In this document: in pieces, positions 1 through 64,000 of the stretch | Position numbering within the stretch: the stretch's first letter is position 1 | How the letters are laid out: every line of letters begins with the position of its first letter | NCBI RefSeq assembly: GCF_900106595.1 | Contig: NZ_FNNC01000006.1 | Coordinates: forward strand, 124,001-188,000 | DNA length: 64,000 nt | Reading direction: 5' to 3' | Origin: Marinococcus luteus | Lineage (GTDB): Bacteria; Bacillota; Bacilli; Bacillales; Marinococcaceae | Position numbers and translations under genes: made by a program | Notes under the pieces: model-generated | Databases searched by the model: none | Told to the model about the DNA's origin: nothing | Seen by the model: the letters and a program-made list of their open reading frames with translations, nothing else

Positions 1-1304
1 AGGGCATGGAACGTAAGGGGGAAACAGAACTGTATTCCCCGGAAACAAAAGGACGTTTTCAGCTGCATTATTTCCGGGCTCCGTCAACACAGGTAGAGGA
101 AGCATCGATGGAAGAAGAAAATGCGACGGCTATCGTAAAAAAAGATCTTCAAAATGCTCCGGAAACAGAGGAATTATTTAAAAAACACTATTGCCGTCTG
201 GATGATGGATATGCCCTGCTGCCGGTTCATCCGCTTCAGGCAAGAGCCATGCTGCAGCAGGAGTCCATCCAGCAGAGAATGGAACGCGGGGAATTGGCAT
301 ATCTTGGCCCGGCAGGCCGGAGCTTTACAGCAACTTCCTCGATCCGGACACTGTATCACGAGCAGTCACCGTATATGTTTAAAGTCTCGATTCCGGTGAA
401 GGTGACCAATTCACTGCGAGTAAATCAAAAAAAAGAACTTGCGCGCGGCGTAGAAGTGGAAAAGCTGATGCAGAGCCGGATCGGAAAAGAGGCAGCACGG
501 TTTTTCCCGGGATTTGAAATTGTCCGCGATCCGGCATTTATCACTCTTAAGGGAGAAGAAGAGACAGGCCTTGAAACGATTATCCGGCGCAATCCTTTTC
601 AGGAAACCATGGACGATCAGGTGTCACTTGCCGCAGGACTTGTCCACGATGCGTACGGAGAAGGCAGTATGCTCGGCAATCTGATACGCATCCTTGCCCA
701 GGCGGAAAACCGGAGCACAGCCGAAGTAAGCCGGGACTGGTTCCGGCAGTACTTATCAATCTCCCTGCATCCGATGCTTTGGCTGTATATGACCCACGGC
801 ATTGCGCTTGAAGCGCACCAGCAGAATTCTGTCGTGCGTTTTACCGGCGGCTATCCACAGATGTTTTATTACCGGGACAACCAGGGTTACTATTTTGCAC
901 GCTCGAAGGAAGCACATTTGAAAAAGTACGTGCCGGAGCTGAACGCTTCAAGTGACACTGTGTGCGCAGATGACATTGCAGACGAACGCTTCCGTTATTA
1001 CTTTTTTATTAATCATTTGTTTGGACTGATTAATGGCTTTGGGACTTCAGGATTGATTGAAGAAGCAGAGCTGCTGCGAATATTACGCGAAGAGCTTGAA
1101 GATGCAGAAAAAGCATTCGGCCGTTCCGCTTTAACCGAAAGCCTTCTTGAACACGAAACAATCCCTTCCAAGGGTAATCTGCTGACCCGCTTTTTTGATA
1201 TGGATGAATTGGTCGGCTCCCTTGCTGAACAGTCCGTTTATATTCATATTTTAAACCCGTTGACCGCAAAGGAGTGCATGCAGCATGAAAGCCCAACAAT
1301 CTAA
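1..1304 (+). CDS. IucA/IucC-family siderophore synthetase (5' end outside window)
   Basis: ATP-dependent NIS synthetase that condenses citrate with a hydroxylated, acylated diamine. The reading frame is open to the window edge, and about 433 of the usual ~600 residues are present, so the N-terminal adenylation part lies upstream. Visible family motifs are VHPLQ near residue 75 and the GPAGRSFTATSSIRTLYH segment. It overlaps the next gene by 20 bp. The order synthetase, acetyltransferase, monooxygenase, synthetase matches rhbC-D-E-F of rhizobactin 1021 and Bacillus schizokinen-type clusters, so it is probably the RhbC counterpart. Product identity is inferred; the aminotransferase and decarboxylase expected upstream are not in the window. 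Confidence 0.9.
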   Translation, partial: GMERKGETELYSPETKGRFQLHYFRAPSTQVEEASMEEENATAIVKKDLQNAPETEELFKKHYCRLDDGYALLPVHPLQARAMLQQESIQQRMERGELAYLGPAGRSFTATSSIRTLYHEQSPYMFKVSIPVKVTNSLRVNQKKELARGVEVEKLMQSRIGKEAARFFPGFEIVRDPAFITLKGEEETGLETIIRRNPFQETMDDQVSLAAGLVHDAYGEGSMLGNLIRILAQAENRSTAEVSRDWFRQYLSISLHPMLWLYMTHGIALEAHQQNSVVRFTGGYPQMFYYRDNQGYYFARSKEAHLKKYVPELNASSDTVCADDIADERFRYYFFINHLFGLINGFGTSGLIEEAELLRILREELEDAEKAFGRSALTESLLEHETIPSKGNLLTRFFDMDELVGSLAEQSVYIHILNPLTAKECMQHESPTI

Positions 1305-1875
1305 TTCTTATATTTTCACCCGGGAGCCGGGTGGAGAGGAAGATGAACGTATACAATTCCGTGCGGTTGATGAAACGGCCGACTTTCGCCTGCTGCACGA
1401 CTGGATGCATCAGGCACATGTAGTGCCGTTTTGGAAGTTGAATATAAGTGAAGGCCAATATCAGGCCCATCTGCGGAAGGCGCTTAATGATACCCATCAA
1501 ACACTCTATATCGGGAAGATCGACGGCCGTCTGGTCAGCTATTGGGAAGTGTATTGGGCAGCTGATGATGTGATCGGTTCCTATTACGAGGCGGAGCCGG
1601 CAGACCAGGGCGTACACCTTTTAATTGGACCGCCTGAAGAAACGGGCAAGGGATACGCCCTGCCGCTTTTAAAAGCTATGCTTGCGATGCAGTTCCAACA
1701 CGCCCGGACAGCCCGGATCATTGCAGAGCCCGATATCACCAATGACAAAATGATTCACGTGTTTAAAAAAGCGGGGTTTGAGCCTGTAAAGCCGGTGGAC
1801 CTGCCGGATAAACGGGGGCTTCTAATGGTTTGCAGACGGGAGACATTTGAAGGAGGGACTGCCGTTGGCAGCTGA
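1285..1875 (+). CDS. siderophore N-hydroxy-amine O/N-acetyltransferase (IucB/RhbD-like GNAT)
   Basis: A GNAT-fold protein of 196 residues, expected to acetylate the N6-hydroxylysine or N-hydroxydiaminopropane intermediate in hydroxamate assembly. The segment FWKLNISEGQYQAHL and the C-terminal VFKKAGFEPVK are typical of the siderophore acetyltransferase subfamily (Acetyltransf_8). It starts 20 bp inside the upstream synthetase and ends 11 bp inside the monooxygenase gene, so translation of the operon is coupled. The role comes from family and position; the substrate is inferred. Confidence 0.85.
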   Translation: MKAQQSNSYIFTREPGGEEDERIQFRAVDETADFRLLHDWMHQAHVVPFWKLNISEGQYQAHLRKALNDTHQTLYIGKIDGRLVSYWEVYWAADDVIGSYYEAEPADQGVHLLIGPPEETGKGYALPLLKAMLAMQFQHARTARIIAEPDITNDKMIHVFKKAGFEPVKPVDLPDKRGLLMVCRRETFEGGTAVGS

Positions 1876-3181
1876 AACAGAAGTATATGACGTACTTGGC
1901 ATAGGCATTGGACCGTTCAATCTTGGGATGGCAGCACTGCTGGAAAATGTTCCGGAAGTAAACGGTATCTTTCTGGATGAAAATGAATCATTTGAGTGGC
2001 ACGGTGGTATGCTGCTTGACGGTACCAGCCTGCAGGTGCCTTTTCTTGCTGACCTTGTCACGATGGCGGACCCTAAGAGTCCCTATTCCTTTTTGCAGTA
2101 TTTGCAGGAAAAGGACCGGCTCTATGCATTTTATTTCTATGAAAAATTTCATATTCCGCGTCGTGAATACAATGACTACTGCCGCTGGGCAGCTGAAAAG
2201 CTCTCCTCCTGCCGGTTTGGCCGGCACGTGACCAATGTATCTTTTTTAGAAGAAAGCAATATGTATAAAGTGGAAGCGGTACGTTCGAATGATAAAACGA
2301 CCGAATACTACTATACCCGGCATATCGTGACGGGCACGGGCACGAAACCGTCGCTTCCCCTCTGGGCAGAAAAAGGAGAAGATGTCTGTCATTCTGCTGA
2401 TTACCGGTACCGCCGGAAGGATCTGCTCCAAAAGAGGAGCATTACGGTGGCAGGATCCGGTCAGAGCGCCGCTGAAGTCTTTTACGATTTGTTAAAGAAC
2501 CGGCCTGAATATGGGTACAGTCTGCGCTGGTATACAAGGTCTTCAGGATTTTTCCCGATGGAGTATTCCAAGCTGGGGCTGGAGCATTTTTCGCCGGAAT
2601 ATATTAGTTATTTCTACCACCTTGATTCTTACACAAAGGAGCAGCTGCTTCAGAAACAGGATCTTCTGTATAAAGGGATCAGCGCTGACACGATCGCTGC
2701 TGTGTACGATGAGCTGTATGAGCAGACGATCGGCGGGGAAAGCGAGGACATCATTCTACAGGCAAATACGGAAGTAATAAGTACGGAGAGAATGCCGGGC
2801 GGCAAAACGAAGCTGTCTTTAAAGGAGATTAACTACGGTACGGAGTACACAGAAGAGACGGAAGCACTAATCGCGGCTACAGGCTATCAGCCGTCTCCGC
2901 AGCCGTTTTTAAAAGGTATCGAAGCAAGCCTGCAGCGTGATAAGCATGGGCGTCTGCAGATTGATGAAAAGTACCGCGCGGTACAGGCTGAAAAGAACCG
3001 CCATGTGTTTATTCAAAACGGTGAAATGCACACACACGGCGTCGGGGCGCCGGATCTCGGGCTCGGAGCGCATCGGAACGCGGTCATTATTAACCAAATC
3101 GCAGACCGGGAGGTTTACCCTGTCCGGGCTAAAAATGTTTTCCAGCAATTTGAGAGAGAAAAGACTGGGGTTTTCACGTAA
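1865..3181 (+). CDS. L-lysine/L-ornithine-type N-monooxygenase (IucD/RhbE-like)
   Basis: FAD- and NADPH-dependent hydroxylase that makes the N-hydroxy-amine precursor of the hydroxamate siderophore. The FAD-binding GIGIGPFNLG motif lies at the N-terminus, the NADPH site is VAGSGQSAAEV in the middle, and ATGYQ is near the C-terminus. I place the start at TTG 1865 because AGGAGG at 1851-1856 is 8 bp upstream; an in-frame TTG at 1847 would lie before that site. This gives 438 residues, normal for the family. It overlaps the acetyltransferase gene by 11 bp. Confidence 0.9.
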   Translation: MAAETEVYDVLGIGIGPFNLGMAALLENVPEVNGIFLDENESFEWHGGMLLDGTSLQVPFLADLVTMADPKSPYSFLQYLQEKDRLYAFYFYEKFHIPRREYNDYCRWAAEKLSSCRFGRHVTNVSFLEESNMYKVEAVRSNDKTTEYYYTRHIVTGTGTKPSLPLWAEKGEDVCHSADYRYRRKDLLQKRSITVAGSGQSAAEVFYDLLKNRPEYGYSLRWYTRSSGFFPMEYSKLGLEHFSPEYISYFYHLDSYTKEQLLQKQDLLYKGISADTIAAVYDELYEQTIGGESEDIILQANTEVISTERMPGGKTKLSLKEINYGTEYTEETEALIAATGYQPSPQPFLKGIEASLQRDKHGRLQIDEKYRAVQAEKNRHVFIQNGEMHTHGVGAPDLGLGAHRNAVIINQIADREVYPVRAKNVFQQFEREKTGVFT

Positions 3182-3220
3182 ACCTGTAAGCCTAATCTTA
3201 AAAAGAAGGGAAGAAAGCAG

Positions 3221-5020
3221 ATGAATCCATATACGGTTGAATCCTTTGGGGCCGTCCAACAGCGGCACTGGGAGGAAGCGAACCAGCGATTAACAGCGAA
3301 GATGCTGCAGGAATTTTTGTATGAAGCTATTATAGAAGCAGATATTGTAAAAGAAAGCGACCCCCAAACGCTTCAAGTAGAAGCCCCTGGAGCGGTTTAT
3401 ACATTTTCAGCGCGCAAGCGGCTTTTTGACAGTGTGTATGTGTATCCAGAAAGCATCGTAAAAAAAGAACATGATATAGCAGTACCTGTGCGGGCAGATG
3501 CTTTTCTGCTTGAACTTCAGCAAATGGCACCGATCTCGAGTGGGACAGCCGGCCATTTACTGAAAGAATATTATCATACCCTGACAGCAGACTGCCATTT
3601 GCTGGATAAAAAAACGACAGCTGCCGAGCTTGCGGAAATGGATTATTTGCAGCTTGAAGGAGAAATGGGCGGGCATCCATGGATTACTTACAATAAAGGC
3701 CGTATCGGCTTCAGCTTTCAGGATTACCTTTCCTATGCTCCTGAACACAAGCAGAAGGTTCGTTTATTCTGGATAGCGGTCCATAAGAAAGCAGCTTCGT
3801 TTCAAACTGTACACGCTGATGGTTACCATCGTTTAATAGAAGAGGAACTGAATGAGACTGAACGAAAGCATTTTCGCGATCTTATAAACCGGGCCGGGAG
3901 AGAAGCGGAGGACTATTATTACATGCCGGTGCATGAATGGCAGTGGGACAATCACATTGTGACGCTTTACGCTGAGTACATTGCCAACGGATGGATTATT
4001 CCATTGCAGTATTCAGAAGACACGTACCTTCCGCAGCAATCGATTCGTACGTTCGTAAATACAGAGCATAAAACAAAAAAACATGTAAAGCTTCCGGTAA
4101 GTATTTTAAATACACTGGTATACCGGGGACTGCCCAGTGAGAGGACAACGGCGGCCCCGGAAGTGACGAAATGGATTCAATCAGTCAAAGACGAGGACCC
4201 TTTCCTGAAAGAGACGTGCAAGGTAGGGCTGCTTGGGGAAACAGAAACGATCGACGTGCCACATCCCGCGTTTCATCATTTGCGGGGAGTGCCGTACCAG
4301 TATACAGAAATGCTGGGTGCTGTCTGGAGAGAAAGCATTTATACGGTGGTGGAAGAGGATGAAAAACCAGTAACGCTGGCGGCCCTTCTGCACGAAGATG
4401 CGAATGGAAAACCCCTGGTGCAGGAGTACATGGAACGCTCGGGATTAAGTACTGAAGAGTGGATAAAACAGCTGTTTGATTCCGTGCTTCCTCCGCTGCT
4501 GCATTACATGTATAAATACGGCACCGTTTTTTCACCGCATGGCCAGAATACGATCGTGGTATTAAAGAACTACGAGCCGCACCGGCTTATTATGAAAGAC
4601 TTCGTAGATGACGTAAATGTAAGCGACCAGCAGCTGCCGGAGCTTGAAGACCTTCCGGAGGACTTAAAGCAGGTTCTGCGGTGCGAACCGCCGGAAGGAC
4701 TCGTACAGTTCATTTTCACCGGATTGTTCATCTGCCACTTCCGGTATCTGTCGGATCTGCTCGACCGGGAAAGCTTACTTACAGAGCATACATTTTGGAA
4801 AATGACAGTTGAAACCATTGAAGCGTATCAAAAACGTTTTCCGGAGCTGACCGGTCGCTTTGAGCTTTTTAATCTTTTTCAGCCAACCATGGTGAAGCTT
4901 TGTCTGAATCGAAACCGCATGCTTGATTACGGGTACGGAGACGGTGATGATCGTCCGCACGCTTCAGAGCATGGATACGTTGACAACGCACTTTTTACGG
5001 TCCATAAGTTTTACATCTAA
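3221..5020 (+). CDS. IucA/IucC-family siderophore synthetase (RhbF-like)
   Basis: Second NIS synthetase, full length at 599 residues. It should perform the second condensation on the citrate half-product to finish the dihydroxamate. Visible motifs are GHPWITYNKGRIGF at residues 151-164 (the family's GHP..K.R.GF nucleotide/citrate site), MPVHEWQWD at 235-243 and FSPHGQN in the C-terminal half. It lies 39 bp after the monooxygenase and ends at a strong terminator, so it is the last gene of the operon. It is related to, but clearly diverged from, the synthetase at the window start. Confidence 0.92.
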   Translation: MNPYTVESFGAVQQRHWEEANQRLTAKMLQEFLYEAIIEADIVKESDPQTLQVEAPGAVYTFSARKRLFDSVYVYPESIVKKEHDIAVPVRADAFLLELQQMAPISSGTAGHLLKEYYHTLTADCHLLDKKTTAAELAEMDYLQLEGEMGGHPWITYNKGRIGFSFQDYLSYAPEHKQKVRLFWIAVHKKAASFQTVHADGYHRLIEEELNETERKHFRDLINRAGREAEDYYYMPVHEWQWDNHIVTLYAEYIANGWIIPLQYSEDTYLPQQSIRTFVNTEHKTKKHVKLPVSILNTLVYRGLPSERTTAAPEVTKWIQSVKDEDPFLKETCKVGLLGETETIDVPHPAFHHLRGVPYQYTEMLGAVWRESIYTVVEEDEKPVTLAALLHEDANGKPLVQEYMERSGLSTEEWIKQLFDSVLPPLLHYMYKYGTVFSPHGQNTIVVLKNYEPHRLIMKDFVDDVNVSDQQLPELEDLPEDLKQVLRCEPPEGLVQFIFTGLFICHFRYLSDLLDRESLLTEHTFWKMTVETIEAYQKRFPELTGRFELFNLFQPTMVKLCLNRNRMLDYGYGDGDDRPHASEHGYVDNALFTVHKFYI

Positions 5021-5046
5021 GTCAGGGGATTTCCCTGGCTTTTTTG
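5020..5046 (+). terminator. Rho-independent terminator of the siderophore operon
   Basis: An 8-bp stem (AGTCAGGG/CCCTGGCT with one G-T pair), 5-base loop, then six T. It directly follows the last synthetase stop. Confidence 0.85.
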
Positions 5047-5115
5047 TATGGAATTGATCATTTGTATGAAAATGCATAATAAATAAACATTTATATCATA
5101 CTAAAGACACATGTA

Positions 5116-5144
5116 TTGTTTGGCGAAAGGAAAAGTATTATAAT
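5116..5144 (+). promoter_or_regulatory. sigma-A type promoter for the GAF-STAS gene
   Basis: TTGTTT, 17 bp, TATAAT. The perfect -10 box lies about 55 bp before the chosen start. I find no convincing sigma-B element (GTTT...GGGTAT) although the product resembles stressosome proteins. Confidence 0.55.
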
Positions 5145-5199
5145 AATTCCAATGTGCAAACCATTCCCGCGATCAATCTAAATGTTGGAGGAACAAAAA

Positions 5200-6054
5200 T
5201 TGCAAAAAGAATACAGTCTGGATTCGACCGAATTTCCGTCGTTGAAATCCGTTTCGCAAAAAATGTTTGATTTAATAGCAGACCAGCTTAATGTAAATAC
5301 AGCGTATATCACAAAGCGCGGCAGCAATGAAATGACTGTCATCAGCACGTTCAATAAAAAAGAAGAGATTATTCCTGAAGGCTTTTCGGTGGAATACAGT
5401 GACACATACTGCAGAAAAATTATTATGAATGAGGAAGACGCGCTCTGTACAGAGGATCTGACAAAAGACGTAATGACCAAAGAATTGGAGGTAACCTCCC
5501 GGCTGCAAATGAAAGGGTTTCTCGGCGTCACGCTGACCGATCTGAACGGCAACGTATTCGGAACACTGTGTGTTATGGACCCAGAGGAAAAGATATTCAG
5601 CCAGGAGGATGTTGATTACTTAAAAGCCATGGGAGAGGTGCTTGCACATATTATCGAGCTCGACCACACCCAGTACAACCTGGGATTTTTAAATGTGCCG
5701 ATTATCCCGGTTAGGAAAGGCATTTCGATTCTTCCAGTTCAGGGAATTATCGATGAAAAACGGGCTGAAATTATTACCCGGACCGTTCTGGAGTACGCGG
5801 CAGCCCAAAAAATTGAACACCTTGTGATTGATTTGTCCGGACTTGTGATCGTGGATGGTGAATTTCCACACGTGTTTATTAACGTCATTCATGCCCTAAA
5901 GCTAATGGGAGTTAATATTTTGCTGACAGGAATCTCCCCGGCGATCGCCCGGCACGAGTTAAACAACAATGAAATTTTAAAAATGAATATCCACATTTCA
6001 AGAAATCTCGAATCTGCACTGGAATATATTGGCTTTCATCTGCAGTCTCAATAA
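5200..6054 (+). CDS. GAF-STAS regulator, RsbR/stressosome-type paralogue
   Basis: A 284-residue two-domain protein. Residues about 1-150 resemble a GAF sensor, with GVTLTDLNGNVFGTLCVMD as the typical end of the domain. Residues about 165-284 form a STAS domain, with PIIPVRKGISILPVQGIIDEKRA and LVIDLSGL...LLTGISPAIA. This is the layout of RsbR-family co-antagonists that feed signals into sigma-B control. Start TTG 5200 is preferred because TTGGAGG (5185-5191) lies 8 bp upstream; the ATG at 5182 has no such site. It is monocistronic between a promoter and a terminator. The signal is unknown, and the link to sigma B is inferred from the family. Confidence 0.8.
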   Translation: MQKEYSLDSTEFPSLKSVSQKMFDLIADQLNVNTAYITKRGSNEMTVISTFNKKEEIIPEGFSVEYSDTYCRKIIMNEEDALCTEDLTKDVMTKELEVTSRLQMKGFLGVTLTDLNGNVFGTLCVMDPEEKIFSQEDVDYLKAMGEVLAHIIELDHTQYNLGFLNVPIIPVRKGISILPVQGIIDEKRAEIITRTVLEYAAAQKIEHLVIDLSGLVIVDGEFPHVFINVIHALKLMGVNILLTGISPAIARHELNNNEILKMNIHISRNLESALEYIGFHLQSQ

Positions 6055-6079
6055 AACCGGCGGAGGCGCCGGTTTTTTT
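6055..6079 (+). terminator. Rho-independent terminator after GAF-STAS gene
   Basis: AACCGGCG / CGCCGGTT stem with a 4-base loop, followed by seven T. Confidence 0.9.
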
Positions 6080-6117
6080 ACTGACAAAATTATATTGATG
6101 TTCTTACTTAAAGGAAT

Positions 6118-6921
6118 TTAAATAGATAGCATCTCATGGATTTCTTCTTTAATCAGGCTCCAGGCATCGGTTTGTATATCGGTAAGCATAAAATGCTCTG
6201 CGTCCGGGAGTTCGAGATACCGTATGGACCGGTGGCCGATTTTTGCCGCCTGGTGGTACTGGGCGCTTATGCCGACTGGTACGTTCACGTCGAGCGCTCC
6301 GTGTACGAGTATCTGGGTAACATCAATAGGAATCAGATCAAACGGCGAGGTTTCAGTATAGCGCTCAGGAAATTCATCCGGGGTGCCGCCGAGCAGGTCC
6401 GCGACGGGGTCCAGGGGTTCCTGTGCGTTTGTGATTTTATTGCGGTAATCATGTATCTCGTGCATCAGATGCATATCGAGCACCCCGGCGAGGCTTACCG
6501 CTCCATATACAGATAGCGGATCGGCGAAATGGGACAACTCGCTGCTCACCGGCAGCGATGGCCTGGCAGCGAGCCATAAGGCAAGCTGTCCCCCTGCGGA
6601 ATGACCAATGGTAAATACCCGGCGAACGTCGATGGGATGAACGGCTGCGAGTTCCCGGACATAATCAGCAGCCCTGCCAACGTCATTAAATGTTCCCGGC
6701 CAGCCACCGCCCGCGTGGCCTACGCGCCGGTATTCAATGTTCCACGTGGCAATGCCTTCCCGGGTTAAATCCTCAGCCACTTCCTGAATAATATCGAGAC
6801 CGAAGGATGTTCGCCAAAAGCCGCCGTGAATAACTATTGCTAAAGGAAAAGGACCTTCTCCTTCAGGCAGGCGAAGGTCTCCAAACTGTTCAGAATGCTC
6901 CCCGTAATAAATTCGTTCCAT
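6118..6921 (-). CDS. alpha/beta hydrolase (BD-FAE/kynurenine-formamidase-like)
   Basis: A 267-residue serine hydrolase. HGGFW near residue 32 is the oxyanion-hole motif, GHSAGG near 108 carries the nucleophile serine, and an aspartate in HGALDVNVP plus the histidine of DAEHF complete the triad. No signal peptide, so it is cytosolic. It is transcribed divergently from the small Cse60-like gene, with about 75 bp between them. The substrate cannot be told; short-chain ester or amide hydrolysis is the family-level expectation. Confidence 0.8.
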   Translation of the reverse strand: MERIYYGEHSEQFGDLRLPEGEGPFPLAIVIHGGFWRTSFGLDIIQEVAEDLTREGIATWNIEYRRVGHAGGGWPGTFNDVGRAADYVRELAAVHPIDVRRVFTIGHSAGGQLALWLAARPSLPVSSELSHFADPLSVYGAVSLAGVLDMHLMHEIHDYRNKITNAQEPLDPVADLLGGTPDEFPERYTETSPFDLIPIDVTQILVHGALDVNVPVGISAQYHQAAKIGHRSIRYLELPDAEHFMLTDIQTDAWSLIKEEIHEMLSI

Positions 6922-6998
6922 ATTTTCCCCTCCTGTTCTCCTTTTATCATACCTGCTTTTGGTACAATAGATAATAGGAAATGCTGAGGAGGAGAGAC

Positions 6999-7157
6999 GT
7001 GAGGATAAAAACGTTTTACGCCATAAGCGATAAAGGTCTCGACAAGAAGGTAAACGCCTTCCTGGACGATGGAGGCATCGAAGTAACAGATATCCAATTT
7101 GCGATGAACTTCTTTTATTTCAGCGCGATGATTGTCTATCAGGATAATAGGGAATGA
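6999..7157 (+). CDS. small Cse60-like sporulation protein (DUF2758)
   Basis: A 52-codon gene with GTG start and AGGAGG at 6987-6992, 6 bp upstream. The protein begins MRIKTFYAISDKGLDKKVN and ends near FSAMIVYQDN. The pattern of a short basic start, LD..VN.FL, then EV.DIQF and F.FSAMIVY matches the Cse60 family of Bacillus, made under sporulation sigma-E control. It precedes a GNAT gene by 13 bp and may be co-transcribed with it. The match is from recall of the family pattern and should be treated as probable. Confidence 0.65.
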   Translation: MRIKTFYAISDKGLDKKVNAFLDDGGIEVTDIQFAMNFFYFSAMIVYQDNRE

Positions 7158-7170
7158 ATGGGGGATAACT

Positions 7171-7722
7171 ATGCAGCCATTAGTAAAAGCAATTGAAGGA
7201 GAGCAGCTGTACCTGCGTCCATACACGAAAGAAGAAATACCGGCACTGTACGAAGCGTTTAATAATAATCAGATTGCCCGTCAGTTTACCGGCACAAGCC
7301 GTATTTACACCCTGGAGGATGTGGAGCGCTATATCGAAGACACCGGCGCCCACGCAGACGTCCGTCTCGGCATTTTCATGCAGGGAAATGATCAATTAAT
7401 CGGGGACACTTCGTTTATTGATATCGACACGCCGGCGAGCCGTCAGGCGAGGTTTCAAATGGTCGTATTTGACGATTATATCGGTCAGCGCTTCGGCACT
7501 GAAGCGACAAGGCTGATGCTTGAATATGGATTCGGGAAATTGAATTTCCACCGGATTGAACTCGAGGTTTTTTCGTTTAATACCCGGGCGATTCACGTAT
7601 ATGAAAAGCTTGGATTTGTGCACGAAGGAATGAAACGCGAGTGCCGTTACTACGACCACCAGTATTATCACGCCGTAATGATGAGCATACTCGAACAGGA
7701 ATACCGGCAAAAGCATCGCTGA
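7171..7722 (+). CDS. GNAT N-acetyltransferase (RimJ/RimL type)
   Basis: A 183-residue protein starting LRPYTKEEIPALYEAF, with QRFGTEATRLMLEYGF as the acetyl-CoA loop and NTRAIHVYEKLGFVHEGM as the closing RimL-type motif. ATG 7171 follows a GGGGG site; an in-frame TTG at 7132 would overlap the Cse60-like gene and has no ribosome site. Cytosolic; the acceptor is unknown (ribosomal protein N-termini or antibiotics are the usual options). Confidence 0.82.
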   Translation: MQPLVKAIEGEQLYLRPYTKEEIPALYEAFNNNQIARQFTGTSRIYTLEDVERYIEDTGAHADVRLGIFMQGNDQLIGDTSFIDIDTPASRQARFQMVVFDDYIGQRFGTEATRLMLEYGFGKLNFHRIELEVFSFNTRAIHVYEKLGFVHEGMKRECRYYDHQYYHAVMMSILEQEYRQKHR

Positions 7723-7810
7723 ACCGCCCGGATAAGGGTGGTTTTTTACTTTAAGGAACTGATTTTCACGCGGTGGCCGGGAAAAATAAATATTCATTGA
7801 AGGTGACAAT

Positions 7811-8863
7811 GTGAAAGATATATACAGCAGTGTGGTGCAGTTTCGCGGCACCCATTATGAATTTGGCAGATACCAGGGAGAACGTCTCGCCGGGTCGTTA
7901 TCCGTTGAGAACCGGGATAAGCAATGGAAAATACGAAAACCGCGGTTTCAAGTGGACATAGGAGAAACGAAAGAAGCGCTCATGAAAGTGGCCCCTGGTA
8001 TCTGGGAAGAGCTTGAAGGGCTGCAGGACGGTTTGAAATGGAGTGTGGAAAAAATTGTTATGCATTTTTCCGGCTATCGTCTTGAAATACCTAAATCGGG
8101 ATGCTCTATTATGACCGGAGACAATTATCTAGTGCGTAATTATGACTACCACCCAAAAACCTACGAGGGCAGATACACATTGTTTCAGCCGTCGGAACAG
8201 GGCTATGCGATGATTGGACCATCACAGCGGGTAACCGGCCGGATGGACGGCATGAACGAAAAACAACTTGCGATGGGCTACAATTTTATGCACCGGAAAA
8301 AGCCGGGGGATGGATTTATCTGCTCCATGATTGGCCGCTTAATTCTGGAAGTATGTGCATCGGTGGAGGAGGCGGTGGATATGCTGAAAGAAATTCCGCA
8401 TCGTCATTCATTCAGCTACGTGGTCCAGGACACGAAAGGTGTTTCCAAAGTAGTGGAGGCATCGCCGCGCGGAGTTATCGTCAGAGAGGATCAGACATGT
8501 ACGAATCATTTTGAAAAAATGCCGGAAGAAAATCGTCATTATTTAGTGGAATCGAAAGCCCGGCAGGCGGTTATGGAAAAGAAAAAGCCGGTGCTCCCTT
8601 CCGCAGAAAACGTGTACCGGCTGTTAAATAATACTGAAGGCGGGGTGTTTTCGGATAATTATCACAGCTGGGCGGGTACGATTCATACCTCCGGTTATCT
8701 GCTGCAGGAACAAAAAGCATGGTTCGCACTGGGGGGCAACCGTGAGCCCTATGAAATTGACTTCTCCCGATGGCTGAAAGGGGAAGACCTTCCCGAACAG
8801 TATTTGTATGGCCAGATCGACACCGATATGAAGTTCCTTCACATGGACCAAAACGTAAAATAA
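7811..8863 (+). CDS. C45-family Ntn hydrolase (acyl-CoA:6-APA acyltransferase-like)
   Basis: A 350-residue protein with a GTG start after AGGTGA. The segment KSGCSIMTGDNYLVRNYDYHP places a Gly97-Cys98 pair, which fits the autoproteolytic Gly-Cys bond that frees the N-terminal cysteine nucleophile in isopenicillin N acyltransferases. NYDYHP and GMNEKQLAMGYN are further family hallmarks. Bacterial members hydrolyse linear amides such as penicillins or acyl-homoserine lactones; which applies here is unknown. No signal peptide. It ends at a terminator shared with the convergent SDR gene. Confidence 0.8.
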   Translation: MKDIYSSVVQFRGTHYEFGRYQGERLAGSLSVENRDKQWKIRKPRFQVDIGETKEALMKVAPGIWEELEGLQDGLKWSVEKIVMHFSGYRLEIPKSGCSIMTGDNYLVRNYDYHPKTYEGRYTLFQPSEQGYAMIGPSQRVTGRMDGMNEKQLAMGYNFMHRKKPGDGFICSMIGRLILEVCASVEEAVDMLKEIPHRHSFSYVVQDTKGVSKVVEASPRGVIVREDQTCTNHFEKMPEENRHYLVESKARQAVMEKKKPVLPSAENVYRLLNNTEGGVFSDNYHSWAGTIHTSGYLLQEQKAWFALGGNREPYEIDFSRWLKGEDLPEQYLYGQIDTDMKFLHMDQNVK

Positions 8864-8890
8864 ACCGGCACGCGGCCGGTTTATTTTTTA
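8862..8890. terminator. bidirectional terminator between C45 hydrolase and SDR
   Basis: AAACCGGC / GCCGGTTT stem with an A/T-rich flank on both sides. It serves the two convergent genes. Confidence 0.75.
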
Positions 8891-9673
8891 TATGCGAAAG
8901 TCCCAGTTCTGCTGCTCCTCCTGCTTCATCTGGTCCTCCGTATCCTGTGGATAAGCCGTGCGGAAGGCGTGATGGTCTGCTTCGATTACTTCCACCATCT
9001 TGTTAATCATATCGTCAGGGTCAAACTGGCTGTCGAGCATTTGCTCCATGTCGCTGATTGATTTTTCCGGAGTGAAGTTTTTTTCCGGGTCGTACCATTT
9101 CCACTTTTCTTCAAACATCCGGTCATTAAAGCCGGTTTCGTAGGGACCGGGGTTAATGGTTGCCACCTGGACATTGAATTCTTCAAGCTCAGCTTTCATG
9201 GATTTCGCAATGGATTCGATGGCGTGTTTAGTGGAACCGTACGGAGCCAAATATGGCATTGCGACCACACCGACGATAGAACTGAGAAAGATTATTTTGC
9301 CCCGGCCTTTTTCTACGAATTTTTTTGCAGCAATTTGCGCATTCTCAAGTGTGCTGAACACGTTTGTTTCATAAATTTCGCGAACGCGGTCAACCGGTAT
9401 TTCAGCGATTGGGCCGCCTTCGCCGATGGCAGCGTTTGCGACGAAAATGTCATAGTCATAGTTGGCAATCAGCTGCTGATCCCGTTTATTCGTAATGTCG
9501 AGCTTGATCACTTCGAGGTCCACCCCCGCAGCTTCTGCTTCTTCCCGGAGACTTGTAATCTGCGCCATTATCTCGACTGCAGCAATCACGCGGTGGCCTT
9601 TTTTCGCCAGGCCAATTGCTGTGCCTTTCCCAAGGCCGGTACCGGCACCGGTAATAAATATTGTTTTACTCAT
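8888..9673 (-). CDS. short-chain dehydrogenase/reductase (SDR)
   Basis: A 261-residue NAD(P)-dependent oxidoreductase. TGAGTGLGKG near residue 9 is the cofactor-binding TGxxxGxG loop, NAAIG is the conserved NAG-like motif, and YGSTKH carries the catalytic Tyr-x-x-x-Lys. ATG 9673 is chosen because GGAGGG lies just upstream; the upstream in-frame extension has no ribosome site. The substrate is unknown. Confidence 0.85.
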   Translation of the reverse strand: MSKTIFITGAGTGLGKGTAIGLAKKGHRVIAAVEIMAQITSLREEAEAAGVDLEVIKLDITNKRDQQLIANYDYDIFVANAAIGEGGPIAEIPVDRVREIYETNVFSTLENAQIAAKKFVEKGRGKIIFLSSIVGVVAMPYLAPYGSTKHAIESIAKSMKAELEEFNVQVATINPGPYETGFNDRMFEEKWKWYDPEKNFTPEKSISDMEQMLDSQFDPDDMINKMVEVIEADHHAFRTAYPQDTEDQMKQEEQQNWDFRI

Positions 9674-9868
9674 AAATTGTCTCCCTCCTTGAATGGCAAT
9701 CTGATTGTAATGGACCGTTCCCGTTTGAATGAAGGGCGAAACGCTCAGCACCGCCGGTATGAGTTTCCAGCCGTTCTTGGAAAATGAAAAAGGAAAATGA
9801 AAGAGCCCGGCGAAATAACAATTAAAGTATCTTTTGCACGTGGAACATCAATAAGGGAGGCTGAAACT

Positions 9869-10300
9869 GTGAATAGAATTAATCTTATTACACTTGGTGT
9901 CAGGGATATTTCTGTTTCCAGGAAATTTTACCGGGAGGGACTCGGTTTTGAGACCGCTGCAACTGAAGACGGCCCGGGTATTGTATTTTTTAACAATAAA
10001 GGCACCAGGCTGGCTCTTTATTCGTTACAGGAACTGGCGGAAGAAACTGGTGAAAAAATGGAGGAAGCGGCACAAGGTTTTTCGGGGGTGACGCTTGCGT
10101 ACAATGCAAAGTCTGCGGAAGAAGTCGATAACGTCATGAAGCAGGCAGCCGAGGCCGGGGGCAGGATTGTAAAAGAGCCGGAATGGGTTTTTTGGGGAGG
10201 GTACAGCGGTTATTTTAAAGACCCGGACGGCCACCTTTGGGAAGCGGCGTACGCGGAATTTTGGGAATTTGACGAACAGGAAATGCTGATTATGGAATAA
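9869..10300 (+). CDS. VOC-family (glyoxalase/bleomycin-resistance-like) protein
   Basis: A 143-residue single VOC unit pair: INLITLGVRDISVSRKFYREGLGF at the start and GYFKDPDGHLWEAAYAEFW at the end, both typical metal-site strands (His, Glu). GTG 9869 with GGGAGG at 9855-9860 is the best start. It is followed 13 bp later by a GNAT gene, and the two probably form an operon for detoxification or resistance. The substrate is not predictable. Confidence 0.8.
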   Translation: MNRINLITLGVRDISVSRKFYREGLGFETAATEDGPGIVFFNNKGTRLALYSLQELAEETGEKMEEAAQGFSGVTLAYNAKSAEEVDNVMKQAAEAGGRIVKEPEWVFWGGYSGYFKDPDGHLWEAAYAEFWEFDEQEMLIME

Positions 10301-10313
10301 AAGGAGCCATTCT

Positions 10314-10859
10314 ATGTTTGCATATAAAATTAACGATCGTTTGGAGCTTCTGCTGCTTCAAAAAGAGCATGCGGGGGAGCTGTTTGCCCTGATTGATAAA
10401 AATCGTGAACATCTAAAAGAATGGATGAACTGGGTAGACAACGTCCAGTCGGCCCAGGATACTGCTGCAAACATTGAAAGGACGCTCCAGCAGGCAGCAG
10501 CTGGAGACGGGTTTCGTGCAGGCATACGATTTGAAGGCGACCTTGTCGGTGTTATTAACTACCACGAAGTGGACTGGGGGAATAAAAAAACAAGCCTGGG
10601 TTACTGGCTTGGGGAGGAATACGAAGGAAAAGGCATCATGACGCAGGCAGTAGAAGCTTTTACGAATTATGCCTTCGACAGAATGGATCTGCACCGGGTG
10701 GAAATTCGCTGCGCTGAAAAAAATAAAAAAAGCAGGGCAGTCCCGGAAAAGCTGGGATTTCATCTGGAAGGGACATTAAAGGAATCAGAGCGTCTCGCCG
10801 GAGGCTATGTAAACCAGGTAGTCTACGGGATGGTGAATACAAAAAATGAAAGCAGCTGA
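10314..10859 (+). CDS. GNAT N-acetyltransferase (YdaF/RimL type)
   Basis: A 181-residue protein. NREHLKEWMNWVD near the N-terminus and LGYWLGEEYEGKGIMTQAVEAF, ending in NKKSRAVPEKLGFHLEGTLKE, are the usual RimL-family blocks. Its ribosome site (AAGGAG) lies in the 13-bp gap after the VOC gene. Expected to acetylate protein N-termini or small amines; not further resolved. Confidence 0.83.
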   Translation: MFAYKINDRLELLLLQKEHAGELFALIDKNREHLKEWMNWVDNVQSAQDTAANIERTLQQAAAGDGFRAGIRFEGDLVGVINYHEVDWGNKKTSLGYWLGEEYEGKGIMTQAVEAFTNYAFDRMDLHRVEIRCAEKNKKSRAVPEKLGFHLEGTLKESERLAGGYVNQVVYGMVNTKNESS

Positions 10860-10872
10860 CAGATTTTAAGAC

Positions 10873-10906
10873 AAACCCCGGTGTTTACACATCAGTGTAC
10901 CGGGGG
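10873..10906. repeat. inverted repeat without T-tract
   Basis: CCCCGGT and ACCGGGG arms enclose a nested TACAC/GTGTA pair. It lies between the GNAT gene and the YteA-like gene. There is no T-run after the stem, so it is not a standard terminator; it may be a transcript 3' end structure or an operator. Confidence 0.4.
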
Positions 10907-11060
10907 AAAAGATGTTAAGCAATCACGGTTAATTTTAAAGCCGGAGGGAAGCCTTTACTCTTTTCGGTTTATTTTGTATGAACGCTTTTGAAGAAAAAAG
11001 CATTTTCAGTAAATGGGGTAATCGGGTAAAGAGATAGTAGACAAAACTGGAGGGATACAA

Positions 11061-11627
11061 ATGATTACGGCAGAACAGGAAAAAGCATTAAAAGATCAGC
11101 TTTTAGAAATGAAAGAAGAAAATAAAGAAAAAATTGAAGCAGAAGAAACAGGAAATGCTAACAACAATACAGAAACGATCGGTGAGCTTTCCGAGTACAG
11201 CAACCACCCGGGCGACCAGGGCACGGAGCTGCATGAAATGGAAAAAGACGCAGCATTAAATAACCAGGCCCGGGAACAGCTTGAAAACATCGACCATGCC
11301 CTTGAGGCGATGGAAAATGGAAATTACGGCAAGTGTGAAGTCTGCGGCAGAGAAATTCCATATGAACGTCTTGAAATTGTACCGGAAACAACGCGCTGTG
11401 TAGACCATGCAGGCAGCGATAAGCCTGCTCAGGATCACCCGGTGGAAGAAGACGTGGTCAACCCCGGGCCGGAGCGTGAAAAGAGAGAAGAAAATGTAGC
11501 TTTTGACAAAGAAGATACGTGGGAAGCAGTAAGTGAACACAGCACTTCCCAGACGCCTTCCGATGATCCGGAAATGACCGGCTACACAAGTGAACAGGAA
11601 GAAGAGCAGGAAGGCCGGAAAAAATAA
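11061..11627 (+). CDS. YteA-like TraR/DksA-type zinc-finger protein
   Basis: A 188-residue, very acidic, mostly helical protein. A coiled segment (about residues 1-85) precedes a zinc finger, CEVC at 92-95 and CVDH at 113-116, so the fourth ligand is His rather than Cys. The tail from about 120 is Glu/Asp-rich and probably disordered. This is the layout of Bacillus YteA, linked to general stress and sporulation. It is flanked by a cruciform-like repeat upstream and a terminator downstream. Binding to RNA polymerase is possible by homology with DksA but is not shown. Confidence 0.8.
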   Translation: MITAEQEKALKDQLLEMKEENKEKIEAEETGNANNNTETIGELSEYSNHPGDQGTELHEMEKDAALNNQAREQLENIDHALEAMENGNYGKCEVCGREIPYERLEIVPETTRCVDHAGSDKPAQDHPVEEDVVNPGPEREKREENVAFDKEDTWEAVSEHSTSQTPSDDPEMTGYTSEQEEEQEGRKK

Positions 11628-11651
11628 TTCGAAAGATAAATAATAGATATA

Positions 11652-11692
11652 ACGGTGGTCGTACGTTAATTATGCGGGCGGCCATTTTTTAT
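11652..11692 (+). terminator. terminator after YteA-like gene
   Basis: Imperfect stem (TGGTCGTACG against TGCGGGCGGCCA with G-T pairs), then six T. Confidence 0.6.
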
Positions 11693-11738
11693 AATACCGT
11701 TTAGAAAGACAGAATAAAGCTCTATACTACAAATCGAA

Positions 11739-11767
11739 TTGACAGCGTTTTCTTTTCGTGCTAAAGT
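11739..11767 (+). promoter_or_regulatory. glpF promoter with overlapping CcpA cre-like site
   Basis: TTGACA, 17 bp, TAAAGT. Positions 11739-11753 also read as a catabolite responsive element against WTGNAANCGNWNNCW with one mismatch, lying on the -35 box. CcpA binding there would block transcription when glucose is present. The promoter is strong by inspection; the cre is inferred. Confidence 0.7.
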
Positions 11768-11805
11768 CTTTTTAAGTTAATATATCGGGCTGAGTCGAAT
11801 GAAAG

Positions 11806-11850
11806 CCGCACACTAAAACGCTCTACAAGGAGCGCGGTGTGCGGTTTTTT
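11806..11850 (+). promoter_or_regulatory. glpF leader: leader terminator/antiterminator target of glpF (GlpP type)
   Basis: A complete Rho-independent terminator (CCGCACAC...GTGTGCGG with an inner CGCTC/GAGCG stem, then six T) stands between the glpF promoter and its start. In Bacillus subtilis the glp leaders carry such inverted repeats and GlpP with glycerol-3-phosphate lets polymerase pass. The position about 75 bp before the start fits this. glpP is not in the window. Confidence 0.75.
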
Positions 11851-11925
11851 AGTCGTTTAAGTAAATGAAACGGCTGTCGATACTTATGTCTGCAAATTAC
11901 AAACGCTTACAGGGGAGCTGGAAAA

Positions 11926-12747
11926 ATGTCGATATACTTAGCAGAAGTCATTGGTACGATGATACTTATTATTTTTGGCGGTGGCGTTGTTGCAAACGTT
12001 AACTTAAACAAATCGAAAGCAGAGGGAGGAGGATGGATTGTTGTCGCTCTCGGCTGGGCGTTTGCCGTAGCAATGGGAGTGTATGCAGTCGGGCAGTTTT
12101 CCGGCGCGCATTTAAATCCAGCCGTTACTCTCGGCTTTGCATCTATTGGGGAGTTCCCGTGGGCAGATGTACCGGGCTATATCGTTTCTCAAATTATAGG
12201 AGCGGGGATCGGCGGAGCCGTTGTATACTTGCATTTTCTCGGGCACTGGAAGGAGACAGAGAATGCAGATGTGAAGCTGGCGGCTTTTTCAACAGATCCG
12301 GCGATTCCCAACCGGTTTGCGAACTTTTTAAGTGAGTTTATCGCGACTGCCGTATTTTTACTCGTATTAAACAGTATAGGCGCAAACGAGTTTACAGAAG
12401 GCTTGAACCCGCTTATTGTCGGTTTTCTTGTTGGGGCTATCGGGCTGTCGCTCGGCGGTACCACCGGCTACGCGATCAACCCGGCCAGGGATTTGGGCCC
12501 TCGTATTGCCCACGCCCTGCTGCCTATCGCCGGGAAACGGGATTCCAACTGGCCGTATGCCTGGATTCCGGTAGCGGCGCCGGTACTGGGAGGCGTTTTT
12601 GGCTCTCTTGTTTACCGGGCTGGATTTTTAGGGGAAGGATACGGTGTGCTTGCATTATTCAGTGTTGTTGTTCTCATCGTCTTCGGTGTTCTTTACTTCA
12701 TGAATAAACGTGATACAGAAGTCAGCAATCCGGACGTTAAAAACTGA
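11926..12747 (+). CDS. glpF: glycerol facilitator (MIP/aquaglyceroporin)
   Basis: A 273-residue membrane channel with six membrane spans and two re-entrant half helices. The NPA motifs are at 64-66 (AHLNPAVT) and 185-187 (INPARDLGPR); the aspartate after the second NPA marks the glycerol-conducting branch. It lets glycerol enter by facilitated diffusion for phosphorylation by GlpK. glpK does not follow here: the gene stands alone before a terminator, unlike the glpFK operon of B. subtilis. Control by catabolite repression and leader antitermination is read from the upstream sequence. Confidence 0.93.
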   Translation: MSIYLAEVIGTMILIIFGGGVVANVNLNKSKAEGGGWIVVALGWAFAVAMGVYAVGQFSGAHLNPAVTLGFASIGEFPWADVPGYIVSQIIGAGIGGAVVYLHFLGHWKETENADVKLAAFSTDPAIPNRFANFLSEFIATAVFLLVLNSIGANEFTEGLNPLIVGFLVGAIGLSLGGTTGYAINPARDLGPRIAHALLPIAGKRDSNWPYAWIPVAAPVLGGVFGSLVYRAGFLGEGYGVLALFSVVVLIVFGVLYFMNKRDTEVSNPDVKN

Positions 12748-12753
12748 TAACCA

Positions 12754-12799
12754 AAAGCTGCAGTCCCCATTAATAGGGGGATTGCAGCTTTTTATTTTT
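12754..12799 (+). terminator. terminator after glpF
   Basis: Long stem AAAGCTGCAGTCCCC / GGGGGATTGCAGCTTT with a short AT loop and a T-rich tail. Confidence 0.9.
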
Positions 12800-12983
12800 C
12801 AGTAAACAAAGCCGCTGCTGTGACATACGAATACCATAATGATAAGTGAAAATTTGTAAAAGTATGTAGCAGTTTATACGTAACCTGCCCTTTGTTCCGT
12901 CGACTAATATCAGGAACAATTAAAATAAACATATTTTCTTACGAAAAAATAAATATAATGCTTTTATATTTATGGAGGATAAA

Positions 12984-14528
12984 ATGAAAAAATCAAAAGG
13001 AACTGTCCGGCTGCATGCACCGGCAGGAATTTACGAAGGCCGTTTATACAAACATGTTCAGGAATATCTCGGAATTAAGTATGCAGAAGCGGAGCGGTTC
13101 AAAAAGCCGAAGCGTTTAGATGAATCCACAGAAGTATACAGTGCTCTGGATTATGGTCCCGCCTGCCCACAGTCCGTGGAAGGCCTCAGAAAAGGTACGG
13201 AATCGGAGGACTGCTTGTATGTAAACATCTGGAGACCGGACGAAGAACCGGTGCACCGCCGGCCGGTGATGGTTTTTATTCACGGCGGCGGCTTTAACAG
13301 CGGATCGAACCGGGAGGCGCTGTATGACGGAAAATCGTTGGCTGCCCGGGGAGAAGTAGTGCTGGTGAGTATTAATTACCGGCTGGGAATGTTTGGCTTT
13401 TTGGATGCAGAAAATATTTGCGGACCGGAACGGGCCTATATGAAAAATCTCGGACTGCTGGACCAAATGGAAGCACTCCGCTGGGTCCAGGAAAACATTG
13501 AAAGCTTTGGTGGAGACCCGGGCAACGTCACAATCTTTGGAGAGTCAGCGGGCAGCATCAGTGTAACCTCCCTGCTCGCTGCCCCAGCCGCCCGGGGGCT
13601 TTTTCAGAAGGTCATCGCTCAAAGCGGAGTGATCACCGGACTTGCGCGTTCGGTGGAGGATGCGGTGAATATTTCGGACCAGCTTATTTACAAGCTCGGC
13701 CTGCATTCTATGAATGATATCTGCTCCACTCCTGCAGAAAATCTTGTAAAAACTACAGTGTCGTTCGTGAACAAAAATTTTACCTCCAACGGCCCGTATA
13801 ACGGGTCCAGAATGTTTGCCCCCACACCAGATGGAGAAATTATTCCGTTTGACGTAGAGCGGGCGATTCAGGAAAACGCGGGAAAGGTGCAGCTCCTTCA
13901 CGGCTCCAATGCCAATGAGATGCATTTTTTCAAGCTGCTGATTCCAGAGCTGCGCCAGAAAAAATCGGTGGAGACATATGTATTATTTTATCTTCGGAAA
14001 TACGAGCATATGTCAGAAGAGACAACGATGGCTGTTTACCATGACTATAAGAAAAGATATCCGAAATGGAGCCGATCGCAGATTTTTATGCAGATGTTTA
14101 CAGACCGGGCGTTTCGTTTGTATCACACAGAACTCAGCGAGCTTTATTCCCGGGCAGGGGGGAAAGTGTATCAATACCGTTTCAGTGTGGAAGTCCGCTG
14201 GCTGAAAGCCTGTCATGGACTGGAGCTGGGGTATTTGTTTAATACGGTTAAAACAGCTTTTTCCCTCCGGAACCGGAAGCTTTTAGGCATAAATGAAAGC
14301 CCGGGGCTTACCCGCCGGATGCAGGACGCCTGGGTTAGGTTCGCGAGGGAAGGAGATCCTGGGCATGGAGACATTCCGGAATGGAAACAGTATACAAAGG
14401 AACGGCCGGAAACGATGATTATAGGGAAAAAATGGGTGCCAAGGCGCCATGATCATGCGGAGGATGATTTTGCCTGGAGAGCCAGGCTGGCCGAAACGTA
14501 TACGCGTCCATTGGCATCTAGAAGCTGA
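12984..14528 (+). CDS. type-B carboxylesterase (para-nitrobenzyl esterase family)
   Basis: A 514-residue alpha/beta hydrolase. HGGGFNSGS forms the oxyanion hole, GESAGS carries the nucleophile (Ser188), and the C-terminal CHGLEL holds the catalytic histidine; the acidic residue is likely the Glu of SNANEM. SEDCLYVNI is the family signature 2. ATG 12984 is preferred over ATG 12972 because GGAGG lies at 12974-12978. No signal peptide, so probably cytosolic. A hairpin with T-run follows. Confidence 0.88.
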   Translation: MKKSKGTVRLHAPAGIYEGRLYKHVQEYLGIKYAEAERFKKPKRLDESTEVYSALDYGPACPQSVEGLRKGTESEDCLYVNIWRPDEEPVHRRPVMVFIHGGGFNSGSNREALYDGKSLAARGEVVLVSINYRLGMFGFLDAENICGPERAYMKNLGLLDQMEALRWVQENIESFGGDPGNVTIFGESAGSISVTSLLAAPAARGLFQKVIAQSGVITGLARSVEDAVNISDQLIYKLGLHSMNDICSTPAENLVKTTVSFVNKNFTSNGPYNGSRMFAPTPDGEIIPFDVERAIQENAGKVQLLHGSNANEMHFFKLLIPELRQKKSVETYVLFYLRKYEHMSEETTMAVYHDYKKRYPKWSRSQIFMQMFTDRAFRLYHTELSELYSRAGGKVYQYRFSVEVRWLKACHGLELGYLFNTVKTAFSLRNRKLLGINESPGLTRRMQDAWVRFAREGDPGHGDIPEWKQYTKERPETMIIGKKWVPRRHDHAEDDFAWRARLAETYTRPLASRS

Positions 14529-14560
14529 TAATACGCATATGCTATACTGATATGAAACGT

Positions 14561-14592
14561 AATGCGGACCTTTCAGAGAGTCCGCATTTTAC
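14561..14592 (+). terminator. terminator after carboxylesterase
   Basis: ATGCGGAC / GTCCGCAT stem followed by TTTT. It lies inside a possible N-terminal extension of the next gene, which argues for the later start at 14631. Confidence 0.8.
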
Positions 14593-14630
14593 ATAATGAA
14601 AAGAGTTTGACAACAGAGGAGAGCGTCGAG

Positions 14631-17585
14631 ATGAAGGCACCAGCGATAAAAACGCATTACAGGACACCGGTGCAGCAGCTGAAGAAGAGACAGTCCCCGT
14701 GGAAGGAAAAACAGTACAGCTGCCGGACGAAGGAATGGCTTGGAGATGAATATGGGATAACGATCCGCATTGAAATTGGGGATGACCGGCTGCCAAAGCG
14801 TATTGAAGAAGAATATTCCTTTATCGAATGGGCAGCAGGGCCGGAATGGGAAAACCGTGTCAGAGTACCGCTTCGTTTTTTTGCGGCCGACGTAAGAAAC
14901 GGCCGGAGTTTTTCAACGTTTGAAGGCTATGTGCCTTACGTGCTGCTTGAAAAGCTGTCGGCTGATGTTCCCTTTAAAGCGGTCGGCTGGGCGGTGCTTT
15001 CGAACCGGCGGGAAGGAATTCGTTTTCGACTGAAAACCGGACGAAGCGGAACGACCTGGCTGCAGAAGGGGACAATTAGTGTAAATGAAAAAGGCTGTTT
15101 ATTCAGGCCGGTGATCAATAAATTTAACAACCTGGAACTGAAGGTTACCAGGCCGTCCGGAAAAAAAGTGAAGCTCTTTCCTGCATATCTGATGGATGTA
15201 GAAGCAGTGGATGACGGATGGGTATTGCTCGGCACGGCTTCAAAGCATCTGCTTGAAGCAAACGGCTGGCCGTCAAAGCTTCAATTGATCCTGAAAAAGC
15301 GCGGAGAGCCAAAAAAATATTATTATCCCGTTGAATGGAAGAACGATAAATGGTGGTCGTCGACTGTAGAACTCGAGGCTTCAAGCCATTTTACAGGCGT
15401 ATGGGATTTTTATATCGCAGATGCCAGCGAGAAACCATTATGGCGGCATCGCCTTCATATGCCGGCCAAGGATATTGCGAAAGCATCCAAGTGGTATGCT
15501 CCTCATTATGAAAAAGGGGCTGTCAGCTTCCGGCTGTACCGCACCCAGAATTATTCGGCTTCGGTTATGATTCAGACAGAAAACGTTAAACTGTATACGG
15601 TCCGGGCAAGCTATGAACAGGGTACCATCCATTTTCGGGGCACGCTTTACTGGAACCGCTACACTCCGGATACCTGGGAGCTCGTATGGAAAAACAGAGA
15701 TACCAATGAAGAAGCTTCCGTGCCGGTGCATGTGTATAAGCTGCATTCCAGACAGGCGCAATACGTTTTTCACGGAGAAGTGACAGATTTATTTAAAAAT
15801 AAAGCCGGGAGAGAAAAGCATCCCTACCGGTTCGGGCGGTCGGATCTTTACCTGCGTGTCACAAGAAATGGGGAGGAGATTGACTACCGGCTGCGTTCCA
15901 ACAGCAGGAACCTTGTGAAAAACACAAAGCTTGAATGGTACCACCAGGACAAAATCTACCGCCACCAGTTTTACCGGACGACGAGTAAACGTGTCGCCTT
16001 CTCCATAGATGAAATCGACATTGCCAAGGACATCACATCAATGAAGGTAAAAAATGGGAAATTCATTATTGAAGGGCAAGCCCGTTTTACAACACTGACA
16101 CGTAATCTACGGCCAAGGCAGCGGGTAACTGTAGTGGTAAAGAACCGGGAAACGGAAGACGAGCATCACTTTTCCATCAAAAATCAGCACCTGAAAGATA
16201 ACTGGGTGCAATTTGAAGCGGAAGCGGCGTTCGAAGATTTCCGTGCGCTTCACGGCGATAAGGCTGTGCTGGATATGCATATCCGTCTGCATGCCGGGGA
16301 ATTCATGCACGAACGAAAGCTTGGAAAAAAAGACTTTATCTATTATAAAGATGAAATCCTGCATTCCTGGGTGCTTGAAGAAGAAGATCGGGCGGTTTCC
16401 TGGTACGTGACCTATACGCCTCGGGGAAATGTGAAAATAGAGACGACAACGTATCCGCGTAAACATTTCCTGAAGCTTCAGGAAGAAAATGCCAGAATGC
16501 AAAAGGCCGAAAAAAAGCCTGCAGTGTGGGTAATCGGGGAACGGCCGGATACGGCGCAGGATACAGGATATCATTTTTTCAGATACTGCCGGACCGCTCA
16601 CCCGGAAATGGCAGTGTACTATGCGATCGAAGAGGATTCCATGGACCGGGAAGCCGTGGAAAAGCTTGGGAATGTGCTGATTATCGGAAGCGATGAGCAC
16701 GTGGACGTTTGTCTGCGGGCAACAGCCTTTTTCGGTTCGCATGACATTGAATATTTTCTTCCGTTTAAAGGGCCGTTAATGGAATCATACCGGAGCGGCC
16801 TGCGTGTCTTTCTGCAGCACGGCGTGCTTGGACGAAAGCGTGTGGAATACAACCGGGAATACTATAAATACCCGTTTCATCTATTTTGTGTCAGCTCGAA
16901 AAGTGAAAAGAAAATGGTTATGAAAAAAATGCATTATGATGAAGAAACCGTACAGGTAACGGGCCTTTCAAGATTTGATAATCTCCTTGAGGGACCGCCG
17001 GCGGAACGGAAAATTATTTTTATTCCGACCTGGAGGGAGTGGCTTCACTCCAAAGAAACCTTTCTGGAGTCGGAATATTACCGCCGGTACAAAAGCTTTC
17101 TGGAAAACCCGAAGCTGCACCGGTTTTTAGAGAAAAATGACGTTGTGCTGCAGTTTTATCCGCACTACCGGATGCAGCAGTACACGGACGCTTTTGATAG
17201 AATTAACAGTGATAAAATCGAAGTAGTCAAACTGGGTAAAAAAACGGTCCAGCAGCTGTTAAAGGAAAGTATGCTGATGATCACTGACTACTCGAGCGTT
17301 TCATTTGATTTTACGTACATGCAGAAGCCGGTCATCTATTATCATTTCGATACGAAACGATTTTTTCAGGGCGGCAGCCTCCGGCCACTTGAAGAGACTT
17401 TTCTTGGAGATGTTGTCCATTCGGAAGAAGAGCTTCTGAAAAGTCTGCGGCGTCATTTGAAGCGTGGGTGGACCGAAAAGAAAGCGGTAAGCGAAAACAG
17501 GGAAATGATTTTCAGTCATTCAGATAAGCACAATGCAGCGCGCATTTTCCAGGCTGCAGAAGAGCTGGAAGAAGAAAACAGATGA
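14631..17585 (+). CDS. large CDP-glycerol glycerophosphotransferase (TagF-like)
   Basis: A 984-residue protein. The C-terminal ~380 residues are the Glyphos_transf catalytic domain: FLQHGVLGRKRVEYN, CVSSKSEKKMV, GLSRFDNLL, FIPTWREWL, ITDYSSVSFDFTYMQKPVIYY and FDTKRFF. It should extend poly(glycerol phosphate) wall teichoic acid from CDP-glycerol on the inner membrane face. The first ~600 residues are Trp/Tyr-rich and beta-prone with no recognised domain; B. subtilis TagF is 746 residues, so this N-terminus is unusually long. ATG 14631 follows GAGGAGA. It is transcribed separately from tagD. Confidence 0.85.
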   Translation: MKAPAIKTHYRTPVQQLKKRQSPWKEKQYSCRTKEWLGDEYGITIRIEIGDDRLPKRIEEEYSFIEWAAGPEWENRVRVPLRFFAADVRNGRSFSTFEGYVPYVLLEKLSADVPFKAVGWAVLSNRREGIRFRLKTGRSGTTWLQKGTISVNEKGCLFRPVINKFNNLELKVTRPSGKKVKLFPAYLMDVEAVDDGWVLLGTASKHLLEANGWPSKLQLILKKRGEPKKYYYPVEWKNDKWWSSTVELEASSHFTGVWDFYIADASEKPLWRHRLHMPAKDIAKASKWYAPHYEKGAVSFRLYRTQNYSASVMIQTENVKLYTVRASYEQGTIHFRGTLYWNRYTPDTWELVWKNRDTNEEASVPVHVYKLHSRQAQYVFHGEVTDLFKNKAGREKHPYRFGRSDLYLRVTRNGEEIDYRLRSNSRNLVKNTKLEWYHQDKIYRHQFYRTTSKRVAFSIDEIDIAKDITSMKVKNGKFIIEGQARFTTLTRNLRPRQRVTVVVKNRETEDEHHFSIKNQHLKDNWVQFEAEAAFEDFRALHGDKAVLDMHIRLHAGEFMHERKLGKKDFIYYKDEILHSWVLEEEDRAVSWYVTYTPRGNVKIETTTYPRKHFLKLQEENARMQKAEKKPAVWVIGERPDTAQDTGYHFFRYCRTAHPEMAVYYAIEEDSMDREAVEKLGNVLIIGSDEHVDVCLRATAFFGSHDIEYFLPFKGPLMESYRSGLRVFLQHGVLGRKRVEYNREYYKYPFHLFCVSSKSEKKMVMKKMHYDEETVQVTGLSRFDNLLEGPPAERKIIFIPTWREWLHSKETFLESEYYRRYKSFLENPKLHRFLEKNDVVLQFYPHYRMQQYTDAFDRINSDKIEVVKLGKKTVQQLLKESMLMITDYSSVSFDFTYMQKPVIYYHFDTKRFFQGGSLRPLEETFLGDVVHSEEELLKSLRRHLKRGWTEKKAVSENREMIFSHSDKHNAARIFQAAEELEEENR

Positions 17586-17614
17586 CGGGGCAGAGCCATT
17601 CTGCTCCGTTTTTT
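17585..17614 (+). terminator. terminator after TagF-like gene
   Basis: ACGGGGCAGA / TCTGCTCCGT stem and six T directly after the stop codon. Confidence 0.85.
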
Positions 17615-17878
17615 GCGGGGCAGATCAGCCCATAAACTATATTAAAATATCTTTAAATATGTGAAAAAATGTGAAGGTTGTCATGGTTGTCACATAGTTT
17701 TATAGAAAGTTCCTTCCACTTCCCATGATTAGACGACATATTTGGCAGGGTATATGTGTTACAATTAACGCGTCAAGTTGATAAATGTAAATTTTTAATG
17801 AAGAATTTGTTGAGAAAATTATTTGTGTAGAAGAATAAAATACAGAGTAAAATTAACGGAATACAGGGGGGCACTACT
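17615..17878 (+). promoter_or_regulatory. tagD upstream region with extended -10
   Basis: AT-rich gap. A TG-T-TACAAT extended -10 is at 17757-17765 with no good -35, and a second candidate is TTGAGA-17-GAATAA near 17810. Repeated TGTCA/TGTGA words occur around 17660-17700, but no operator can be assigned. Confidence 0.35.
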
Positions 17879-18274
17879 ATGAAAAAAGTATTGACTTACG
17901 GCACGTTCGATTTGCTGCATTGGGGGCATATTAATCTTCTTCGCAGAGCTAAAGAGCTTGGAGATTATTTGGTGGTAGCAATATCGACAGACGAATTCAA
18001 TGACTTGAAATCCAAAAAAGCATACTACACGTATGAACAGCGTAAGCTGATTTTGGAAGCGGTTCGCTATGTAGATGAAGTCATCCCGGAAGAAAACTGG
18101 GAGCAGAAAATCGACGACGTACTCGACCACGACATTACTACCTTTGTGATGGGTGACGACTGGCACGGAAAATTCGATTTCCTCCGCCCGTACTGTGAAG
18201 TAGTTTATCTGCCGCGTACTGCTGACATCTCGACGACGAAAATCAAAAAAGAATTACTGCTCGTAAACTATTAA
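17879..18274 (+). CDS. tagD: glycerol-3-phosphate cytidylyltransferase
   Basis: A 131-residue enzyme that makes CDP-glycerol from CTP and glycerol-3-phosphate for wall teichoic acid. YGTFDLLHWGHINLL carries the HWGH motif at 14-17, and RTADISTTKI near 113-122 is the second nucleotidyltransferase signature. Length equals that of B. subtilis TagD (129). It stands alone between a promoter region and a strong terminator, and supplies both polymerase-like genes around it. Confidence 0.95.
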   Translation: MKKVLTYGTFDLLHWGHINLLRRAKELGDYLVVAISTDEFNDLKSKKAYYTYEQRKLILEAVRYVDEVIPEENWEQKIDDVLDHDITTFVMGDDWHGKFDFLRPYCEVVYLPRTADISTTKIKKELLLVNY

Positions 18275-18328
18275 TCTTCACTCAAAGAGGCTTCGCCTGC
18301 CTAAGCGGAGAACCTGAGCAGCCGGGGA

Positions 18329-18354
18329 GGGAGAGATGTTCTCTCCCTTTTTTT
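18329..18354 (+). terminator. terminator after tagD
   Basis: GGGAGAGA / TCTCTCCC perfect 8-bp stem, 3-base loop, seven T. Confidence 0.92.
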
Positions 18355-18501
18355 GTTGCCATCAAAATTAACAATGATTTACAAAAACTTAAACCTGTTT
18401 TGTAAGTTTGTCGTTTTTGTTAAGCTCTTTTTTGATAGAATGGAACAAGATGCGCTGCAAAGCATCCAAAATACGAACTTTTAAAAAATTGAGGGACGAT
18501 A

Positions 18502-19764
18502 ATGGCAAAAAAGAAATGGACGAAAAAATACAAAAAGAAATTTAAACGCTCCTGGAAAAATGCGAAAAAACGGGTAACGAAACGATGGAAAAAAATTAAA
18601 AGGCTGCGCAACGGCAAAAATTTCTATAAAGCGGTTCTATCGGTGCTGGGAAAGCTCCCTAAAAACGAAAACATTATTGTTTTTGAAAGCTTTTTCGGCA
18701 AACAGTACAGCTGTAACCCGCGTGCGATTTATGAACAAATGCAGCAGGATTATCCCAAGCTCCGGTTTTACTGGAGCATTGACCACCGGTACAAAGAGCT
18801 TTTTGATGAACGGGGCCTCAAGACAATCAAACGCTTTTCTTTCCGCTGGTTTATTGTTTTGATGCGTGCCAGGTACTGGGTGTTTAACAGCCGGCTGCCA
18901 AAATGGATTCCGAAGCCGGACAAAACGGTTTATATTCAAACGTGGCACGGCACCCCGCTCAAAAAACTCGCCAAAGATATGAATGAAGTGACTATGCCGG
19001 GTACTACGACAGAAAAATATAAAAGGAACTTCCTTTTTGAAGCCGGACGCTGGGACTATCTTGTAGCCCCGAATCCTTATTCCGCCCAGATTTTCCGGAG
19101 GGCGTTTGAATTCAGGCATAATCTGCTTGAAACCGGATATCCAAGAAATGACTATCTTCATCATTATTCGCATTCGGACGTCGAACAGATCAAGGAAAAT
19201 CTCGGCATTCCGGAAGGGAAAAAGGTCATCCTGTATGCTCCAACATGGCGGGACAATGAATACTATTTTATTGGGAAATACAAATTTACCCTTTCGATGG
19301 ATCTCGAGGAAATGCGCAGGCGCCTCGGAGACGAGTACGTACTGCTTCTGCGTCTGCATTACCTCGTGTCTGATCATCTGGATGTTACCGGGTACGAGGA
19401 TTTTGCGATTGATGCTTCTGCGTATGAAGACATCCGGGATCTTTACGTGGTCAGTGATGTGCTGATTACAGATTATTCTTCTGTGATGTTTGATTATGGC
19501 ATTTTAAAGCGCCCGATGATATTTTATACGTATGACATCGAGAGCTACCGGGATAAGCTGCGCGGCTTCTATTTTGACTTTGAGCAGGAAGCCCCGGGAC
19601 CGCTTGTGATGAATACCGAAGAAATCATTGAAGAAGTAGAAAACAGCAGCACCATTCGGGAACGTTACCATAAAGAGGTTGCCGATTTTGAAGAACAGTT
19701 CAATCAGTGGGAAGACGGCTATGCGGCCAAACGTGTGGTGGAAAAAGTGTTCAACGCAAATTAA
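18502..19764 (+). CDS. CDP-glycerol glycerophosphotransferase (TagB/TagF-like)
   Basis: A 420-residue peripheral membrane enzyme. Motifs: IQTWHGTPLKKLAKDM, APNPYSAQIF, GYPRNDYL, LYAPTWRDNEYY, LLRLHYLVSD and ITDYSSVMFDYGILKRPMIFY. The length is nearer to TagB, the primase adding the first glycerol phosphate, but TagF cannot be excluded. The first ~39 residues are almost entirely Lys/Arg with a few Trp, probably for membrane binding. It precedes tagG by 33 bp and probably shares its transcript. Confidence 0.85.
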   Translation: MAKKKWTKKYKKKFKRSWKNAKKRVTKRWKKIKRLRNGKNFYKAVLSVLGKLPKNENIIVFESFFGKQYSCNPRAIYEQMQQDYPKLRFYWSIDHRYKELFDERGLKTIKRFSFRWFIVLMRARYWVFNSRLPKWIPKPDKTVYIQTWHGTPLKKLAKDMNEVTMPGTTTEKYKRNFLFEAGRWDYLVAPNPYSAQIFRRAFEFRHNLLETGYPRNDYLHHYSHSDVEQIKENLGIPEGKKVILYAPTWRDNEYYFIGKYKFTLSMDLEEMRRRLGDEYVLLLRLHYLVSDHLDVTGYEDFAIDASAYEDIRDLYVVSDVLITDYSSVMFDYGILKRPMIFYTYDIESYRDKLRGFYFDFEQEAPGPLVMNTEEIIEEVENSSTIRERYHKEVADFEEQFNQWEDGYAAKRVVEKVFNAN

Positions 19765-19797
19765 TCAGTTGGGCAGAGGATAAAAGAGGGAAACAAT

Positions 19798-20607
19798 ATG
19801 AATGCAGTACGAACCGTGGCGAAAGAATTATGGACGAGCATTCCGCTGATCAACCGGCTGGCGGTGTATGAAACTAAAATTAAAAACAAAAGCAATTACC
19901 TTGGTTCCTTCTGGGAAATCATCAGTCCGCTTCTGTTTATCGCCATCTATTGGTTTGCTTTTGGCTACGGGATCCGCCAGCGGAGCGATGTGGATGGCAT
20001 TCCTTTTCTTACCTGGATGCTTGCGGGCATTATTTTGTGGTTTTTTATCCAGCCGGGAGTAACCAACGGATCAAAAGCTATTTTTTCTAAGATAAAAATG
20101 ATTTCCAAAATGAATTTTCCAACAAGCATCATTCCGGCCTATGTGGTGATCTCAAGACTCTTTCCACATTTGGCGCTGCTTGCGATTACGATTGTTTACA
20201 TGCAGTTTGCCGGACATCCGGTCAGCGTGTATTATCTTCAAATTCCGTATTTTCTTGTGGCAGCTATTCTGCTTGTGATCAGCGTGGTAATGATCACCTC
20301 CACGCTCACGGTGATTGTCCGGGATTTTCAAGTATTTATTCAATCTTCGATCCGGGTGTTTTTGTATTTAACCCCGATACTGTGGCCGATGGATAACCGG
20401 CTGCCTGACTGGCTGATTCCTGTGATGAAAATCAACCCGATGTACTACCTGGTGGAAGGATACAGGGCAAGCTTCTTTTACGGGGAATGGTACTTTATCA
20501 CAAATGCCAGCTACACCCTTTATTTCTGGGCATTGGTTTTTGTGCTTTTCAGTATTGGAGCCGTGCTGCACGTGCGCTTCCGCCGGCACTTTGTGGATTT
20601 TCTGTAA
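19798..20607 (+). CDS. tagG: teichoic acid ABC exporter, permease TagG
   Basis: A 269-residue ABC-2 type permease with about six membrane spans. The N-terminal KSNYLGSFWEIISPLLFIAIYWFAFG and the central TPILWPMDNRLPDWL and NPMYYLVEGYRASFF are typical of TagG/RfbD permeases. With TagH it flips lipid-linked teichoic acid to the outer membrane face. It lies 59 bp before tagH. Confidence 0.92.
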   Translation: MNAVRTVAKELWTSIPLINRLAVYETKIKNKSNYLGSFWEIISPLLFIAIYWFAFGYGIRQRSDVDGIPFLTWMLAGIILWFFIQPGVTNGSKAIFSKIKMISKMNFPTSIIPAYVVISRLFPHLALLAITIVYMQFAGHPVSVYYLQIPYFLVAAILLVISVVMITSTLTVIVRDFQVFIQSSIRVFLYLTPILWPMDNRLPDWLIPVMKINPMYYLVEGYRASFFYGEWYFITNASYTLYFWALVFVLFSIGAVLHVRFRRHFVDFL

Positions 20608-20666
20608 ACGGGCAGTACGGATAGTTTTATAAATCACACAATGAGGATAGAGACGGGGGAGAACAA

Positions 20667-21473
20667 ATGAAAAAATCCGTCGTAGTCAAAAATGTTTCAA
20701 AAAAATATAAGCTGTATGATACGCATGCCGAGCGGCTGAAGGACCTGCTTCTGCCAAAAAGCTACGGGGAAGAATTTTACGCTCTGCATAATGTTTCGTT
20801 TAAAGCAGACAAAGGGGATATCATTGGGCTCGTAGGTGTCAACGGTTCCGGAAAATCAACTCTTTCCAATATTATTTCCGGGACAATTCCGCCAACGAAG
20901 GGATCGGTAAAGACGAATGGGGAAGCTGCGATGATCTCTGTTTCCACCGGGCTGAACGGAAAGCTCTCCGGGCGGGAAAACATCGAGCTGAAATGCTTGA
21001 TGCTCGGATTTTCCAAGCGGAAAATCCGGGAGATGGAACCGGCTATTATCGAATTTTCCGAGCTTGAACAGTTCATTGACCAGCCGGTAAAATCGTATTC
21101 AAGCGGCATGAAGTCAAGACTTGGCTTCGCCATTTCGATCACTGTAAATCCGGATATTTTTATTGTAGACGAAGCTTTATCAGTGGGGGATAAAGCCTTT
21201 GCTCAAAAATGCCTGGATAAAATGCACGAATTCAAGCAGCGCGGGAAAACGATGTTTTTTGTCAGCCATTCGCTGACGCAGATGAAAGAATTCTGCAACA
21301 AAATACTGTGGCTTGAATTTGGAGAAATAAAAGCTGAAGGAGAAGCCTCCGAAATTTTAAAACAATACGAAGACTTCCTTAAAGAATACAATGCTTTTAC
21401 CCCGAAAGAGAAAAAAGCATTCCGGAACCGGGGCTTTGAAAAGCAGAGCGCTGTCCGGGCAGTAACGCAGTAA
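20667..21473 (+). CDS. tagH: teichoic acid ABC exporter, ATPase TagH (short form)
   Basis: A 268-residue ATPase. Walker A GVNGSGKST is at about 57-65, the signature YSSGMKSRLGFA at about 144, Walker B IFIVDEALSVGD at about 167, and the switch His in FVSHS. B. subtilis TagH is 527 residues with a C-terminal membrane and extracellular part; this protein stops soon after the nucleotide-binding domain. The reading frame is intact, and short forms exist in other Firmicutes, so this is a variant rather than damage. Confidence 0.92.
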   Translation: MKKSVVVKNVSKKYKLYDTHAERLKDLLLPKSYGEEFYALHNVSFKADKGDIIGLVGVNGSGKSTLSNIISGTIPPTKGSVKTNGEAAMISVSTGLNGKLSGRENIELKCLMLGFSKRKIREMEPAIIEFSELEQFIDQPVKSYSSGMKSRLGFAISITVNPDIFIVDEALSVGDKAFAQKCLDKMHEFKQRGKTMFFVSHSLTQMKEFCNKILWLEFGEIKAEGEASEILKQYEDFLKEYNAFTPKEKKAFRNRGFEKQSAVRAVTQ

Positions 21474-21502
21474 GCAGCATCCCGGGTGGTGCTGCTTTTT
21501 GC
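21473..21502 (+). terminator. terminator after tagH
   Basis: AGCAGCA / TGCTGCT stem with a 10-base loop followed by TTTTTG. It closes the teichoic acid block. Confidence 0.75.
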
Positions 21503-21566
21503 TTTTGGCTTAAAGCCTGGAGTGATATGATAAACACATCCGATTAAAGGGAATGGAGCCAATACA

Positions 21567-22154
21567 TTGCGGTTAACAGGAGAGCAGTTTGATTTGGAAT
21601 TGCTGCAGGAAAAACATACAGATTCACTGTTTGAAGTCGCTTCAGAACCGTCCAATTGGACATATATGACGAGAAAGATGCATAATAAACATGATATGAA
21701 GCTGATTGTCGAAGAAGCACTGAAGCTGCATCAGCAGGGAGATACGATGCCTTTTATTGTGAAACGTAAGAGGGACGGGGCAATTGTTGGATCGACCAGG
21801 CTTTATGATATTTCCCCGCGGCGGAAAACGGCAGAGATTGGATCGACGTATTACAGTGAAAGTGTGCGCTCTACCGGCGTAAATACGGAATGCAAATATT
21901 TACTTCTCACATATGCGTTTGAAACCCTGGGGGTTGTTCGTGTACAGTTTAAAACAGATGAACAGAACAAAGCCGCCAGAAAAGCCATTCAAAAACTGGG
22001 CGCCTTCGAAGAAGGTATTCTGCGTAATGAGCGCAAACTGCCGGATGGACGTGTGCGCAATGCGGCTGTTTACAGCATTATAAAAGAGGAATGGCCGGAG
22101 GTAAAAGCGAAATTAACGGAAAGAATTGAATTCAAGAAAAAGGGGCACGAATAA
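21567..22154 (+). CDS. GNAT N-acetyltransferase (RimJ/RimL type)
   Basis: A 195-residue protein with a TTG start 9 bp after GGAG. GSTRLYDISPRRKTAEIGSTYY and NKAARKAIQKLGAFEEGILR are the family's core strands and acetyl-CoA loop. It ends one base before the UPF0158 start, so the two are translationally coupled. The acceptor is unknown. Confidence 0.8.
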   Translation: MRLTGEQFDLELLQEKHTDSLFEVASEPSNWTYMTRKMHNKHDMKLIVEEALKLHQQGDTMPFIVKRKRDGAIVGSTRLYDISPRRKTAEIGSTYYSESVRSTGVNTECKYLLLTYAFETLGVVRVQFKTDEQNKAARKAIQKLGAFEEGILRNERKLPDGRVRNAAVYSIIKEEWPEVKAKLTERIEFKKKGHE

Positions 22155-22155
22155 T

Positions 22156-22587
22156 ATGGCATTGATGGATGATTTAGTAGAAGCATATCTGCAGCAGTTT
22201 GATGAGTTTATGTTCGTTTTGGATAAAAAGCTCGGGCTCGTATTTGTAGAAACAGTATCAGAAGATACGCCGCTTTCCTGGAGTTCGGAGGAAAGTGCGA
22301 ATCTGGTGGCTATCCCGACGATTACAAAAGCGGAAAGTACACGGCTGATGCAGGACTTTGCCTCGAAGCAGCCGGAGAATAAAGAGCAGTCCCTGCAAAA
22401 AGCATTGGAAGAAGAGGACCGCTTTTTATCTTTCGAAAAACAGGTGGAAGAATTCGGACTCGAAAATGAATGGGAGCAGTTCGAACGGGACAATGCCAAA
22501 AAATACGTGCAGGATTGGCTGCAGTTGCTTCAGCTAGATTACAACGAACTGAATGAAAAGCACGCAATCCATGCAGCAGATGAGTAA
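22156..22587 (+). CDS. UPF0158-family protein
   Basis: A 143-residue acidic, helical cytosolic protein. LVAIPTITKAESTRLMQDFA, LQKALEEEDRFLSFEKQVEE and NAKKYVQDWLQLL follow the UPF0158 pattern. No enzymatic function is known for the family. ATG 22156 follows AGGGG, 1 bp after the GNAT stop, and the esterase gene follows 14 bp later, so all three are probably one operon. Confidence 0.65.
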   Translation: MALMDDLVEAYLQQFDEFMFVLDKKLGLVFVETVSEDTPLSWSSEESANLVAIPTITKAESTRLMQDFASKQPENKEQSLQKALEEEDRFLSFEKQVEEFGLENEWEQFERDNAKKYVQDWLQLLQLDYNELNEKHAIHAADE

Positions 22588-22601
22588 GCGGGGCAGATAA
22601 T

Positions 22602-23537
22602 ATGGCTGTGCACGAAGAATTGCAGGCAATTTTAGAAGAGCAGGAAAGTATGATGCAGATGCACGAGCTGACGCCGGTCGAGGCCCGTGGCCAATTTAAT
22701 GACAGTATTGACGTTATTACATCACACGTCAACGTCGATGAAGCCGGCGGGATTCGGGACGTAATGACTACCGGGGAATACGGGGAAATACCGCTCCGGA
22801 TTTATTATCCGGATACCGAGATGGACCGCTACCCGACCATTGTCTATTATCACGGCGGCGGATTTGTGATTGGAAATATTGGGACCCACGATCACATCTG
22901 CCGCGCCATTGCCAAAGAGTCGGATTGCGCAGTGGTGAGCGTGGATTACCGGCTTGCACCGGAGCATCCGTTTCCAGCAGCGCCCAAGGATGCATACAAT
23001 GCGCTGCTATGGCTGGTGGAAAATGCGGAGCCGCATCAGCTGGACACGGAAAGGACCGCTCTGGCCGGAGACAGTGCCGGTGGCAACTTGGCAGCTGTGA
23101 CCGCTATACGTGCGCTGAAAGAAAACGGCCCAAAGGTGGCCTCACTGCTGCTTTTTTATCCAAGTGTCAGCGGAGAGCACGATTTTCCTTCGGTTGATAT
23201 GTTTGCTGGAGGATACGGTCTGCCGCTCCGGGACCTGGAATGGTTTATGGAACAGTATGCTGATGGAGAAGATGAGGAGAATCCATATCTCGCTCCGCTT
23301 GCCTTTGAACGCCTTGGTGAACTTCCGCCTACTCATATCGTTACTGCTGAAAACGACGTGCTTCGGGACGAAGGGGAGGCATTCGCCAAAGCTATTGATC
23401 AGGACGGCGGACAGGTAAGCCTACGCCGGGCAGAAGGTATGATTCACGGTTTTCTGCATTGGACCAGAGCGTTTCCAGAGGTTGATGAAGAGCTTCTCGC
23501 TGCGTTAGAACCGGTTAAAGACGTGCTGGCGGAATAA
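22602..23537 (+). CDS. alpha/beta hydrolase of the hormone-sensitive lipase type
   Basis: A 311-residue esterase. YHGGGFVIGN is the HGGG oxyanion motif, SVDYRLAPEHPFPAAPKDA is the HSL-family segment, GDSAGGNLA holds the nucleophile, and END/MIHGF supply the acid and base. No secretion signal. It is last in the GNAT-UPF0158-esterase run and is followed by a terminator. Short-chain acyl ester hydrolysis is expected. Confidence 0.88.
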   Translation: MAVHEELQAILEEQESMMQMHELTPVEARGQFNDSIDVITSHVNVDEAGGIRDVMTTGEYGEIPLRIYYPDTEMDRYPTIVYYHGGGFVIGNIGTHDHICRAIAKESDCAVVSVDYRLAPEHPFPAAPKDAYNALLWLVENAEPHQLDTERTALAGDSAGGNLAAVTAIRALKENGPKVASLLLFYPSVSGEHDFPSVDMFAGGYGLPLRDLEWFMEQYADGEDEENPYLAPLAFERLGELPPTHIVTAENDVLRDEGEAFAKAIDQDGGQVSLRRAEGMIHGFLHWTRAFPEVDEELLAALEPVKDVLAE

Positions 23538-23556
23538 ATGAAAATAAAAAGAGATG

Positions 23557-23588
23557 CCTCCTGTATAAAAGTATACAGGGGGATTTTT
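23557..23588 (+). terminator. terminator after HSL-type esterase
   Basis: An 11-bp stem (CCTCCTGTATA / TATACAGGGGG with one G-T) and a 4-base loop, then ATTTTT. Its T-tract is also the left end of the long palindrome that follows. Confidence 0.8.
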
Positions 23589-23626
23589 GTATTATATGTA
23601 AATTGAATTTACATATAATACAAAAA
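23584..23626. repeat. 43-bp perfect AT-rich palindrome
   Basis: Two 21-bp arms, 23584-23604 and 23606-23626, are exact inverse complements around a single G at 23605. The arm begins TTTTTGTATTATATG. It may act as a bidirectional terminator, an operator for the gene that follows, or a remnant of a small mobile element. Only the symmetry is certain. Confidence 0.9.
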
Positions 23627-23704
23627 AGCATTGTTATTTCACAAATTATCGCCTAAGATAATAGTAGGGAATAGGTATATGTACTTAAACAAGGAAGAAT
23701 TTGT

Positions 23705-24241
23705 GTGTCGAAAAAATTGTTGGTGAGTCTATTCAGCGCAGGGGTAATTTCATTGGGGATCACTGCACCTGTGTGAGCGGACGATGAAAACTGTTCGGAC
23801 TTTAGTGACGGGGAAGAAGTTTTGGCCTTTTGGGAAGATAATAATTACGGGCCAGACAACGATAACTTACCATGTGAAAATTTGACGGAAGGCATGGAAA
23901 GTGAATTTGACGCCGCAGTCTCAAACAACGGTGAACCAACAGAATCTACAGATAACAGTTCCTCCGCTGACACTTCAGAAGATACGGCTTCTACTACGGA
24001 AGAAGGCGTGACAGAAGAAGAATCCTATTCCTCCGACGAAGGCACTACAGAAGAAACGACTACAGAAGAAGAAGCTGCTTCCACAGAAGCTTCTGATGAA
24101 AATATGACTGAAGAATCTGCAGAAGAAGGCGGCGAAATGCCGGAAACATCTACAAATCAACCAGCCTGGGCTTTAGCGGGAACAGCAGTAGCCGGACTGG
24201 GAGCTCTTTTACTTGTACGCAGACGGGCAGCGTCTCACTAA
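23705..24241 (+). pseudogene. Excalibur-domain surface protein with in-frame stop in the signal peptide
   Basis: Reading from GTG 23705 (AGGAAG 7 bp upstream) gives MSKKLLVSLFSAGVISLG then ITAPV, a stop codon TGA at 23774-23776, and ADDENCSDFSDGEEVL onward in the same frame. The stop sits at the signal peptidase site (V-x-A). Then come an Excalibur calcium-binding domain (CSDF...DNDNLPCENL), a ~85-residue Glu/Thr/Ser-rich spacer, and a C-terminal MPETS, hydrophobic span and RRR tail, like a sortase sorting signal. Total 178 codons. Without the stop it would be a wall-anchored protein. It may be a pseudogene, a sequencing error or a recoded stop. A possible TTG start at 23822 has no ribosome site. 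Confidence 0.75.
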
Positions 24242-24265
24242 TAAATATTCACATATCCTGTTCCC

Positions 24266-24301
24266 TGACCGCTGTGCTCTTAGATACAGCGGTCATTTTA
24301 T
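24266..24301 (+). terminator. terminator after Excalibur gene
   Basis: TGACCGCTGT / ACAGCGGTCA perfect 10-bp stem followed by TTTTATT. Confidence 0.85.
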
Positions 24302-24358
24302 TACGTGTTTCATTTAAAGGAGTAAAAGGTATGAGGAATATAGGAGAGGAGGCTCATA

Positions 24359-25294
24359 ATGAAAGCAATTGTCATTGAACAATACGGAAGTGCTGAACAA
24401 CTTGTGGAAAAAGAAATGGAAGCGGAAACACCCGGGGACAGACAGGTGCTCGTGGATGTGTACGCTACTTCCATCAACCCGCTTGACTGGAAACTGCGGG
24501 AAGGGTACATGAAAGATGACATCCCTTTCGAATTTCCTATCATTTTGGGATGGGATGTAGCAGGCGTCGTCCGCACAGCAGGAAAAGATGTCACTGCCTT
24601 CGGGCCAGGAGACAGAGTGTTTGCGCGGCCGAAATTAACGGGACGCGGTACTTATGCAGAACAGACATTAGTGGATGAAAACCTGTTAGTAGCCATTCCT
24701 GAGCCTATGTCCTATGAAGAGGCAGCCGGGATTCCGCTCGCCGGGATGACCGCCCAGCAGTGCCTGCTCGAATTTGGAGAAATCACTGAAGGCAGCAAAG
24801 TGCTTATTCAGGGTGGATCCGGCGGCGTCGGCCATTTTGCGATACAGGTAGCTAAAGATGTGGGAGCCTACGTAGCGGCTACAGCAAGCGGCAGAAATCA
24901 GGAATTTTTGAAGCAGATGGGCGCCGATGTGGCGATCAATTATGAAGAAGAGAATGTAGTGGATATACTTTCAGACTATGATATGGTATTAGATACAGTG
25001 GGAGAAAGTGTCCATGAGGAAAGCTTCCGCGTGCTACGCACCGGTGGAAGATTTGCTTCGGTTGCTGCCCCGCCTTCTCAGGAAAAAGCAGAAGAAGCCG
25101 GTATTACTGCCGGATTTGTATGGCTGCAGGAAGAAGGCGAAAAGCTCCGGCGTTTAACATCACTGTATAATAAAGGTGCATTGCGTGTGGAAATTAACAG
25201 CAAGCACAAATTTTCAGAAAAAGGTCTTCGGGCAGCACATAAAGAGAGCGAAGAAGGACGTGCCCGTGGTAAAATAGTCATTAAGGTCCGCTAG
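24359..25294 (+). CDS. zinc-independent quinone-oxidoreductase-type MDR enzyme
   Basis: A 311-residue NADPH-dependent reductase. The N-terminal GroES-like fold carries SINPLDWKLREGY and GWDVAGVV, and IQGGSGGVGHFAIQVAK is the Rossmann cofactor loop. The zinc-ligand cysteines of alcohol dehydrogenases are missing, as is normal for this branch. Likely reduces quinones or enones. AGGAGAGGA lies just before the ATG. Confidence 0.85.
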   Translation: MKAIVIEQYGSAEQLVEKEMEAETPGDRQVLVDVYATSINPLDWKLREGYMKDDIPFEFPIILGWDVAGVVRTAGKDVTAFGPGDRVFARPKLTGRGTYAEQTLVDENLLVAIPEPMSYEEAAGIPLAGMTAQQCLLEFGEITEGSKVLIQGGSGGVGHFAIQVAKDVGAYVAATASGRNQEFLKQMGADVAINYEEENVVDILSDYDMVLDTVGESVHEESFRVLRTGGRFASVAAPPSQEKAEEAGITAGFVWLQEEGEKLRRLTSLYNKGALRVEINSKHKFSEKGLRAAHKESEEGRARGKIVIKVR

Positions 25295-25303
25295 AGATCT
25301 AAT

Positions 25304-25341
25304 GAGGCGTTTCTGTTTCCTGCGGGAAACGGAACGGCCTC
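25304..25341. repeat. hairpin after MDR gene, no T-tract
   Basis: GAGGCGTTTCTGTTTCC pairs with GGAAACGGAACGGCCTC apart from two mismatches and a wobble. There is no T-run, so it is probably a transcript-stabilising or Rho-linked structure. Confidence 0.4.
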
Positions 25342-25466
25342 TACATAACAGGGGGATAGCAGAGAAAAAATAGGACTTTAATAAAGAAAAAATTTTCCTG
25401 CTATTGAAATATTAGTGCATAATATAGATAAAAGCTTAGGAATCATTGACAGACAGGGGCGATTCG

Positions 25467-28271
25467 ATGTCAAACGGACAACACAATCGTTATACGCGTC
25501 TTGCTAGGATTACACGACTGATTAATGCTAATTTAGACATTAAAACACTTCTTGAACACGTCGTAACAGCTATATCAGAAGAAATTATCCAATGCGATGC
25601 GGTTGGTATTTATCTCCCGGAAGACAGGGAGCGTTACAGAGGCTATGTCAGCAAGCCGGAAGTGCTGAGCGGCATGACTATAGACCAGCACTTGGTCGAT
25701 CCACAGGTGGACCATCTGGCCCGCGAGGTGATCGAATCCCGGAAGTCCATCTATATTGCTGATACGTCCAAAGATGACAGGCCGGACGCCAGAACAGTTG
25801 ATTTCTTCCAGATCCGGTCGGTGCTTACAGTGCCAATATCCCACGGTGACGAATTATTCGGACTCGTATATTTGTTTGACTACGGGATACCAATGAATTT
25901 AACAGAATCTGAAATTGAAACAGTGGAAGCTTATGTACACATGGCTGCTGTAGCTATTCGCAACAGCCAGGCGATGCATAACATTGAGGAACTGCTGCAT
26001 GAAAAGCAAACGCTTATCGAGGTTATGGAACAGCTTGCCCATTCACAGACGTCTGACTCGGCGATCGATGTCTGCTTTAGTCATATCGGCGATGAACTAA
26101 ACAATCATAATGTGAGTCTTCACATCATTGATCCTGTTTCCAAAGAAACAGTCATACCTTCAAAACTCAGCCGCAGAAGCGACTTTGAACAGGGTGAATG
26201 GTTAAACATTCACGAGCAGATGCAGATGGATCAGACGAACGACAAGCTTTTTCAGCAGGTCGTTCAAACAAAACAGCCGCTGTTTGTCGAAGATGTTGCA
26301 GAAGAAAACAGGATATTTCAGAAAATCTGCGATGTGTTTAATATCAAGAGTATTTTTATGGTACCGATGATTTCTGTCGGCCGTGTTCTTGGCGTGATTG
26401 TAATCGCTCATATCGGCGGACAGCCGGCCGAGTATACAAAAGCCCAGCAGCGTCGGGTGGAATCCATCGTTAATGCCACTGCGCCTGTGCTGATTCATTT
26501 ATACAACCTCGAAAGCCAGGAAAGCATCATCGCCCGGAGGACCGAAGAAATACAAAGCAAAAATGAAGAGCTCCAGAGGCTGATTTTGGAGATGCGCAAA
26601 ATCAATACGGAAAAAGAGCTGATTATGAATACGGTGGATGAAGGCATTATCGGCTTTTCGCTGGAAGGCACCGTCATGTTTTCCAATGAAGCAGCTGAAC
26701 ATATGCTTGAAACAGACACCCAGCTATTTCACAGCATCGAGTCCTACGATGAGATTCTTGAGCATGTAGAAAATGAGGAGGGTGCCCTGTCCGATATTTT
26801 TGCCTCTTATCTGGAGTCGGATTCCATGCAGCCTGTGAGTGGGGAAGCGTATATGAGCCATCCTGAAAAAGGACTGGTAACGCTTGAATATACTCTTTCG
26901 AGCCAGATTGAAGAAGGCATAGTGGTGGGGTACGTATTGACGGTCAGAGACGTTACGGTACGAAAAGAAATGGAGCAGCGGATTGAATACTACGCGTACT
27001 ATGATGGCACGACCGGTCTTCCGAACCGGATGCTCGTGCACGATCGTCTGAGTCAGACGATCCGGGAAGCCAAAGAGCATGATCAGGAAATTGCTGTATT
27101 ATTTCTCGATCTGGACCGTTTTAAGCAGATCAATGACCGTTTCGGCCATGCTGGAGGAGACGAATTATTAACTGAAGTTGCCTACCGCCTGCAGGAAATG
27201 GTTAGCGGTGCAGCGACTGTGGCCCGCCAGGGAGGAGACGAGTTTATTTTAATTCTCCCGCGGCTTGAAAATATGGTGCAGGCAACAACGATCGCAGAAC
27301 AGATTCTGCGCGTATTCCGCAATCCGTTTTATCTCGAAGGGGAAGAAGTGTATGTAAAACCGAGCATCGGTATCAGCTTCTTCCCGCTGGACGGTCATTT
27401 GGCAGATGATTTGATCCAGAATGCCAACTCGGCCATGCATAAAGCGAAAGAAATGAACGGAAATACGTACCGGGCGTTTTCGTCCGAGCAGATGGGGCCG
27501 GACATGAAAAAAATCCGGCTTGAAAATGATTTATACCGGGCGCTTGAAAACAATGAACTTGAACTGTTCTACCAGCCGCAGGTGCGTTTAAGTAAAAACG
27601 TCGTCATCGGTGTGGAAGCACTTGTGCGTTGGAATCATCCACTCTACGGGAAAATATCTCCTTCAGAATTCATTCCTATGGCTGAAGATACCGGTTTAAT
27701 CACTTCGATCGGCGAATGGATTTTGGAAGAGGCCTGCTCTCAGGCGAAAAGCTGGCAGGAGCAGGGGCTCTGCAGCCTGCGTGTAGCGGTAAATATTTCC
27801 GCGCAGCAGTTTCAGCGGGAATGCCTGGTCGAAACCGTGAAAGAGGTACTTGCCCGAACGGAGCTTGCCCCCGAATTTTTAGAAATTGAGATTACGGAAA
27901 ATACACTGCTGCTGAATACTGAAGAGACAGTCACGACCATGAAAAGGCTGAAAAACATTGGCGTCCGTATTTCAATAGACGATTTTGGCACCGGCTATTG
28001 TTCACTGCAGTATCTCAGGGAATTTCCAATTGATACACTCAAAATTGATAAAGTGTTTATTGATGACATTAAAGCAGAAAACAGCTCAGCCCCTATTACA
28101 ACTACGATTATTGCTCTTGCTCACAGTCTGAACCTTCACGTGATCGCCGAAGGGGTGGAAATGCTTGAACAGCAGAAATTTTTGCAGGCGAATAAATGTG
28201 ATTTAGTTCAGGGTTTCCTGTATAGTAAACCAGTACAGGCAAGTGAAATTCCTGAATTTTGTAATAAATAG
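25467..28271 (+). CDS. GAF-GAF-PAS-GGDEF-EAL cyclic-di-GMP enzyme
   Basis: A 934-residue cytosolic signalling protein. Order: GAF about 15-165, second GAF about 185-345, coiled coil to about 395, PAS about 395-495, GGDEF about 510-670, EAL about 690-925. GGDEF (589-593) is intact, as are EALVRW (717 on) and DDFGTG (838-843), so both synthesis and hydrolysis of c-di-GMP are possible. I see no RxxD inhibitory site just before GGDEF. There are no membrane segments; small ligands or redox state are likely inputs. ATG 25467 follows CAGGGG. Confidence 0.93.
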   Translation: MSNGQHNRYTRLARITRLINANLDIKTLLEHVVTAISEEIIQCDAVGIYLPEDRERYRGYVSKPEVLSGMTIDQHLVDPQVDHLAREVIESRKSIYIADTSKDDRPDARTVDFFQIRSVLTVPISHGDELFGLVYLFDYGIPMNLTESEIETVEAYVHMAAVAIRNSQAMHNIEELLHEKQTLIEVMEQLAHSQTSDSAIDVCFSHIGDELNNHNVSLHIIDPVSKETVIPSKLSRRSDFEQGEWLNIHEQMQMDQTNDKLFQQVVQTKQPLFVEDVAEENRIFQKICDVFNIKSIFMVPMISVGRVLGVIVIAHIGGQPAEYTKAQQRRVESIVNATAPVLIHLYNLESQESIIARRTEEIQSKNEELQRLILEMRKINTEKELIMNTVDEGIIGFSLEGTVMFSNEAAEHMLETDTQLFHSIESYDEILEHVENEEGALSDIFASYLESDSMQPVSGEAYMSHPEKGLVTLEYTLSSQIEEGIVVGYVLTVRDVTVRKEMEQRIEYYAYYDGTTGLPNRMLVHDRLSQTIREAKEHDQEIAVLFLDLDRFKQINDRFGHAGGDELLTEVAYRLQEMVSGAATVARQGGDEFILILPRLENMVQATTIAEQILRVFRNPFYLEGEEVYVKPSIGISFFPLDGHLADDLIQNANSAMHKAKEMNGNTYRAFSSEQMGPDMKKIRLENDLYRALENNELELFYQPQVRLSKNVVIGVEALVRWNHPLYGKISPSEFIPMAEDTGLITSIGEWILEEACSQAKSWQEQGLCSLRVAVNISAQQFQRECLVETVKEVLARTELAPEFLEIEITENTLLLNTEETVTTMKRLKNIGVRISIDDFGTGYCSLQYLREFPIDTLKIDKVFIDDIKAENSSAPITTTIIALAHSLNLHVIAEGVEMLEQQKFLQANKCDLVQGFLYSKPVQASEIPEFCNK

Positions 28272-28298
28272 TAAAAATTAGTGGGGGGATAAAACAGA

Positions 28299-29939
28299 AT
28301 GAAAGCAGCTCAGTGGATAATTGATTATTTGCGGCAGGGTGGACTGGACTATGTTTTTGGTATTCCGGCGGGATCGGTAAACGCTCTTTTTGATAAAATG
28401 TATGAGCATGGCGAAATTACACCGGTTATTACAAAGCATGAAGGTGCGGCAGGCTATATGGCTTCCGCCTACGCGAAGCGTTCGGATAAGCTGGGGGTAT
28501 GTATAGCAAGCAGCGGACCCGGGGCAACCAACCTTCTTTCCGGAGCAGCGAATGCAATGAGAGAACAGACTCCCGTGCTTTTTATTACCGGCTCTGTACC
28601 AACATCGACGGTTGGCTTGAATGCTTCCCAGGAGCTTGATGTCGTTCCGATGTTTACTCCGGTGACAAAATACAGCCGGCGGGTGGAAAGTATCCATGAA
28701 GTACGCGAAGTGTTTAAGGAGGCGGTATGCAAAGCATTCGCCGGTATACCCGGACCAGTGCACGTAGCGATCCCGATCAATATTCAATTATCTATGCTCG
28801 AAGGGAACACTGAACTGCTCGAATACCCGGCGAAGCGCCGGCTGTCTCCAGTGGAAAGCAATGTATCGGAAGCCATCCGGATACTCTCAAGCGATCGTCA
28901 GGGAATCATTTTCCTTGGCCAGGGAGCAAAAGATGCCTTGCCTGAGGTCATGAATCTGGTGGATTATTTGGACTGGCCGGTCGTTACTACACCGCAGGCT
29001 AAAGGGCTTGTTCCGACGGACCACCCAAATGCACGTGGGGTATACGGCTTTGCCGGTCACGAAACAGCTACGGAAGTAATGGAAGACAGCGATCATTCCA
29101 TTATATTTGTTATAGGATCGAGTCTCGGGGAAACGGCTACGAATAACTGGAATCCGGCTTTGGCTGCTGATCGTTTTGTGATTCAGCTCGACCATGATCC
29201 GACGGTATTTGACCGCAAATATAAAGTGGATATTTCTCTGCTCGGAGACGTGCGTACCACTATTGGGGAAATAAACACACGGCTTCGCCTCCCGGCAGCG
29301 GAGGAAGCAGAGCTTCAGCGGCCAGACGTTTCGCCAAAACCAGTAAATGAAAAATACGATACCCAGAGTGTGCTTCAACAGCTCCAGTCCCATATGCCGG
29401 AGGATACGCTTTTTACAGTGGATATTGGAGAGTTTATGAGTTATGTGATTCACTACATGGAAGTGAAAAAACCGGACACGTATGACATCAACGTTCATTT
29501 TGGTGCCATGGGCTCGGGGATTTCCAATGCGCTTGGAGCAAAGCTCGCCGAACCGAATCGTCCTGTTACAAGTATTACGGGAGATGGATGCTTTTTTATG
29601 CATGGGATGGAAGTGCTGACCGCCAAAGAATATCAGTTGCCTATTCTTTTTATCGTGATGAATAACGCAAGGCTCGGCATGGTGTATCACGGACACCGGC
29701 TTCAGTATGGAAGAATGCATGACCGTTTTGAACAGTCGATGGTACCGGTGGCAGCTATCGCAGAACAGATGGGAGTAAAATATGCCACGGTCCGTTCCAT
29801 GGATGATATTACCCCCGAGCTTTACGAAAGTCTCTGTTCAGACAATTGCCCGGCTGTGCTGGAAATCCAGCTTATTGATGAACAGACGCCTCCAATGGGA
29901 GACAGGGTGAAATTTTTATCCTCCTTCAGCAAATCCTAA
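28299..29939 (+). CDS. ThDP-dependent enzyme, acetolactate-synthase-like
   Basis: A 546-residue enzyme. The N-terminal Pyr domain holds the activating glutamate in ITKHEGAAGYMAS, and the C-terminal PP domain holds GDGCFFMHGMEV...NN for Mg-ThDP. The middle Rossmann domain looks FAD-less. The best family fit is acetolactate synthase or a related decarboxylase/pyruvate oxidase; no small regulatory subunit gene is adjacent, so a catabolic role is likelier than branched-chain synthesis. GGGG site 14 bp before the ATG. The substrate is uncertain. Confidence 0.75.
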   Translation: MKAAQWIIDYLRQGGLDYVFGIPAGSVNALFDKMYEHGEITPVITKHEGAAGYMASAYAKRSDKLGVCIASSGPGATNLLSGAANAMREQTPVLFITGSVPTSTVGLNASQELDVVPMFTPVTKYSRRVESIHEVREVFKEAVCKAFAGIPGPVHVAIPINIQLSMLEGNTELLEYPAKRRLSPVESNVSEAIRILSSDRQGIIFLGQGAKDALPEVMNLVDYLDWPVVTTPQAKGLVPTDHPNARGVYGFAGHETATEVMEDSDHSIIFVIGSSLGETATNNWNPALAADRFVIQLDHDPTVFDRKYKVDISLLGDVRTTIGEINTRLRLPAAEEAELQRPDVSPKPVNEKYDTQSVLQQLQSHMPEDTLFTVDIGEFMSYVIHYMEVKKPDTYDINVHFGAMGSGISNALGAKLAEPNRPVTSITGDGCFFMHGMEVLTAKEYQLPILFIVMNNARLGMVYHGHRLQYGRMHDRFEQSMVPVAAIAEQMGVKYATVRSMDDITPELYESLCSDNCPAVLEIQLIDEQTPPMGDRVKFLSSFSKS

Positions 29940-29972
29940 AAAGAAACACTAATAAATGAAGCGCCCCGTGCC

Positions 29973-31046
29973 TTATGAAGGCCGGGGCGTCTGCTGTTGC
30001 TCGGGCTGTTCGGGAAAATGAAGTTCTTCGAGCTCTTCGAGGACATCGTGAATAGACAAGAGGGCGAAGATAATAATAACGTCTGTAGAAAAATGGTGGT
30101 GATATTTTTTTATGTTCGGCCGCGATGCATGCTGGCGTTTTTTCCAGAAGCACCGGTCAAGACGTTCAATCAGCCTGAACTGCTCATCAGAGATGCGTTC
30201 CCCGAAGTGATGAATCGTTTGTGACATCGCTGGAATAATTTCGCCAATCAGCTGGACCTCTTCTTTCGTAAACGTGCAGTCATCTGTTTCGAAATTAAAT
30301 AAACGATTAATATGATAGCTTATGCGCTCTAAAAAATGGAGCTGTCGCTGCTCCCGGGTGAACCTTCTTACCTCTGTATCCTTTTTCTTATGGTATTTCC
30401 ATTCTTCCTGCTGGTAATAAGAAAGCTGGATCGCCCGCTCCAGGTCACTTTCGAGCTGATGATATTTTTCCATTACCTGTGCAGAAGGACGCCGGCCGTT
30501 CATTACTTCTTCAAGCCGAAGCTCAAAAATTTCAGCGGTCTCCACGAACATTTTGCGATTCTGTTCCGCGAGCAAAGAAGAAAATTTTGGAGGCAGAATC
30601 GTTAAATTAATAACTGTAGAGATCGCAAGGCCGATAAACGTCGTACCGACACGTTCCACAAAAGTTAAAAAATAATGATCGCTCGCTGTGGGAATCATCG
30701 CCACTGCCGTAATCGTTGCGACGAGCATCCCGTCCCGGAGCCGCAGTATATTACAGAAATAAAGTGTTAACACAGAAGCAATCATATACGTTACCGGGGT
30801 CGGTCCGAATAGATAAACGGTAATCATCGCGAGAGCCGCCCCAATGACGGTGGCTGGAAGCCGCTGGGCGCCTTTACGTATGGAAGCAGCTGCTGTCGGT
30901 TCAAGGGTTACAATGGCTGTAATAACGGCGAAAGCCTGCGGGAGGTCAAAAATGCCGCATACAAAGGCAGTGAGCAGAACAGCTATGCCGGTTTTAATCA
31001 GTCTGCCGCCAATGAACCGCCGCTTAATTTTTCTCCAGTAGTGCAT
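29973..31046 (-). CDS. FUSC/aromatic acid exporter family membrane protein
   Basis: A 357-residue protein with an N-terminal bundle of about four to five hydrophobic spans (ITAIVTLEPTAAASIRKGAQR is the family's conserved loop) and a long cytosolic helical half rich in charged residues. Similar to YgaE-type DUF939 proteins. Export of aromatic acids is the family label, not shown here. It converges with the ThDP gene. Confidence 0.75.
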   Translation of the reverse strand: MHYWRKIKRRFIGGRLIKTGIAVLLTAFVCGIFDLPQAFAVITAIVTLEPTAAASIRKGAQRLPATVIGAALAMITVYLFGPTPVTYMIASVLTLYFCNILRLRDGMLVATITAVAMIPTASDHYFLTFVERVGTTFIGLAISTVINLTILPPKFSSLLAEQNRKMFVETAEIFELRLEEVMNGRRPSAQVMEKYHQLESDLERAIQLSYYQQEEWKYHKKKDTEVRRFTREQRQLHFLERISYHINRLFNFETDDCTFTKEEVQLIGEIIPAMSQTIHHFGERISDEQFRLIERLDRCFWKKRQHASRPNIKKYHHHFSTDVIIIFALLSIHDVLEELEELHFPEQPEQQQTPRPS

Positions 31047-31130
31047 GGCAAGCCGCCTTCTTTATAAAAATTTCACGTCTGTATTTAGTGTAGCATGAAC
31101 ATGCAGCGTTTTCATCAGCCTCTCCTGCAA

Positions 31131-31162
31131 TAAAAAGAGCTGCCCGCAGACAAGCAGGCAGC
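31131..31162 (-). terminator. terminator of cstA-like gene
   Basis: On the minus strand GGCTGCCTGC / GCGGGCAGCTC stem followed by TTTTTA. Confidence 0.8.
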
Positions 31163-31170
31163 CAGAAGTT

Positions 31171-32607
31171 CTAGATAGATTTTTCGACCTGTTCATATGC
31201 AGCCTGCCGTTTGACGGAGATTACTTTAAAGACATACCAGGCAAGCACGAACACAGTCAGCACGGCTCCGATCGTCATGGAAAGGCCGTACGGAAGACCG
31301 AGTCCTTCCGGGGCGTAAAAGATGTAGGAGCAGACGACGGCTGTCATAAACATCGCCGGCACGCCGCAGATGAAATGGTTTTTGCCGGCATAAAGCAGGT
31401 ACATGCAGCCGGTCCAGAGCATCACGGTAGCGACGAGTTGATTGGTCCAGCCTACATATCTCCACAAAAACGAGTAATCGATCATGGATAAAAACAGGGC
31501 CGGGATAACGACCGGAATAATAGTAAGAATTAAAAGCGGCTTTCCTTTTAGGGATACAGCGTTTGCCACGAGCTCTGCAAGCATCATCCGTGAAGAACGA
31601 AGGGCAGTGTCGCCTGTCGTAATAGGAAGCAAAATAACGCCAAGAACAGCAAGTACCCCGCCGAGGGTGCCAAGAAGGCTCGTGGAAATTTCGTTCACAG
31701 CGCCGGCCGGACCCCCGGCGGCTATGGCTGCCTGGAGCCCGCTGGTGCCTCCAAAGAAGGCCATGCCGGCTGCGGCCCAAATAAGGGTAATGATGCCTTC
31801 GGCAATCATAGCTCCGTAAAACACCTTGCGCCCTTCTGATTCTTTTTTCAGCGTGCGGGCGATAATTGGACTCTGGGTGCTGTGAAACCCGGAAATGGCA
31901 CCGCAGGAAATGGTTACCATAACCATTGGCCATACCGGCAGTTCATCGGGATGAAGATTGGCAAGCGTAACGTTTGGAATCGTTACATCTGAAAACACCA
32001 GAGCACCGGCGATACTGACCGCCATAAAAATAAGTACCGCTCCAAAAAGAGGATAAATCTTTCCGATGACCCGCTGAATTGGAAGCAGGGCAGCCAGTAA
32101 AAAATATGCAAAAATAGCAAAAATGGCTGTAAGAAAGCTGAGAGGCGTCAGGCTCGCAATTAATTCGGCCGGGCCGGCGATAAATGCAGCAGCCACAAGG
32201 ATCATCAGGCAAATGCTGACGATGTTGATGAAGCTCTGCATCGGACGCCCGAGATACTTCCCTACGAGTCCCGGAAACTGGGCACCGTTATGGCGAAGAG
32301 AAAGCATGCCGGAAAAATAGTCGTGTACGGCTCCGGCGAAAATGGTGCCGAGTACGATCCAGAAAAATACGATAGGCCCATACAGCGCTCCGAGCAGCGC
32401 CCCGAAAATTGGCCCGAGACCAGCAATATTTAACAGCTGGATAAGGCTCCCGCGCCACCAGCTGAGAGGAGAGTAGTCGATATGACCTTCGTTATGGTAA
32501 GCAGGTGTTTTGTTCCGGTCATTGATGCCGAACGTTTTCTCCACAAAAGATCCGTAAACGATGTAGCCGGCAATTAGCAGGATAATAGCGATAAAGAAAG
32601 ATAACAT
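31171..32607 (-). CDS. CstA-family transporter (pyruvate/peptide uptake)
   Basis: A 478-residue polytopic protein with about 13 spans. Family hallmarks are HNEGHIDYSPLSWWRGSLIQLLNIAGLGPIFGALLGALYGP near the start and SGFHSTQSPIIART in the middle. CstA proteins take up pyruvate or peptides on carbon limitation. This is the short (~480 aa) form. ATG 32607 after AAAGGTGG is chosen. A promoter (TTGTCA-17-TAGAAT) precedes it, and a FadR-type regulator is divergent. Confidence 0.88.
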   Translation of the reverse strand: MLSFFIAIILLIAGYIVYGSFVEKTFGINDRNKTPAYHNEGHIDYSPLSWWRGSLIQLLNIAGLGPIFGALLGALYGPIVFFWIVLGTIFAGAVHDYFSGMLSLRHNGAQFPGLVGKYLGRPMQSFINIVSICLMILVAAAFIAGPAELIASLTPLSFLTAIFAIFAYFLLAALLPIQRVIGKIYPLFGAVLIFMAVSIAGALVFSDVTIPNVTLANLHPDELPVWPMVMVTISCGAISGFHSTQSPIIARTLKKESEGRKVFYGAMIAEGIITLIWAAAGMAFFGGTSGLQAAIAAGGPAGAVNEISTSLLGTLGGVLAVLGVILLPITTGDTALRSSRMMLAELVANAVSLKGKPLLILTIIPVVIPALFLSMIDYSFLWRYVGWTNQLVATVMLWTGCMYLLYAGKNHFICGVPAMFMTAVVCSYIFYAPEGLGLPYGLSMTIGAVLTVFVLAWYVFKVISVKRQAAYEQVEKSI

Positions 32608-32642
32608 AAAACGTTCCACCTTTGCTGCAATGTACTAGAGAA

Positions 32643-32685
32643 AACAATTGTTATAAATTCTAACTTGTTCCTTCCAAAATGACAA
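32643..32685 (-). promoter_or_regulatory. cstA-like promoter with palindromic operator candidate
   Basis: On the minus strand TTGTCA (32680-32685), 17 bp, TAGAAT (32657-32662). The perfect palindrome AACAATTGTT at 32643-32652 lies near the expected transcription start and may be a regulator site. Confidence 0.6.
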
Positions 32686-32889
32686 TCGTCTACATGGAAA
32701 AAACAAAACTTTTTTCACATAGTAATAACAAATATATAAAATTAGGATAAAAACCGATTTTTAATCCTGCTCAAAATAAGCAAAATTCATTCATGTGGTG
32801 ACCTTATCTATAACAGGGGTAAAACATAGTATGTGCATCCTATGGGTGATACAATAACGGTAAATAGTGAACGGAAGGAAGAGCGGACG

Positions 32890-33615
32890 ATGACCATGGA
32901 TCGTATTGAAACGAAAAAAATAGCTGAAGTAATCCGGGAAAAAATTGAGGGCATGATCAAGCGGGGCGAAGTAAAGCCTGGCGAGAAGCTGGATTCTGTC
33001 GTCGCCCTTTCGGAAAAATTTGACGTCAGCCGTTCGGCCGTCCGCGAAGCATTAAGCGCTCTGCGTGCCGTAGGAATTGTAACCATAAGGCAGGGCGAAG
33101 GGACGTTTGTGAATCAGTATGATTTTTCCACTATTACAGAGATGATGAACAGCCGCACCCTCATTTCGAAACAGGAAATGAAGGAGCTGTTCGAAGTCCG
33201 GCATGTGCTTGAAAAGGGGGCTTCCGAGCTTGCAGCAGTCCGACGGTCAGAGCAAGATCTCGAGCAGATGGGTACTGCTCTGGAGCAGATGAAGCAGGCA
33301 GCAGGTGGGACCGACGATCTCGGGGAACAGGCAGACGTCCGTTTTCACCTTGCAATCGTTGAGGCTTCCGGTAATACTTTATTAAAGCAGATGATGGGCC
33401 GCCTCTCCGATACGATGCAGAAAACGATGTATGAAACGAGAAAAGCATGGCTATTTTCGGAAAAACGTTCATTCCGGCGCCTGCTTGATGAACACCAGCG
33501 GATTTATACTGCTATAAACGAGCAGGATCCCGAAGCAGCGGCAGAAGCAATGAGCGCTCATTTAACGAACGTGGAAAATGTGCTGTCCAAAGGCATTGAG
33601 CATACGAACGACTAA
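32890..33615 (+). CDS. FadR/GntR-family regulator with FCD domain
   Basis: A 241-residue repressor-type protein. Residues about 8-70 are the winged helix (VVALSEKFDVSRSAVREALSAL and RQGEGTFV), and about 95-225 the FCD ligand domain with the metal-site pattern EVRHVLE...D.RFH...H...H. Regulators of this kind sense carboxylic acids such as lactate or pyruvate. It is divergent from the CstA-like gene, a likely target. ATG 32890 has GGAAGGA upstream; an in-frame ATG at 32833 does not. Confidence 0.88.
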   Translation: MTMDRIETKKIAEVIREKIEGMIKRGEVKPGEKLDSVVALSEKFDVSRSAVREALSALRAVGIVTIRQGEGTFVNQYDFSTITEMMNSRTLISKQEMKELFEVRHVLEKGASELAAVRRSEQDLEQMGTALEQMKQAAGGTDDLGEQADVRFHLAIVEASGNTLLKQMMGRLSDTMQKTMYETRKAWLFSEKRSFRRLLDEHQRIYTAINEQDPEAAAEAMSAHLTNVENVLSKGIEHTND

Positions 33616-33640
33616 AACGTCCGGCTCCGGGCGTTTTTTT
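33616..33640 (+). terminator. terminator after FadR-type gene
   Basis: AACGTCCGG / CCGGGCGTT stem with two-base loop and seven T. Confidence 0.88.
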
Positions 33641-33675
33641 AAAAGGAAAATTTTCAGGGCCTGGACCTTTAATCC

Positions 33676-33721
33676 TTGACGAATAAAAGTTCAGGGGTTA
33701 AACTACTAAATAGTTCAGGGG
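33676..33721 (+). promoter_or_regulatory. MarR-MMPL promoter and operator candidate
   Basis: TTGACG-17-TAAACT. The word AGTTCAGGGG occurs twice, at 33688-33697 and 33712-33721, bracketing the -10 box, and AACTA/TAGTT arms lie at 33701-33715. This fits autoregulation by the MarR protein. Confidence 0.6.
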
Positions 33722-33729
33722 GTGTACTA

Positions 33730-34182
33730 ATGAAGGATCAGAAAATGGAAGAAGCGGTGGAACTGTTCGCAGAAGTGATGATTCTAGGCAGGAACCGTAT
33801 AACAAATGAAATACCCGATAACTTATTAAGCCAAATTTCTCCGGAACAGGTAGAGCTGCTGGATTTTTTAATGAAGTACGGTGCGATGACGTCGACAGAA
33901 ATACAAAACAGGATGCTCGTCGGAAAGAGCGCTTTGTCCAACCGGCTGAAAAAAATGGAAAACAAAGGCTATGTGAAGTTTGTACCCAGCAGTGAAGACC
34001 AGCGGGTGAAGTACGTAGAAATCACCGATGAAGGAAAAAAATCTCACGAGAGGCATACGCGTCTCGTAAATGAATATGTGTCTGATCTGCTTCAGGACAT
34101 AAACGAAGAGGAAGTGGAGCAGTTTATCCAGACTTTTCATAAAATACGGAGCATACTACAAAAAGGTGGACAGCAAAGATGA
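33730..34182 (+). CDS. MarR-family transcriptional regulator
   Basis: A 150-residue winged-helix dimer. MTSTEIQNRMLVGKSALSNRLKKMENKGYV is the recognition region and SSEDQRVKYVEITDEGKK the wing. Its stop overlaps the next start by 4 bp (ATGA at 34179), so it is translationally coupled to the MMPL transporter, which it probably represses. The inducer is unknown. Confidence 0.88.
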   Translation: MKDQKMEEAVELFAEVMILGRNRITNEIPDNLLSQISPEQVELLDFLMKYGAMTSTEIQNRMLVGKSALSNRLKKMENKGYVKFVPSSEDQRVKYVEITDEGKKSHERHTRLVNEYVSDLLQDINEEEVEQFIQTFHKIRSILQKGGQQR

Positions 34183-36842
34183 AAACAATATTACAGTTTC
34201 GCTGGTGGATAGCTTCATTAATAGTTATTTTTACCGTAATACTTACCGTCGTTTCCCCGAGTTTATCCAATTTGGCAGCTGACAAAGAGACGCTTCAAAT
34301 ACCGGAAGGGGAAACGTCCTCCCAGGCCCAGGAGATACTCGATGACAATGGGGAGGGCGGAAATACCATCAGCGCGGTAATCCAAACAGAAAATCAGGTG
34401 AATGAAGAGGAACAGGATAATATTCAATCGCTGATTACTGCCATCGAAGACGAAGATATTAAAGGTATTACAGAAGTCACGAATCCATTTGGCAGTGAGG
34501 AAACAGAAGAACAGCTGGTTGCCTCTGACGAAAATGTCGTCGTCATTCCAATATCTATTGAAGGAGACAATGACACAGCGGTGAATGCCGCCGAAGAGAT
34601 CCGTGATCTCAACGAAGCTTCGGACATAGAAACGTATGTCACCGGGGAATCGCTTTTAAACCAGCAGGTAAATGAAGCGAGCCAGGAAGGACTGGAGCGT
34701 ACGGAAGTTATTACAGTAGTGTTAATTCTTGCACTGTTGTTTGTCGTTTTCCGTGCAGTTATTACTCCGTTTGTGCCGCTTGTGGCGGTCGGTCTTACGT
34801 ATCTGATCAGCCAGTCGATTATAGCGTATTTAGTAGACTGGTTTAACTTTCCGGTTTCCAACTACACGCAGATTTTCCTTGTAGCGGTGTTGTTTGGGAT
34901 CGGGACAGATTACTGTATACTTCTTCTGAGCAGGTACCGCGAGGAGCTGGCTGCCGGGCTTGATTACAAAAAAGCGATCATACGCACGTACAAAACAGCC
35001 GGTAAAACAATGGTTTACAGTGCACTTGCCGTGCTTGTCGGCTTTACGGCGATCGGCTTCGCAAACTTTTCCGTTTTTCAATCCGGCGTAGGTGTTGCGG
35101 TTGGCATCGTCGTATTAACAGGTGTTCTGTGGACGATCCTGCCGTTCTTTATGCTGACGTTGAAGAGAGCTTTATTTTGGCCATCGAAGCTCCATAATGG
35201 TCATGCTGACAGTAAAATATGGAAATGGCTGAGTGGTGTTTCGGTTTTCCGCCCGCTGCTTGCCATTCTCCTTGTCGCTGTCGTGACCGTGCCGCTATTG
35301 TTAACATTTGATAACTCGCGGTCTTACGATACGATCGATGAAATCGACCAGGATACAGAAGAAGTTACCGGACTTAACTTAATTGAGGAAGGTCTTGGTT
35401 CCGGGCAGGCACTTCCAATGCAGATTGTCATTGAATCAGATGGATCGGTGATGGAGCCGGAGACGCTTGCGTATGTGGAGGACTTGAACCGGTCCATTTC
35501 GAACCTGGAGGAAGTAGAGGCAGTACGAAGTGCGACGCGGCCTGCCGGAGATGTTATTGACGATTTTTATGTAAACAATCAGCTCGAAGATGTGAGCACA
35601 GGTATTAGTGATGCCCGGGACGGCATTGAAGAGACCGAAAGCGGCCTGCAGGAAGTCGAAGACGGGCTGGGCTCCATCCAGGATCAGCTTGGAAGCAGCG
35701 ATACGGAAAACTCCTCATTGCAGGATGCTGCTGACGGTCTTGGCGAGGTAAATACGGGGCTTGAACAGGTGAGCACCCAGCTGGCGAATGCTTCTTCTCC
35801 TCAGGAAGCGGCAGCAGCTTCGGAGCAGCTGACTGGGATCAGTCAGCAGATTACAGAGATTCAAAGCGGCCTTGAAGAAGGGCAGCAGGAGCTTGACCAG
35901 CAGACAGAAGAGCTGGAACAGCTTGCTGAAACGCTCGGCGAACTGGAAAACGGAGTGGCCGATTCCCGCGATGGGCTGACGGAAATCAGTGACGGTCTTG
36001 AAAGTGCGGAAACCTTTACGGGAGATGTGTCTGAGGCAAATTATGTTGAAGGCACCGGCGTGTATATTCCGGAAGATACCATCGGGAATGAAGACTTTCA
36101 GGACGGTGCATCCAATTATGTATTCGACAATGAAAACGGCATGACCATTGAAGTCGGATTGAACGCAGACCCTTATTCCAAAAAAGCAATCCAAAGCGCA
36201 GAAGAAGTTAAAGAGGTTGTAGAAATGAATACGCAGGGCACGCCACTTGAAGACGCGACGATCGAATACGGAGGCGTACCGAGCGTGAACAGTGATCTGC
36301 AGTCGGTCAGCTCGAATGATTTTGACCGGACGGTATTAATCGTTCTTGTCGGCATTTTTGCGATACTCATTATTCTGCTCCGTAATATTATCCAGCCGCT
36401 TTATATTATCGGCGGACTTGTACTCGCGTATTTTACAGCAATGGCTGTGACAGAACTGATTTTTGTAAACGGGCTTGGCTATCCGGGTATTGCCTGGCCG
36501 GTACCGTTCTTCGGATTTGTTATGCTTGTAGCACTCGGGGTGGATTATTCCATCTTCCTGTTAAGCAGGTATAATGAAGAAGCGAAAGCGGGCGTGCGTA
36601 CAGGCATGCAGACGGCGATGATCAAGATGGGCACGGTAATTATTACAGCAGCGATCATTTTGTCAGGAACGTTCGCAGCAATGCTTCCGTCGGGAGTGCT
36701 TACGCTTCTGGAAGTAGCTACGGTCGTTATTACCGGCCTTCTGCTGTTTGGACTGATTGTACTGCCGTTGTTAATACCGGCGCTGATCAGCTTCAATTCA
36801 GAAGAGAAAAATCCAAAGAAAAAACAAAAGCAGCAGCGATAA
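34179..36842 (+). CDS. MMPL/RND-family transporter
   Basis: An 887-residue membrane protein with two six-span blocks (each with GxxxDYxxxLLSRYREE: GTDYCILLLSRYREE and GVDYSIFLLSRYNEE) and two extracytoplasmic loops. The second loop, about residues 465-610, has long Gln/Glu/Leu/Gly helical heptads, as in YdfJ/YdgH-like transporters. Likely exports lipids or drugs by proton motive force. It is coupled to the upstream MarR gene and ends at a terminator. Confidence 0.9.
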   Translation: MKTILQFRWWIASLIVIFTVILTVVSPSLSNLAADKETLQIPEGETSSQAQEILDDNGEGGNTISAVIQTENQVNEEEQDNIQSLITAIEDEDIKGITEVTNPFGSEETEEQLVASDENVVVIPISIEGDNDTAVNAAEEIRDLNEASDIETYVTGESLLNQQVNEASQEGLERTEVITVVLILALLFVVFRAVITPFVPLVAVGLTYLISQSIIAYLVDWFNFPVSNYTQIFLVAVLFGIGTDYCILLLSRYREELAAGLDYKKAIIRTYKTAGKTMVYSALAVLVGFTAIGFANFSVFQSGVGVAVGIVVLTGVLWTILPFFMLTLKRALFWPSKLHNGHADSKIWKWLSGVSVFRPLLAILLVAVVTVPLLLTFDNSRSYDTIDEIDQDTEEVTGLNLIEEGLGSGQALPMQIVIESDGSVMEPETLAYVEDLNRSISNLEEVEAVRSATRPAGDVIDDFYVNNQLEDVSTGISDARDGIEETESGLQEVEDGLGSIQDQLGSSDTENSSLQDAADGLGEVNTGLEQVSTQLANASSPQEAAAASEQLTGISQQITEIQSGLEEGQQELDQQTEELEQLAETLGELENGVADSRDGLTEISDGLESAETFTGDVSEANYVEGTGVYIPEDTIGNEDFQDGASNYVFDNENGMTIEVGLNADPYSKKAIQSAEEVKEVVEMNTQGTPLEDATIEYGGVPSVNSDLQSVSSNDFDRTVLIVLVGIFAILIILLRNIIQPLYIIGGLVLAYFTAMAVTELIFVNGLGYPGIAWPVPFFGFVMLVALGVDYSIFLLSRYNEEAKAGVRTGMQTAMIKMGTVIITAAIILSGTFAAMLPSGVLTLLEVATVVITGLLLFGLIVLPLLIPALISFNSEEKNPKKKQKQQR

Positions 36843-36847
36843 AAAAG

Positions 36848-36878
36848 AAACTCTGCCTTTCACGGGGCAGAGTTTTTT
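36848..36878 (+). terminator. terminator after MMPL gene
   Basis: AACTCTGCC / GGGCAGAGTT stem and six T. It may also serve the convergent GNAT gene. Confidence 0.88.
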
Positions 36879-36881
36879 GCG

Positions 36882-37301
36882 TTATAAAGTATAGCGGAAA
36901 ACGTAGCTCGACGCCTGATAATCGAGCCGTTCATAAAACCGATGGGCGTCAGTGCGCTGCAGGCCGGAGGATAAAATCACTTCTGTGCATCCGTGTTTTT
37001 CTGCGTACTGGTGAACGGCCCGGAGCAGGGTCTCACCGTGGCCGCTGCTCCGGGCATTTTCTGCTGTAACAAGTTCATGAATCCATGCGTGTCTGCCCCA
37101 GGCGAGGCTTTCCAAAATCTCCAATCCGGCTACTGAGACTACCGCTCCGTCTTCTTTTAACGCGAGCAGCTGGTACGAGGGATGACGGGAGAGATAATCA
37201 TTGAAGGCTTCCCAGCTGAGAGAAGGCCGCAGGGATTGAATAACTTTATATGCTTTTTTGTAATCGGATCGTTTGTTTAAAAATGTAGTGGTAACCGCCA
37301 T
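36882..37301 (-). CDS. GNAT N-acetyltransferase
   Basis: A 139-residue single-domain acetyltransferase. WIHELVTAENARSSGHGETLLRAVHQYA is the acetyl-CoA binding block (R-x-x-G-x-G-like) and SSGLQRTDAHRFYERLDYQ the C-terminal motif. Cytosolic; the acceptor is unknown. It lies between two terminators, so it is a single-gene unit. Confidence 0.8.
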   Translation of the reverse strand: MAVTTTFLNKRSDYKKAYKVIQSLRPSLSWEAFNDYLSRHPSYQLLALKEDGAVVSVAGLEILESLAWGRHAWIHELVTAENARSSGHGETLLRAVHQYAEKHGCTEVILSSGLQRTDAHRFYERLDYQASSYVFRYTL

Positions 37302-37324
37302 AAGTGAGATATCCTTTCCGTACG

Positions 37325-37354
37325 AAAATAAGGCCCGGAAGGCCGGGCCTTATT
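37325..37354 (-). terminator. terminator of metE
   Basis: AATAAGGCCCGG / CCGGGCCTTATT inverted repeat. It reads as a terminator on the minus strand with a T-rich tail. Confidence 0.85.
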
Positions 37355-37366
37355 ACGTAGTGTTAA

Positions 37367-39643
37367 TTATGCGTGCTGTTCTAAGTTTTTTCTGGCTTCT
37401 TCTGCAGCACGAACCATGTTTTTAAGGGCTTCAATTGTTTCCGGCACATCACGTGTTTTGAGTCCGCAGTCCGGGTTAACCCAGAACAGGTTGCTCGGAA
37501 GCACGCGCAGTGCGCGGTCGATCATTTGAGTCATTTCTTCCACGTCTGGTACGCGTGGGCTGTGAATATCATAAACGCCAAGGCCGATGCCTTTGTCATA
37601 AACAGCTGTTTCAAACGTTTCAATCAGTTCCCCGTGGCTTCGTGACGTTTCAATCGAAATAACATCGGCGTCGAGCGCGCGGATTGACTCAATCATATCC
37701 TGAAATTCACTGTAGCACATGTGCGTATGAATCTGGGTGGTATCTTTGACAGAAGAAGTGGAAAGACGGAAGGCATGGACGGTCCATTCCAGGTACTCGT
37801 CCCATTCTGCTCTTTTCAGCGGCAGGCCTTCACGAATTGCCGGCTCATCCACCTGAATCATTTCAATGCCTTCGTTTTCGAGCGCAAGCACTTCGTCATT
37901 AAGAGCCCGTGCGATCTGGAAGGCTACTTCTTTTTTCGGAATGTCATTGCGTTCAAAGCTCCAGTTCAAAATTGTTACCGGACCAGTAAGCATTCCTTTC
38001 ATCGGCTTTTCGGTCAGGGTCTGTGCGTATTTGGTTTCTTTTACAGTCATTGGTGCTTTAAACTCAACATTTCCGTAAATAACTGGCGGTTTGACACAGC
38101 GGGAACCGTAGGACTGCACCCAGCCATTGGAAGTGAATGCAAATCCGCCCAGTTTCTCTCCGAAGAACTCTACCATATCGGTGCGTTCAAACTCTCCGTG
38201 CACGAGAACGTCGAGTCCGATTTCTTCCTGGATATCGACCCATTCCTGCATTTTATTTTGAATGTACGTTTCGTATTCTTCTGCGGAAATTTCGCCTTTT
38301 CTCATCCGGCGGCGTTCCACGCGGACTTCACGCGTCTGCGGGAAGCTTCCAATTGTAGTGGTTGGAAGTTTTGGCAGCTGAAACTTCTCCTGCTGAAGCG
38401 GGCTTCTTTCTTCGAACGACAGCGGACGGGAGGAGGGAATGTCTGCTGCAGCGTTACCAGCTGTTTCCTGACGCCACGGAGCGTTTTTAACACGGTCAAG
38501 CTGGGCAGTGTTTTGCTCGAGCTCCGCCTTCGTATCTTCCCCATTTAGTGTGCGTGTTATGAGGTCGATTTCCTCAAGCTTTTGGTCAGCAAAAGAGAGT
38601 GCATCAAGCAAAAGCGGATCAAGCTGCGTTTCGTGTTTAGTCGTAACCGGTGTATGCAGAAGACTGCAGGACGGCTGAATTTCAATATTTTTACTGCCTG
38701 TTTCTGCCTGAATGTCTTTGGCAAAAGCTACAGTGGCATTTACGTCTGCTTTCCAGATGTTGCGTCCGTCAATAACACCTGCACCCAGCACTTTGTCTGA
38801 AGGGAAGCCATGGGCCTGCACATTCGCCCAGTTGCCCTCCCTGCCGTGAACAAAGTCAAGACCGAGGCCTGCGATTGGAAGAGATATAATGTCTTTATAA
38901 TGAGAAATGCTGTCGAAATACGTTTGCACAAACAGATCCAGTTCAGGCACCTCGCGGTTGAATAATTCATATGCCTTCCGGATTAATGGAATATCTGTTT
39001 CCGGAAAGGACTGCACAAAGGCCGGCTCATCGATTTGAACGCTTTTCGCTCCTGCATCCTGCAGCTGCTGCAGCACTTTTTGATACAGTGGCAGAAGATC
39101 GTTGAACAGCTGTTCAAACTGATGGTCTTCATAGCCTTTGGAGAGTTTCAGGAAAGTATACGGGCCGATAAGGAAGGGACGTCCGTCAATATCTAATTCA
39201 GATACCGCTTCCTGATAGGCTTTTAACGGATAATTATCTACAAGGCGCGGCTTTGCATTTTGAAGCTCCGGTACAATGTAGTGATAATTGGTATTAAACC
39301 ATTTTGTCATTTCGCTCGCCGGCGATGCCTTCGTGCCCCGGGCTACAGCGAAATATGTAGATAGGGAAGAGTAGCCTTCGGAAGCGTCGAAGCGCTCCGG
39401 CACAAGCCCGAACATCACGGATGTATCGAGTACGTGATCGTACAGCGAGAAATCGCCGACAGGAATTGAATCCACGCCGCGTTCCTTTTGCTTTCTCAAG
39501 AAATCCAATCGGAGTTCTCGGATTTGTTGTTGAAAAGAATCCTCTTCAAGCTTTCCTTTCCAATAGGATTCCAATGCTTTTTTCCATTCGCGTTTTTCTC
39601 CTAAGCGTGGGTAGCCCAAGTTACTGCTGGTCCATGTCGTCAT
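37367..39643 (-). CDS. metE: cobalamin-independent methionine synthase
   Basis: A 758-residue cytosolic enzyme that methylates homocysteine from 5-methyltetrahydrofolate. The N-terminal half begins LGYPRLGEKREWKKALESYW; the C-terminal half carries zinc ligands in HTHMCYSEF and NPDCGLKTR and VDEPAIREGLPL. ATG 39643 follows GGGAGAA. A TTGACA promoter lies 75-105 bp upstream. I see no S-box, T-box or other riboswitch in the ~75-base leader, so sulfur control is not visible here. Confidence 0.95.
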   Translation of the reverse strand: MTTWTSSNLGYPRLGEKREWKKALESYWKGKLEEDSFQQQIRELRLDFLRKQKERGVDSIPVGDFSLYDHVLDTSVMFGLVPERFDASEGYSSLSTYFAVARGTKASPASEMTKWFNTNYHYIVPELQNAKPRLVDNYPLKAYQEAVSELDIDGRPFLIGPYTFLKLSKGYEDHQFEQLFNDLLPLYQKVLQQLQDAGAKSVQIDEPAFVQSFPETDIPLIRKAYELFNREVPELDLFVQTYFDSISHYKDIISLPIAGLGLDFVHGREGNWANVQAHGFPSDKVLGAGVIDGRNIWKADVNATVAFAKDIQAETGSKNIEIQPSCSLLHTPVTTKHETQLDPLLLDALSFADQKLEEIDLITRTLNGEDTKAELEQNTAQLDRVKNAPWRQETAGNAAADIPSSRPLSFEERSPLQQEKFQLPKLPTTTIGSFPQTREVRVERRRMRKGEISAEEYETYIQNKMQEWVDIQEEIGLDVLVHGEFERTDMVEFFGEKLGGFAFTSNGWVQSYGSRCVKPPVIYGNVEFKAPMTVKETKYAQTLTEKPMKGMLTGPVTILNWSFERNDIPKKEVAFQIARALNDEVLALENEGIEMIQVDEPAIREGLPLKRAEWDEYLEWTVHAFRLSTSSVKDTTQIHTHMCYSEFQDMIESIRALDADVISIETSRSHGELIETFETAVYDKGIGLGVYDIHSPRVPDVEEMTQMIDRALRVLPSNLFWVNPDCGLKTRDVPETIEALKNMVRAAEEARKNLEQHA

Positions 39644-39717
39644 TAAATTATTTTCTCCCTTCCAATAATACTCGAGTGTCCTCCTATTCTTTACGTGAGA
39701 GGCATTCATGTAGCCAA

Positions 39718-39747
39718 ACTATATCTTTTTATGAGTTAAAGTGTCAA
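39718..39747 (-). promoter_or_regulatory. metE promoter
   Basis: On the minus strand TTGACA (39742-39747), 17-18 bp, ATATAG/TATAGT. Confidence 0.65.
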
Positions 39748-39784
39748 GGTATTTTACAGAATATTTTCACGTTTAGTACAGTGA

Positions 39785-39818
39785 AAAACACCCTCAGGCG
39801 TTGCTGAGAGTGTTTTTG
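39785..39818 (-). terminator. terminator of DHA2 exporter gene
   Basis: AAACACTCTCAGC / TGAGGGTGTTT stem and T-run on the minus strand. Confidence 0.85.
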
Positions 39819-39834
39819 CTGAAAATTATATTGC

Positions 39835-41307
39835 TTACGCTTTGCTTTCCTTCGTGCTGCTTTTGCTTCCGCGAATATCGCGTTTTTCCATCGTATCCGG
39901 TCTCGTGTTTTTAAGAAAGAAAGAAAGCACAAGGCCGACGAGGGCAGCAACTAATGCCACAAAGAAAGCAACATTAATTCCGTGAATCAAGGCAGCGCTC
40001 TGGCTCGAGACCTCGCCTGCCCGTGCTGCACCGGAAGCACTCTGGGACATGACGGTAATCAGTACGGCTGTACCAATCGAGCCTGCTACCTGGCGGAGCG
40101 TATTTGTCATCGCTGTCCCGTGGGCAATTAACGAATTAGGCAGCTGGTTGAGTCCCGCGGTCGTCATTGGCATCATAACCATGGCGACACCGAGCATACG
40201 GAGCGCAAACATAGCTGTTAAAAAGGCGATGGAAGAGTTTTCTGTTAAAAACATATACGGAACAGTGCCAACTGTTAATAGAGAAAGCCCGGTAATCGCA
40301 AGCCCTCTTCCGCCAACTTTGTCGAAAATGCGTCCGGTAATAGGGCTCATTAGTCCCATTAAAAGAGCGCCCGGTAAAAGCATCAGCCCCGAATCCAGGG
40401 CCGAGAGGCCACGTGCGTTTTGGACATAAAGCGGAATAAGGGTCTGAGAGCCGACCATAGAAACAAAACAGGCCATGGCAACAACGACGGTCAATGTAAA
40501 AATAGGATTTTTTAAGACCCGGAATTCGAGTATTGGTCTTTCCACATGAAGCTGTCTCCATATAAACATGAACAAGGCAACAGCGCCTACAGCAAGAGTA
40601 GTGAGCACTGCAGCACTTCCCCAGCCACTGTTTCCGGCAGCACTGAATCCATACAATAAGCCTCCGAATCCGGCTGTTGACAGCATAATCGATAATAAGT
40701 CGAGCTTTGGATGTTTAAGCTCTGATACATTTTTCAGCAAAAAGTAAGCGAGGATAATGTCTACAATGGCGATCGGGAGAATAATATAAAATAACGTATT
40801 CCAGGAATATGAATCCACAACCCAACCGGAAAGGGTAGGGCCGAAAGCCGGTGCAAAAGCAATGGCTAGCCCCGCGAGGCCCATGGCCTGACCGCGCTGG
40901 GAAAGAGGAAACATGGTCATGATGGAAGTCTGCATTAATGGAATCATTATACCGGCACCAACACCCTGAATAACCCGGCCAGCCATAAGCAGGCCGAAGG
41001 TCGGGGATAGGGCTGCAAATAACGTCCCGAGGGCAAAGGAGGACATAGCAAACAAAAACAGTCCCCGGGTGGTGAATTTTTCAATAAGAAAGGCGGTGAT
41101 CGGAATCATAATTCCATTAACGAGCATAAAAACGGTCGTTACCCACTGGGCTGTGTTGGCGCTCACGTTTAAATCAGCCATAATACTCGGAATGGCCACA
41201 GCCAGGAGGGTCTGGTTTAAAATAGCGATAAACGCTCCGGTAAGAAATACCGCGATAATTAAATTTCTTGTTTTCGCAGGTATTTGTGTAGCTGCTTCTT
41301 CAGGCAT
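39835..41307 (-). CDS. DHA2-family MFS multidrug exporter (EmrB/QacA type)
   Basis: A 490-residue, 14-span transporter. LDVSANTAQWVTTVFMLVNGIMIPITAFL, RVIQGVGAGIMIPLMQT (motif C-like) and FAPAFGPTLSGWVVD are the subfamily signatures. Drug or quaternary ammonium efflux is expected. ATG 41307 follows AAGGAGGG; an upstream in-frame start lacks it. A TetR gene lies 247 bp upstream on the same strand and shares a promoter motif with it. Confidence 0.9.
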   Translation of the reverse strand: MPEEAATQIPAKTRNLIIAVFLTGAFIAILNQTLLAVAIPSIMADLNVSANTAQWVTTVFMLVNGIMIPITAFLIEKFTTRGLFLFAMSSFALGTLFAALSPTFGLLMAGRVIQGVGAGIMIPLMQTSIMTMFPLSQRGQAMGLAGLAIAFAPAFGPTLSGWVVDSYSWNTLFYIILPIAIVDIILAYFLLKNVSELKHPKLDLLSIMLSTAGFGGLLYGFSAAGNSGWGSAAVLTTLAVGAVALFMFIWRQLHVERPILEFRVLKNPIFTLTVVVAMACFVSMVGSQTLIPLYVQNARGLSALDSGLMLLPGALLMGLMSPITGRIFDKVGGRGLAITGLSLLTVGTVPYMFLTENSSIAFLTAMFALRMLGVAMVMMPMTTAGLNQLPNSLIAHGTAMTNTLRQVAGSIGTAVLITVMSQSASGAARAGEVSSQSAALIHGINVAFFVALVAALVGLVLSFFLKNTRPDTMEKRDIRGSKSSTKESKA

Positions 41308-41367
41308 GAGAAGCCCTCCTTCGGTGTAATGCATTTCACGGTCATAAATCATTTATAAAACGAAATG

Positions 41368-41396
41368 GTTTTTAAAGTACTTATTAGTTTTTATCA
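41368..41396 (-). promoter_or_regulatory. operator candidate before DHA2 gene
   Basis: GTTTTTAAAGTAC followed by TTATTAGTTTTT. About 22 of 28 positions agree with 42456-42484 before the TetR gene. Confidence 0.5.
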
Positions 41397-41554
41397 GCAT
41401 ATAATAACGCCAGCAACAGGAAAAATCAAGAAACTTGTTTTAAAGAAAATAAGCATCTGACTTTTTGTGCTGACGGTTTGAGGCTTGACTGTGCAATTTT
41501 AAGAGCTGGTATAGCAAGAAAACCGAAATAAATGAACGATACCAGGCCCGGAAG

Positions 41555-42430
41555 TTACTGAAAAATTTCCCGCAGGATATTAATATTAATTTGTAGATCT
41601 TCATTTTTCTCGAGAAAACAAAACAGCGACTCCATAACAATCATTTCAGGCTCAGACTCGTAGAACTCCTGGTTTAAACGGTCCACCGCTTCCACCCACT
41701 GTTTTTTTTCGTAGGAGGGAAAGCGATAATGAATAAAGGCCCGTACCTGTTGGATGGTCCGGTCCCAGAGATCCTTCTGATCGATCTCCCCGTAATGCCC
41801 CTGAAGATTAAATGGTTCCATATCTTCGCTCGAAAATACTGAAGCGGAGGAAGTTTTGTGTTTGATAATGCTTTCAATGCTGGTAACCAACACTTCAGCG
41901 AGCTGCTCGAAATCAAAATTGTACCGGTCAACTTTCTCGGCGAAAGCGATCATTTCTCTGCTCATCCCCTGCATGCATATTGCAAGGTCCCACACGAAAG
42001 GCTCTATATCGGCTCCAAACGTCTCGAGAAGTGTATCTTTATGCCAGTTCACCATAATGAGCTGACCTTGTTTTAAAAGAGCCTTAATATTATCAGACTG
42101 TTTGTTAATGGAAGCAGATTGATAAAGCATCCAGACGTATTCACGGTGCTCCACGAGGCCTTCGATTTCTCTCGACAGCTTGGCAATAAGCTGATCCCTC
42201 GGCTGCTTGGACTGCTCATTGCGTGCGTAATTGGCACGGTGAATAATGTGGTTTAAATTATCTCTTACAATTTGGGCGAGAATATCTTCCTTGGAATGAA
42301 AGATTTTATAAATTGAAGCTTTAGACATCCGGCATGCTTCAGCAATATCCTGTACTGAGGTGTGAAAGAAGCCCTGACTGGAAAACAGCTGCATCGCAGT
42401 CTGCTGAATGTATATTTTTTTTTCATCCAT
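41555..42430 (-). CDS. TetR-family regulator of the DHA2 exporter
   Basis: A 291-residue protein, long for TetR. The N-terminal helix-turn-helix is FFHTSVQDIAEACRMSKASIYKIFHSKEDIL. The C-terminal ~230 residues are helical without known motifs. The ATG at 42430 follows AAGGTGGTGAG. The same 28-bp motif stands before this gene and before the exporter downstream, so autoregulation and control of the exporter are likely. The inducer is unknown. Confidence 0.85.
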   Translation of the reverse strand: MDEKKIYIQQTAMQLFSSQGFFHTSVQDIAEACRMSKASIYKIFHSKEDILAQIVRDNLNHIIHRANYARNEQSKQPRDQLIAKLSREIEGLVEHREYVWMLYQSASINKQSDNIKALLKQGQLIMVNWHKDTLLETFGADIEPFVWDLAICMQGMSREMIAFAEKVDRYNFDFEQLAEVLVTSIESIIKHKTSSASVFSSEDMEPFNLQGHYGEIDQKDLWDRTIQQVRAFIHYRFPSYEKKQWVEAVDRLNQEFYESEPEMIVMESLFCFLEKNEDLQININILREIFQ

Positions 42431-42455
42431 TCCTCTCACCACCTTAAAACGATCA

Positions 42456-42484
42456 AGTTTTTTAAGTACCTTTAAGTTTTGACT
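42456..42484 (-). promoter_or_regulatory. operator candidate before TetR gene
   Basis: GTTTTTTAAGTAC followed by CTTTAAGTTTT. It matches the motif before the DHA2 gene at 41368-41396. Confidence 0.5.
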
Positions 42485-42523
42485 TATTAATGATAGTAGT
42501 TTTTATTTAGAAAAGCAACATCT

Positions 42524-42552
42524 TTGACTATCTTAAAAAAAATATTTAAGAT
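42524..42552 (+). promoter_or_regulatory. yeeE promoter with inverted repeat in the spacer
   Basis: TTGACT-17-TAAGAT. Perfect 8-bp arms ATCTTAAA (42530-42537) and TTTAAGAT (42545-42552) fill the spacer and the -10 box, a natural repressor position. Confidence 0.6.
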
Positions 42553-42596
42553 AAAGAACGTAAAACTGACTAAAAAGATAGGAATGGGGGATTATA

Positions 42597-43847
42597 ATGG
42601 CAGTAACAGTACAGCCTGTTTCCCAGCAGGAAACTGCTGAAAAAGCTTCCAAGAAACTGGGGGCACCGCAGAATAAGCTGGTCACCGGCGGGTTGATCGT
42701 ATTTGCTATTTTAACGTTATATCTTGCATTAACCCAGTCAATCGTCCAGCCGCTTCTGCTTACGATCGGCCTGCTTCTGGGGTATACACTTTTTCATGCG
42801 AGGTTTGGATTTACCTCGGCGTTCCGCCGCTTAATGTCTGTAGGTAACGGCCAGGCGCTGCGGGCCCACATGGTGATGCTTGCAGCAGCGGTGACCTTGT
42901 TTGCGCCGATTCTTGCTCTTGGTTCCACCTTTTTTGGCGGGGACGTATCCGGGTACGTCAGCCCTGTTGGCGTGAGTGTAGTCGTGGGCTCGTTTATGTT
43001 CGGAATTGGGATGCAGCTCGGAGGAGGCTGCGCTTCCGGAACATTGTATGCAGTAGGCGGCGGCCGGACGAACATGTTTATTACGCTACTCTTTTTCATT
43101 GTTGGCTCTACCGTTGGTGCATATCATCTTTCGTTCTGGACAGATGATACACCTTCCTTTGGCTCGATTTCGCTGGCTACGTCGACCGGTCTCGGGTACA
43201 CGGGAGCCTGGATAGTATCTTTGCTCATTTTCGCTGCTGTAATTGCAGTAACATTAATTATTGATAAAAAGAAAAATCCTCCGGCAATGGCTACTCTGCC
43301 GACAGCAAGCGGCTGGAAACGCATTTTCCGTGGTTCCTGGCCTATGATGATTGCAGCGGTAGTGCTTGCTGTATTAAACGCGTTAACCCTGCTTACACGT
43401 GGTCAGCCGTGGGGAATTACTTCGGCGTTTGCACTCTGGGGATCCAAAGCTGCTGAGGCTGTAGGCATCAATGTCTCCAGCTGGGATTACTGGAGCGGGG
43501 AAAGCGCTCAGGCGCTGCAGACTACAATTTTTGCTGATTCCACTACTGTGCTGAACTTTGGGGTTATTTTAGGTGCATTTATTGCTTCAGCGGTGGGGGG
43601 ACTGTTTAAGTTTACGAAAGTAACGGTGGGCAACGCTTCTGCTTCTATTATCGGCGGCCTTTTGATGGGTTACGGAGCGAGGCTCGCTTTTGGGTGTAAT
43701 ATCGGTGCTTACTTTGGCGGAATTGCCTCCTTTAGTGTACATGGTTATGTATGGGCGGTATTTGCCTTAGCCGGCACATTCCTAGCTCTGTTTCTGCGGC
43801 CGTTGTTCGGTCTTTCTGTACCAAAGCCAAAAGATACGTTCTGTTAA
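42597..43847 (+). CDS. YeeE/YedE-family sulfur-compound transporter
   Basis: A 416-residue polytopic protein built of two related halves. The conserved cysteine motifs GGGCASGTLYAVGGG and FGCNIGAYFGGIAS are those that relay thiosulfate in YeeE. It imports thiosulfate or another sulfur species. The partner tusA-like gene often found next to it is absent. Monocistronic with its own promoter and terminator. Confidence 0.85.
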   Translation: MAVTVQPVSQQETAEKASKKLGAPQNKLVTGGLIVFAILTLYLALTQSIVQPLLLTIGLLLGYTLFHARFGFTSAFRRLMSVGNGQALRAHMVMLAAAVTLFAPILALGSTFFGGDVSGYVSPVGVSVVVGSFMFGIGMQLGGGCASGTLYAVGGGRTNMFITLLFFIVGSTVGAYHLSFWTDDTPSFGSISLATSTGLGYTGAWIVSLLIFAAVIAVTLIIDKKKNPPAMATLPTASGWKRIFRGSWPMMIAAVVLAVLNALTLLTRGQPWGITSAFALWGSKAAEAVGINVSSWDYWSGESAQALQTTIFADSTTVLNFGVILGAFIASAVGGLFKFTKVTVGNASASIIGGLLMGYGARLAFGCNIGAYFGGIASFSVHGYVWAVFALAGTFLALFLRPLFGLSVPKPKDTFC

Positions 43848-43852
43848 TACGA

Positions 43853-43884
43853 AAAACCTCCCTGGCGTTCAGGGAGGTTTTTTA
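43853..43884. terminator. bidirectional terminator, yeeE/nitroreductase
   Basis: AACCTCCCTG / CAGGGAGGTT perfect 10-bp stem with A-run before and T-run after. It serves both convergent genes. Confidence 0.9.
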
Positions 43885-43900
43885 ATGGAAAATGAGTGAT

Positions 43901-44461
43901 TTACTCAAAAATATTAATCTTTTCTTCAATGGACGTTCTTGGCTTAGCTTTTGGTATTTTTTCAAAATAGCCGAGCTGCAGCATACCGACAATAGTTTCT
44001 TCCGGATCGATGCCGAGCGATTGCTTAAAGCGGTTTGAATAAATATAATCACCGGTTTTCCAAATCATGCCGAGATTTTGTTCCCAGCTTAACAGCTGAA
44101 AGTTTTGAATAAGGGTAGAGGCTGCGCCAAAATCTTCTTCCCATTTTTTCACTTTTTGCTCTGCCTGATTAACGACAAGCAGGGCCCCGGGAAGCTCAGA
44201 AATTTGGGCACGTATTTTTTCCGGTTTTTTCGAACCTTCGTGCTCCTGATAATCGGCGAGAGCTTCTGCAAGTTTCTCCATGCCGCTGCCAAGAAACAGC
44301 AGAAAGCGCCACGGTTCACGCACGCCATGATCAGGCGCCCATTTGGATATTTCAAGCAGTTCAAGGATGGTTTGTTTATCTACCGGCTGGTCCGTAAATT
44401 TCTTAATGCTTCGGCGGGATTGAATTGTCTGGGCGAGTGGAGTGCTGGCTATATCAGTCAT
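43901..44461 (-). CDS. nitroreductase-family flavoprotein, Fur-box controlled
   Basis: A 186-residue FMN enzyme. The N-terminal SRRSIKKFTDQPVDK holds the FMN-phosphate arginines; WAPDHGVREPWRFL and GDYIYSNRF...GMLQLGYFEK continue the fold. A near-perfect Fur box 19 bp before the start predicts induction on iron starvation, so a ferric-siderophore or flavin reductase role is plausible rather than nitroaromatic reduction. AGGAGG site before the ATG. Confidence 0.85.
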   Translation of the reverse strand: MTDIASTPLAQTIQSRRSIKKFTDQPVDKQTILELLEISKWAPDHGVREPWRFLLFLGSGMEKLAEALADYQEHEGSKKPEKIRAQISELPGALLVVNQAEQKVKKWEEDFGAASTLIQNFQLLSWEQNLGMIWKTGDYIYSNRFKQSLGIDPEETIVGMLQLGYFEKIPKAKPRTSIEEKINIFE

Positions 44462-44479
44462 AAGAAATGCCTCCTATAT

Positions 44480-44494
44480 TGAAAATGATTATCA
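44480..44494 (-). promoter_or_regulatory. Fur box before nitroreductase
   Basis: TGAAAATGATTATCA agrees with the 7-1-7 Fur consensus TGATAATNATTATCA at all but one position. Confidence 0.8.
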
Positions 44495-44585
44495 TTTACT
44501 ATTTTAACACATAGACGGCTCGCAGGTAGGGTTGTTTGGTTCGTGCGATTTTATATACCCGAAATACAGGGAGGCGCTCGATTTA

Positions 44586-44699
44586 ATGAAAAACCAGTTT
44601 CAAAAGCAGGGAGCAGAGGTAGAGGATGCAGTGCTGAAAGTAGAGCTTGATCCGGAGGCAGAAGATGCCCGGGCGCCCGGAAACTGGCGGATACATTAA
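44586..44699 (+). CDS. possible 37-residue peptide gene
   Basis: An ATG with GGGAGG upstream opens a 37-codon frame: MKNQFQKQGAEVEDAVLK to a stop after GNWRIH. Acidic, no membrane span, unrecognised. It occupies most of the gap between the nitroreductase and sirtuin genes. It could be a remnant or chance frame. Confidence 0.3.
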   Translation: MKNQFQKQGAEVEDAVLKVELDPEAEDARAPGNWRIH

Positions 44700-44735
44700 T
44701 GCAGAATGTAGAGAGGAAAGCTAATTCCGTTTCAT

Positions 44736-44768
44736 AAAAAGAAGCTTACAGCCACAGCTGAAAGCTCC
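44736..44768 (-). terminator. terminator of sirtuin gene
   Basis: AGCTTTCAGC / GCTGTAAGCT stem, then TCTTTTT on the minus strand. Confidence 0.75.
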
Positions 44769-44773
44769 TTTAG

Positions 44774-45493
44774 TTACAAATATCTGTTTGTTTCGGTGAG
44801 CACGTTTTGAATAGAAGCACCGGGAAATGTTAAATCGGCCCATGAATCGAGTTCTGTTTCTTCCTGGTTTACAATAACGAGCCTGGCTCCGCTCTCTTTT
44901 GCTTCCATTGGAAATAGAGAAGCAGGGGCTACCTGCAGGCTTGATCCTAGAACAATAAATAAATCACAGGCTGCGGTGGCCTCCTGAGCCTGCTGGATAG
45001 CCTGCTCTGGAAGCATTTCCCCAAACAAAACGATGCCCGGCCGGAGCTTACCGCCACAGTTTGGACAGTGGGAAGAACCGTTTAAAAAGTCTTCCTGCGA
45101 TGCCTGGCGACCGCAAATATGGCAATTAATCTCCCGCAGACTGCCGTGCAAATCAGAAACATGCTGCTGGCCAGCCGCCTGATGAAAGCCATCAACGTTT
45201 TGGGTAATTACCTGCTTAAGCAGGCCCTGTTGTTCCCATTGAGCCAAAATTTTGTGCCCTTTATTTGGTGATGCGTCGAGCAGAGACTGGAGGCGCCATT
45301 GGTAGAACTTTGTGAATGCGTCATTTTGATGTTCGAGTGCTTCGACTGTGGCCAGCTGTTTCGGATCATAATTGCTCCAAAGTCCTGACGAAGACCTAAA
45401 ATCGGGGAGTCCGCTATCCGTAGACATCCCGGCCCCGGTCATTACAACACTGTAATTGGAGGCTTGAAGCCATTCTGCTAATTGTCTGCTCAC
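44774..45493 (-). CDS. NAD-dependent protein deacylase (sirtuin, SrtN/CobB-like)
   Basis: A 239-residue Sir2-family enzyme. TGAGMSTDSGLPDFRS is the NAD loop, ITQNVDGFH and DLHGS hold the catalytic Asn-Asp and His, and two cysteine pairs (CHIC, CPNC) bind zinc. Removes acyl groups from lysines, for example on acetyl-CoA synthetase. Monocistronic. Confidence 0.92.
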   Translation of the reverse strand: MSRQLAEWLQASNYSVVMTGAGMSTDSGLPDFRSSSGLWSNYDPKQLATVEALEHQNDAFTKFYQWRLQSLLDASPNKGHKILAQWEQQGLLKQVITQNVDGFHQAAGQQHVSDLHGSLREINCHICGRQASQEDFLNGSSHCPNCGGKLRPGIVLFGEMLPEQAIQQAQEATAACDLFIVLGSSLQVAPASLFPMEAKESGARLVIVNQEETELDSWADLTFPGASIQNVLTETNRYL

Positions 45494-45616
45494 CCTGATC
45501 CTCCTGACATATAGTTATTGATTACTGCTGTAATCTTAATACCCGTCTTTACCCGCTGCTTACACTAATAACAAAAAAAGGTGTTCTAAGGAGAGCTCCG
45601 TGCTAAAATAAAAGCA

Positions 45617-45650
45617 TAAAAAAACACCAGCCTGAAAAGCCTGGTGTGTT
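45617..45650 (-). terminator. terminator after tRNA-Leu
   Basis: On the minus strand CACACCAGGCTT / AGGCTGGTGT stem then seven T. Confidence 0.9.
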
Positions 45651-45664
45651 CGTTGTATAAGAAA

Positions 45665-45751
45665 TGGTGCGGATGAGAGGATTCGAACCTCCAAGAGCGT
45701 AAGCTCACACGGACCTGAACCGTGCGCGTCTGCCAGTTCCGCCACATCCGC
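45665..45751 (-). tRNA. tRNA-Leu (anticodon CAG)
   Basis: Acceptor arms GCGGATG and CATCCGC pair fully, CCA is encoded at 45665-45667, the anticodon stem CACGG/CCGTG holds TTCAGGT (CAG), a long variable arm follows, and the T arm has GGTTCGAATCC. 87 nt. It has its own promoter and terminator. Confidence 0.97.
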
Positions 45752-45763
45752 AAGACAAATTCT

Positions 45764-45792
45764 ATTATAACCAGTAGCAGCGAATTGTGCAA
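45764..45792 (-). promoter_or_regulatory. tRNA-Leu promoter
   Basis: On the minus strand TTGCAC, 17 bp, TATAAT, 12 bp before the mature 5' end. Confidence 0.8.
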
Positions 45793-45871
45793 TAGAAAAT
45801 TTGCTGTTTTTTTTATAGAATAGTACGATTAAAGCTAAGAAGAAAACGGACAGGAAAGTGAGTCGTCGATA

Positions 45872-46510
45872 ATGAGCGAAAAGAGAGACCGGGGATTCGG
45901 GCAGCGATTATACGAAGCGATTATGGTGATACTTGCCATTCTCTCTGTAGGGACGATCTGGTACGAGACAGAAGTATCCGGTTATATTATTTGGACCACG
46001 TGGGCGTTATTTACGATCGATTATGCTTTTCGTTTTTTTCGTGCGGAGAAGAAATGGGAGTTTGTAAAATCCCACCCGTTTTTATTAATAGCTATTATAC
46101 CGGCGGATGCTATTTTTCAGTTCGCACGTCTGGCAAGAATTATTCACCTTTTCCGTCTCAAGACGATCACCAAGTTCTATACAATGCCGCTTATTCGCTA
46201 TTTAAGCCGCCAGCACCAATATTACGTTTGGGGCGGTATTTTAATATTGTACATTTGTTTTGTGCTTTGGGTGTGGGGCATTGAACCTCCGGCAGATTCG
46301 CTGTGGACCTCTGCTTTAAGCGTGCTTATGGCGCTTGTCATGTTTGGGCGCTCCAATATTGAACCGGTTACAGTCATTGGCCAGGGGACAATGGTAGTGC
46401 TGAGTTTGTTCGGGGTCATTTTATATGGTTTAATTTTAACCTATGTGTTTGAATACATTTCGGTAAAGTATTGGAAGAATAAAGTGAAAAGATGGTTCCC
46501 TTTTAATTAA
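45872..46510 (+). CDS. voltage-gated-channel-like membrane protein without selectivity filter
   Basis: A 212-residue protein with about six spans. RLARIIHLFRLKTITKF is an S4-like basic helix. The pore loop region reads LVMFGRSNIEPVT where potassium channels have TVGYGD..PVT, so the spacing and PVT remain but the filter is replaced. It may be a regulatory or non-selective channel, or a relict. Intact frame, good length, no partner gene next to it. Confidence 0.7.
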   Translation: MSEKRDRGFGQRLYEAIMVILAILSVGTIWYETEVSGYIIWTTWALFTIDYAFRFFRAEKKWEFVKSHPFLLIAIIPADAIFQFARLARIIHLFRLKTITKFYTMPLIRYLSRQHQYYVWGGILILYICFVLWVWGIEPPADSLWTSALSVLMALVMFGRSNIEPVTVIGQGTMVVLSLFGVILYGLILTYVFEYISVKYWKNKVKRWFPFN

Positions 46511-46585
46511 AAGCATCCCTGAAAAAGATGGAGATTCTTTGAACCTCAGTACGGCAGGAGATATGTCAGCCAATAACATAAAATT

Positions 46586-46613
46586 GTTGCAAACGTGTGG
46601 CGGCGGAGTATGA
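46586..46613 (+). promoter_or_regulatory. promoter of small membrane peptide gene
   Basis: TTGCAA, 16 bp, TATGAT, about 30 bp before an AGGAGG site. Confidence 0.5.
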
Positions 46614-46640
46614 TAGAACTATATCAAAGGAGGAGTCATC

Positions 46641-46775
46641 ATGTGGGCTTTGCATCTGGTACAGAATACGCGCTTTGTCGTAATGGGTCTCTTATCCCTT
46701 TCGGCCCTCAGCATTCTTGCTTTTCAGTCGGTAGAGATTGCACATGCATTTCTTGAAACGTTTAGGCGCCGCTAA
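46641..46775 (+). CDS. 44-residue single-span membrane peptide
   Basis: AAAGGAGG lies 7-8 bp before the ATG. The peptide has one hydrophobic span (FVVMGLLSLSALSILAF) and ends FRRR. It has its own promoter and a strong terminator, so it is very probably expressed. Function unknown; small hydrophobic peptides can modulate membrane enzymes or act as toxins, but nothing here tells which. Confidence 0.65.
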   Translation: MWALHLVQNTRFVVMGLLSLSALSILAFQSVEIAHAFLETFRRR

Positions 46776-46797
46776 CAGAAAAATGCCATACAGCAGG

Positions 46798-46826
46798 AAT
46801 GCCTGGAAACCAGGTATTCTTTTTTG
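46798..46826 (+). terminator. terminator after 44-residue peptide gene
   Basis: AATGCCTGG / CCAGGTATT stem with a tiny loop, then CTTTTTT. Confidence 0.85.
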
Positions 46827-46861
46827 CTTTTTCTTATATAACCGCATTTTGAAAGCAGCAA

Positions 46862-46893
46862 GAAAAAACCTCTCTCCAAAAAGGAGAGAGGTT
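46862..46893 (-). terminator. terminator of first cold-shock gene
   Basis: On the minus strand AACCTCTCTCC / GGAGAGAGGTT stem and six T. Confidence 0.9.
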
Positions 46894-46907
46894 CATATAT
46901 GGCTTAA

Positions 46908-47108
46908 TTAGTTTTTAGTAACGTTCGCAGCTTGTGGGCCACGGTCGCCTTCTACTATTTCGAATTCTACCGTTTGTCCTTCTTCTAAGGTTTTAAAGCC
47001 TTCTTCCTGGATAGCGGAGAAGTGAACGAAAACGTCGTCTGCACCTTCGCGTTCGATGAAGCCAAAACCTTTTTCTGCGTTAAACCACTTAACTGTACCT
47101 TGTTCCAT
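46908..47108 (-). CDS. cold-shock protein (copy 1)
   Basis: A 66-residue CspA-type RNA chaperone. RNP1 KGFGFIE and RNP2 VFVHFSAI are intact. It melts RNA secondary structure at low temperature. The protein is identical to copy 2 at 47352-47552; the genes differ at one silent base (46965). A leader of about 115 bases carries a GTGCC/GGCAC hairpin just before AGGAGG. Confidence 0.96.
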
Positions 47109-47259
47109 AAAAATAATCCTCCTGCGTGCCCTGTGGCACAAATAATACTTATCTTGCAAACCGCATAGTTCCAAGTTCAGAAGCTAAAACCCTAACCTTG
47201 TTCAAACTAACGGATCAAAATAGTAATTTCATTGTATCATGTTACCCAAATTATAGCAA
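47109..47259 (-). promoter_or_regulatory. promoter and structured leader of cold-shock copy 1
   Basis: TTGCTA (47254-47259), 17 bp, TACAAT (47231-47236) with extended TG. The ~115-base leader closely matches that of copy 2; the stem next to the ribosome site is kept while its loop differs. Likely a cold-responsive 5' UTR. Confidence 0.7.
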
Positions 47260-47306
47260 CAGACTTTAATATTTAAATATTAAAGAAGGGGTAATCTTTT
47301 TTAAAA

Positions 47307-47340
47307 AGAAAAAACCACTCTCCCGAAAGAGAGCGGCTTT
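47307..47340 (-). terminator. terminator of second cold-shock gene
   Basis: On the minus strand AGCCGCTCTC / GGAGAGTGGTT stem then TTTTCTT. Confidence 0.85.
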
Positions 47341-47351
47341 GTATAGTTTAA

Positions 47352-47552
47352 TTAGTTTTTAGTAACGTTCGCAGCTTGTGGGCCACGGTCGCCTTCTACT
47401 ATTTCGAACTCTACCGTTTGTCCTTCTTCTAAGGTTTTAAAGCCTTCTTCCTGGATAGCGGAGAAGTGAACGAAAACGTCGTCTGCACCTTCGCGTTCGA
47501 TGAAGCCAAAACCTTTTTCTGCGTTAAACCACTTAACTGTACCTTGTTCCAT
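47352..47552 (-). CDS. cold-shock protein (copy 2)
   Basis: Same 66-residue protein as copy 1 with RNP1 and RNP2 motifs. It lies 243 bp upstream of copy 1 on the same strand with its own promoter, leader and terminator. The repeat unit runs from the stop codon to beyond the promoter, which points to a tandem duplication kept alike by selection or gene conversion. Confidence 0.96.
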
Positions 47553-47703
47553 AAAAATAATCCTCCTGCGTGCCTCATGGCACAAATGTTACTTATCTTG
47601 CAAACCGCATAGTACCAAGTTCAGAAGCTAAAACCCTAACCTTGTTCTGACTAACGGATCAAAATAGTAAATTCATCATATCATGTGCTCCAAACAATAG
47701 CAA
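47553..47703 (-). promoter_or_regulatory. promoter and structured leader of cold-shock copy 2
   Basis: TTGCTA (47698-47703), 17 bp, TATGAT (47675-47680), extended TG. The leader hairpin GTGCC-ATGA-GGCAC corresponds to GTGCC-ACAG-GGCAC in copy 1. Confidence 0.7.
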
Positions 47704-47737
47704 TACATTTTGCGAATGAATTTTAAAGACATTAATA

Positions 47738-48529
47738 TCAGCTGTTCCGCTGTTTGAAACGAATAGCATCTTTTACTGTGCCAAAGGTCTGAAAAGCGGA
47801 GAAATCGAAATCCATATCTTTGGATCTTACCGCAAGGCTTGGAGAAATACCGGTTACAATCAGTTCAGTGCCAAGCAATTTTAGAAGATCATTTAAAGTG
47901 AAGATTCCTTTCATAATATCATCATTTAATGTAGAAAGACCCGAAAGGTCGACAATGAGTGTTTCTACTTTGGATTGATGAATCACGTCAGTAATATTTG
48001 TGAAAATAATCTTCAGCCGCTGCTCGTCGACGTTTCCGATCAGCGGCATCGCGTACACACTATTAATAATTGGAACGATGGGGGTGGACAAAAGATTAAT
48101 TTCATTGAAGTACTCTAAAGCATCTTTCTCTGCATCCTTTTGTTTCGTAATATCCTTTTGCACTCCGATAAAGTAATATTTATCTTCTTCCGGTTCATAT
48201 ACAGGGTCAATGTGGAGTTCGTTCCAAAACTTAGTGCCATCTTTCCGGTAGTTAATAATCTCTATTGAAATGGGTTCGTATGTTTTCAGCGCTTCTCTCA
48301 TACGGTCAATAGTATAAATGTCGCTTTCCGGTCCCTGAAGAAAACGGCAGTTGCTCCCAAGAATTTCTCCGGCGGAATAACCGGTTAAATTGCAAAAGCC
48401 GCTGTTCGTATAAATGATAGGATTGTCTTCTATATCCGGATCAGTAATGATAACTCCGACACGGGTATGATCAACGGCTGTGAGCAGTAAAGAATTAGTG
48501 GGGGTTTTTAATGGGAAATCCTGATTCAT
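47738..48529 (-). CDS. LOV-STAS blue-light photoreceptor (YtvA-like)
   Basis: A 263-residue protein. Residues about 15-125 form a LOV/PAS domain with GSNCRFLQG, the FMN-adduct cysteine being Cys61 (Cys62 in YtvA); NYRKDGTKFWNEL and YFIGVQKDIT complete it. After a linker helix, about 150-263 is a STAS domain. In B. subtilis YtvA joins the stressosome and turns on sigma B in blue light. The length is close to YtvA (261). ATG 48529 follows AAAGGAG. Confidence 0.92.
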   Translation of the reverse strand: MNQDFPLKTPTNSLLLTAVDHTRVGVIITDPDIEDNPIIYTNSGFCNLTGYSAGEILGSNCRFLQGPESDIYTIDRMREALKTYEPISIEIINYRKDGTKFWNELHIDPVYEPEEDKYYFIGVQKDITKQKDAEKDALEYFNEINLLSTPIVPIINSVYAMPLIGNVDEQRLKIIFTNITDVIHQSKVETLIVDLSGLSTLNDDIMKGIFTLNDLLKLLGTELIVTGISPSLAVRSKDMDFDFSAFQTFGTVKDAIRFKQRNS

Positions 48530-48541
48530 GAGTTCGCCCAC

Positions 48542-48781
48542 TCCTTTATCGTGGAATTATTTTTCAAAGCAAAAGGCCTTCTGACAGTTATTTTCACTTA
48601 ATCTTCAATGATTTTATAACAGCTTCCCTCCGTGGGCAACTGCCGTATTTACTATTTCGTCAGCGTATGTGAAAATATTTCCAATAAATAACATTGGAAG
48701 GCTGGATGTTTAAAAAGTGGAGTAAAAGTGTATAGTTACTATTGGAATCAATCGCTATTAAGTTGAATGGAGGAGTTATGT
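48542..48781. promoter_or_regulatory. divergent region between LOV-STAS and ohr genes
   Basis: Holds a perfect TTCCAAT/ATTGGAA inverted repeat at 48679-48685 and 48693-48699, upstream of ohr, and on the minus strand a TTGCCC-17-TAAAAT candidate for the photoreceptor. No clear OhrR-type or sigma-B site is seen. Confidence 0.35.
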
Positions 48782-49201
48782 ATGGCAGAAACAATATTTA
48801 CTTCAAAAGCAGTTGTAGAAGGCGGCCGTGAAGGTCATGTGCGTTCTGAAGATGGAATGATTGATGTGAATCTGGAACAGCCGGGTTCAGGTTCTTCCAA
48901 ATCAGGGTCCAATCCGGAACAGCTCTTTGCATCAGGTTATGCAGCCTGCTTTGATGGCATGCTGAACCTTCAGGCAAGTAAGAAAAATAAAGACGTTTCT
49001 TCTAAAACAACTGCAGCCGTAAGTCTGCAAAAAGACGAATCTGACGGCATGTTCCAGCTGGCTGCTGAACTTACAGTGGAAATCAGCGGTGTTTCAAAAG
49101 AGGAAGCAGATGAATTAGTGGACCTTGCCCACCAGTACTGCCCTTATTCCAAAGCTACACGAAACAACATTGAAGTAAAGGTTCAATCTGAAGTGAAGTA
49201 A
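48782..49201 (+). CDS. organic hydroperoxide resistance protein (Ohr/OsmC family)
   Basis: A 139-residue thiol peroxidase. The two active cysteines are Cys56 (YAACFDGML) and Cys120 (QYCPYSKATRNN), the Ohr pattern. Reduces organic peroxides using lipoyl or small thiols. ATG 48782 after GGAGGAG is chosen over the in-frame ATG at 48767, which overlaps that site. No ohrR gene is adjacent. Confidence 0.92.
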   Translation: MAETIFTSKAVVEGGREGHVRSEDGMIDVNLEQPGSGSSKSGSNPEQLFASGYAACFDGMLNLQASKKNKDVSSKTTAAVSLQKDESDGMFQLAAELTVEISGVSKEEADELVDLAHQYCPYSKATRNNIEVKVQSEVK

Positions 49202-49207
49202 AGACGT

Positions 49208-49243
49208 AAAGAGGGCCCGCAATGAACAGCGGACCCTCTTTAT
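49208..49243 (+). terminator. terminator after ohr
   Basis: AAGAGGGCCCGC / GCGGACCCTCTT stem followed by TATAT; also T-rich on the other strand. Confidence 0.75.
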
Positions 49244-49280
49244 ATGTATACCGCTGCTTTCAGAGAAAGCAGGGCAGAGT

Positions 49281-49505
49281 TTAAAGTGAAAGGTTTTCTT
49301 TAAAATCGTTCATTGGAGAACGGAGAGTGATAATACACTCGTTATGGTAATACTCTTTAACACCCTGGAGGAGCGCCTGCTCAGAATCACAATAATAAAT
49401 CTGTCCGCGGCCTAAGTCCATTTGTTCAATATCCCTGAGTGTTCCCACCGTGACTTGCCTTCCGGAACGGTCAACAAAATATGCAAATTTGTTCTCCACA
49501 GCCAT
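49281..49505 (-). CDS. 74-residue unknown protein
   Basis: ATG with AAGGAGG 9 bp upstream. The peptide contains FVDRSGRQVTVGTLRDIEQM and IYYCDSEQALLQGVKEYYHNE. It looks like a small mixed alpha/beta cytosolic protein; I do not recognise the family. It lies alone between ohr and the helicase gene. Confidence 0.65.
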   Translation of the reverse strand: MAVENKFAYFVDRSGRQVTVGTLRDIEQMDLGRGQIYYCDSEQALLQGVKEYYHNECIITLRSPMNDFKENLSL

Positions 49506-49751
49506 TTGCCCGTCCTCCTTACATATTTATATACGCAATTAAATGAAAATTTTGTAATTTAATTATATCGTCATCTACATAAACTGTTCAATGTAGTTTA
49601 TGTTACGTTTTCATTACAATTAAATGATCAGTATGAATTTGTAGTTAATTTCTATGGAATGTGAAAATTAGATGGATTTCTTTTCATGAATATGGTAATG
49701 TTAATTAGTTCATACGAAATGATCGAATAAGCATAAAAGGGGAATATATAC

Positions 49752-51197
49752 TTGACTTTATTTTCAGAACTAAGATTGGAATCACCTATTCTTCAAGCTA
49801 TTGAAGAAATGGGATTTGAAGAAGCAACACCCATACAATCGGAAGTTATTCCAAAAGCGAAGAACGGAACGGATATCATTGGCCAGGCACAGACTGGTAC
49901 AGGAAAAACTGCAGCTTTCGGCATACCGCTTCTTGAAGCAGCCGATAAGACAGCCAACTCTCCACAGGGCATTGTGCTTGCGCCTACAAGAGAGCTTGCT
50001 GTGCAGGTATCCGAAGAATTAAACCGTCTCGGAAAGCATAAACGTGTAACGGCAGTAGCCGTTTACGGCGGACAGGATATTCAGCGCCAAATCAAAGCGC
50101 TGAAAAGAAAACCGCAAATTATTGTAGCAACTCCGGGTCGTTTAATGGATCACGTGCGAAGAAAAACGATTGACCTCGGAAAAATGAATACAGTGGTGCT
50201 TGATGAAGCGGACGAAATGCTCAGCATGGGATTTGTGGATGACATTGAAGAAATCTTAAAGGATATCCCAGAGCCTAGACAAATGCTTTTATTCTCAGCT
50301 ACAATGCCTCCAAAGCTGAAGCGCGTAGCAGATAAATTCATGACTAACCCTGAGCAGGTTCAAGTGAAAAACAAAAGCATGACAGTAGCGAAAATCGATC
50401 AGTATTATATCGAAGTAAACGAACAGGAAAAGTTCGAGACTCTTTGTAATATGCTCGATTATACCCCGCCGGAGCTTGCGATTGTCTTCGGACGCACGAA
50501 GCGCCGCGTAGATGAACTCGCAGAAGCTTTATCGAGACGCGGTTATGCAGCGGAAGGCATTCATGGCGACATGAAGCAGGCTCAAAGAGATAAAGTGCTT
50601 CAGAAATTCAAAAAAGGCACGATTGAGCTATTGATCGCTACTGACGTAGCTGCCCGCGGCATTGACGTGAGCGGTGTTACGCACGTATACAACTTTGATC
50701 TTCCACAGGATCCGGAAAGCTATGTTCACCGGATCGGCCGTACAGGACGGGCAGGAAACGAAGGCGTAGCGTACAGCTTCGTACCGTCGAGAGAAATGAC
50801 GCATCTGCGTCTTATCGAAAAAACGGTCCAGGCCAAGTTGAAAAAAGCGCCAAAACCGACGAGAAATGATGCAGTTGAAGGGCGTGCCCAACAGGCTGTA
50901 CAGAAGCTGGTCGGATCAATGCAAGTCGATGATAATGAGTACTGGGAGCGTACAGCAGAAGAGCTGCTTAACGAATACGAGGCAAAAGAAATCGTAGCAG
51001 CAGCCCTGAAAATGAACGCACGCGAGCTGAAAGAAGAGCCTGTAAAACTTACTTCGGAAGCACCGCTTCGTAATAAGGGTTCTAAAGGCCAGGGCAAGCC
51101 TTCCTCGAAATATAAGCAAAAGCGCCCTCAGGGCCACGGCTCCAGTAAAAACAGCCGTCCGCCAAGAAACAAAAAGAAAAAAATGGATCTTTCCTAA
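49752..51197 (+). CDS. cshA: DEAD-box RNA helicase (CshA-like)
   Basis: A 481-residue helicase with a TTG start after AAAGGGG. Motifs in order: Q motif (GFEEATPIQ), [48 protein letters not shown] basic, Gly/Pro/Lys tail of ~50 residues is typical of CshA, which acts in RNA decay and ribosome assembly in the cold. Two cold-shock genes lie 2-3 kb away but in a different unit. Confidence 0.93.
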
Positions 51198-51215
51198 ATC
51201 TAATTTTTCGCATAA

Positions 51216-51250
51216 GAGCACTTTCCCAGCCTGATGGGAAGTGCTTTTTT
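51216..51250 (+). terminator. terminator after cshA
   Basis: AGCACTTTCCC / GGGAAGTGCT stem and six T. Confidence 0.92.
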
Positions 51251-51340
51251 GTTTTCCGGAGCTTTAAATAGCCGTGTGTTTTTTAGGAGCACCAGTAAAT
51301 ATGCTAAGATAGGAAAGGACGAGAAAGGAACGGTGAGAAC

Positions 51341-53230
51341 ATGAGTCTGCTTGTAGCGGAAAATTTATACCAGACAACCGGCACAAAGGTGCTGTTTGAC
51401 CATATTTCATTTACCATCGAGCCCGGAGACCGTATCGGACTGATCGGCGTTAACGGTACAGGGAAATCTTCGCTTCTCCGTGTGATTTCTGAGATTGATT
51501 CTTCGGAGAAGGGAAAGCTTCAGCATTCCAAACAGCTGAGAATTGAATACCTGCCGCAGGATCCCGAGCTGCCGGAGGAAGAAAATCTAATTGATTATTT
51601 ATATGAAGGCTCTTCCGATATCATGAAAGCAGTGAAAGATTATGAAAAAGCCCAGGCACGTTTAGAGCAGGAGCCTGAAAGTGAAGCTGCACAGGAACAA
51701 TGGATGAAGGCCCAGCAGAAGATGGACCAGCTCGGAGCATGGGAAGCAGGCACTGTAGCCCAGCAGGTGTTAAACAGACTGGGGCTGACGGTCTATAACC
51801 AAAAAATTAATGAACTCTCAGGCGGCCAGCGTAAAAGAGCTTCCATTGCCCGGGCACTTATTCAGGACTGCGACATTCTTATTCTTGACGAGCCGACGAA
51901 CCATCTCGACGATGAGTCGATTAACTGGCTTGAGAAATATTTGTCCAACTACAATGGAGCTTTAATATTAGTCACGCACGACCGTTATTTCTTAAACAGA
52001 GTAACGAATAAAATCTTTGAATTGGAACGCGGCCGGCTGTATGAGTACGACGGAAACTATGAATTGTTTCTGGAAAAACGGGCGGAGCGCGAAGCAAATG
52101 AAGCACATGCCGAAGCCAAACGGCAGAACACATTAAAGCGTGAGCTAGCCTGGCTTCAGAAGCAGCCGAAAGCTCGCGGAACAAAACAAAAAGCCCGGAA
52201 AGAACGGGCAGAATCGTTAAAACAGCAGGAAGGGCCGCCGAAGAAAGAAGAGCTTCAGGTTCCGGTAGGGTCTACGAGGCTTGGAAAGAAAGTAATAGAA
52301 GCGGAGGATTTGGAAAAGTCCTACGGAGAGAAGAATATGTTTTCCCAGTTTAACTATATGTTTACCCCTGGAGAAAAAATAGGAATTGTCGGTCCAAACG
52401 GAACTGGAAAAACGACGCTTTTAAACATTCTTGCCAACCGCATCGAACCCGATGCCGGGGATGTAGCGTACGGACCGACCGTGAAGCTTGGCTACTACTC
52501 GCAGCAGCAGGAAGAATTGGATGAATCCAAGCGTGTGCTCGAATATATTCGCGATATTGCCGAAGTTATATATACTGTTAACGGAGAAAGTATTTCGGCT
52601 GAGCAGATGCTTGAACGCTTTCTATTCGAACGGGAAGACCAGTGGACGTATATTTCCCGTCTGTCCGGCGGCGAAAAAAAGAGAGTGTACCTGCTCAGTA
52701 TTTTAATGACCGAGCCGAACGTATTATTTATGGACGAGCCGACGAACGATCTGGATGTGCAGACGCTCAGTGTACTCGAAGAATATCTGCAGCAGTTCCC
52801 AGGCGTAGTCGTCACCGTTTCCCACGACCGCTACTTTCTTGACCGGGTAGCTGAAAAGCTGTTTGTGTTTAATGAATCTTCCCAGGTCACCTTGTTTGAG
52901 GGAAATTACTCAGAATTTATGAGCTCAGAAAAGGATGCTTCCCGGCCGGCGCTCAGTAAAGAGAAGAAACCGGAGCCAGCAGCTGTAAGCAGCACGGCTG
53001 GAGATAAGAAAAAAATGTCCTATAAAGAAAAGCAGGAATGGGAGCAAATTGAAGAGCGTATTGCCCGTCTTGAAGATGAACTGGCGGAAGCAGAAAAACA
53101 GATGGAGCAGAGCGGCAGCGACCTGGAGGCCATCGAGAAGTGGTCCAGTATCCAGAAGGAAACCAATGAAAAATTGGACCAGGCGATGACACGCTGGGCC
53201 GAGCTCTCAGAAATAGCAGAAGAACAGTAA
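51341..53230 (+). CDS. ABC-F ATPase (Uup/YfmR-like)
   Basis: A 629-residue soluble protein with two nucleotide-binding domains: Walker A GVNGTGKSS and GPNGTGKTT, signatures LSGGQRKR and LSGGEKKR, Walker B ILDEPTNHLD and FMDEPTNDLD. The linker is about 80 residues, rich in Arg/Lys, and a C-terminal coiled coil (about 560-629) is typical of Uup/YfmR. Such proteins act on the ribosome at difficult peptides such as proline stretches. No membrane spans. Confidence 0.9.
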   Translation: MSLLVAENLYQTTGTKVLFDHISFTIEPGDRIGLIGVNGTGKSSLLRVISEIDSSEKGKLQHSKQLRIEYLPQDPELPEEENLIDYLYEGSSDIMKAVKDYEKAQARLEQEPESEAAQEQWMKAQQKMDQLGAWEAGTVAQQVLNRLGLTVYNQKINELSGGQRKRASIARALIQDCDILILDEPTNHLDDESINWLEKYLSNYNGALILVTHDRYFLNRVTNKIFELERGRLYEYDGNYELFLEKRAEREANEAHAEAKRQNTLKRELAWLQKQPKARGTKQKARKERAESLKQQEGPPKKEELQVPVGSTRLGKKVIEAEDLEKSYGEKNMFSQFNYMFTPGEKIGIVGPNGTGKTTLLNILANRIEPDAGDVAYGPTVKLGYYSQQQEELDESKRVLEYIRDIAEVIYTVNGESISAEQMLERFLFEREDQWTYISRLSGGEKKRVYLLSILMTEPNVLFMDEPTNDLDVQTLSVLEEYLQQFPGVVVTVSHDRYFLDRVAEKLFVFNESSQVTLFEGNYSEFMSSEKDASRPALSKEKKPEPAAVSSTAGDKKKMSYKEKQEWEQIEERIARLEDELAEAEKQMEQSGSDLEAIEKWSSIQKETNEKLDQAMTRWAELSEIAEEQ

Positions 53231-53235
53231 AAATT

Positions 53236-53269
53236 AGCAGTCTCTTAAAAGAGGCTGCTGCTTTTTTTT
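53236..53269 (+). terminator. terminator after ABC-F gene
   Basis: AGCAGTCTCTT / AGAGGCTGCT stem then eight T. Confidence 0.9.
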
Positions 53270-53345
53270 GAAGAAACAGGTTCTAAACGTTTATTCACTT
53301 GACTTTAAGGCTATAATACATACATATAATATATCTGCACATACT

Positions 53346-53359
53346 TATATTCGAATATA
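53346..53359 (+). promoter_or_regulatory. palindrome before HxlR gene
   Basis: TATATTCGAATATA is a perfect 14-bp palindrome 37 bp before the start, between AT-rich -10-like boxes. It is a natural place for an HxlR operator. Confidence 0.5.
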
Positions 53360-53395
53360 TAGTAGTGTCTTTTTTTAGATTAAAGGAGTGAAAGA

Positions 53396-53749
53396 ATGAC
53401 AATAGAAGAAAGAGAAAATATAAAAATTACGCTCGACAAAGTATGCGGAAAATGGAAAGCTGTCATTCTTATGGAGCTGGTCGGAAAAACGCTCCGTTTC
53501 AGTGAGATTAAACAGCAGCTGCAGCAGATTAATCATCAGACATTAATCAAGCAGCTCAAGGAGCTTGAACATGACGGCTTAGTATTGCGTCACGCTTACG
53601 CGGTGGTCCCGCCGAAAGTGGAATACTCTCTGACAGGCTACGGTGAGTCACTCGAGTCTCTCCTCCGGGAACTGGAAAAATGGGGAAGAGAACACAAAAT
53701 GAAAATGGAGGAAGAAGGCAAAAGCTCCTCCGGAAGCAGTGGGTGCTGA
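53396..53749 (+). CDS. HxlR-family transcriptional regulator
   Basis: A 117-residue winged-helix dimer. The conserved CGKWK holds Cys17, equal to the redox-sensing cysteine of YodB/HypR-type regulators; FSEIKQQLQQINHQTLIKQLKELEHDGLV is the recognition region. A second cysteine is the very last residue (SSGSSGC), so thiol or quinone sensing is possible. Its TGA overlaps the next gene's ATG by one base, giving tight coupling. Confidence 0.88.
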   Translation: MTIEERENIKITLDKVCGKWKAVILMELVGKTLRFSEIKQQLQQINHQTLIKQLKELEHDGLVLRHAYAVVPPKVEYSLTGYGESLESLLRELEKWGREHKMKMEEEGKSSSGSSGC

Positions 53750-54303
53750 TGAGTATGATGGAAAATGACGTATGGAAACTTGGTATTGTGGAAGCAATAG
53801 AGCCGATGGGGGAAGGATCACGTGTCTGTATAGACGCAGCAGATGTTTTGTCTCCAGCTGAAGGGCTGCTTGTCGGAGACACAGGGCACGGGTACATTTA
53901 TACGCTTTCGGAAAACCGTACGACCAGTACGTATCCAGCCCGTGTGTTTCGCATTAACGCCGGCGCTGTGCACCAGTACATTTTTGAAGAGGAAAAGACT
54001 AGATATCTCGCAGAAGTAGAGCACGATGAGCCGGTGACCGTATATGAAGGCACAGCCTCACGTCAGGTGCCGGTAGGCAGGGTGAAAATTGAAAAACGAG
54101 AGCTTGTGAGAGTAAAGGTCCGCGCAGGGGATGTGAGCCTGTCAGCTACTCTGCAGTGGGCGGACAGCGTTTATTTATTGACGGACCAATACGAGCCGAT
54201 GGCCTTAAAAGACTGCCGGCCCGGAGACCGGATCTACTGCAGAATCGATGAGCCGGGGCGTCATCTCGGTCAGGCGGTTCAAGAAGAAATAGAGGAGAGG
54301 TAA
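53749..54303 (+). CDS. stand-alone C-terminal half of archaeal-type 3-dehydroquinate synthase II
   Basis: A 184-residue protein. MGEGSRVCID (20-29), EGLLVGD (38-44), RVFRINAGAVHQY (about 65-77), KTRYLAE, VGRVKIEKREL and GDRIYCRIDEPGRHLG follow the C-terminal half of the archaeal DHQ synthase II (aminotransferase-free shikimate route). The full enzyme is roughly twice this length; the N-terminal half is missing and not found in any frame nearby. The gene is coupled to a redox-type HxlR regulator, which suggests a new role rather than shikimate synthesis. The family match is from motif recall. Confidence 0.7.
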   Translation: MSMMENDVWKLGIVEAIEPMGEGSRVCIDAADVLSPAEGLLVGDTGHGYIYTLSENRTTSTYPARVFRINAGAVHQYIFEEEKTRYLAEVEHDEPVTVYEGTASRQVPVGRVKIEKRELVRVKVRAGDVSLSATLQWADSVYLLTDQYEPMALKDCRPGDRIYCRIDEPGRHLGQAVQEEIEER

Positions 54304-54305
54304 TG

Positions 54306-54340
54306 AAAAAGCATGCTTTGTATAAAAGCGTGCTTTTTTA
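54306..54340 (+). terminator. terminator after DHQS-II-like gene
   Basis: AAGCATGCTTT / AAAGCGTGCTT stem (one wobble) then T-run. Confidence 0.85.
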
Positions 54341-54496
54341 TGAAAAAATATATATTTATAAACTGCTTTGATTGAAACAATATGGTTTAGTATAGTATCT
54401 TTTTATTTCAAGTGATTAAAAAATGAAAGGAATACGAATTACATACAAGATTAAACCCAAAGATAAAAAATGGGAGTGGAAAGAAGGGAAAATAGT

Positions 54497-56377
54497 ATGC
54501 TGGACTCTCTATTGTTTCAACTAATGCTGATCGGTGCCGTCGGAATCGGCTCCCAGTGGATTGCCTGGTTCTCGAGGCTGCCGGCCATAGTCGTTATGTC
54601 TGTTGCCGGGCTTTTGATCGGTCCGATATTTGGACTGATTAATCCTTCCGAAGCATTTGGCGAACTGTATGGCCCCATCGTATCGATTGCTGTAGCCATA
54701 ATTTTATTTGAAGGAAGCCTGAATCTTGATTTCAGGGGACTTCAGGGGCTTCAAAAGCCTGTGTACCGTATCATCACAATAGGGGCTTTTCTGGCCTGGA
54801 TACTGGGTTCATTAACAGCCCACTTTGTGGCGGGATTATCATGGGAAGTATCCTTTATTATCGGTGGTTTGCTGATCGTTACAGGACCTACCGTCATTCT
54901 GCCGCTCCTCCGGCAGGCAAAGCTGAAGCCGAGGCCGGCCAGAATACTTAAATGGGAAGGAATTGTCGTTGATCCATTTGGCGCTCTTCTGGCAGTATTT
55001 GCGTTTGAAATTATCCGCACCTTCACCTCCGAAGAGTCAGCTTTCGTCTCGCTCGTTAATTTCTTTATGGCTTCGTTGTTTGCTGTCTTTCTCGGAATTC
55101 TTTTCGGCAGAATTATCGGGTGGACCTTTGAACGGGGACATGTGCCGGAGTTTCTGAAATCTCCGGTCGTTCTGTCGATGGTGATTGCAAGCTTTGTTAT
55201 TTCGGATGTAGTCATGCATGAAACGGGACTGTTGGCTGTTACTGCTATGGGAATGACTATTGCGAACCTTCGGATCAGCTCCATCAGCGATATGCAGCAC
55301 TTTAAAGAAAATATTTCTGTGCTGCTGATTTCGGGTATATTTATTATGCTGACAGCATCGCTCGACCGGGCTACGCTGATGCAGATTTTCGATCCGCAAA
55401 TTATTGCTTACGTTCTTTTGATGCTGTTTTTAGTTCGGCCGCTTTCGATATGGCTGTCGACCATAGGGACCGATTTGACATTCGGGGAAAAAGCTCTGGT
55501 TGGCTGGATCGCTCCCCGTGGGATTGTGGCTTTGACGGTAGCAGGATATTTTGCGAATGTGCTTGAAGGGTACAATTACGCCGGGGCTTCCATTATTACT
55601 CCGCTTACGTTTGCGCTCGTGTTTGCGACTGTATGCTTCCACGGGTTTACTATCGGGCCGCTTGCCAGAAAGTTAAATCTTTCAAAAGAGGGGCTTCCGG
55701 GGGTTATGTTCGTAGGAGGAAGTTCCTTTACCACGAGCCTTGCCCAAAAGCTGAAGGAAATGAATGTCCCGGTACTGATTGCCGACTCTTCGTTTGAACA
55801 TTTGTTTAATGCACGTAAAGCAGGAATCCCTTACTACCGGGGAGAGATTCTCTCCGAGCAGTCAGAGTATTCACTGGATATGACTCCTTATAATAAGATT
55901 ATCGCGGCTACCGACCGGGATTCTTATAATTCGCTGGTGTGCACCACCTTTGTTCCTGAATTCGGAAGAAAGGATCTGTTTCAGCTCAGCTGGCATCAAT
56001 CAGACCGGAATGAACCCGATGAGCTGATGAGAAAAGTCGGTGGCCGGGTCCTGTTTGAAAAAGGCGCGACGTTTGAAGAACTGAACTGGAAAGTGGATGC
56101 GGGTTACGTATTTAAATTAACGTCGTTAACAAAAGAATACCCGTACCAGTCATATTTACATGACCGCGCGGATGATGTAGTGCTGATCGGCATCCAAAAA
56201 CCAACCGGACGCCTGGAGTTTTTTGCTCTTGATAATGCAATAAAGCCTGAGGCAGGAGACAAAATTCTTAGCCTAAGTCCGCCAAGCAACCAGGAGGTAA
56301 AAAAGAAAGAGGAGTTAAAAGAACAGTCAAGAGAAAACCAGGCTGTTCGGAAGCTTTCGGGCCCATCCTTAAATTAA
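54497..56377 (+). CDS. CPA1-type sodium/proton antiporter with cytosolic regulatory tail
   Basis: A 626-residue protein. About 12 spans (1-400) include VTGPTVILPLLRQAKLKPR and WEGIVVDPFGALLA, the ion-site region of NhaP/CPA1 exchangers. The tail from about 405 has a Rossmann-like RCK fold (VMFVGGSSFTTSLAQKL) and a TrkA_C-like part, suggesting nucleotide or ligand control. It fits salt or alkali tolerance. ATG 54497 follows AAGGGA. Confidence 0.87.
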   Translation: MLDSLLFQLMLIGAVGIGSQWIAWFSRLPAIVVMSVAGLLIGPIFGLINPSEAFGELYGPIVSIAVAIILFEGSLNLDFRGLQGLQKPVYRIITIGAFLAWILGSLTAHFVAGLSWEVSFIIGGLLIVTGPTVILPLLRQAKLKPRPARILKWEGIVVDPFGALLAVFAFEIIRTFTSEESAFVSLVNFFMASLFAVFLGILFGRIIGWTFERGHVPEFLKSPVVLSMVIASFVISDVVMHETGLLAVTAMGMTIANLRISSISDMQHFKENISVLLISGIFIMLTASLDRATLMQIFDPQIIAYVLLMLFLVRPLSIWLSTIGTDLTFGEKALVGWIAPRGIVALTVAGYFANVLEGYNYAGASIITPLTFALVFATVCFHGFTIGPLARKLNLSKEGLPGVMFVGGSSFTTSLAQKLKEMNVPVLIADSSFEHLFNARKAGIPYYRGEILSEQSEYSLDMTPYNKIIAATDRDSYNSLVCTTFVPEFGRKDLFQLSWHQSDRNEPDELMRKVGGRVLFEKGATFEELNWKVDAGYVFKLTSLTKEYPYQSYLHDRADDVVLIGIQKPTGRLEFFALDNAIKPEAGDKILSLSPPSNQEVKKKEELKEQSRENQAVRKLSGPSLN

Positions 56378-56390
56378 TGAATGAAAGTAT

Positions 56391-56431
56391 AAAAAGCCGC
56401 CTGTCCATAAATTGGATAGGCGGCTTTTTTG
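56391..56431. terminator. bidirectional terminator, antiporter/CurA-like
   Basis: AAAGCCGCCTGTCC / GGATAGGCGGCTTT stem with A-run and T-run on the two sides. Confidence 0.92.
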
Positions 56432-56474
56432 TAGTACGATCCCCGTGGTTCGTGAAAGCAGCGGAGTTATGGTT

Positions 56475-57476
56475 TTATTCGGAAACATCCACGAGCAGCT
56501 TGCCCGTGTTCCGGCCGGTGAATAATCCGATAAATGCTTCCGGAATACGATCAAAACCGGTAAGGATTGTTTCTTCATACTGGAGGTCCCCGGAAGCTAC
56601 CCAGGCTGCAAGCTGTTTGGTTGCTTCTTCAAATTCATCAGCGTAATCCCCTATAATAAAGCCCTTCATCAATGCGCTTGATTTAATGAGCTTGAATTGA
56701 ACTCTCGGCCCGTAATTGTCCGGATCATTATAAGTAGAAATCGCCCCGCACTGAACCACACGGGCAAATTTATTTAAATGATCGAGTACAATATCACTCA
56801 TTTCGCCTCCGACATTATCAAAGTATACGTCTACTTTGTCGGGGCACGTCCGCTTGATGGCTTTTGTTAAATCCTCTGTTTTGTAATTGATCACTTCGTC
56901 AAAGCCAATGCTTTTCATATAATCCAGCTTTTCATCGGTACCTGCAATACCGACCACACGGGCGCCCTGCATTTTAGCAATTTGACCGGCAAGTGAACCG
57001 ACAGCGCCGGCGCCGCCGGAAATGACGAATGTTTCTCCCTGCTTAGGCTGACCGATGCTGAGCGTACCGAAATAAGCAGTGAGTCCGGGCATGCCGACAG
57101 CGCTTAAATAAGCAGAAACCGGAGCTGCTTCCGCCTGGACCTTCCGTACATCCGAAGCGCTCACGTTAACATATTGCTGCCACGGCAGATTGCCGGTTAC
57201 GTAGTCGCCTTCTTTTAAAGAATCGTCGCGGCTTTCAAGCACCTTCGCAATGGCTCCGCCGGCAATTGGTTTATGAAGCGGAAAAGGAGGGACGTATGAT
57301 TCACGGTCGTCCATTCTTCCTCTCATATACGGATCTACAGAAATGTAAATCATTTGAAGAAGAACTTCTCCTTCTGCCGGAGAATCTATTTCTATATGCT
57401 TAAATGCAAAAGTGTTTTTATCTGGCAGGCCGTTTGGTCTTTCATGTAGGAGTATTTGTCTTGTTTTCGTTGCCAT
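56475..57476 (-). CDS. NADPH-dependent enone reductase (CurA/YfmJ-like MDR)
   Basis: A 333-residue leukotriene-B4-dehydrogenase-type enzyme. SVDPYMRGRM, GLTAYFGTL and ISGGAGAVGSLAGQIAK (cofactor loop), with YFDNVGGE, are its hallmarks. It reduces alpha,beta-unsaturated carbonyls, protecting against reactive enones. The cupin gene lies 22 bp upstream on the same strand, so they are one operon. Confidence 0.9.
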   Translation of the reverse strand: MATKTRQILLHERPNGLPDKNTFAFKHIEIDSPAEGEVLLQMIYISVDPYMRGRMDDRESYVPPFPLHKPIAGGAIAKVLESRDDSLKEGDYVTGNLPWQQYVNVSASDVRKVQAEAAPVSAYLSAVGMPGLTAYFGTLSIGQPKQGETFVISGGAGAVGSLAGQIAKMQGARVVGIAGTDEKLDYMKSIGFDEVINYKTEDLTKAIKRTCPDKVDVYFDNVGGEMSDIVLDHLNKFARVVQCGAISTYNDPDNYGPRVQFKLIKSSALMKGFIIGDYADEFEEATKQLAAWVASGDLQYEETILTGFDRIPEAFIGLFTGRNTGKLLVDVSE

Positions 57477-57498
57477 TTTATATGCTGCATCCTTTCGT

Positions 57499-58014
57499 TT
57501 ATGAAAAATTTGTCCAATAAGTAAAAAGTGGTCCGTCTGAACCGAAAACGGGATCGTAATCAGGAAGAGGAACGCGGTAAATATTATTTACTTTTTCCGG
57601 GCGCTCGGAAGGATCACCGGTACACATATCATAATTCGAGCCGCCTGGATAAGCGCCAATAACCGCAAAGTCTTCACTCTGCTCGATAAGCTTATGGCCG
57701 TATCCAGCCGGAAGAACCAGTATGTCACCGTTTTTTACATTAAGCTGCCGGCCCTGTTCGCCACCTATGTGCAAAAGGGCGGAACCACTTACGCAGCCAA
57801 GCACCTCATGCGAATTACTGTGATAATGATGGTATTCAAACACACTTCCTTTCCACGCTCCCAGCCAGTTATTTGTATTAAAAAGTTCTTTAACATCATC
57901 AGAGCCGGTTACAGTCTGTTCGTAAACGAGCACAGGAAAACCCGGATGATTAGGTATTGTACCGTCATCTTCCACGGTAAGTGTTTCTATATGAACTTCT
58001 TCGCGGCTTTTCAT
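57499..58014 (-). CDS. cupin-domain protein (YjlB-like)
   Basis: A 171-residue single cupin. FEYHHYHSNSHEVLGCVSG carries the metal histidines and glutamate, and GDILVLPAGYGHKLIE the second histidine motif. ATG 58014 after AAAAGGAGG. It is the first gene of a two-gene unit with the enone reductase and diverges from the Fur-controlled DUF2325 operon. The substrate is unknown. Confidence 0.8.
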   Translation of the reverse strand: MKSREEVHIETLTVEDDGTIPNHPGFPVLVYEQTVTGSDDVKELFNTNNWLGAWKGSVFEYHHYHSNSHEVLGCVSGSALLHIGGEQGRQLNVKNGDILVLPAGYGHKLIEQSEDFAVIGAYPGGSNYDMCTGDPSERPEKVNNIYRVPLPDYDPVFGSDGPLFTYWTNFS

Positions 58015-58108
58015 GCAAATACCTCCTTTTTTGACTGACTGGTAGCATACTCTTTCAATTATATTCCACATAGAGACAGAATAAAAACTTCTGGCTCAAG
58101 AATAAATA

Positions 58109-58164
58109 TTGACATTGAGAATCGTTTTCAATAAACTATACATAATAAATGAGAATTATTTTCA
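58109..58164 (+). promoter_or_regulatory. promoter with two Fur boxes
   Basis: TTGACA-17-TAAACT at 58109-58137. Fur boxes: TGAGAATCGTTTTCA (58116-58130, 12 of 15 against TGATAATNATTATCA) in the spacer and TGAGAATTATTTTCA (58150-58164, 13 of 15) downstream. The double site predicts tight iron repression. Confidence 0.75.
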
Positions 58165-58179
58165 AATAGGAGGATAAAC

Positions 58180-58500
58180 ATGGATGGGTTGATGATCATT
58201 GGAGCAGACAGACTGGGGGCCATTCCCGACCGGTTAAAAGAATTAGGCTTTCAGGACATCAAGCATGTCAGCGGGCGTAAAGTGAAAATGGTGCAAAAAG
58301 AAATTCCGCCAAATATTGATCTGGTGCTTGTGCTGACTGATTTCATCAATCACAATGTTTCCGCCAAGTTAAAGGAACGGGCCAAAAATCAAAACGTGCC
58401 GATCTGTTATGCGAAACGGTCCTGGTGTTCTATTTATAAAGCATTGAGTAACAGTGACGAAGTGTGTGCAAAATGTCCAATGCTTCAAAAATGTGATTAA
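58180..58500 (+). CDS. DUF2325 protein, iron-regulated
   Basis: A 106-residue protein with AGGAGG 6 bp before its ATG. MDGLMIIGADRLGAIPDRL and VSGRKVKMVQKEIPPNIDLVLVLTDFINHN follow the DUF2325 Rossmann-like pattern. The end reads VCAKCPMLQKC, a CxxC...C cluster that could bind a metal or thiolate cofactor. Two Fur boxes precede it and an unknown gene follows 18 bp later. No function is known for the domain; a metal-sensing or metal-sparing role is inferred. Confidence 0.8.
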   Translation: MDGLMIIGADRLGAIPDRLKELGFQDIKHVSGRKVKMVQKEIPPNIDLVLVLTDFINHNVSAKLKERAKNQNVPICYAKRSWCSIYKALSNSDEVCAKCPMLQKCD

Positions 58501-58518
58501 TGAAGGAGCGGTAGAGAT

Positions 58519-58971
58519 ATGAAAAAACAGCATCATGCGAAAAGAATAACGCCTGAAATTGATGATTTATTTATTTCGATTATTCAGAATGTAATGAAAG
58601 AATTAACAGAAGCAAACATTGAAAGTCAGTTGGATGTAGTAAAGTGTGTAAAAAAACACTGGAAGAAAACCGGTATTTCATCGCCGGAGCAGGAGTCGCA
58701 AAAAGTTGTGCTGTATGCAGCCCTGATGGACGAAAGCCTGAAGGCCTACCGGAACATACAGACCTTGAGGGAAGCACAGTTTATTTCTCTTGAAAAAGGC
58801 GGGGCCTGGTTTACCGGAAAAAAAACGAAGGAAGTGCACGTTTTGACATATACGGAAAGCGAAAGCATGAAATCAGTATGGAGGCGTGAGCCTTGCCCGT
58901 CCGGAGCAGAGCGTATGTACTGGTCTAATTTATATAATGGCTCCAGGAGAATGATCCTGCACTGCAAATAG
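58519..58971 (+). CDS. unknown 150-residue protein in the Fur-controlled operon
   Basis: ATG after AAGGAGCGG. The N-terminal ~90 residues look helical (ISIIQNVMKELTEANIESQL), the rest beta (WFTGKKTKEVHVLTYTESES), with cysteines in REPCPSG and at the C-terminal HCK. I do not recognise the family. Its place directly after the iron-regulated DUF2325 gene suggests joint work in iron limitation. Confidence 0.7.
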   Translation: MKKQHHAKRITPEIDDLFISIIQNVMKELTEANIESQLDVVKCVKKHWKKTGISSPEQESQKVVLYAALMDESLKAYRNIQTLREAQFISLEKGGAWFTGKKTKEVHVLTYTESESMKSVWRREPCPSGAERMYWSNLYNGSRRMILHCK

Positions 58972-59072
58972 AAAGCATCTCCCTTGTTTTTTCCTCTTAG
59001 GAAATGGGAATATACGGGTAGCGTCTTCTGAACAAGGAGCCGTGTATTTGACAGGATAGGGGAGACGTTCAT

Positions 59073-59972
59073 ATGTATCAAAAAGCTTTACTTATTATTA
59101 ACGGAAACAAAGACGTTAATGAAAAACAAAAGCAGTTAAATACATTTATCCAGGTATGGGGAACTTCTATTGTGGAACTGATCATCAGACAGACGCAGTC
59201 CAAAGATGATGTACGTGAAACGTGCGCTTCGATCGATGAAAAGGTAGAGGCGGTATTTATTGCCGGCGGTGATGGGACAATTCATGAAAGCATTAACGGG
59301 TTGATGGAGTCACCATATGCCCCGGATGTGGGTGTGCTTCCGTATGGCACCTGTAATGATTTCTCAAGATCTCTCGGTTTGGCCCAGAATCCAAAACGGG
59401 CTATGACAGATATGCTCGAAAAAAATACGAAAGAAATCGATATAGGTTCAATGAATGAGCGTTTCTTCGCTAATTTTTACGGTATAGGTTTGATTGTGGA
59501 AACGTCGGAAAATATTGATGAAAACTTAAAAGGTGCGATCGGAAAGTTAAGTTATTTTATAAGCACGCTGCAAACGGTTCAAAACCCGGAAGTGTTTTCT
59601 TATCAAATGAAAATTGACGGAGAAAACTACACTGGGGAAGCGGTAATGATTCTGATTATGAATGGCCACTCGATCGGTACAAACCAGGTGCCGGTAGGCG
59701 ACACCTCGATGCAGGATGAACAGTTCGAAATCTTCATTATTCCGGAGGGCGGCAACAGCTTGATGAGAGAATTTTTTGCAACGATGGGAACGAAGGAAAT
59801 TGATAATGAAAACAGTCCTATCGAGCACGTGCTTGGCAAAAATATCGAGTTAACTACAGATCCAGTAAAACAAGCAGACACGGACGGGGAAGTTTATACG
59901 GAAACGCCTGTAAAAATTAAGTTAGGGGAGAAAAAAGTAAGATTTCTCGTTTCTGCGACCCCTGCAGAATAG
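59073..59972 (+). CDS. diacylglycerol/lipid kinase family protein
   Basis: A 299-residue DAGK-catalytic protein. AGGDGTIHESINGL is the ATP-binding GGDGT motif, and GVLPYGTCNDFSRSLGL the second conserved block (P-x-G-T-x-N-D-F-A). Phosphorylates diacylglycerol or a related lipid at the membrane; similar to YtlR. A TTGACA-like box lies just upstream at 59048-59053. Confidence 0.88.
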   Translation: MYQKALLIINGNKDVNEKQKQLNTFIQVWGTSIVELIIRQTQSKDDVRETCASIDEKVEAVFIAGGDGTIHESINGLMESPYAPDVGVLPYGTCNDFSRSLGLAQNPKRAMTDMLEKNTKEIDIGSMNERFFANFYGIGLIVETSENIDENLKGAIGKLSYFISTLQTVQNPEVFSYQMKIDGENYTGEAVMILIMNGHSIGTNQVPVGDTSMQDEQFEIFIIPEGGNSLMREFFATMGTKEIDNENSPIEHVLGKNIELTTDPVKQADTDGEVYTETPVKIKLGEKKVRFLVSATPAE

Positions 59973-60004
59973 GAGAGGCCGCGCCGGCCTCTCCTTGTTT
60001 TTAT
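59971..60004. terminator. bidirectional terminator, lipid kinase/old yellow enzyme
   Basis: GGAGAGGCCG / CGGCCTCTCC stem with a short loop and a T-rich tail on the plus strand. Confidence 0.8.
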
Positions 60005-61119
60005 TCTTTGAAGATGTTTTGTTCAAGCTCTGCTTCTTTCACATTGGCAAGTGGCTGCATAATAAGAGAAGGATCGAAGCTGTTCATCGACTGGCCGTGA
60101 AGAATGCGGTAGGGGGCGTCGGGATTGGCCAGGGCGGTTCTGCCGAGAGAAACAAAATCAGCAGCACTTTCATTGATGGCGTGGGAGGATTTTTCCGGGT
60201 CTCCAAGATTTCCGTTGGCAATGACAGGGAGACTGCTGTATTCTTTAGCCGCCTGGGCCATGCTTAGGGTGTCATTTCCAAAGCCTTCGCCGAGGCCGTC
60301 GCCGTCCGTAGTATGAATATAATCGAGTGGCGTCTTCCCGAGCTCGGAGAAAATGGCTGCCGCGTCTGCTTCTCCACCCGGCCAGCGGTAAGAGCCATCC
60401 GTAACTTTGGCCTGCGAAATCCGGATGCCAAGAATAGGAACCGGGCCGATGGCTTCGCGAACGGATTCGATTACTTCAGTAAGAAAGCGTACACGGTTTT
60501 CCACGGGACCACCGTACTGGTCTGTACGCTTATTCGTGGAAGCAGATAGAAACTGATCAAGCAGATATCCGTTCGCTCCGTGAAGCTCTACACCGTCAAA
60601 TCCTGCTTCTGCGGCGCGGAGGGCTGCCTGCACAAATCCCTGCTTAGCAGCATCCATATCGTTTTCATCCATGGCTTTCGGGACGGGGAAAGCTCCCTGG
60701 CCGCCGTAGGAAGATACTTTTTCAGCGGGAGGCTGCACGGGAGAAGCGGAAGCAGTTTCGCTTGTGTATTGATTATACTGGGACTGGGCGCCAGCATGCA
60801 TAAGCTGGGCGATCATTTTGCTTCCGTGCTCTTTGACTGCCTGTGTAATCGGCTCCCATCCGTGCTGATGATGTTCGTTGGCGAGCCCGGGCTGATTAGC
60901 GTATCCCTGGCTGTAGATTTCATCGGTGTAAATTCCTTCCGAAATGACAGCGGAAAAACCGCCGAGAGCATAACGCTCATAGTATCTGCGCATCCGGTCG
61001 TTGGGCGTGCCATCGTCATCTGCGCTGATCCGTGTCATTGGAGCGACGATCAGCTTGTTTTTAAAAATATGGTTGCTTATATGCTCCTGGTTAAACAAGA
61101 TTTTTTCTGCTTGTGGCAT
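60001..61119 (-). CDS. old-yellow-enzyme-family NADH:flavin oxidoreductase
   Basis: A 372-residue FMN TIM barrel. APMTRISADDDGTPND, AQLMHAGAQS, ELHGANGYLLDQFLS and NKRTDQYGG are classic OYE motifs (Gln, His-Gly-Asn and Tyr active-site residues). It lacks iron-sulfur cysteines, so it is the short ene-reductase form. Reduces activated alkenes with NAD(P)H. Own unit with a ~215-bp upstream region. Confidence 0.92.
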   Translation of the reverse strand: MPQAEKILFNQEHISNHIFKNKLIVAPMTRISADDDGTPNDRMRRYYERYALGGFSAVISEGIYTDEIYSQGYANQPGLANEHHQHGWEPITQAVKEHGSKMIAQLMHAGAQSQYNQYTSETASASPVQPPAEKVSSYGGQGAFPVPKAMDENDMDAAKQGFVQAALRAAEAGFDGVELHGANGYLLDQFLSASTNKRTDQYGGPVENRVRFLTEVIESVREAIGPVPILGIRISQAKVTDGSYRWPGGEADAAAIFSELGKTPLDYIHTTDGDGLGEGFGNDTLSMAQAAKEYSSLPVIANGNLGDPEKSSHAINESAADFVSLGRTALANPDAPYRILHGQSMNSFDPSLIMQPLANVKEAELEQNIFKE

Positions 61120-61337
61120 ACTACTCCTCCTAAAACTTCATCGGTTTCTCTTCCATGTCATTCCCTTTTTCATCATTGGGAAACTGACTGAAGTTATAAA
61201 AACGGAAGATAAATAAAAATAAGAATTGCGTAATTCAGAAAAGTACGATATCATAATTTTCAAACATATTACTCCTCTGGTAAAAGGAACCTTTACCCGA
61301 AGCGTTCTTCTTTTAGCAATCAGGTGGTGAAAAACGT
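61120..61337. promoter_or_regulatory. divergent region between OYE and DUF3870 genes
   Basis: AT-rich; GGTAAA (61278 region) and TTTACC form a short inverted repeat around 61278-61296 before the DUF3870 gene. No promoter can be called with confidence. Confidence 0.3.
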
Positions 61338-61658
61338 TTGTATAACAAGAATACTATTTACATTGTGGGAGAGGCTAAATCTCCTTCGAATAACCCGATC
61401 ACTGAACAATACCAGGTATTTTTTATTGGATTTGTAGTGGATACTCTAACGGATGAAATCCTGGAGGCAGAATGTTCTGCTATTCTTTCTTTAACAGCAC
61501 GGTTTGTAAAAGAAATATTCGCAGGAGCTTCGATTCAGGAAAGTGAGCATCTTGTAGAAATTATTCAAAAACGCTATCATGGCTCGTCCCAGAAAGCGAT
61601 GATTGTTGCCCTGCGTAACGCCAGCTTAAAGTATAAGCAAATAAAGGCTGATATGTAA
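61338..61658 (+). CDS. DUF3870 protein
   Basis: A 106-residue protein with a TTG start after AGGTGG. TIYIVGEAKSP, FFIGFVVDT, DEILEAECSAILSLTARFV and YHGSSQKAMIVALRNASLKYK match the DUF3870 pattern. Its function is unknown. It is followed by a terminator but lies 99 bp before a DUF819 transporter; the family often sits near metabolic transporter genes. Confidence 0.75.
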   Translation: MYNKNTIYIVGEAKSPSNNPITEQYQVFFIGFVVDTLTDEILEAECSAILSLTARFVKEIFAGASIQESEHLVEIIQKRYHGSSQKAMIVALRNASLKYKQIKADM

Positions 61659-61683
61659 GCCATGCTGCTTTATCTTACCGGAT

Positions 61684-61727
61684 AAAACCCAGCAAAGAGA
61701 TCTTTTCTCTTTGCTGGGTTTATTTAT
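61684..61727 (+). terminator. terminator after DUF3870 gene
   Basis: AAACCCAGCAAAGAGA / TCTCTTTGCTGGGTTT stem and TATTTAT. Strong. Confidence 0.88.
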
Positions 61728-61756
61728 ATTCAAAAATTTAAAGGAGGTTATTCAGC

Positions 61757-62917
61757 ATGATAGAAAACGGAGCTCTTTACATTAGTGTTTTGATTGCCAT
61801 GGTTGCACTTCTTGTAGGTACGGAAAAAGTGACAAAAAGTAAATTTTTTAAGTACGTACCTACAGTCGTGCTCATCTACATCGTTGCGGCTCTGTTAAAC
61901 ACCTTTGGAGTATTCAGTGGCTCTGAGGCTCTCGGTGAGTTAAATTCAGGCATACGTTCTCTTTTGCTGCCGGCAATGATATTTCTATTTTTATTAAACT
62001 GTAACATTCTGCAGATTATCAAACTGGGGCCAAAAATGCTGCTTAGCTACGTTGTAGCTGTGATTAGTATTGTTGGCGGTTTTACGGTTACATATTATAT
62101 TATGCAGGGATTTTTAGACACGGAAACGTGGAAGGCTTTTGCAGCTCTGGCTGGTTCATGGACAGGAGGTTCAGCAAATCTTGTAGCGCTGCAGGGGATT
62201 CTTGAAGTGCCCGAGAATTTATTTGGCTATGCTTTAATTATGGATACAGTAAACTATTCGTTTTGGGTGATGCTTTTATTTTGGCTCGTTCCTTTCCAAT
62301 TCGCATTCAACCGGTTTACAAAAGCGAAAACAGAAAGCATTGATCAGATGCAGTATAATTTGTCTCTTGAGGAAAAAGAAACAAAACCTCTAACATACGT
62401 AGAAATTATTGTCTGCTTAGGATTTTCTATGCTGGTGGCTTCGGTTGCCATTGCAGTAGGAAATACGCTTCCGGAAGCTGGGAATGCTGTGAATGCAACA
62501 ACGTGGACGATATTAATTGTTACCGTTTTGGGTCTAAGTCTTGCTGTAACGCCGGTTGCCAGGTTAACGGGGACAATGGATATAGGCTATTTGATGCTTT
62601 ACACGATCATCGCTCTAATTGCTTCCAACGCAGATTTTTCAAATATTGCTGAAGTTCCGGCGTATATTATTTCCGGATTTATGATCTTATTTTTCCACGG
62701 AGCTATTATGTTGCTTTTGGCAAAACTGTTCCGGCTTGACCTTTTCACCCTCGGCATCGCAAGTCTGGCCAATATTGGCGGTATGGCATCTGCTCCGGTG
62801 CTTGCAGGAGCCTTCAGCCGTACTCTGGTCCCAATAGGCGTAATGATGGCATTAATTGGCTCATTTATGGGCACAGTCGTCGGTGTCGCGGTAGCGGAAA
62901 TCTTATCAAGAATTTAA
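61757..62917 (+). CDS. DUF819-family membrane transporter (YjcL-like)
   Basis: A 386-residue protein with about ten spans; LAGSWTGGSANLVALQ in the middle and LASLANIGGMASAPVLAG near the end are the two repeated re-entrant family motifs. Transported compound unknown; it lies 16 bp before a dipeptide epimerase gene, which suggests uptake or export linked to murein dipeptides. AAAGGAGG before the ATG. Confidence 0.85.
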   Translation: MIENGALYISVLIAMVALLVGTEKVTKSKFFKYVPTVVLIYIVAALLNTFGVFSGSEALGELNSGIRSLLLPAMIFLFLLNCNILQIIKLGPKMLLSYVVAVISIVGGFTVTYYIMQGFLDTETWKAFAALAGSWTGGSANLVALQGILEVPENLFGYALIMDTVNYSFWVMLLFWLVPFQFAFNRFTKAKTESIDQMQYNLSLEEKETKPLTYVEIIVCLGFSMLVASVAIAVGNTLPEAGNAVNATTWTILIVTVLGLSLAVTPVARLTGTMDIGYLMLYTIIALIASNADFSNIAEVPAYIISGFMILFFHGAIMLLLAKLFRLDLFTLGIASLANIGGMASAPVLAGAFSRTLVPIGVMMALIGSFMGTVVGVAVAEILSRI

Positions 62918-62933
62918 GGAGGTGGGATGTTGA

Positions 62934-64000
62934 ATGGAAATAGTTTCTCTTGAAACGAAAAGAAAAATTATTCCTTTGGACCGTCCTTTTGTTACTTCCG
63001 TAAGGAAGGTTACAAGCATCGAAAATGTTGAGGTGAGTGTAATGCTGGAAGACGGCACTGTAGGGAAAGGAGCAGCTGCTCCAGCTCTCGCAGTAACGGG
63101 AGAATCCCCGTCAAGTATCGAAGCAGTTATTAACGGTCCGGCTTCAGAGGCCCTCGCAGGAGCACAAAGCGAAGCTCTGCAGGAAAATGTGCGGAGACTT
63201 AAGCAGAACTGCTACGGGAACTCCAGCGCAAAAGCAGCAGTGGAAATGGCAGTTATAGACGCGTTTGTTCAACAGCGTCGCTGCAGCCTTCTGCAGTGGC
63301 TGGGAGGAACACCGTCTGTATTTGAAAATGATATGACGATCAGTATGGAAGAACCAGCACAAATGAAAAATACAGCAGAACAATATATAAACGAAGGATT
63401 CCGCTACCTTAAAATGAAGGTTGGAGATGACCTGAAAAAAGATTATCAAAGAATCCGATCTATTGCTGAAGTGCTTCCCCAAGGCGTCATGCTTAGGATT
63501 GATGCCAACCAGGGGTGGACATCTAAAGAAGCTATAGTATTTATTCAGCAGCTCGAAAAAGAAAAAATTCCATTACAGTTTATAGAACAGCCCGTAGCAG
63601 CAGATGACTGGGCCGGCTTAAAAAAAGTCACAGAATCTACCAGAACGCCTATTATGGCGGATGAAAGCTGTAAAACATATAAAGACGCCCGCAGGCTCAT
63701 CGAGTGGCACGCCTGCGACATGATTAATATTAAACTCATGAAATGCGGGGGACTGCTGGAGGCATGGAAAATTGCTGATATTGCAGAAGCGGCTGGTATT
63801 CCGTGCATGATGGGCAGCATGATGGAATCGACCATAAGCGCCTCGCCAGCAGCTGAGCTGGCGCTTGCCCATCCTAATATTAAGATGGTGGATTTGGATG
63901 CTCCAAAATGGCTGCAGGAAAACACTGTTACTGCCGTATCTTTTGAAGGGCATCAGATAAAAGCAATGAATCCTGCACAGAGTGCGCCTATCAAATATGA
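62934..64000 (+). CDS. dipeptide epimerase, L-Ala-D/L-Glu type (3' end outside window)
   Basis: The frame is open from ATG 62934 (AAGGAGG site) through the window end, 355 codons, nearly the full ~360. Enolase-superfamily catalytic motifs are present: MKVGDD (Lys bases), RIDANQGW (Asp), FIEQPV (Glu), MADESC (Asp) and NIKLMKCGG (Lys). Interconverts L-Ala-D-Glu and L-Ala-L-Glu from peptidoglycan turnover, as YkfB does. The DUF819 gene just upstream probably supplies or removes its dipeptides. Other epimerase substrates in the family are possible. Confidence 0.88.
   Translation, partial: MEIVSLETKRKIIPLDRPFVTSVRKVTSIENVEVSVMLEDGTVGKGAAAPALAVTGESPSSIEAVINGPASEALAGAQSEALQENVRRLKQNCYGNSSAKAAVEMAVIDAFVQQRRCSLLQWLGGTPSVFENDMTISMEEPAQMKNTAEQYINEGFRYLKMKVGDDLKKDYQRIRSIAEVLPQGVMLRIDANQGWTSKEAIVFIQQLEKEKIPLQFIEQPVAADDWAGLKKVTESTRTPIMADESCKTYKDARRLIEWHACDMINIKLMKCGGLLEAWKIADIAEAAGIPCMMGSMMESTISASPAAELALAHPNIKMVDLDAPKWLQENTVTAVSFEGHQIKAMNPAQSAPIKY

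Follow-up and report, generated by a model that had tools for sequence, protein, structure and literature searches.

In archaea, the non-classical aromatic pathway begins with DHQS II (3-dehydroquinate synthase II), an enzyme whose mechanism is, to our knowledge, poorly known. The locus considered here raises the question of what a gene for the C-terminal half of this enzyme is doing directly behind an HxlR-type regulator gene in Marinococcus luteus, and whether such a half is a working protein in its own right. The window, that is, the whole stretch of DNA analysed, comprises 64,000 nucleotides of a genome of 2.9 Mb in 15 contigs.

Gene arrangement and regulatory elements

The following features of the locus were distinguished (window positions):

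53235..53270, + strand: likely terminator of the upstream ABC-F gene, an 11-pair stem followed by a T run
53289..53314, + strand: candidate sigma-B-type promoter, GTTTAT-N14-GGCTAT, by consensus match
53342..53364, no strand assigned: candidate HxlR operator by presumed function, TACT-N15-AGTA around a 12-bp palindrome (53347-53358)
53396..53749, + strand: HxlR-family regulator of 117 aa (PF01638, E 1e-28), its stop overlapping the next start by one base
53749..54303, + strand: stand-alone DHQS II C-terminal domain protein of 184 aa, by PF01959 match
54303..54341, + strand: likely intrinsic terminator of the two-gene operon, a 17-bp hairpin (-21.1 kcal/mol, z -7.25)

The coordinates of both genes given by the first-pass annotation are confirmed, as is the one-base overlap between them: the ATG of the half gene shares one base with the TGA of the HxlR gene (53747-53749). 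Further in-frame ATGs lie 6 and 9 bases downstream of the first one, and the exact start is a predicted one. The C-terminal DHQS II motif series named earlier is also present in the 184-aa sequence, and a profile search agrees with this assignment: PF01959 (DHQS II) matches the protein with 158 bits against a gathering cut-off of 22.2 (E 3.8e-46), over profile positions 172-344 of 344 only. By this score and the invariant residues that it keeps, the protein is a DHQS II C-terminal domain. It does not qualify as a full-length equivalog, since the curated NCBIfam models of full-length DHQS II align to it via their C-terminal parts and remain far under the cut-off (best 147.8 bits vs 485).

The operon is flanked by two terminator-like hairpins, and the upstream one (53235..53270) likely sets the ABC-F gene apart from the HxlR operon. 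The 12-bp palindrome of the candidate operator is matched once in the window (0.02 expected), and its TACT/AGTA flanks, which we take to be an HxlR-type site, are kept in the other three Marinococcus sequences, where the palindrome has a central mismatch; neither the palindrome nor the TACT-AGTA motif was seen by eye in Sinobaca.

The sigma-B-like motif agrees with the sigma-B consensus at 10 of 12 positions in the three Marinococcus loci fetched, and the Sinobaca version (GTTTAT-N14-GGATAT) does so as well; the spacer of the motif varies among the Marinococcus sequences, the motif was noticed before the test, and an equally high score is reached by about 9% of 553 control ORFs. The genome does encode sigma-B (410.6 bits vs a cut-off of 315), and a sigma-B promoter is suggestive for the two lineages, Marinococcus and Sinobaca. 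As a family-wide feature it was rejected: 4 of 60 half loci (7%) have at least 10 of 12 matches, all of them HxlR-linked, while the controls give about 9%. Elsewhere in the window (47738-48541), a PAS/LOV plus STAS-like protein of photoreceptor type is recognisable by eye.

Distribution of the free-standing half

To place the protein among its relatives, we considered genomes of the same family, samples of the class and of the phylum, and a scan of named genomes. In the family, 16 of 29 genomes (own one counted) have a PF01959 match, which in none of them begins ahead of profile position 133. The class sample gave a match in 11 of 398 genomes: four full length (one of them beginning at position 31), one at a contig edge (from position 100), four halves including our own, and two weak ones (18-20 bits). 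The phylum sample gave 20 of 398, comprising our own half, one weak match (18.6 bits) and 18 matches that score 232-349 bits, their open frames being 309-392 aa long; 17 of these 18 are reported from position 1-73 to 343 or 344, and the other one, L134, covers 46-265.

The scan, which depends on either of two peptide patterns, one around N254-H259 and one around R357-G360, and is no census, returned 71 loci, i.e. 60 intact halves, two truncated ones and nine full-length archaeal proteins. Together with the window this makes a set of 61 intact halves of similar length, which leaves out the nine full-length loci and the truncated frames L095 and L116 and includes both L092 and L093, identical copies from one organism. 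The halves come mostly from Bacillaceae, their hosts being Marinococcus, Salibacterium, Alteribacillus, Aquibacillus, Gracilibacillus, Paraliobacillus, Pontibacillus, Salimicrobium, Halolactibacillus, Amphibacillus, Sinobaca, Salsuginibacillus and others; further hosts are four Paenibacillus, one Fusibacillus (Lachnospiraceae) and four MAGs labelled Bacilli, Verrucomicrobia, Mariprofundus and Micrococcales. Most of the host genera are probably halophilic or alkaliphilic, and, judging from their names, the hosts largely come from saline habitats. Ectoine synthase (ectC) was found in every one of the 29 family genomes, whether or not they hold the half, and therefore does not discriminate between them. 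In viral contigs, 50 stretches fit a peptide pattern and none encodes a relative; 13 plasmid records, all with less than 60% identity, are annotated as DHQS II or DHQS II family protein. No PADLOC defence family was found.

Phylogenetic position and selection

The tree was built, unrooted, from the 61 halves and the C-halves of 28 full-length proteins, 20 bacterial and 8 archaeal, the archaeal set containing no haloarchaeal or methanogen proteins; four loci were kept out of the 28, namely L109 (ambiguous bases), L022 (contig edge), L134 (C-half without a hit) and L135 (weak hit). All 61 halves fall on one side of a branch that separates them from the full-length proteins (support 99/92, one label change). 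The point where archaeal and bacterial full-length proteins join, and a few halves, lie on long branches that may meet falsely. The window protein has 30-40% identity to the 28 full-length proteins, and its three best BLAST matches among these are marine archaeal (38-40%); within Marinococcus its identity to loci L046-L048 is 92-96%.

The dN/dS values within Marinococcus are 0.04-0.06 for the half and 0.01-0.03 for HxlR, and the half is under purifying selection. The earlier claim of a genuine stand-alone C-terminal half, not a frameshift product, is borne out by the relatives, the tree and dN/dS: the half is a member of a conserved free-standing DHQS II C-terminal domain family. Among the titles and abstract openings listed in literature searches, none describes a stand-alone DHQS II half.

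Conserved residues and predicted structure

The 28 full-length proteins share 38 invariant positions, 32 in the C-half and six in the N-half (W6, I126, P127, E129, A133 and G162, L018 numbering). Among the 20 bacterial ones there are 89 invariant positions; the C-half has 67 of them and the N-half the other 22, which include D8, R10, E129 and E160. All 61 halves have the identical residue at 22 of the 32 C-half invariants, with R, D, E, H, K, Y, N and Q represented among them, a count that is alignment-dependent at R357 of L110 (T in another alignment, which would leave 21 of 32) and partly selected for, as the scan patterns cover part of the invariant positions. The same 22 positions are also invariant in 18 halves found by profile and not by peptide pattern. 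In addition, C211 is kept in 59 of 61 halves, and there are class-specific changes: S228 to N (51/61), T240 to N (55/61) and R at position 241 (58/61). This pattern suggests that most of the conserved site sits in the C-domain and has been retained with altered specificity. On the other hand, E129 is absent in the half, and the bacterial N-half invariants D8, R10, E129 and E160 imply that the N-half may hold part of the site; if so, the chemistry of the half must differ.

In its AF2 model (pLDDT 85.8, pTM 0.82, the last ten residues below 50) the half consists almost wholly of beta structure and forms a complete beta domain. An archaeal full-length model has a mean pLDDT of 70.6, its C-half being confident and its N-half not; compared with it, the half has the same strand order, at high confidence. 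When profiles of residues 11-102 and 103-184 were compared (L102 and L110 left out), the two repeats aligned over 48 columns with 46% probability (E 2e-4); none of 40 column-shuffled controls exceeded 3.1%, and an internal duplication is supported by these sequence profiles. Foldseek gave no match at E <= 0.001; among the best 50 matches of each model, all those with probability above 0.5 are inteins (5ol5_A, 1.00, TM 0.47/0.59; 3ifj_A, 0.96, TM 0.22/0.51). Sequence searches found neither a significant PDB relative nor a solved structure of DHQS II. A Hint-like pseudo-twofold fold of the half is at most a lead that these models offer.

The missing N-terminal half, aroB and the partner aldolase

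The half is the single PF01959 match of its genome. No N-terminal DHQS II domain was found with it, either in the same protein or in the same genome: PF01959 gave none elsewhere, and a profile of seven N-halves, which a strongly diverged N-half could escape, gave none at E <= 10 in this genome and in none of three other half-bearing genomes (0/3). As a positive control, the same profile recovered the N-half in 5 of 5 Bacillota genomes with the full enzyme (E <= 6e-52), none of which had contributed to the profile. Weak N-half matches at L026 and L027 (18-20 bits) were set aside; the longer ORFs of L026 are, by eye, a response regulator and a sensor kinase.

The check for aroB suggested in the first-pass annotation turned up an ordinary copy in the genome (352 bits vs a cut-off of 305). 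A convincing partner aldolase of the ADTH-synthase type was not found in this genome, the closest candidate being a 26% match in an ORF of 406 aa which by eye resembles a class I fructose-bisphosphate aldolase. With aroB present and this 26% match as the only aldolase candidate, an ADTH synthase does not replace the DAHP/AroB route here. Since aroB is present and the half is a genuine stand-alone protein, it likely has a function other than dehydroquinate synthesis.

The HxlR regulator

The regulator is a winged helix-turn-helix protein of the HxlR type (PF01638, 99.5 bits vs 20.8). The earlier description of it as cysteine-bearing stands as far as C17 and C117 are present; C17 is found in 6 of 6 aligned HxlR orthologues, and C117 only in the four Marinococcus proteins. 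The N-terminal cysteine, whose position we take to be that of the sensing cysteine of the YodB/HypR/QsrR type, is absent in the window HxlR and present in three HxlR paralogues of the genome. The regulator hence lacks the conserved N-terminal sensing cysteine of that type, and the proposed thiol- or quinone-type sensing, with C17 as the only conserved cysteine, is conjectural.

The coupling of HxlR to the half does not hold as a general rule. Besides the window, 4 of the 62 loci fetched, three from Marinococcus and one from Sinobaca, have HxlR directly upstream of the half, and at L029 an HxlR gene upstream is separated from the half by about 760 bases. Close orthologues of the window HxlR, with at least 54% identity, occur in 12 of 29 family genomes, own one counted, eight of them with the half and four without it (G007, G008, G009, G011), while 8 of the 16 half-bearing family genomes have no close HxlR orthologue. 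Among the loci examined, the HxlR-half link is lineage-specific, adjacency being confined to Marinococcus and Sinobaca.

Gene neighbourhoods in other genomes

Across the 62 loci, the half has no constant neighbour or operon partner that would name a substrate. In 32 of 62 loci trpE is located within seven genes downstream on the same strand; the 30 trp-linked loci present in the tree all belong to one clade of 34 rows (support 80/86), and the others are without this link. Tandem T-box leaders, two per locus, lie between the half and trpE in all four trp-linked loci scanned:

L057:8629-9159: T-box leader pair
L068:9159-9670: T-box leader pair
L070:8674-9181: T-box leader pair
L098:8647-9124: T-box leader pair

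Therefore, the half and trpE are probably under separate control.

Redox-type neighbours of the half do occur (SodC, AhpC/TSA-like, OsmC, a zinc-type oxidoreductase and, by eye, catalase), but they vary by genus. Other neighbours are TerC, a sugar-diacid regulator (L064), a PRD/PTS regulator (L083, with the same cluster at L086) and a histidine kinase (L075).

Several single arrangements were also observed. In the Micrococcales MAG, a gene for a TIR-domain protein follows the half directly, with a gap of 0 (L110:7600-9366), and Fusibacillus has a fused FeoA-FeoB gene upstream of the half match, at a distance of 85 bases (L102:5468-8501). In Bacillus sp. FJAT-44742 (L028:4378-10479, also L058), a lactate racemase (lar) operon with a KdgT-type permease is placed about 415-450 bases upstream of the half and a hydroxyethylthiazole-kinase-like gene (by eye) 42 bases downstream; the lar link is seen in this organism only. 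As for the full-length enzyme, at the Bacillota loci L018-L021 its gene stands beside an aldolase-like gene in four of four cases, and L018, L020 and L021 also have an adenylating-enzyme-like gene, resembling aminohydroxybenzoate-type cassettes (all names by eye).

Possible functions of the half

We suggest, at about even chances, that the protein is a free-standing DHQS II C-terminal domain which is not a dehydroquinate synthase and which probably either converts a related metabolite as an enzyme or binds it as a ligand. Most of the DHQS II substrate site would lie in the C-terminal domain, and this domain, when free, would still bind, and probably transform, a related small polyhydroxy-keto or amino-keto metabolite, acting without the N-terminal domain that the full enzyme presumably needs for oxidative deamination and cyclisation to dehydroquinate. 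In Marinococcus and Sinobaca the half would be made from the HxlR operon, which may be autoregulated and may also belong to the general stress (sigma-B) response, and elsewhere it would mostly stand alone under other control.

The free domain may instead be purely ligand-binding or regulatory, sensing or buffering a metabolite together with neighbouring regulators and without catalysis, which we consider possible though doubtful. Regulators or signal proteins do adjoin the half in several unrelated settings (HxlR, L064, L083/L086, L075, L110), and the conserved residues could serve binding alone; however, most of the 62 loci are without a regulator partner, and 22 of 32 invariants, with several acids, bases and histidines kept in 61 of 61 halves, would be more than binding usually needs. 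It is unlikely that the half is an accessory protein of the tryptophan or aromatic pathway: the position of trpE downstream in about half of the loci speaks for it, and in H. salinarum the DHQS II gene region adjoins trpA (PMC4162585), but the trp link is confined to one clade and T-box leaders intervene between the half and trpE.

The half's boundary coincides with the domain boundary, as would be expected of a subunit of a split DHQS II whose N-domain is encoded elsewhere. Such a working dehydroquinate synthase is nevertheless highly improbable, given the failure to find an N-half in our own and three other half-bearing genomes with all five controls positive, the presence of aroB and the lack of a convincing substrate-making aldolase. 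Least credible is that an archaeal DHQS II gained by horizontal transfer is decaying here, or that the half arose from an error of sequencing or assembly; its conservation in many genera refutes this. The hosts, largely from saline habitats judging by their names, and the three best matches among the 28 full-length proteins, marine archaeal at 38-40%, would suit such an origin, whereas 61 intact halves of similar length group together, keep their invariants and show a dN/dS of 0.04-0.06 within Marinococcus. A frameshift, truncation or decayed fragment was rejected on the same grounds (60 further intact halves, the 99/92 branch and dN/dS).

Returning to the enzyme reading, we would go one step further, more speculatively still, and propose that the half alone is a minimal ring-forming or keto-sugar-handling catalyst with which bacteria of saline habitats clear away or modify a side product. 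The side product may be, for example, a derivative of aspartate semialdehyde, which is also an ectoine precursor. If this were true, much of the catalytic core of DHQS II would sit in its C-terminal half. In any case, proteins like the half should not be annotated as 3-dehydroquinate synthase.

Other roles of the DHQS II family have already been hinted at, since the M. maripaludis homologue MMP0006 is reportedly dispensable for aromatic amino acids (PMC4162585).

Comparison with known systems

Among characterised regulators, the window HxlR resembles RrpA/RrpB in matching NF047364 (1.8e-23) and NF047367 (3.5e-20), but its scores are far under the cut-offs (82.8 vs 175 and 72.2 vs 185 bits) and the N-terminal cysteine is absent. 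The half may resemble the Hint fold of inteins, to judge by its structural matches and its internal duplication; the E-values are 0.02-0.06 only, no sequence kinship was found, and the alignments of the two models are partly shared.

The 3,4-AHBA synthases BagC/FevH and GriH are alike in that NF041224 matches the half (E 1.9e-21, 76.3 bits vs a cut-off of 750). They differ in being full-length, and the half has no GriI-like partner beside it, while GriH works together with GriI (PMC8697445).

The archaeal DHQS II of the MJ1249/OE1475F type differs from the half in having the N-terminal domain, while the half has its own signature residues, a separate group in the tree and a host with aroB. The two are alike in the C-terminal domain, with 22 of 32 C-half invariants in all 61 halves, a likeness that rests on 28 full-length proteins to which MJ1249 and OE1475F do not belong. 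With most of the invariants kept in one naturally occurring domain, the half offers a small protein for mapping the DHQS II active site.
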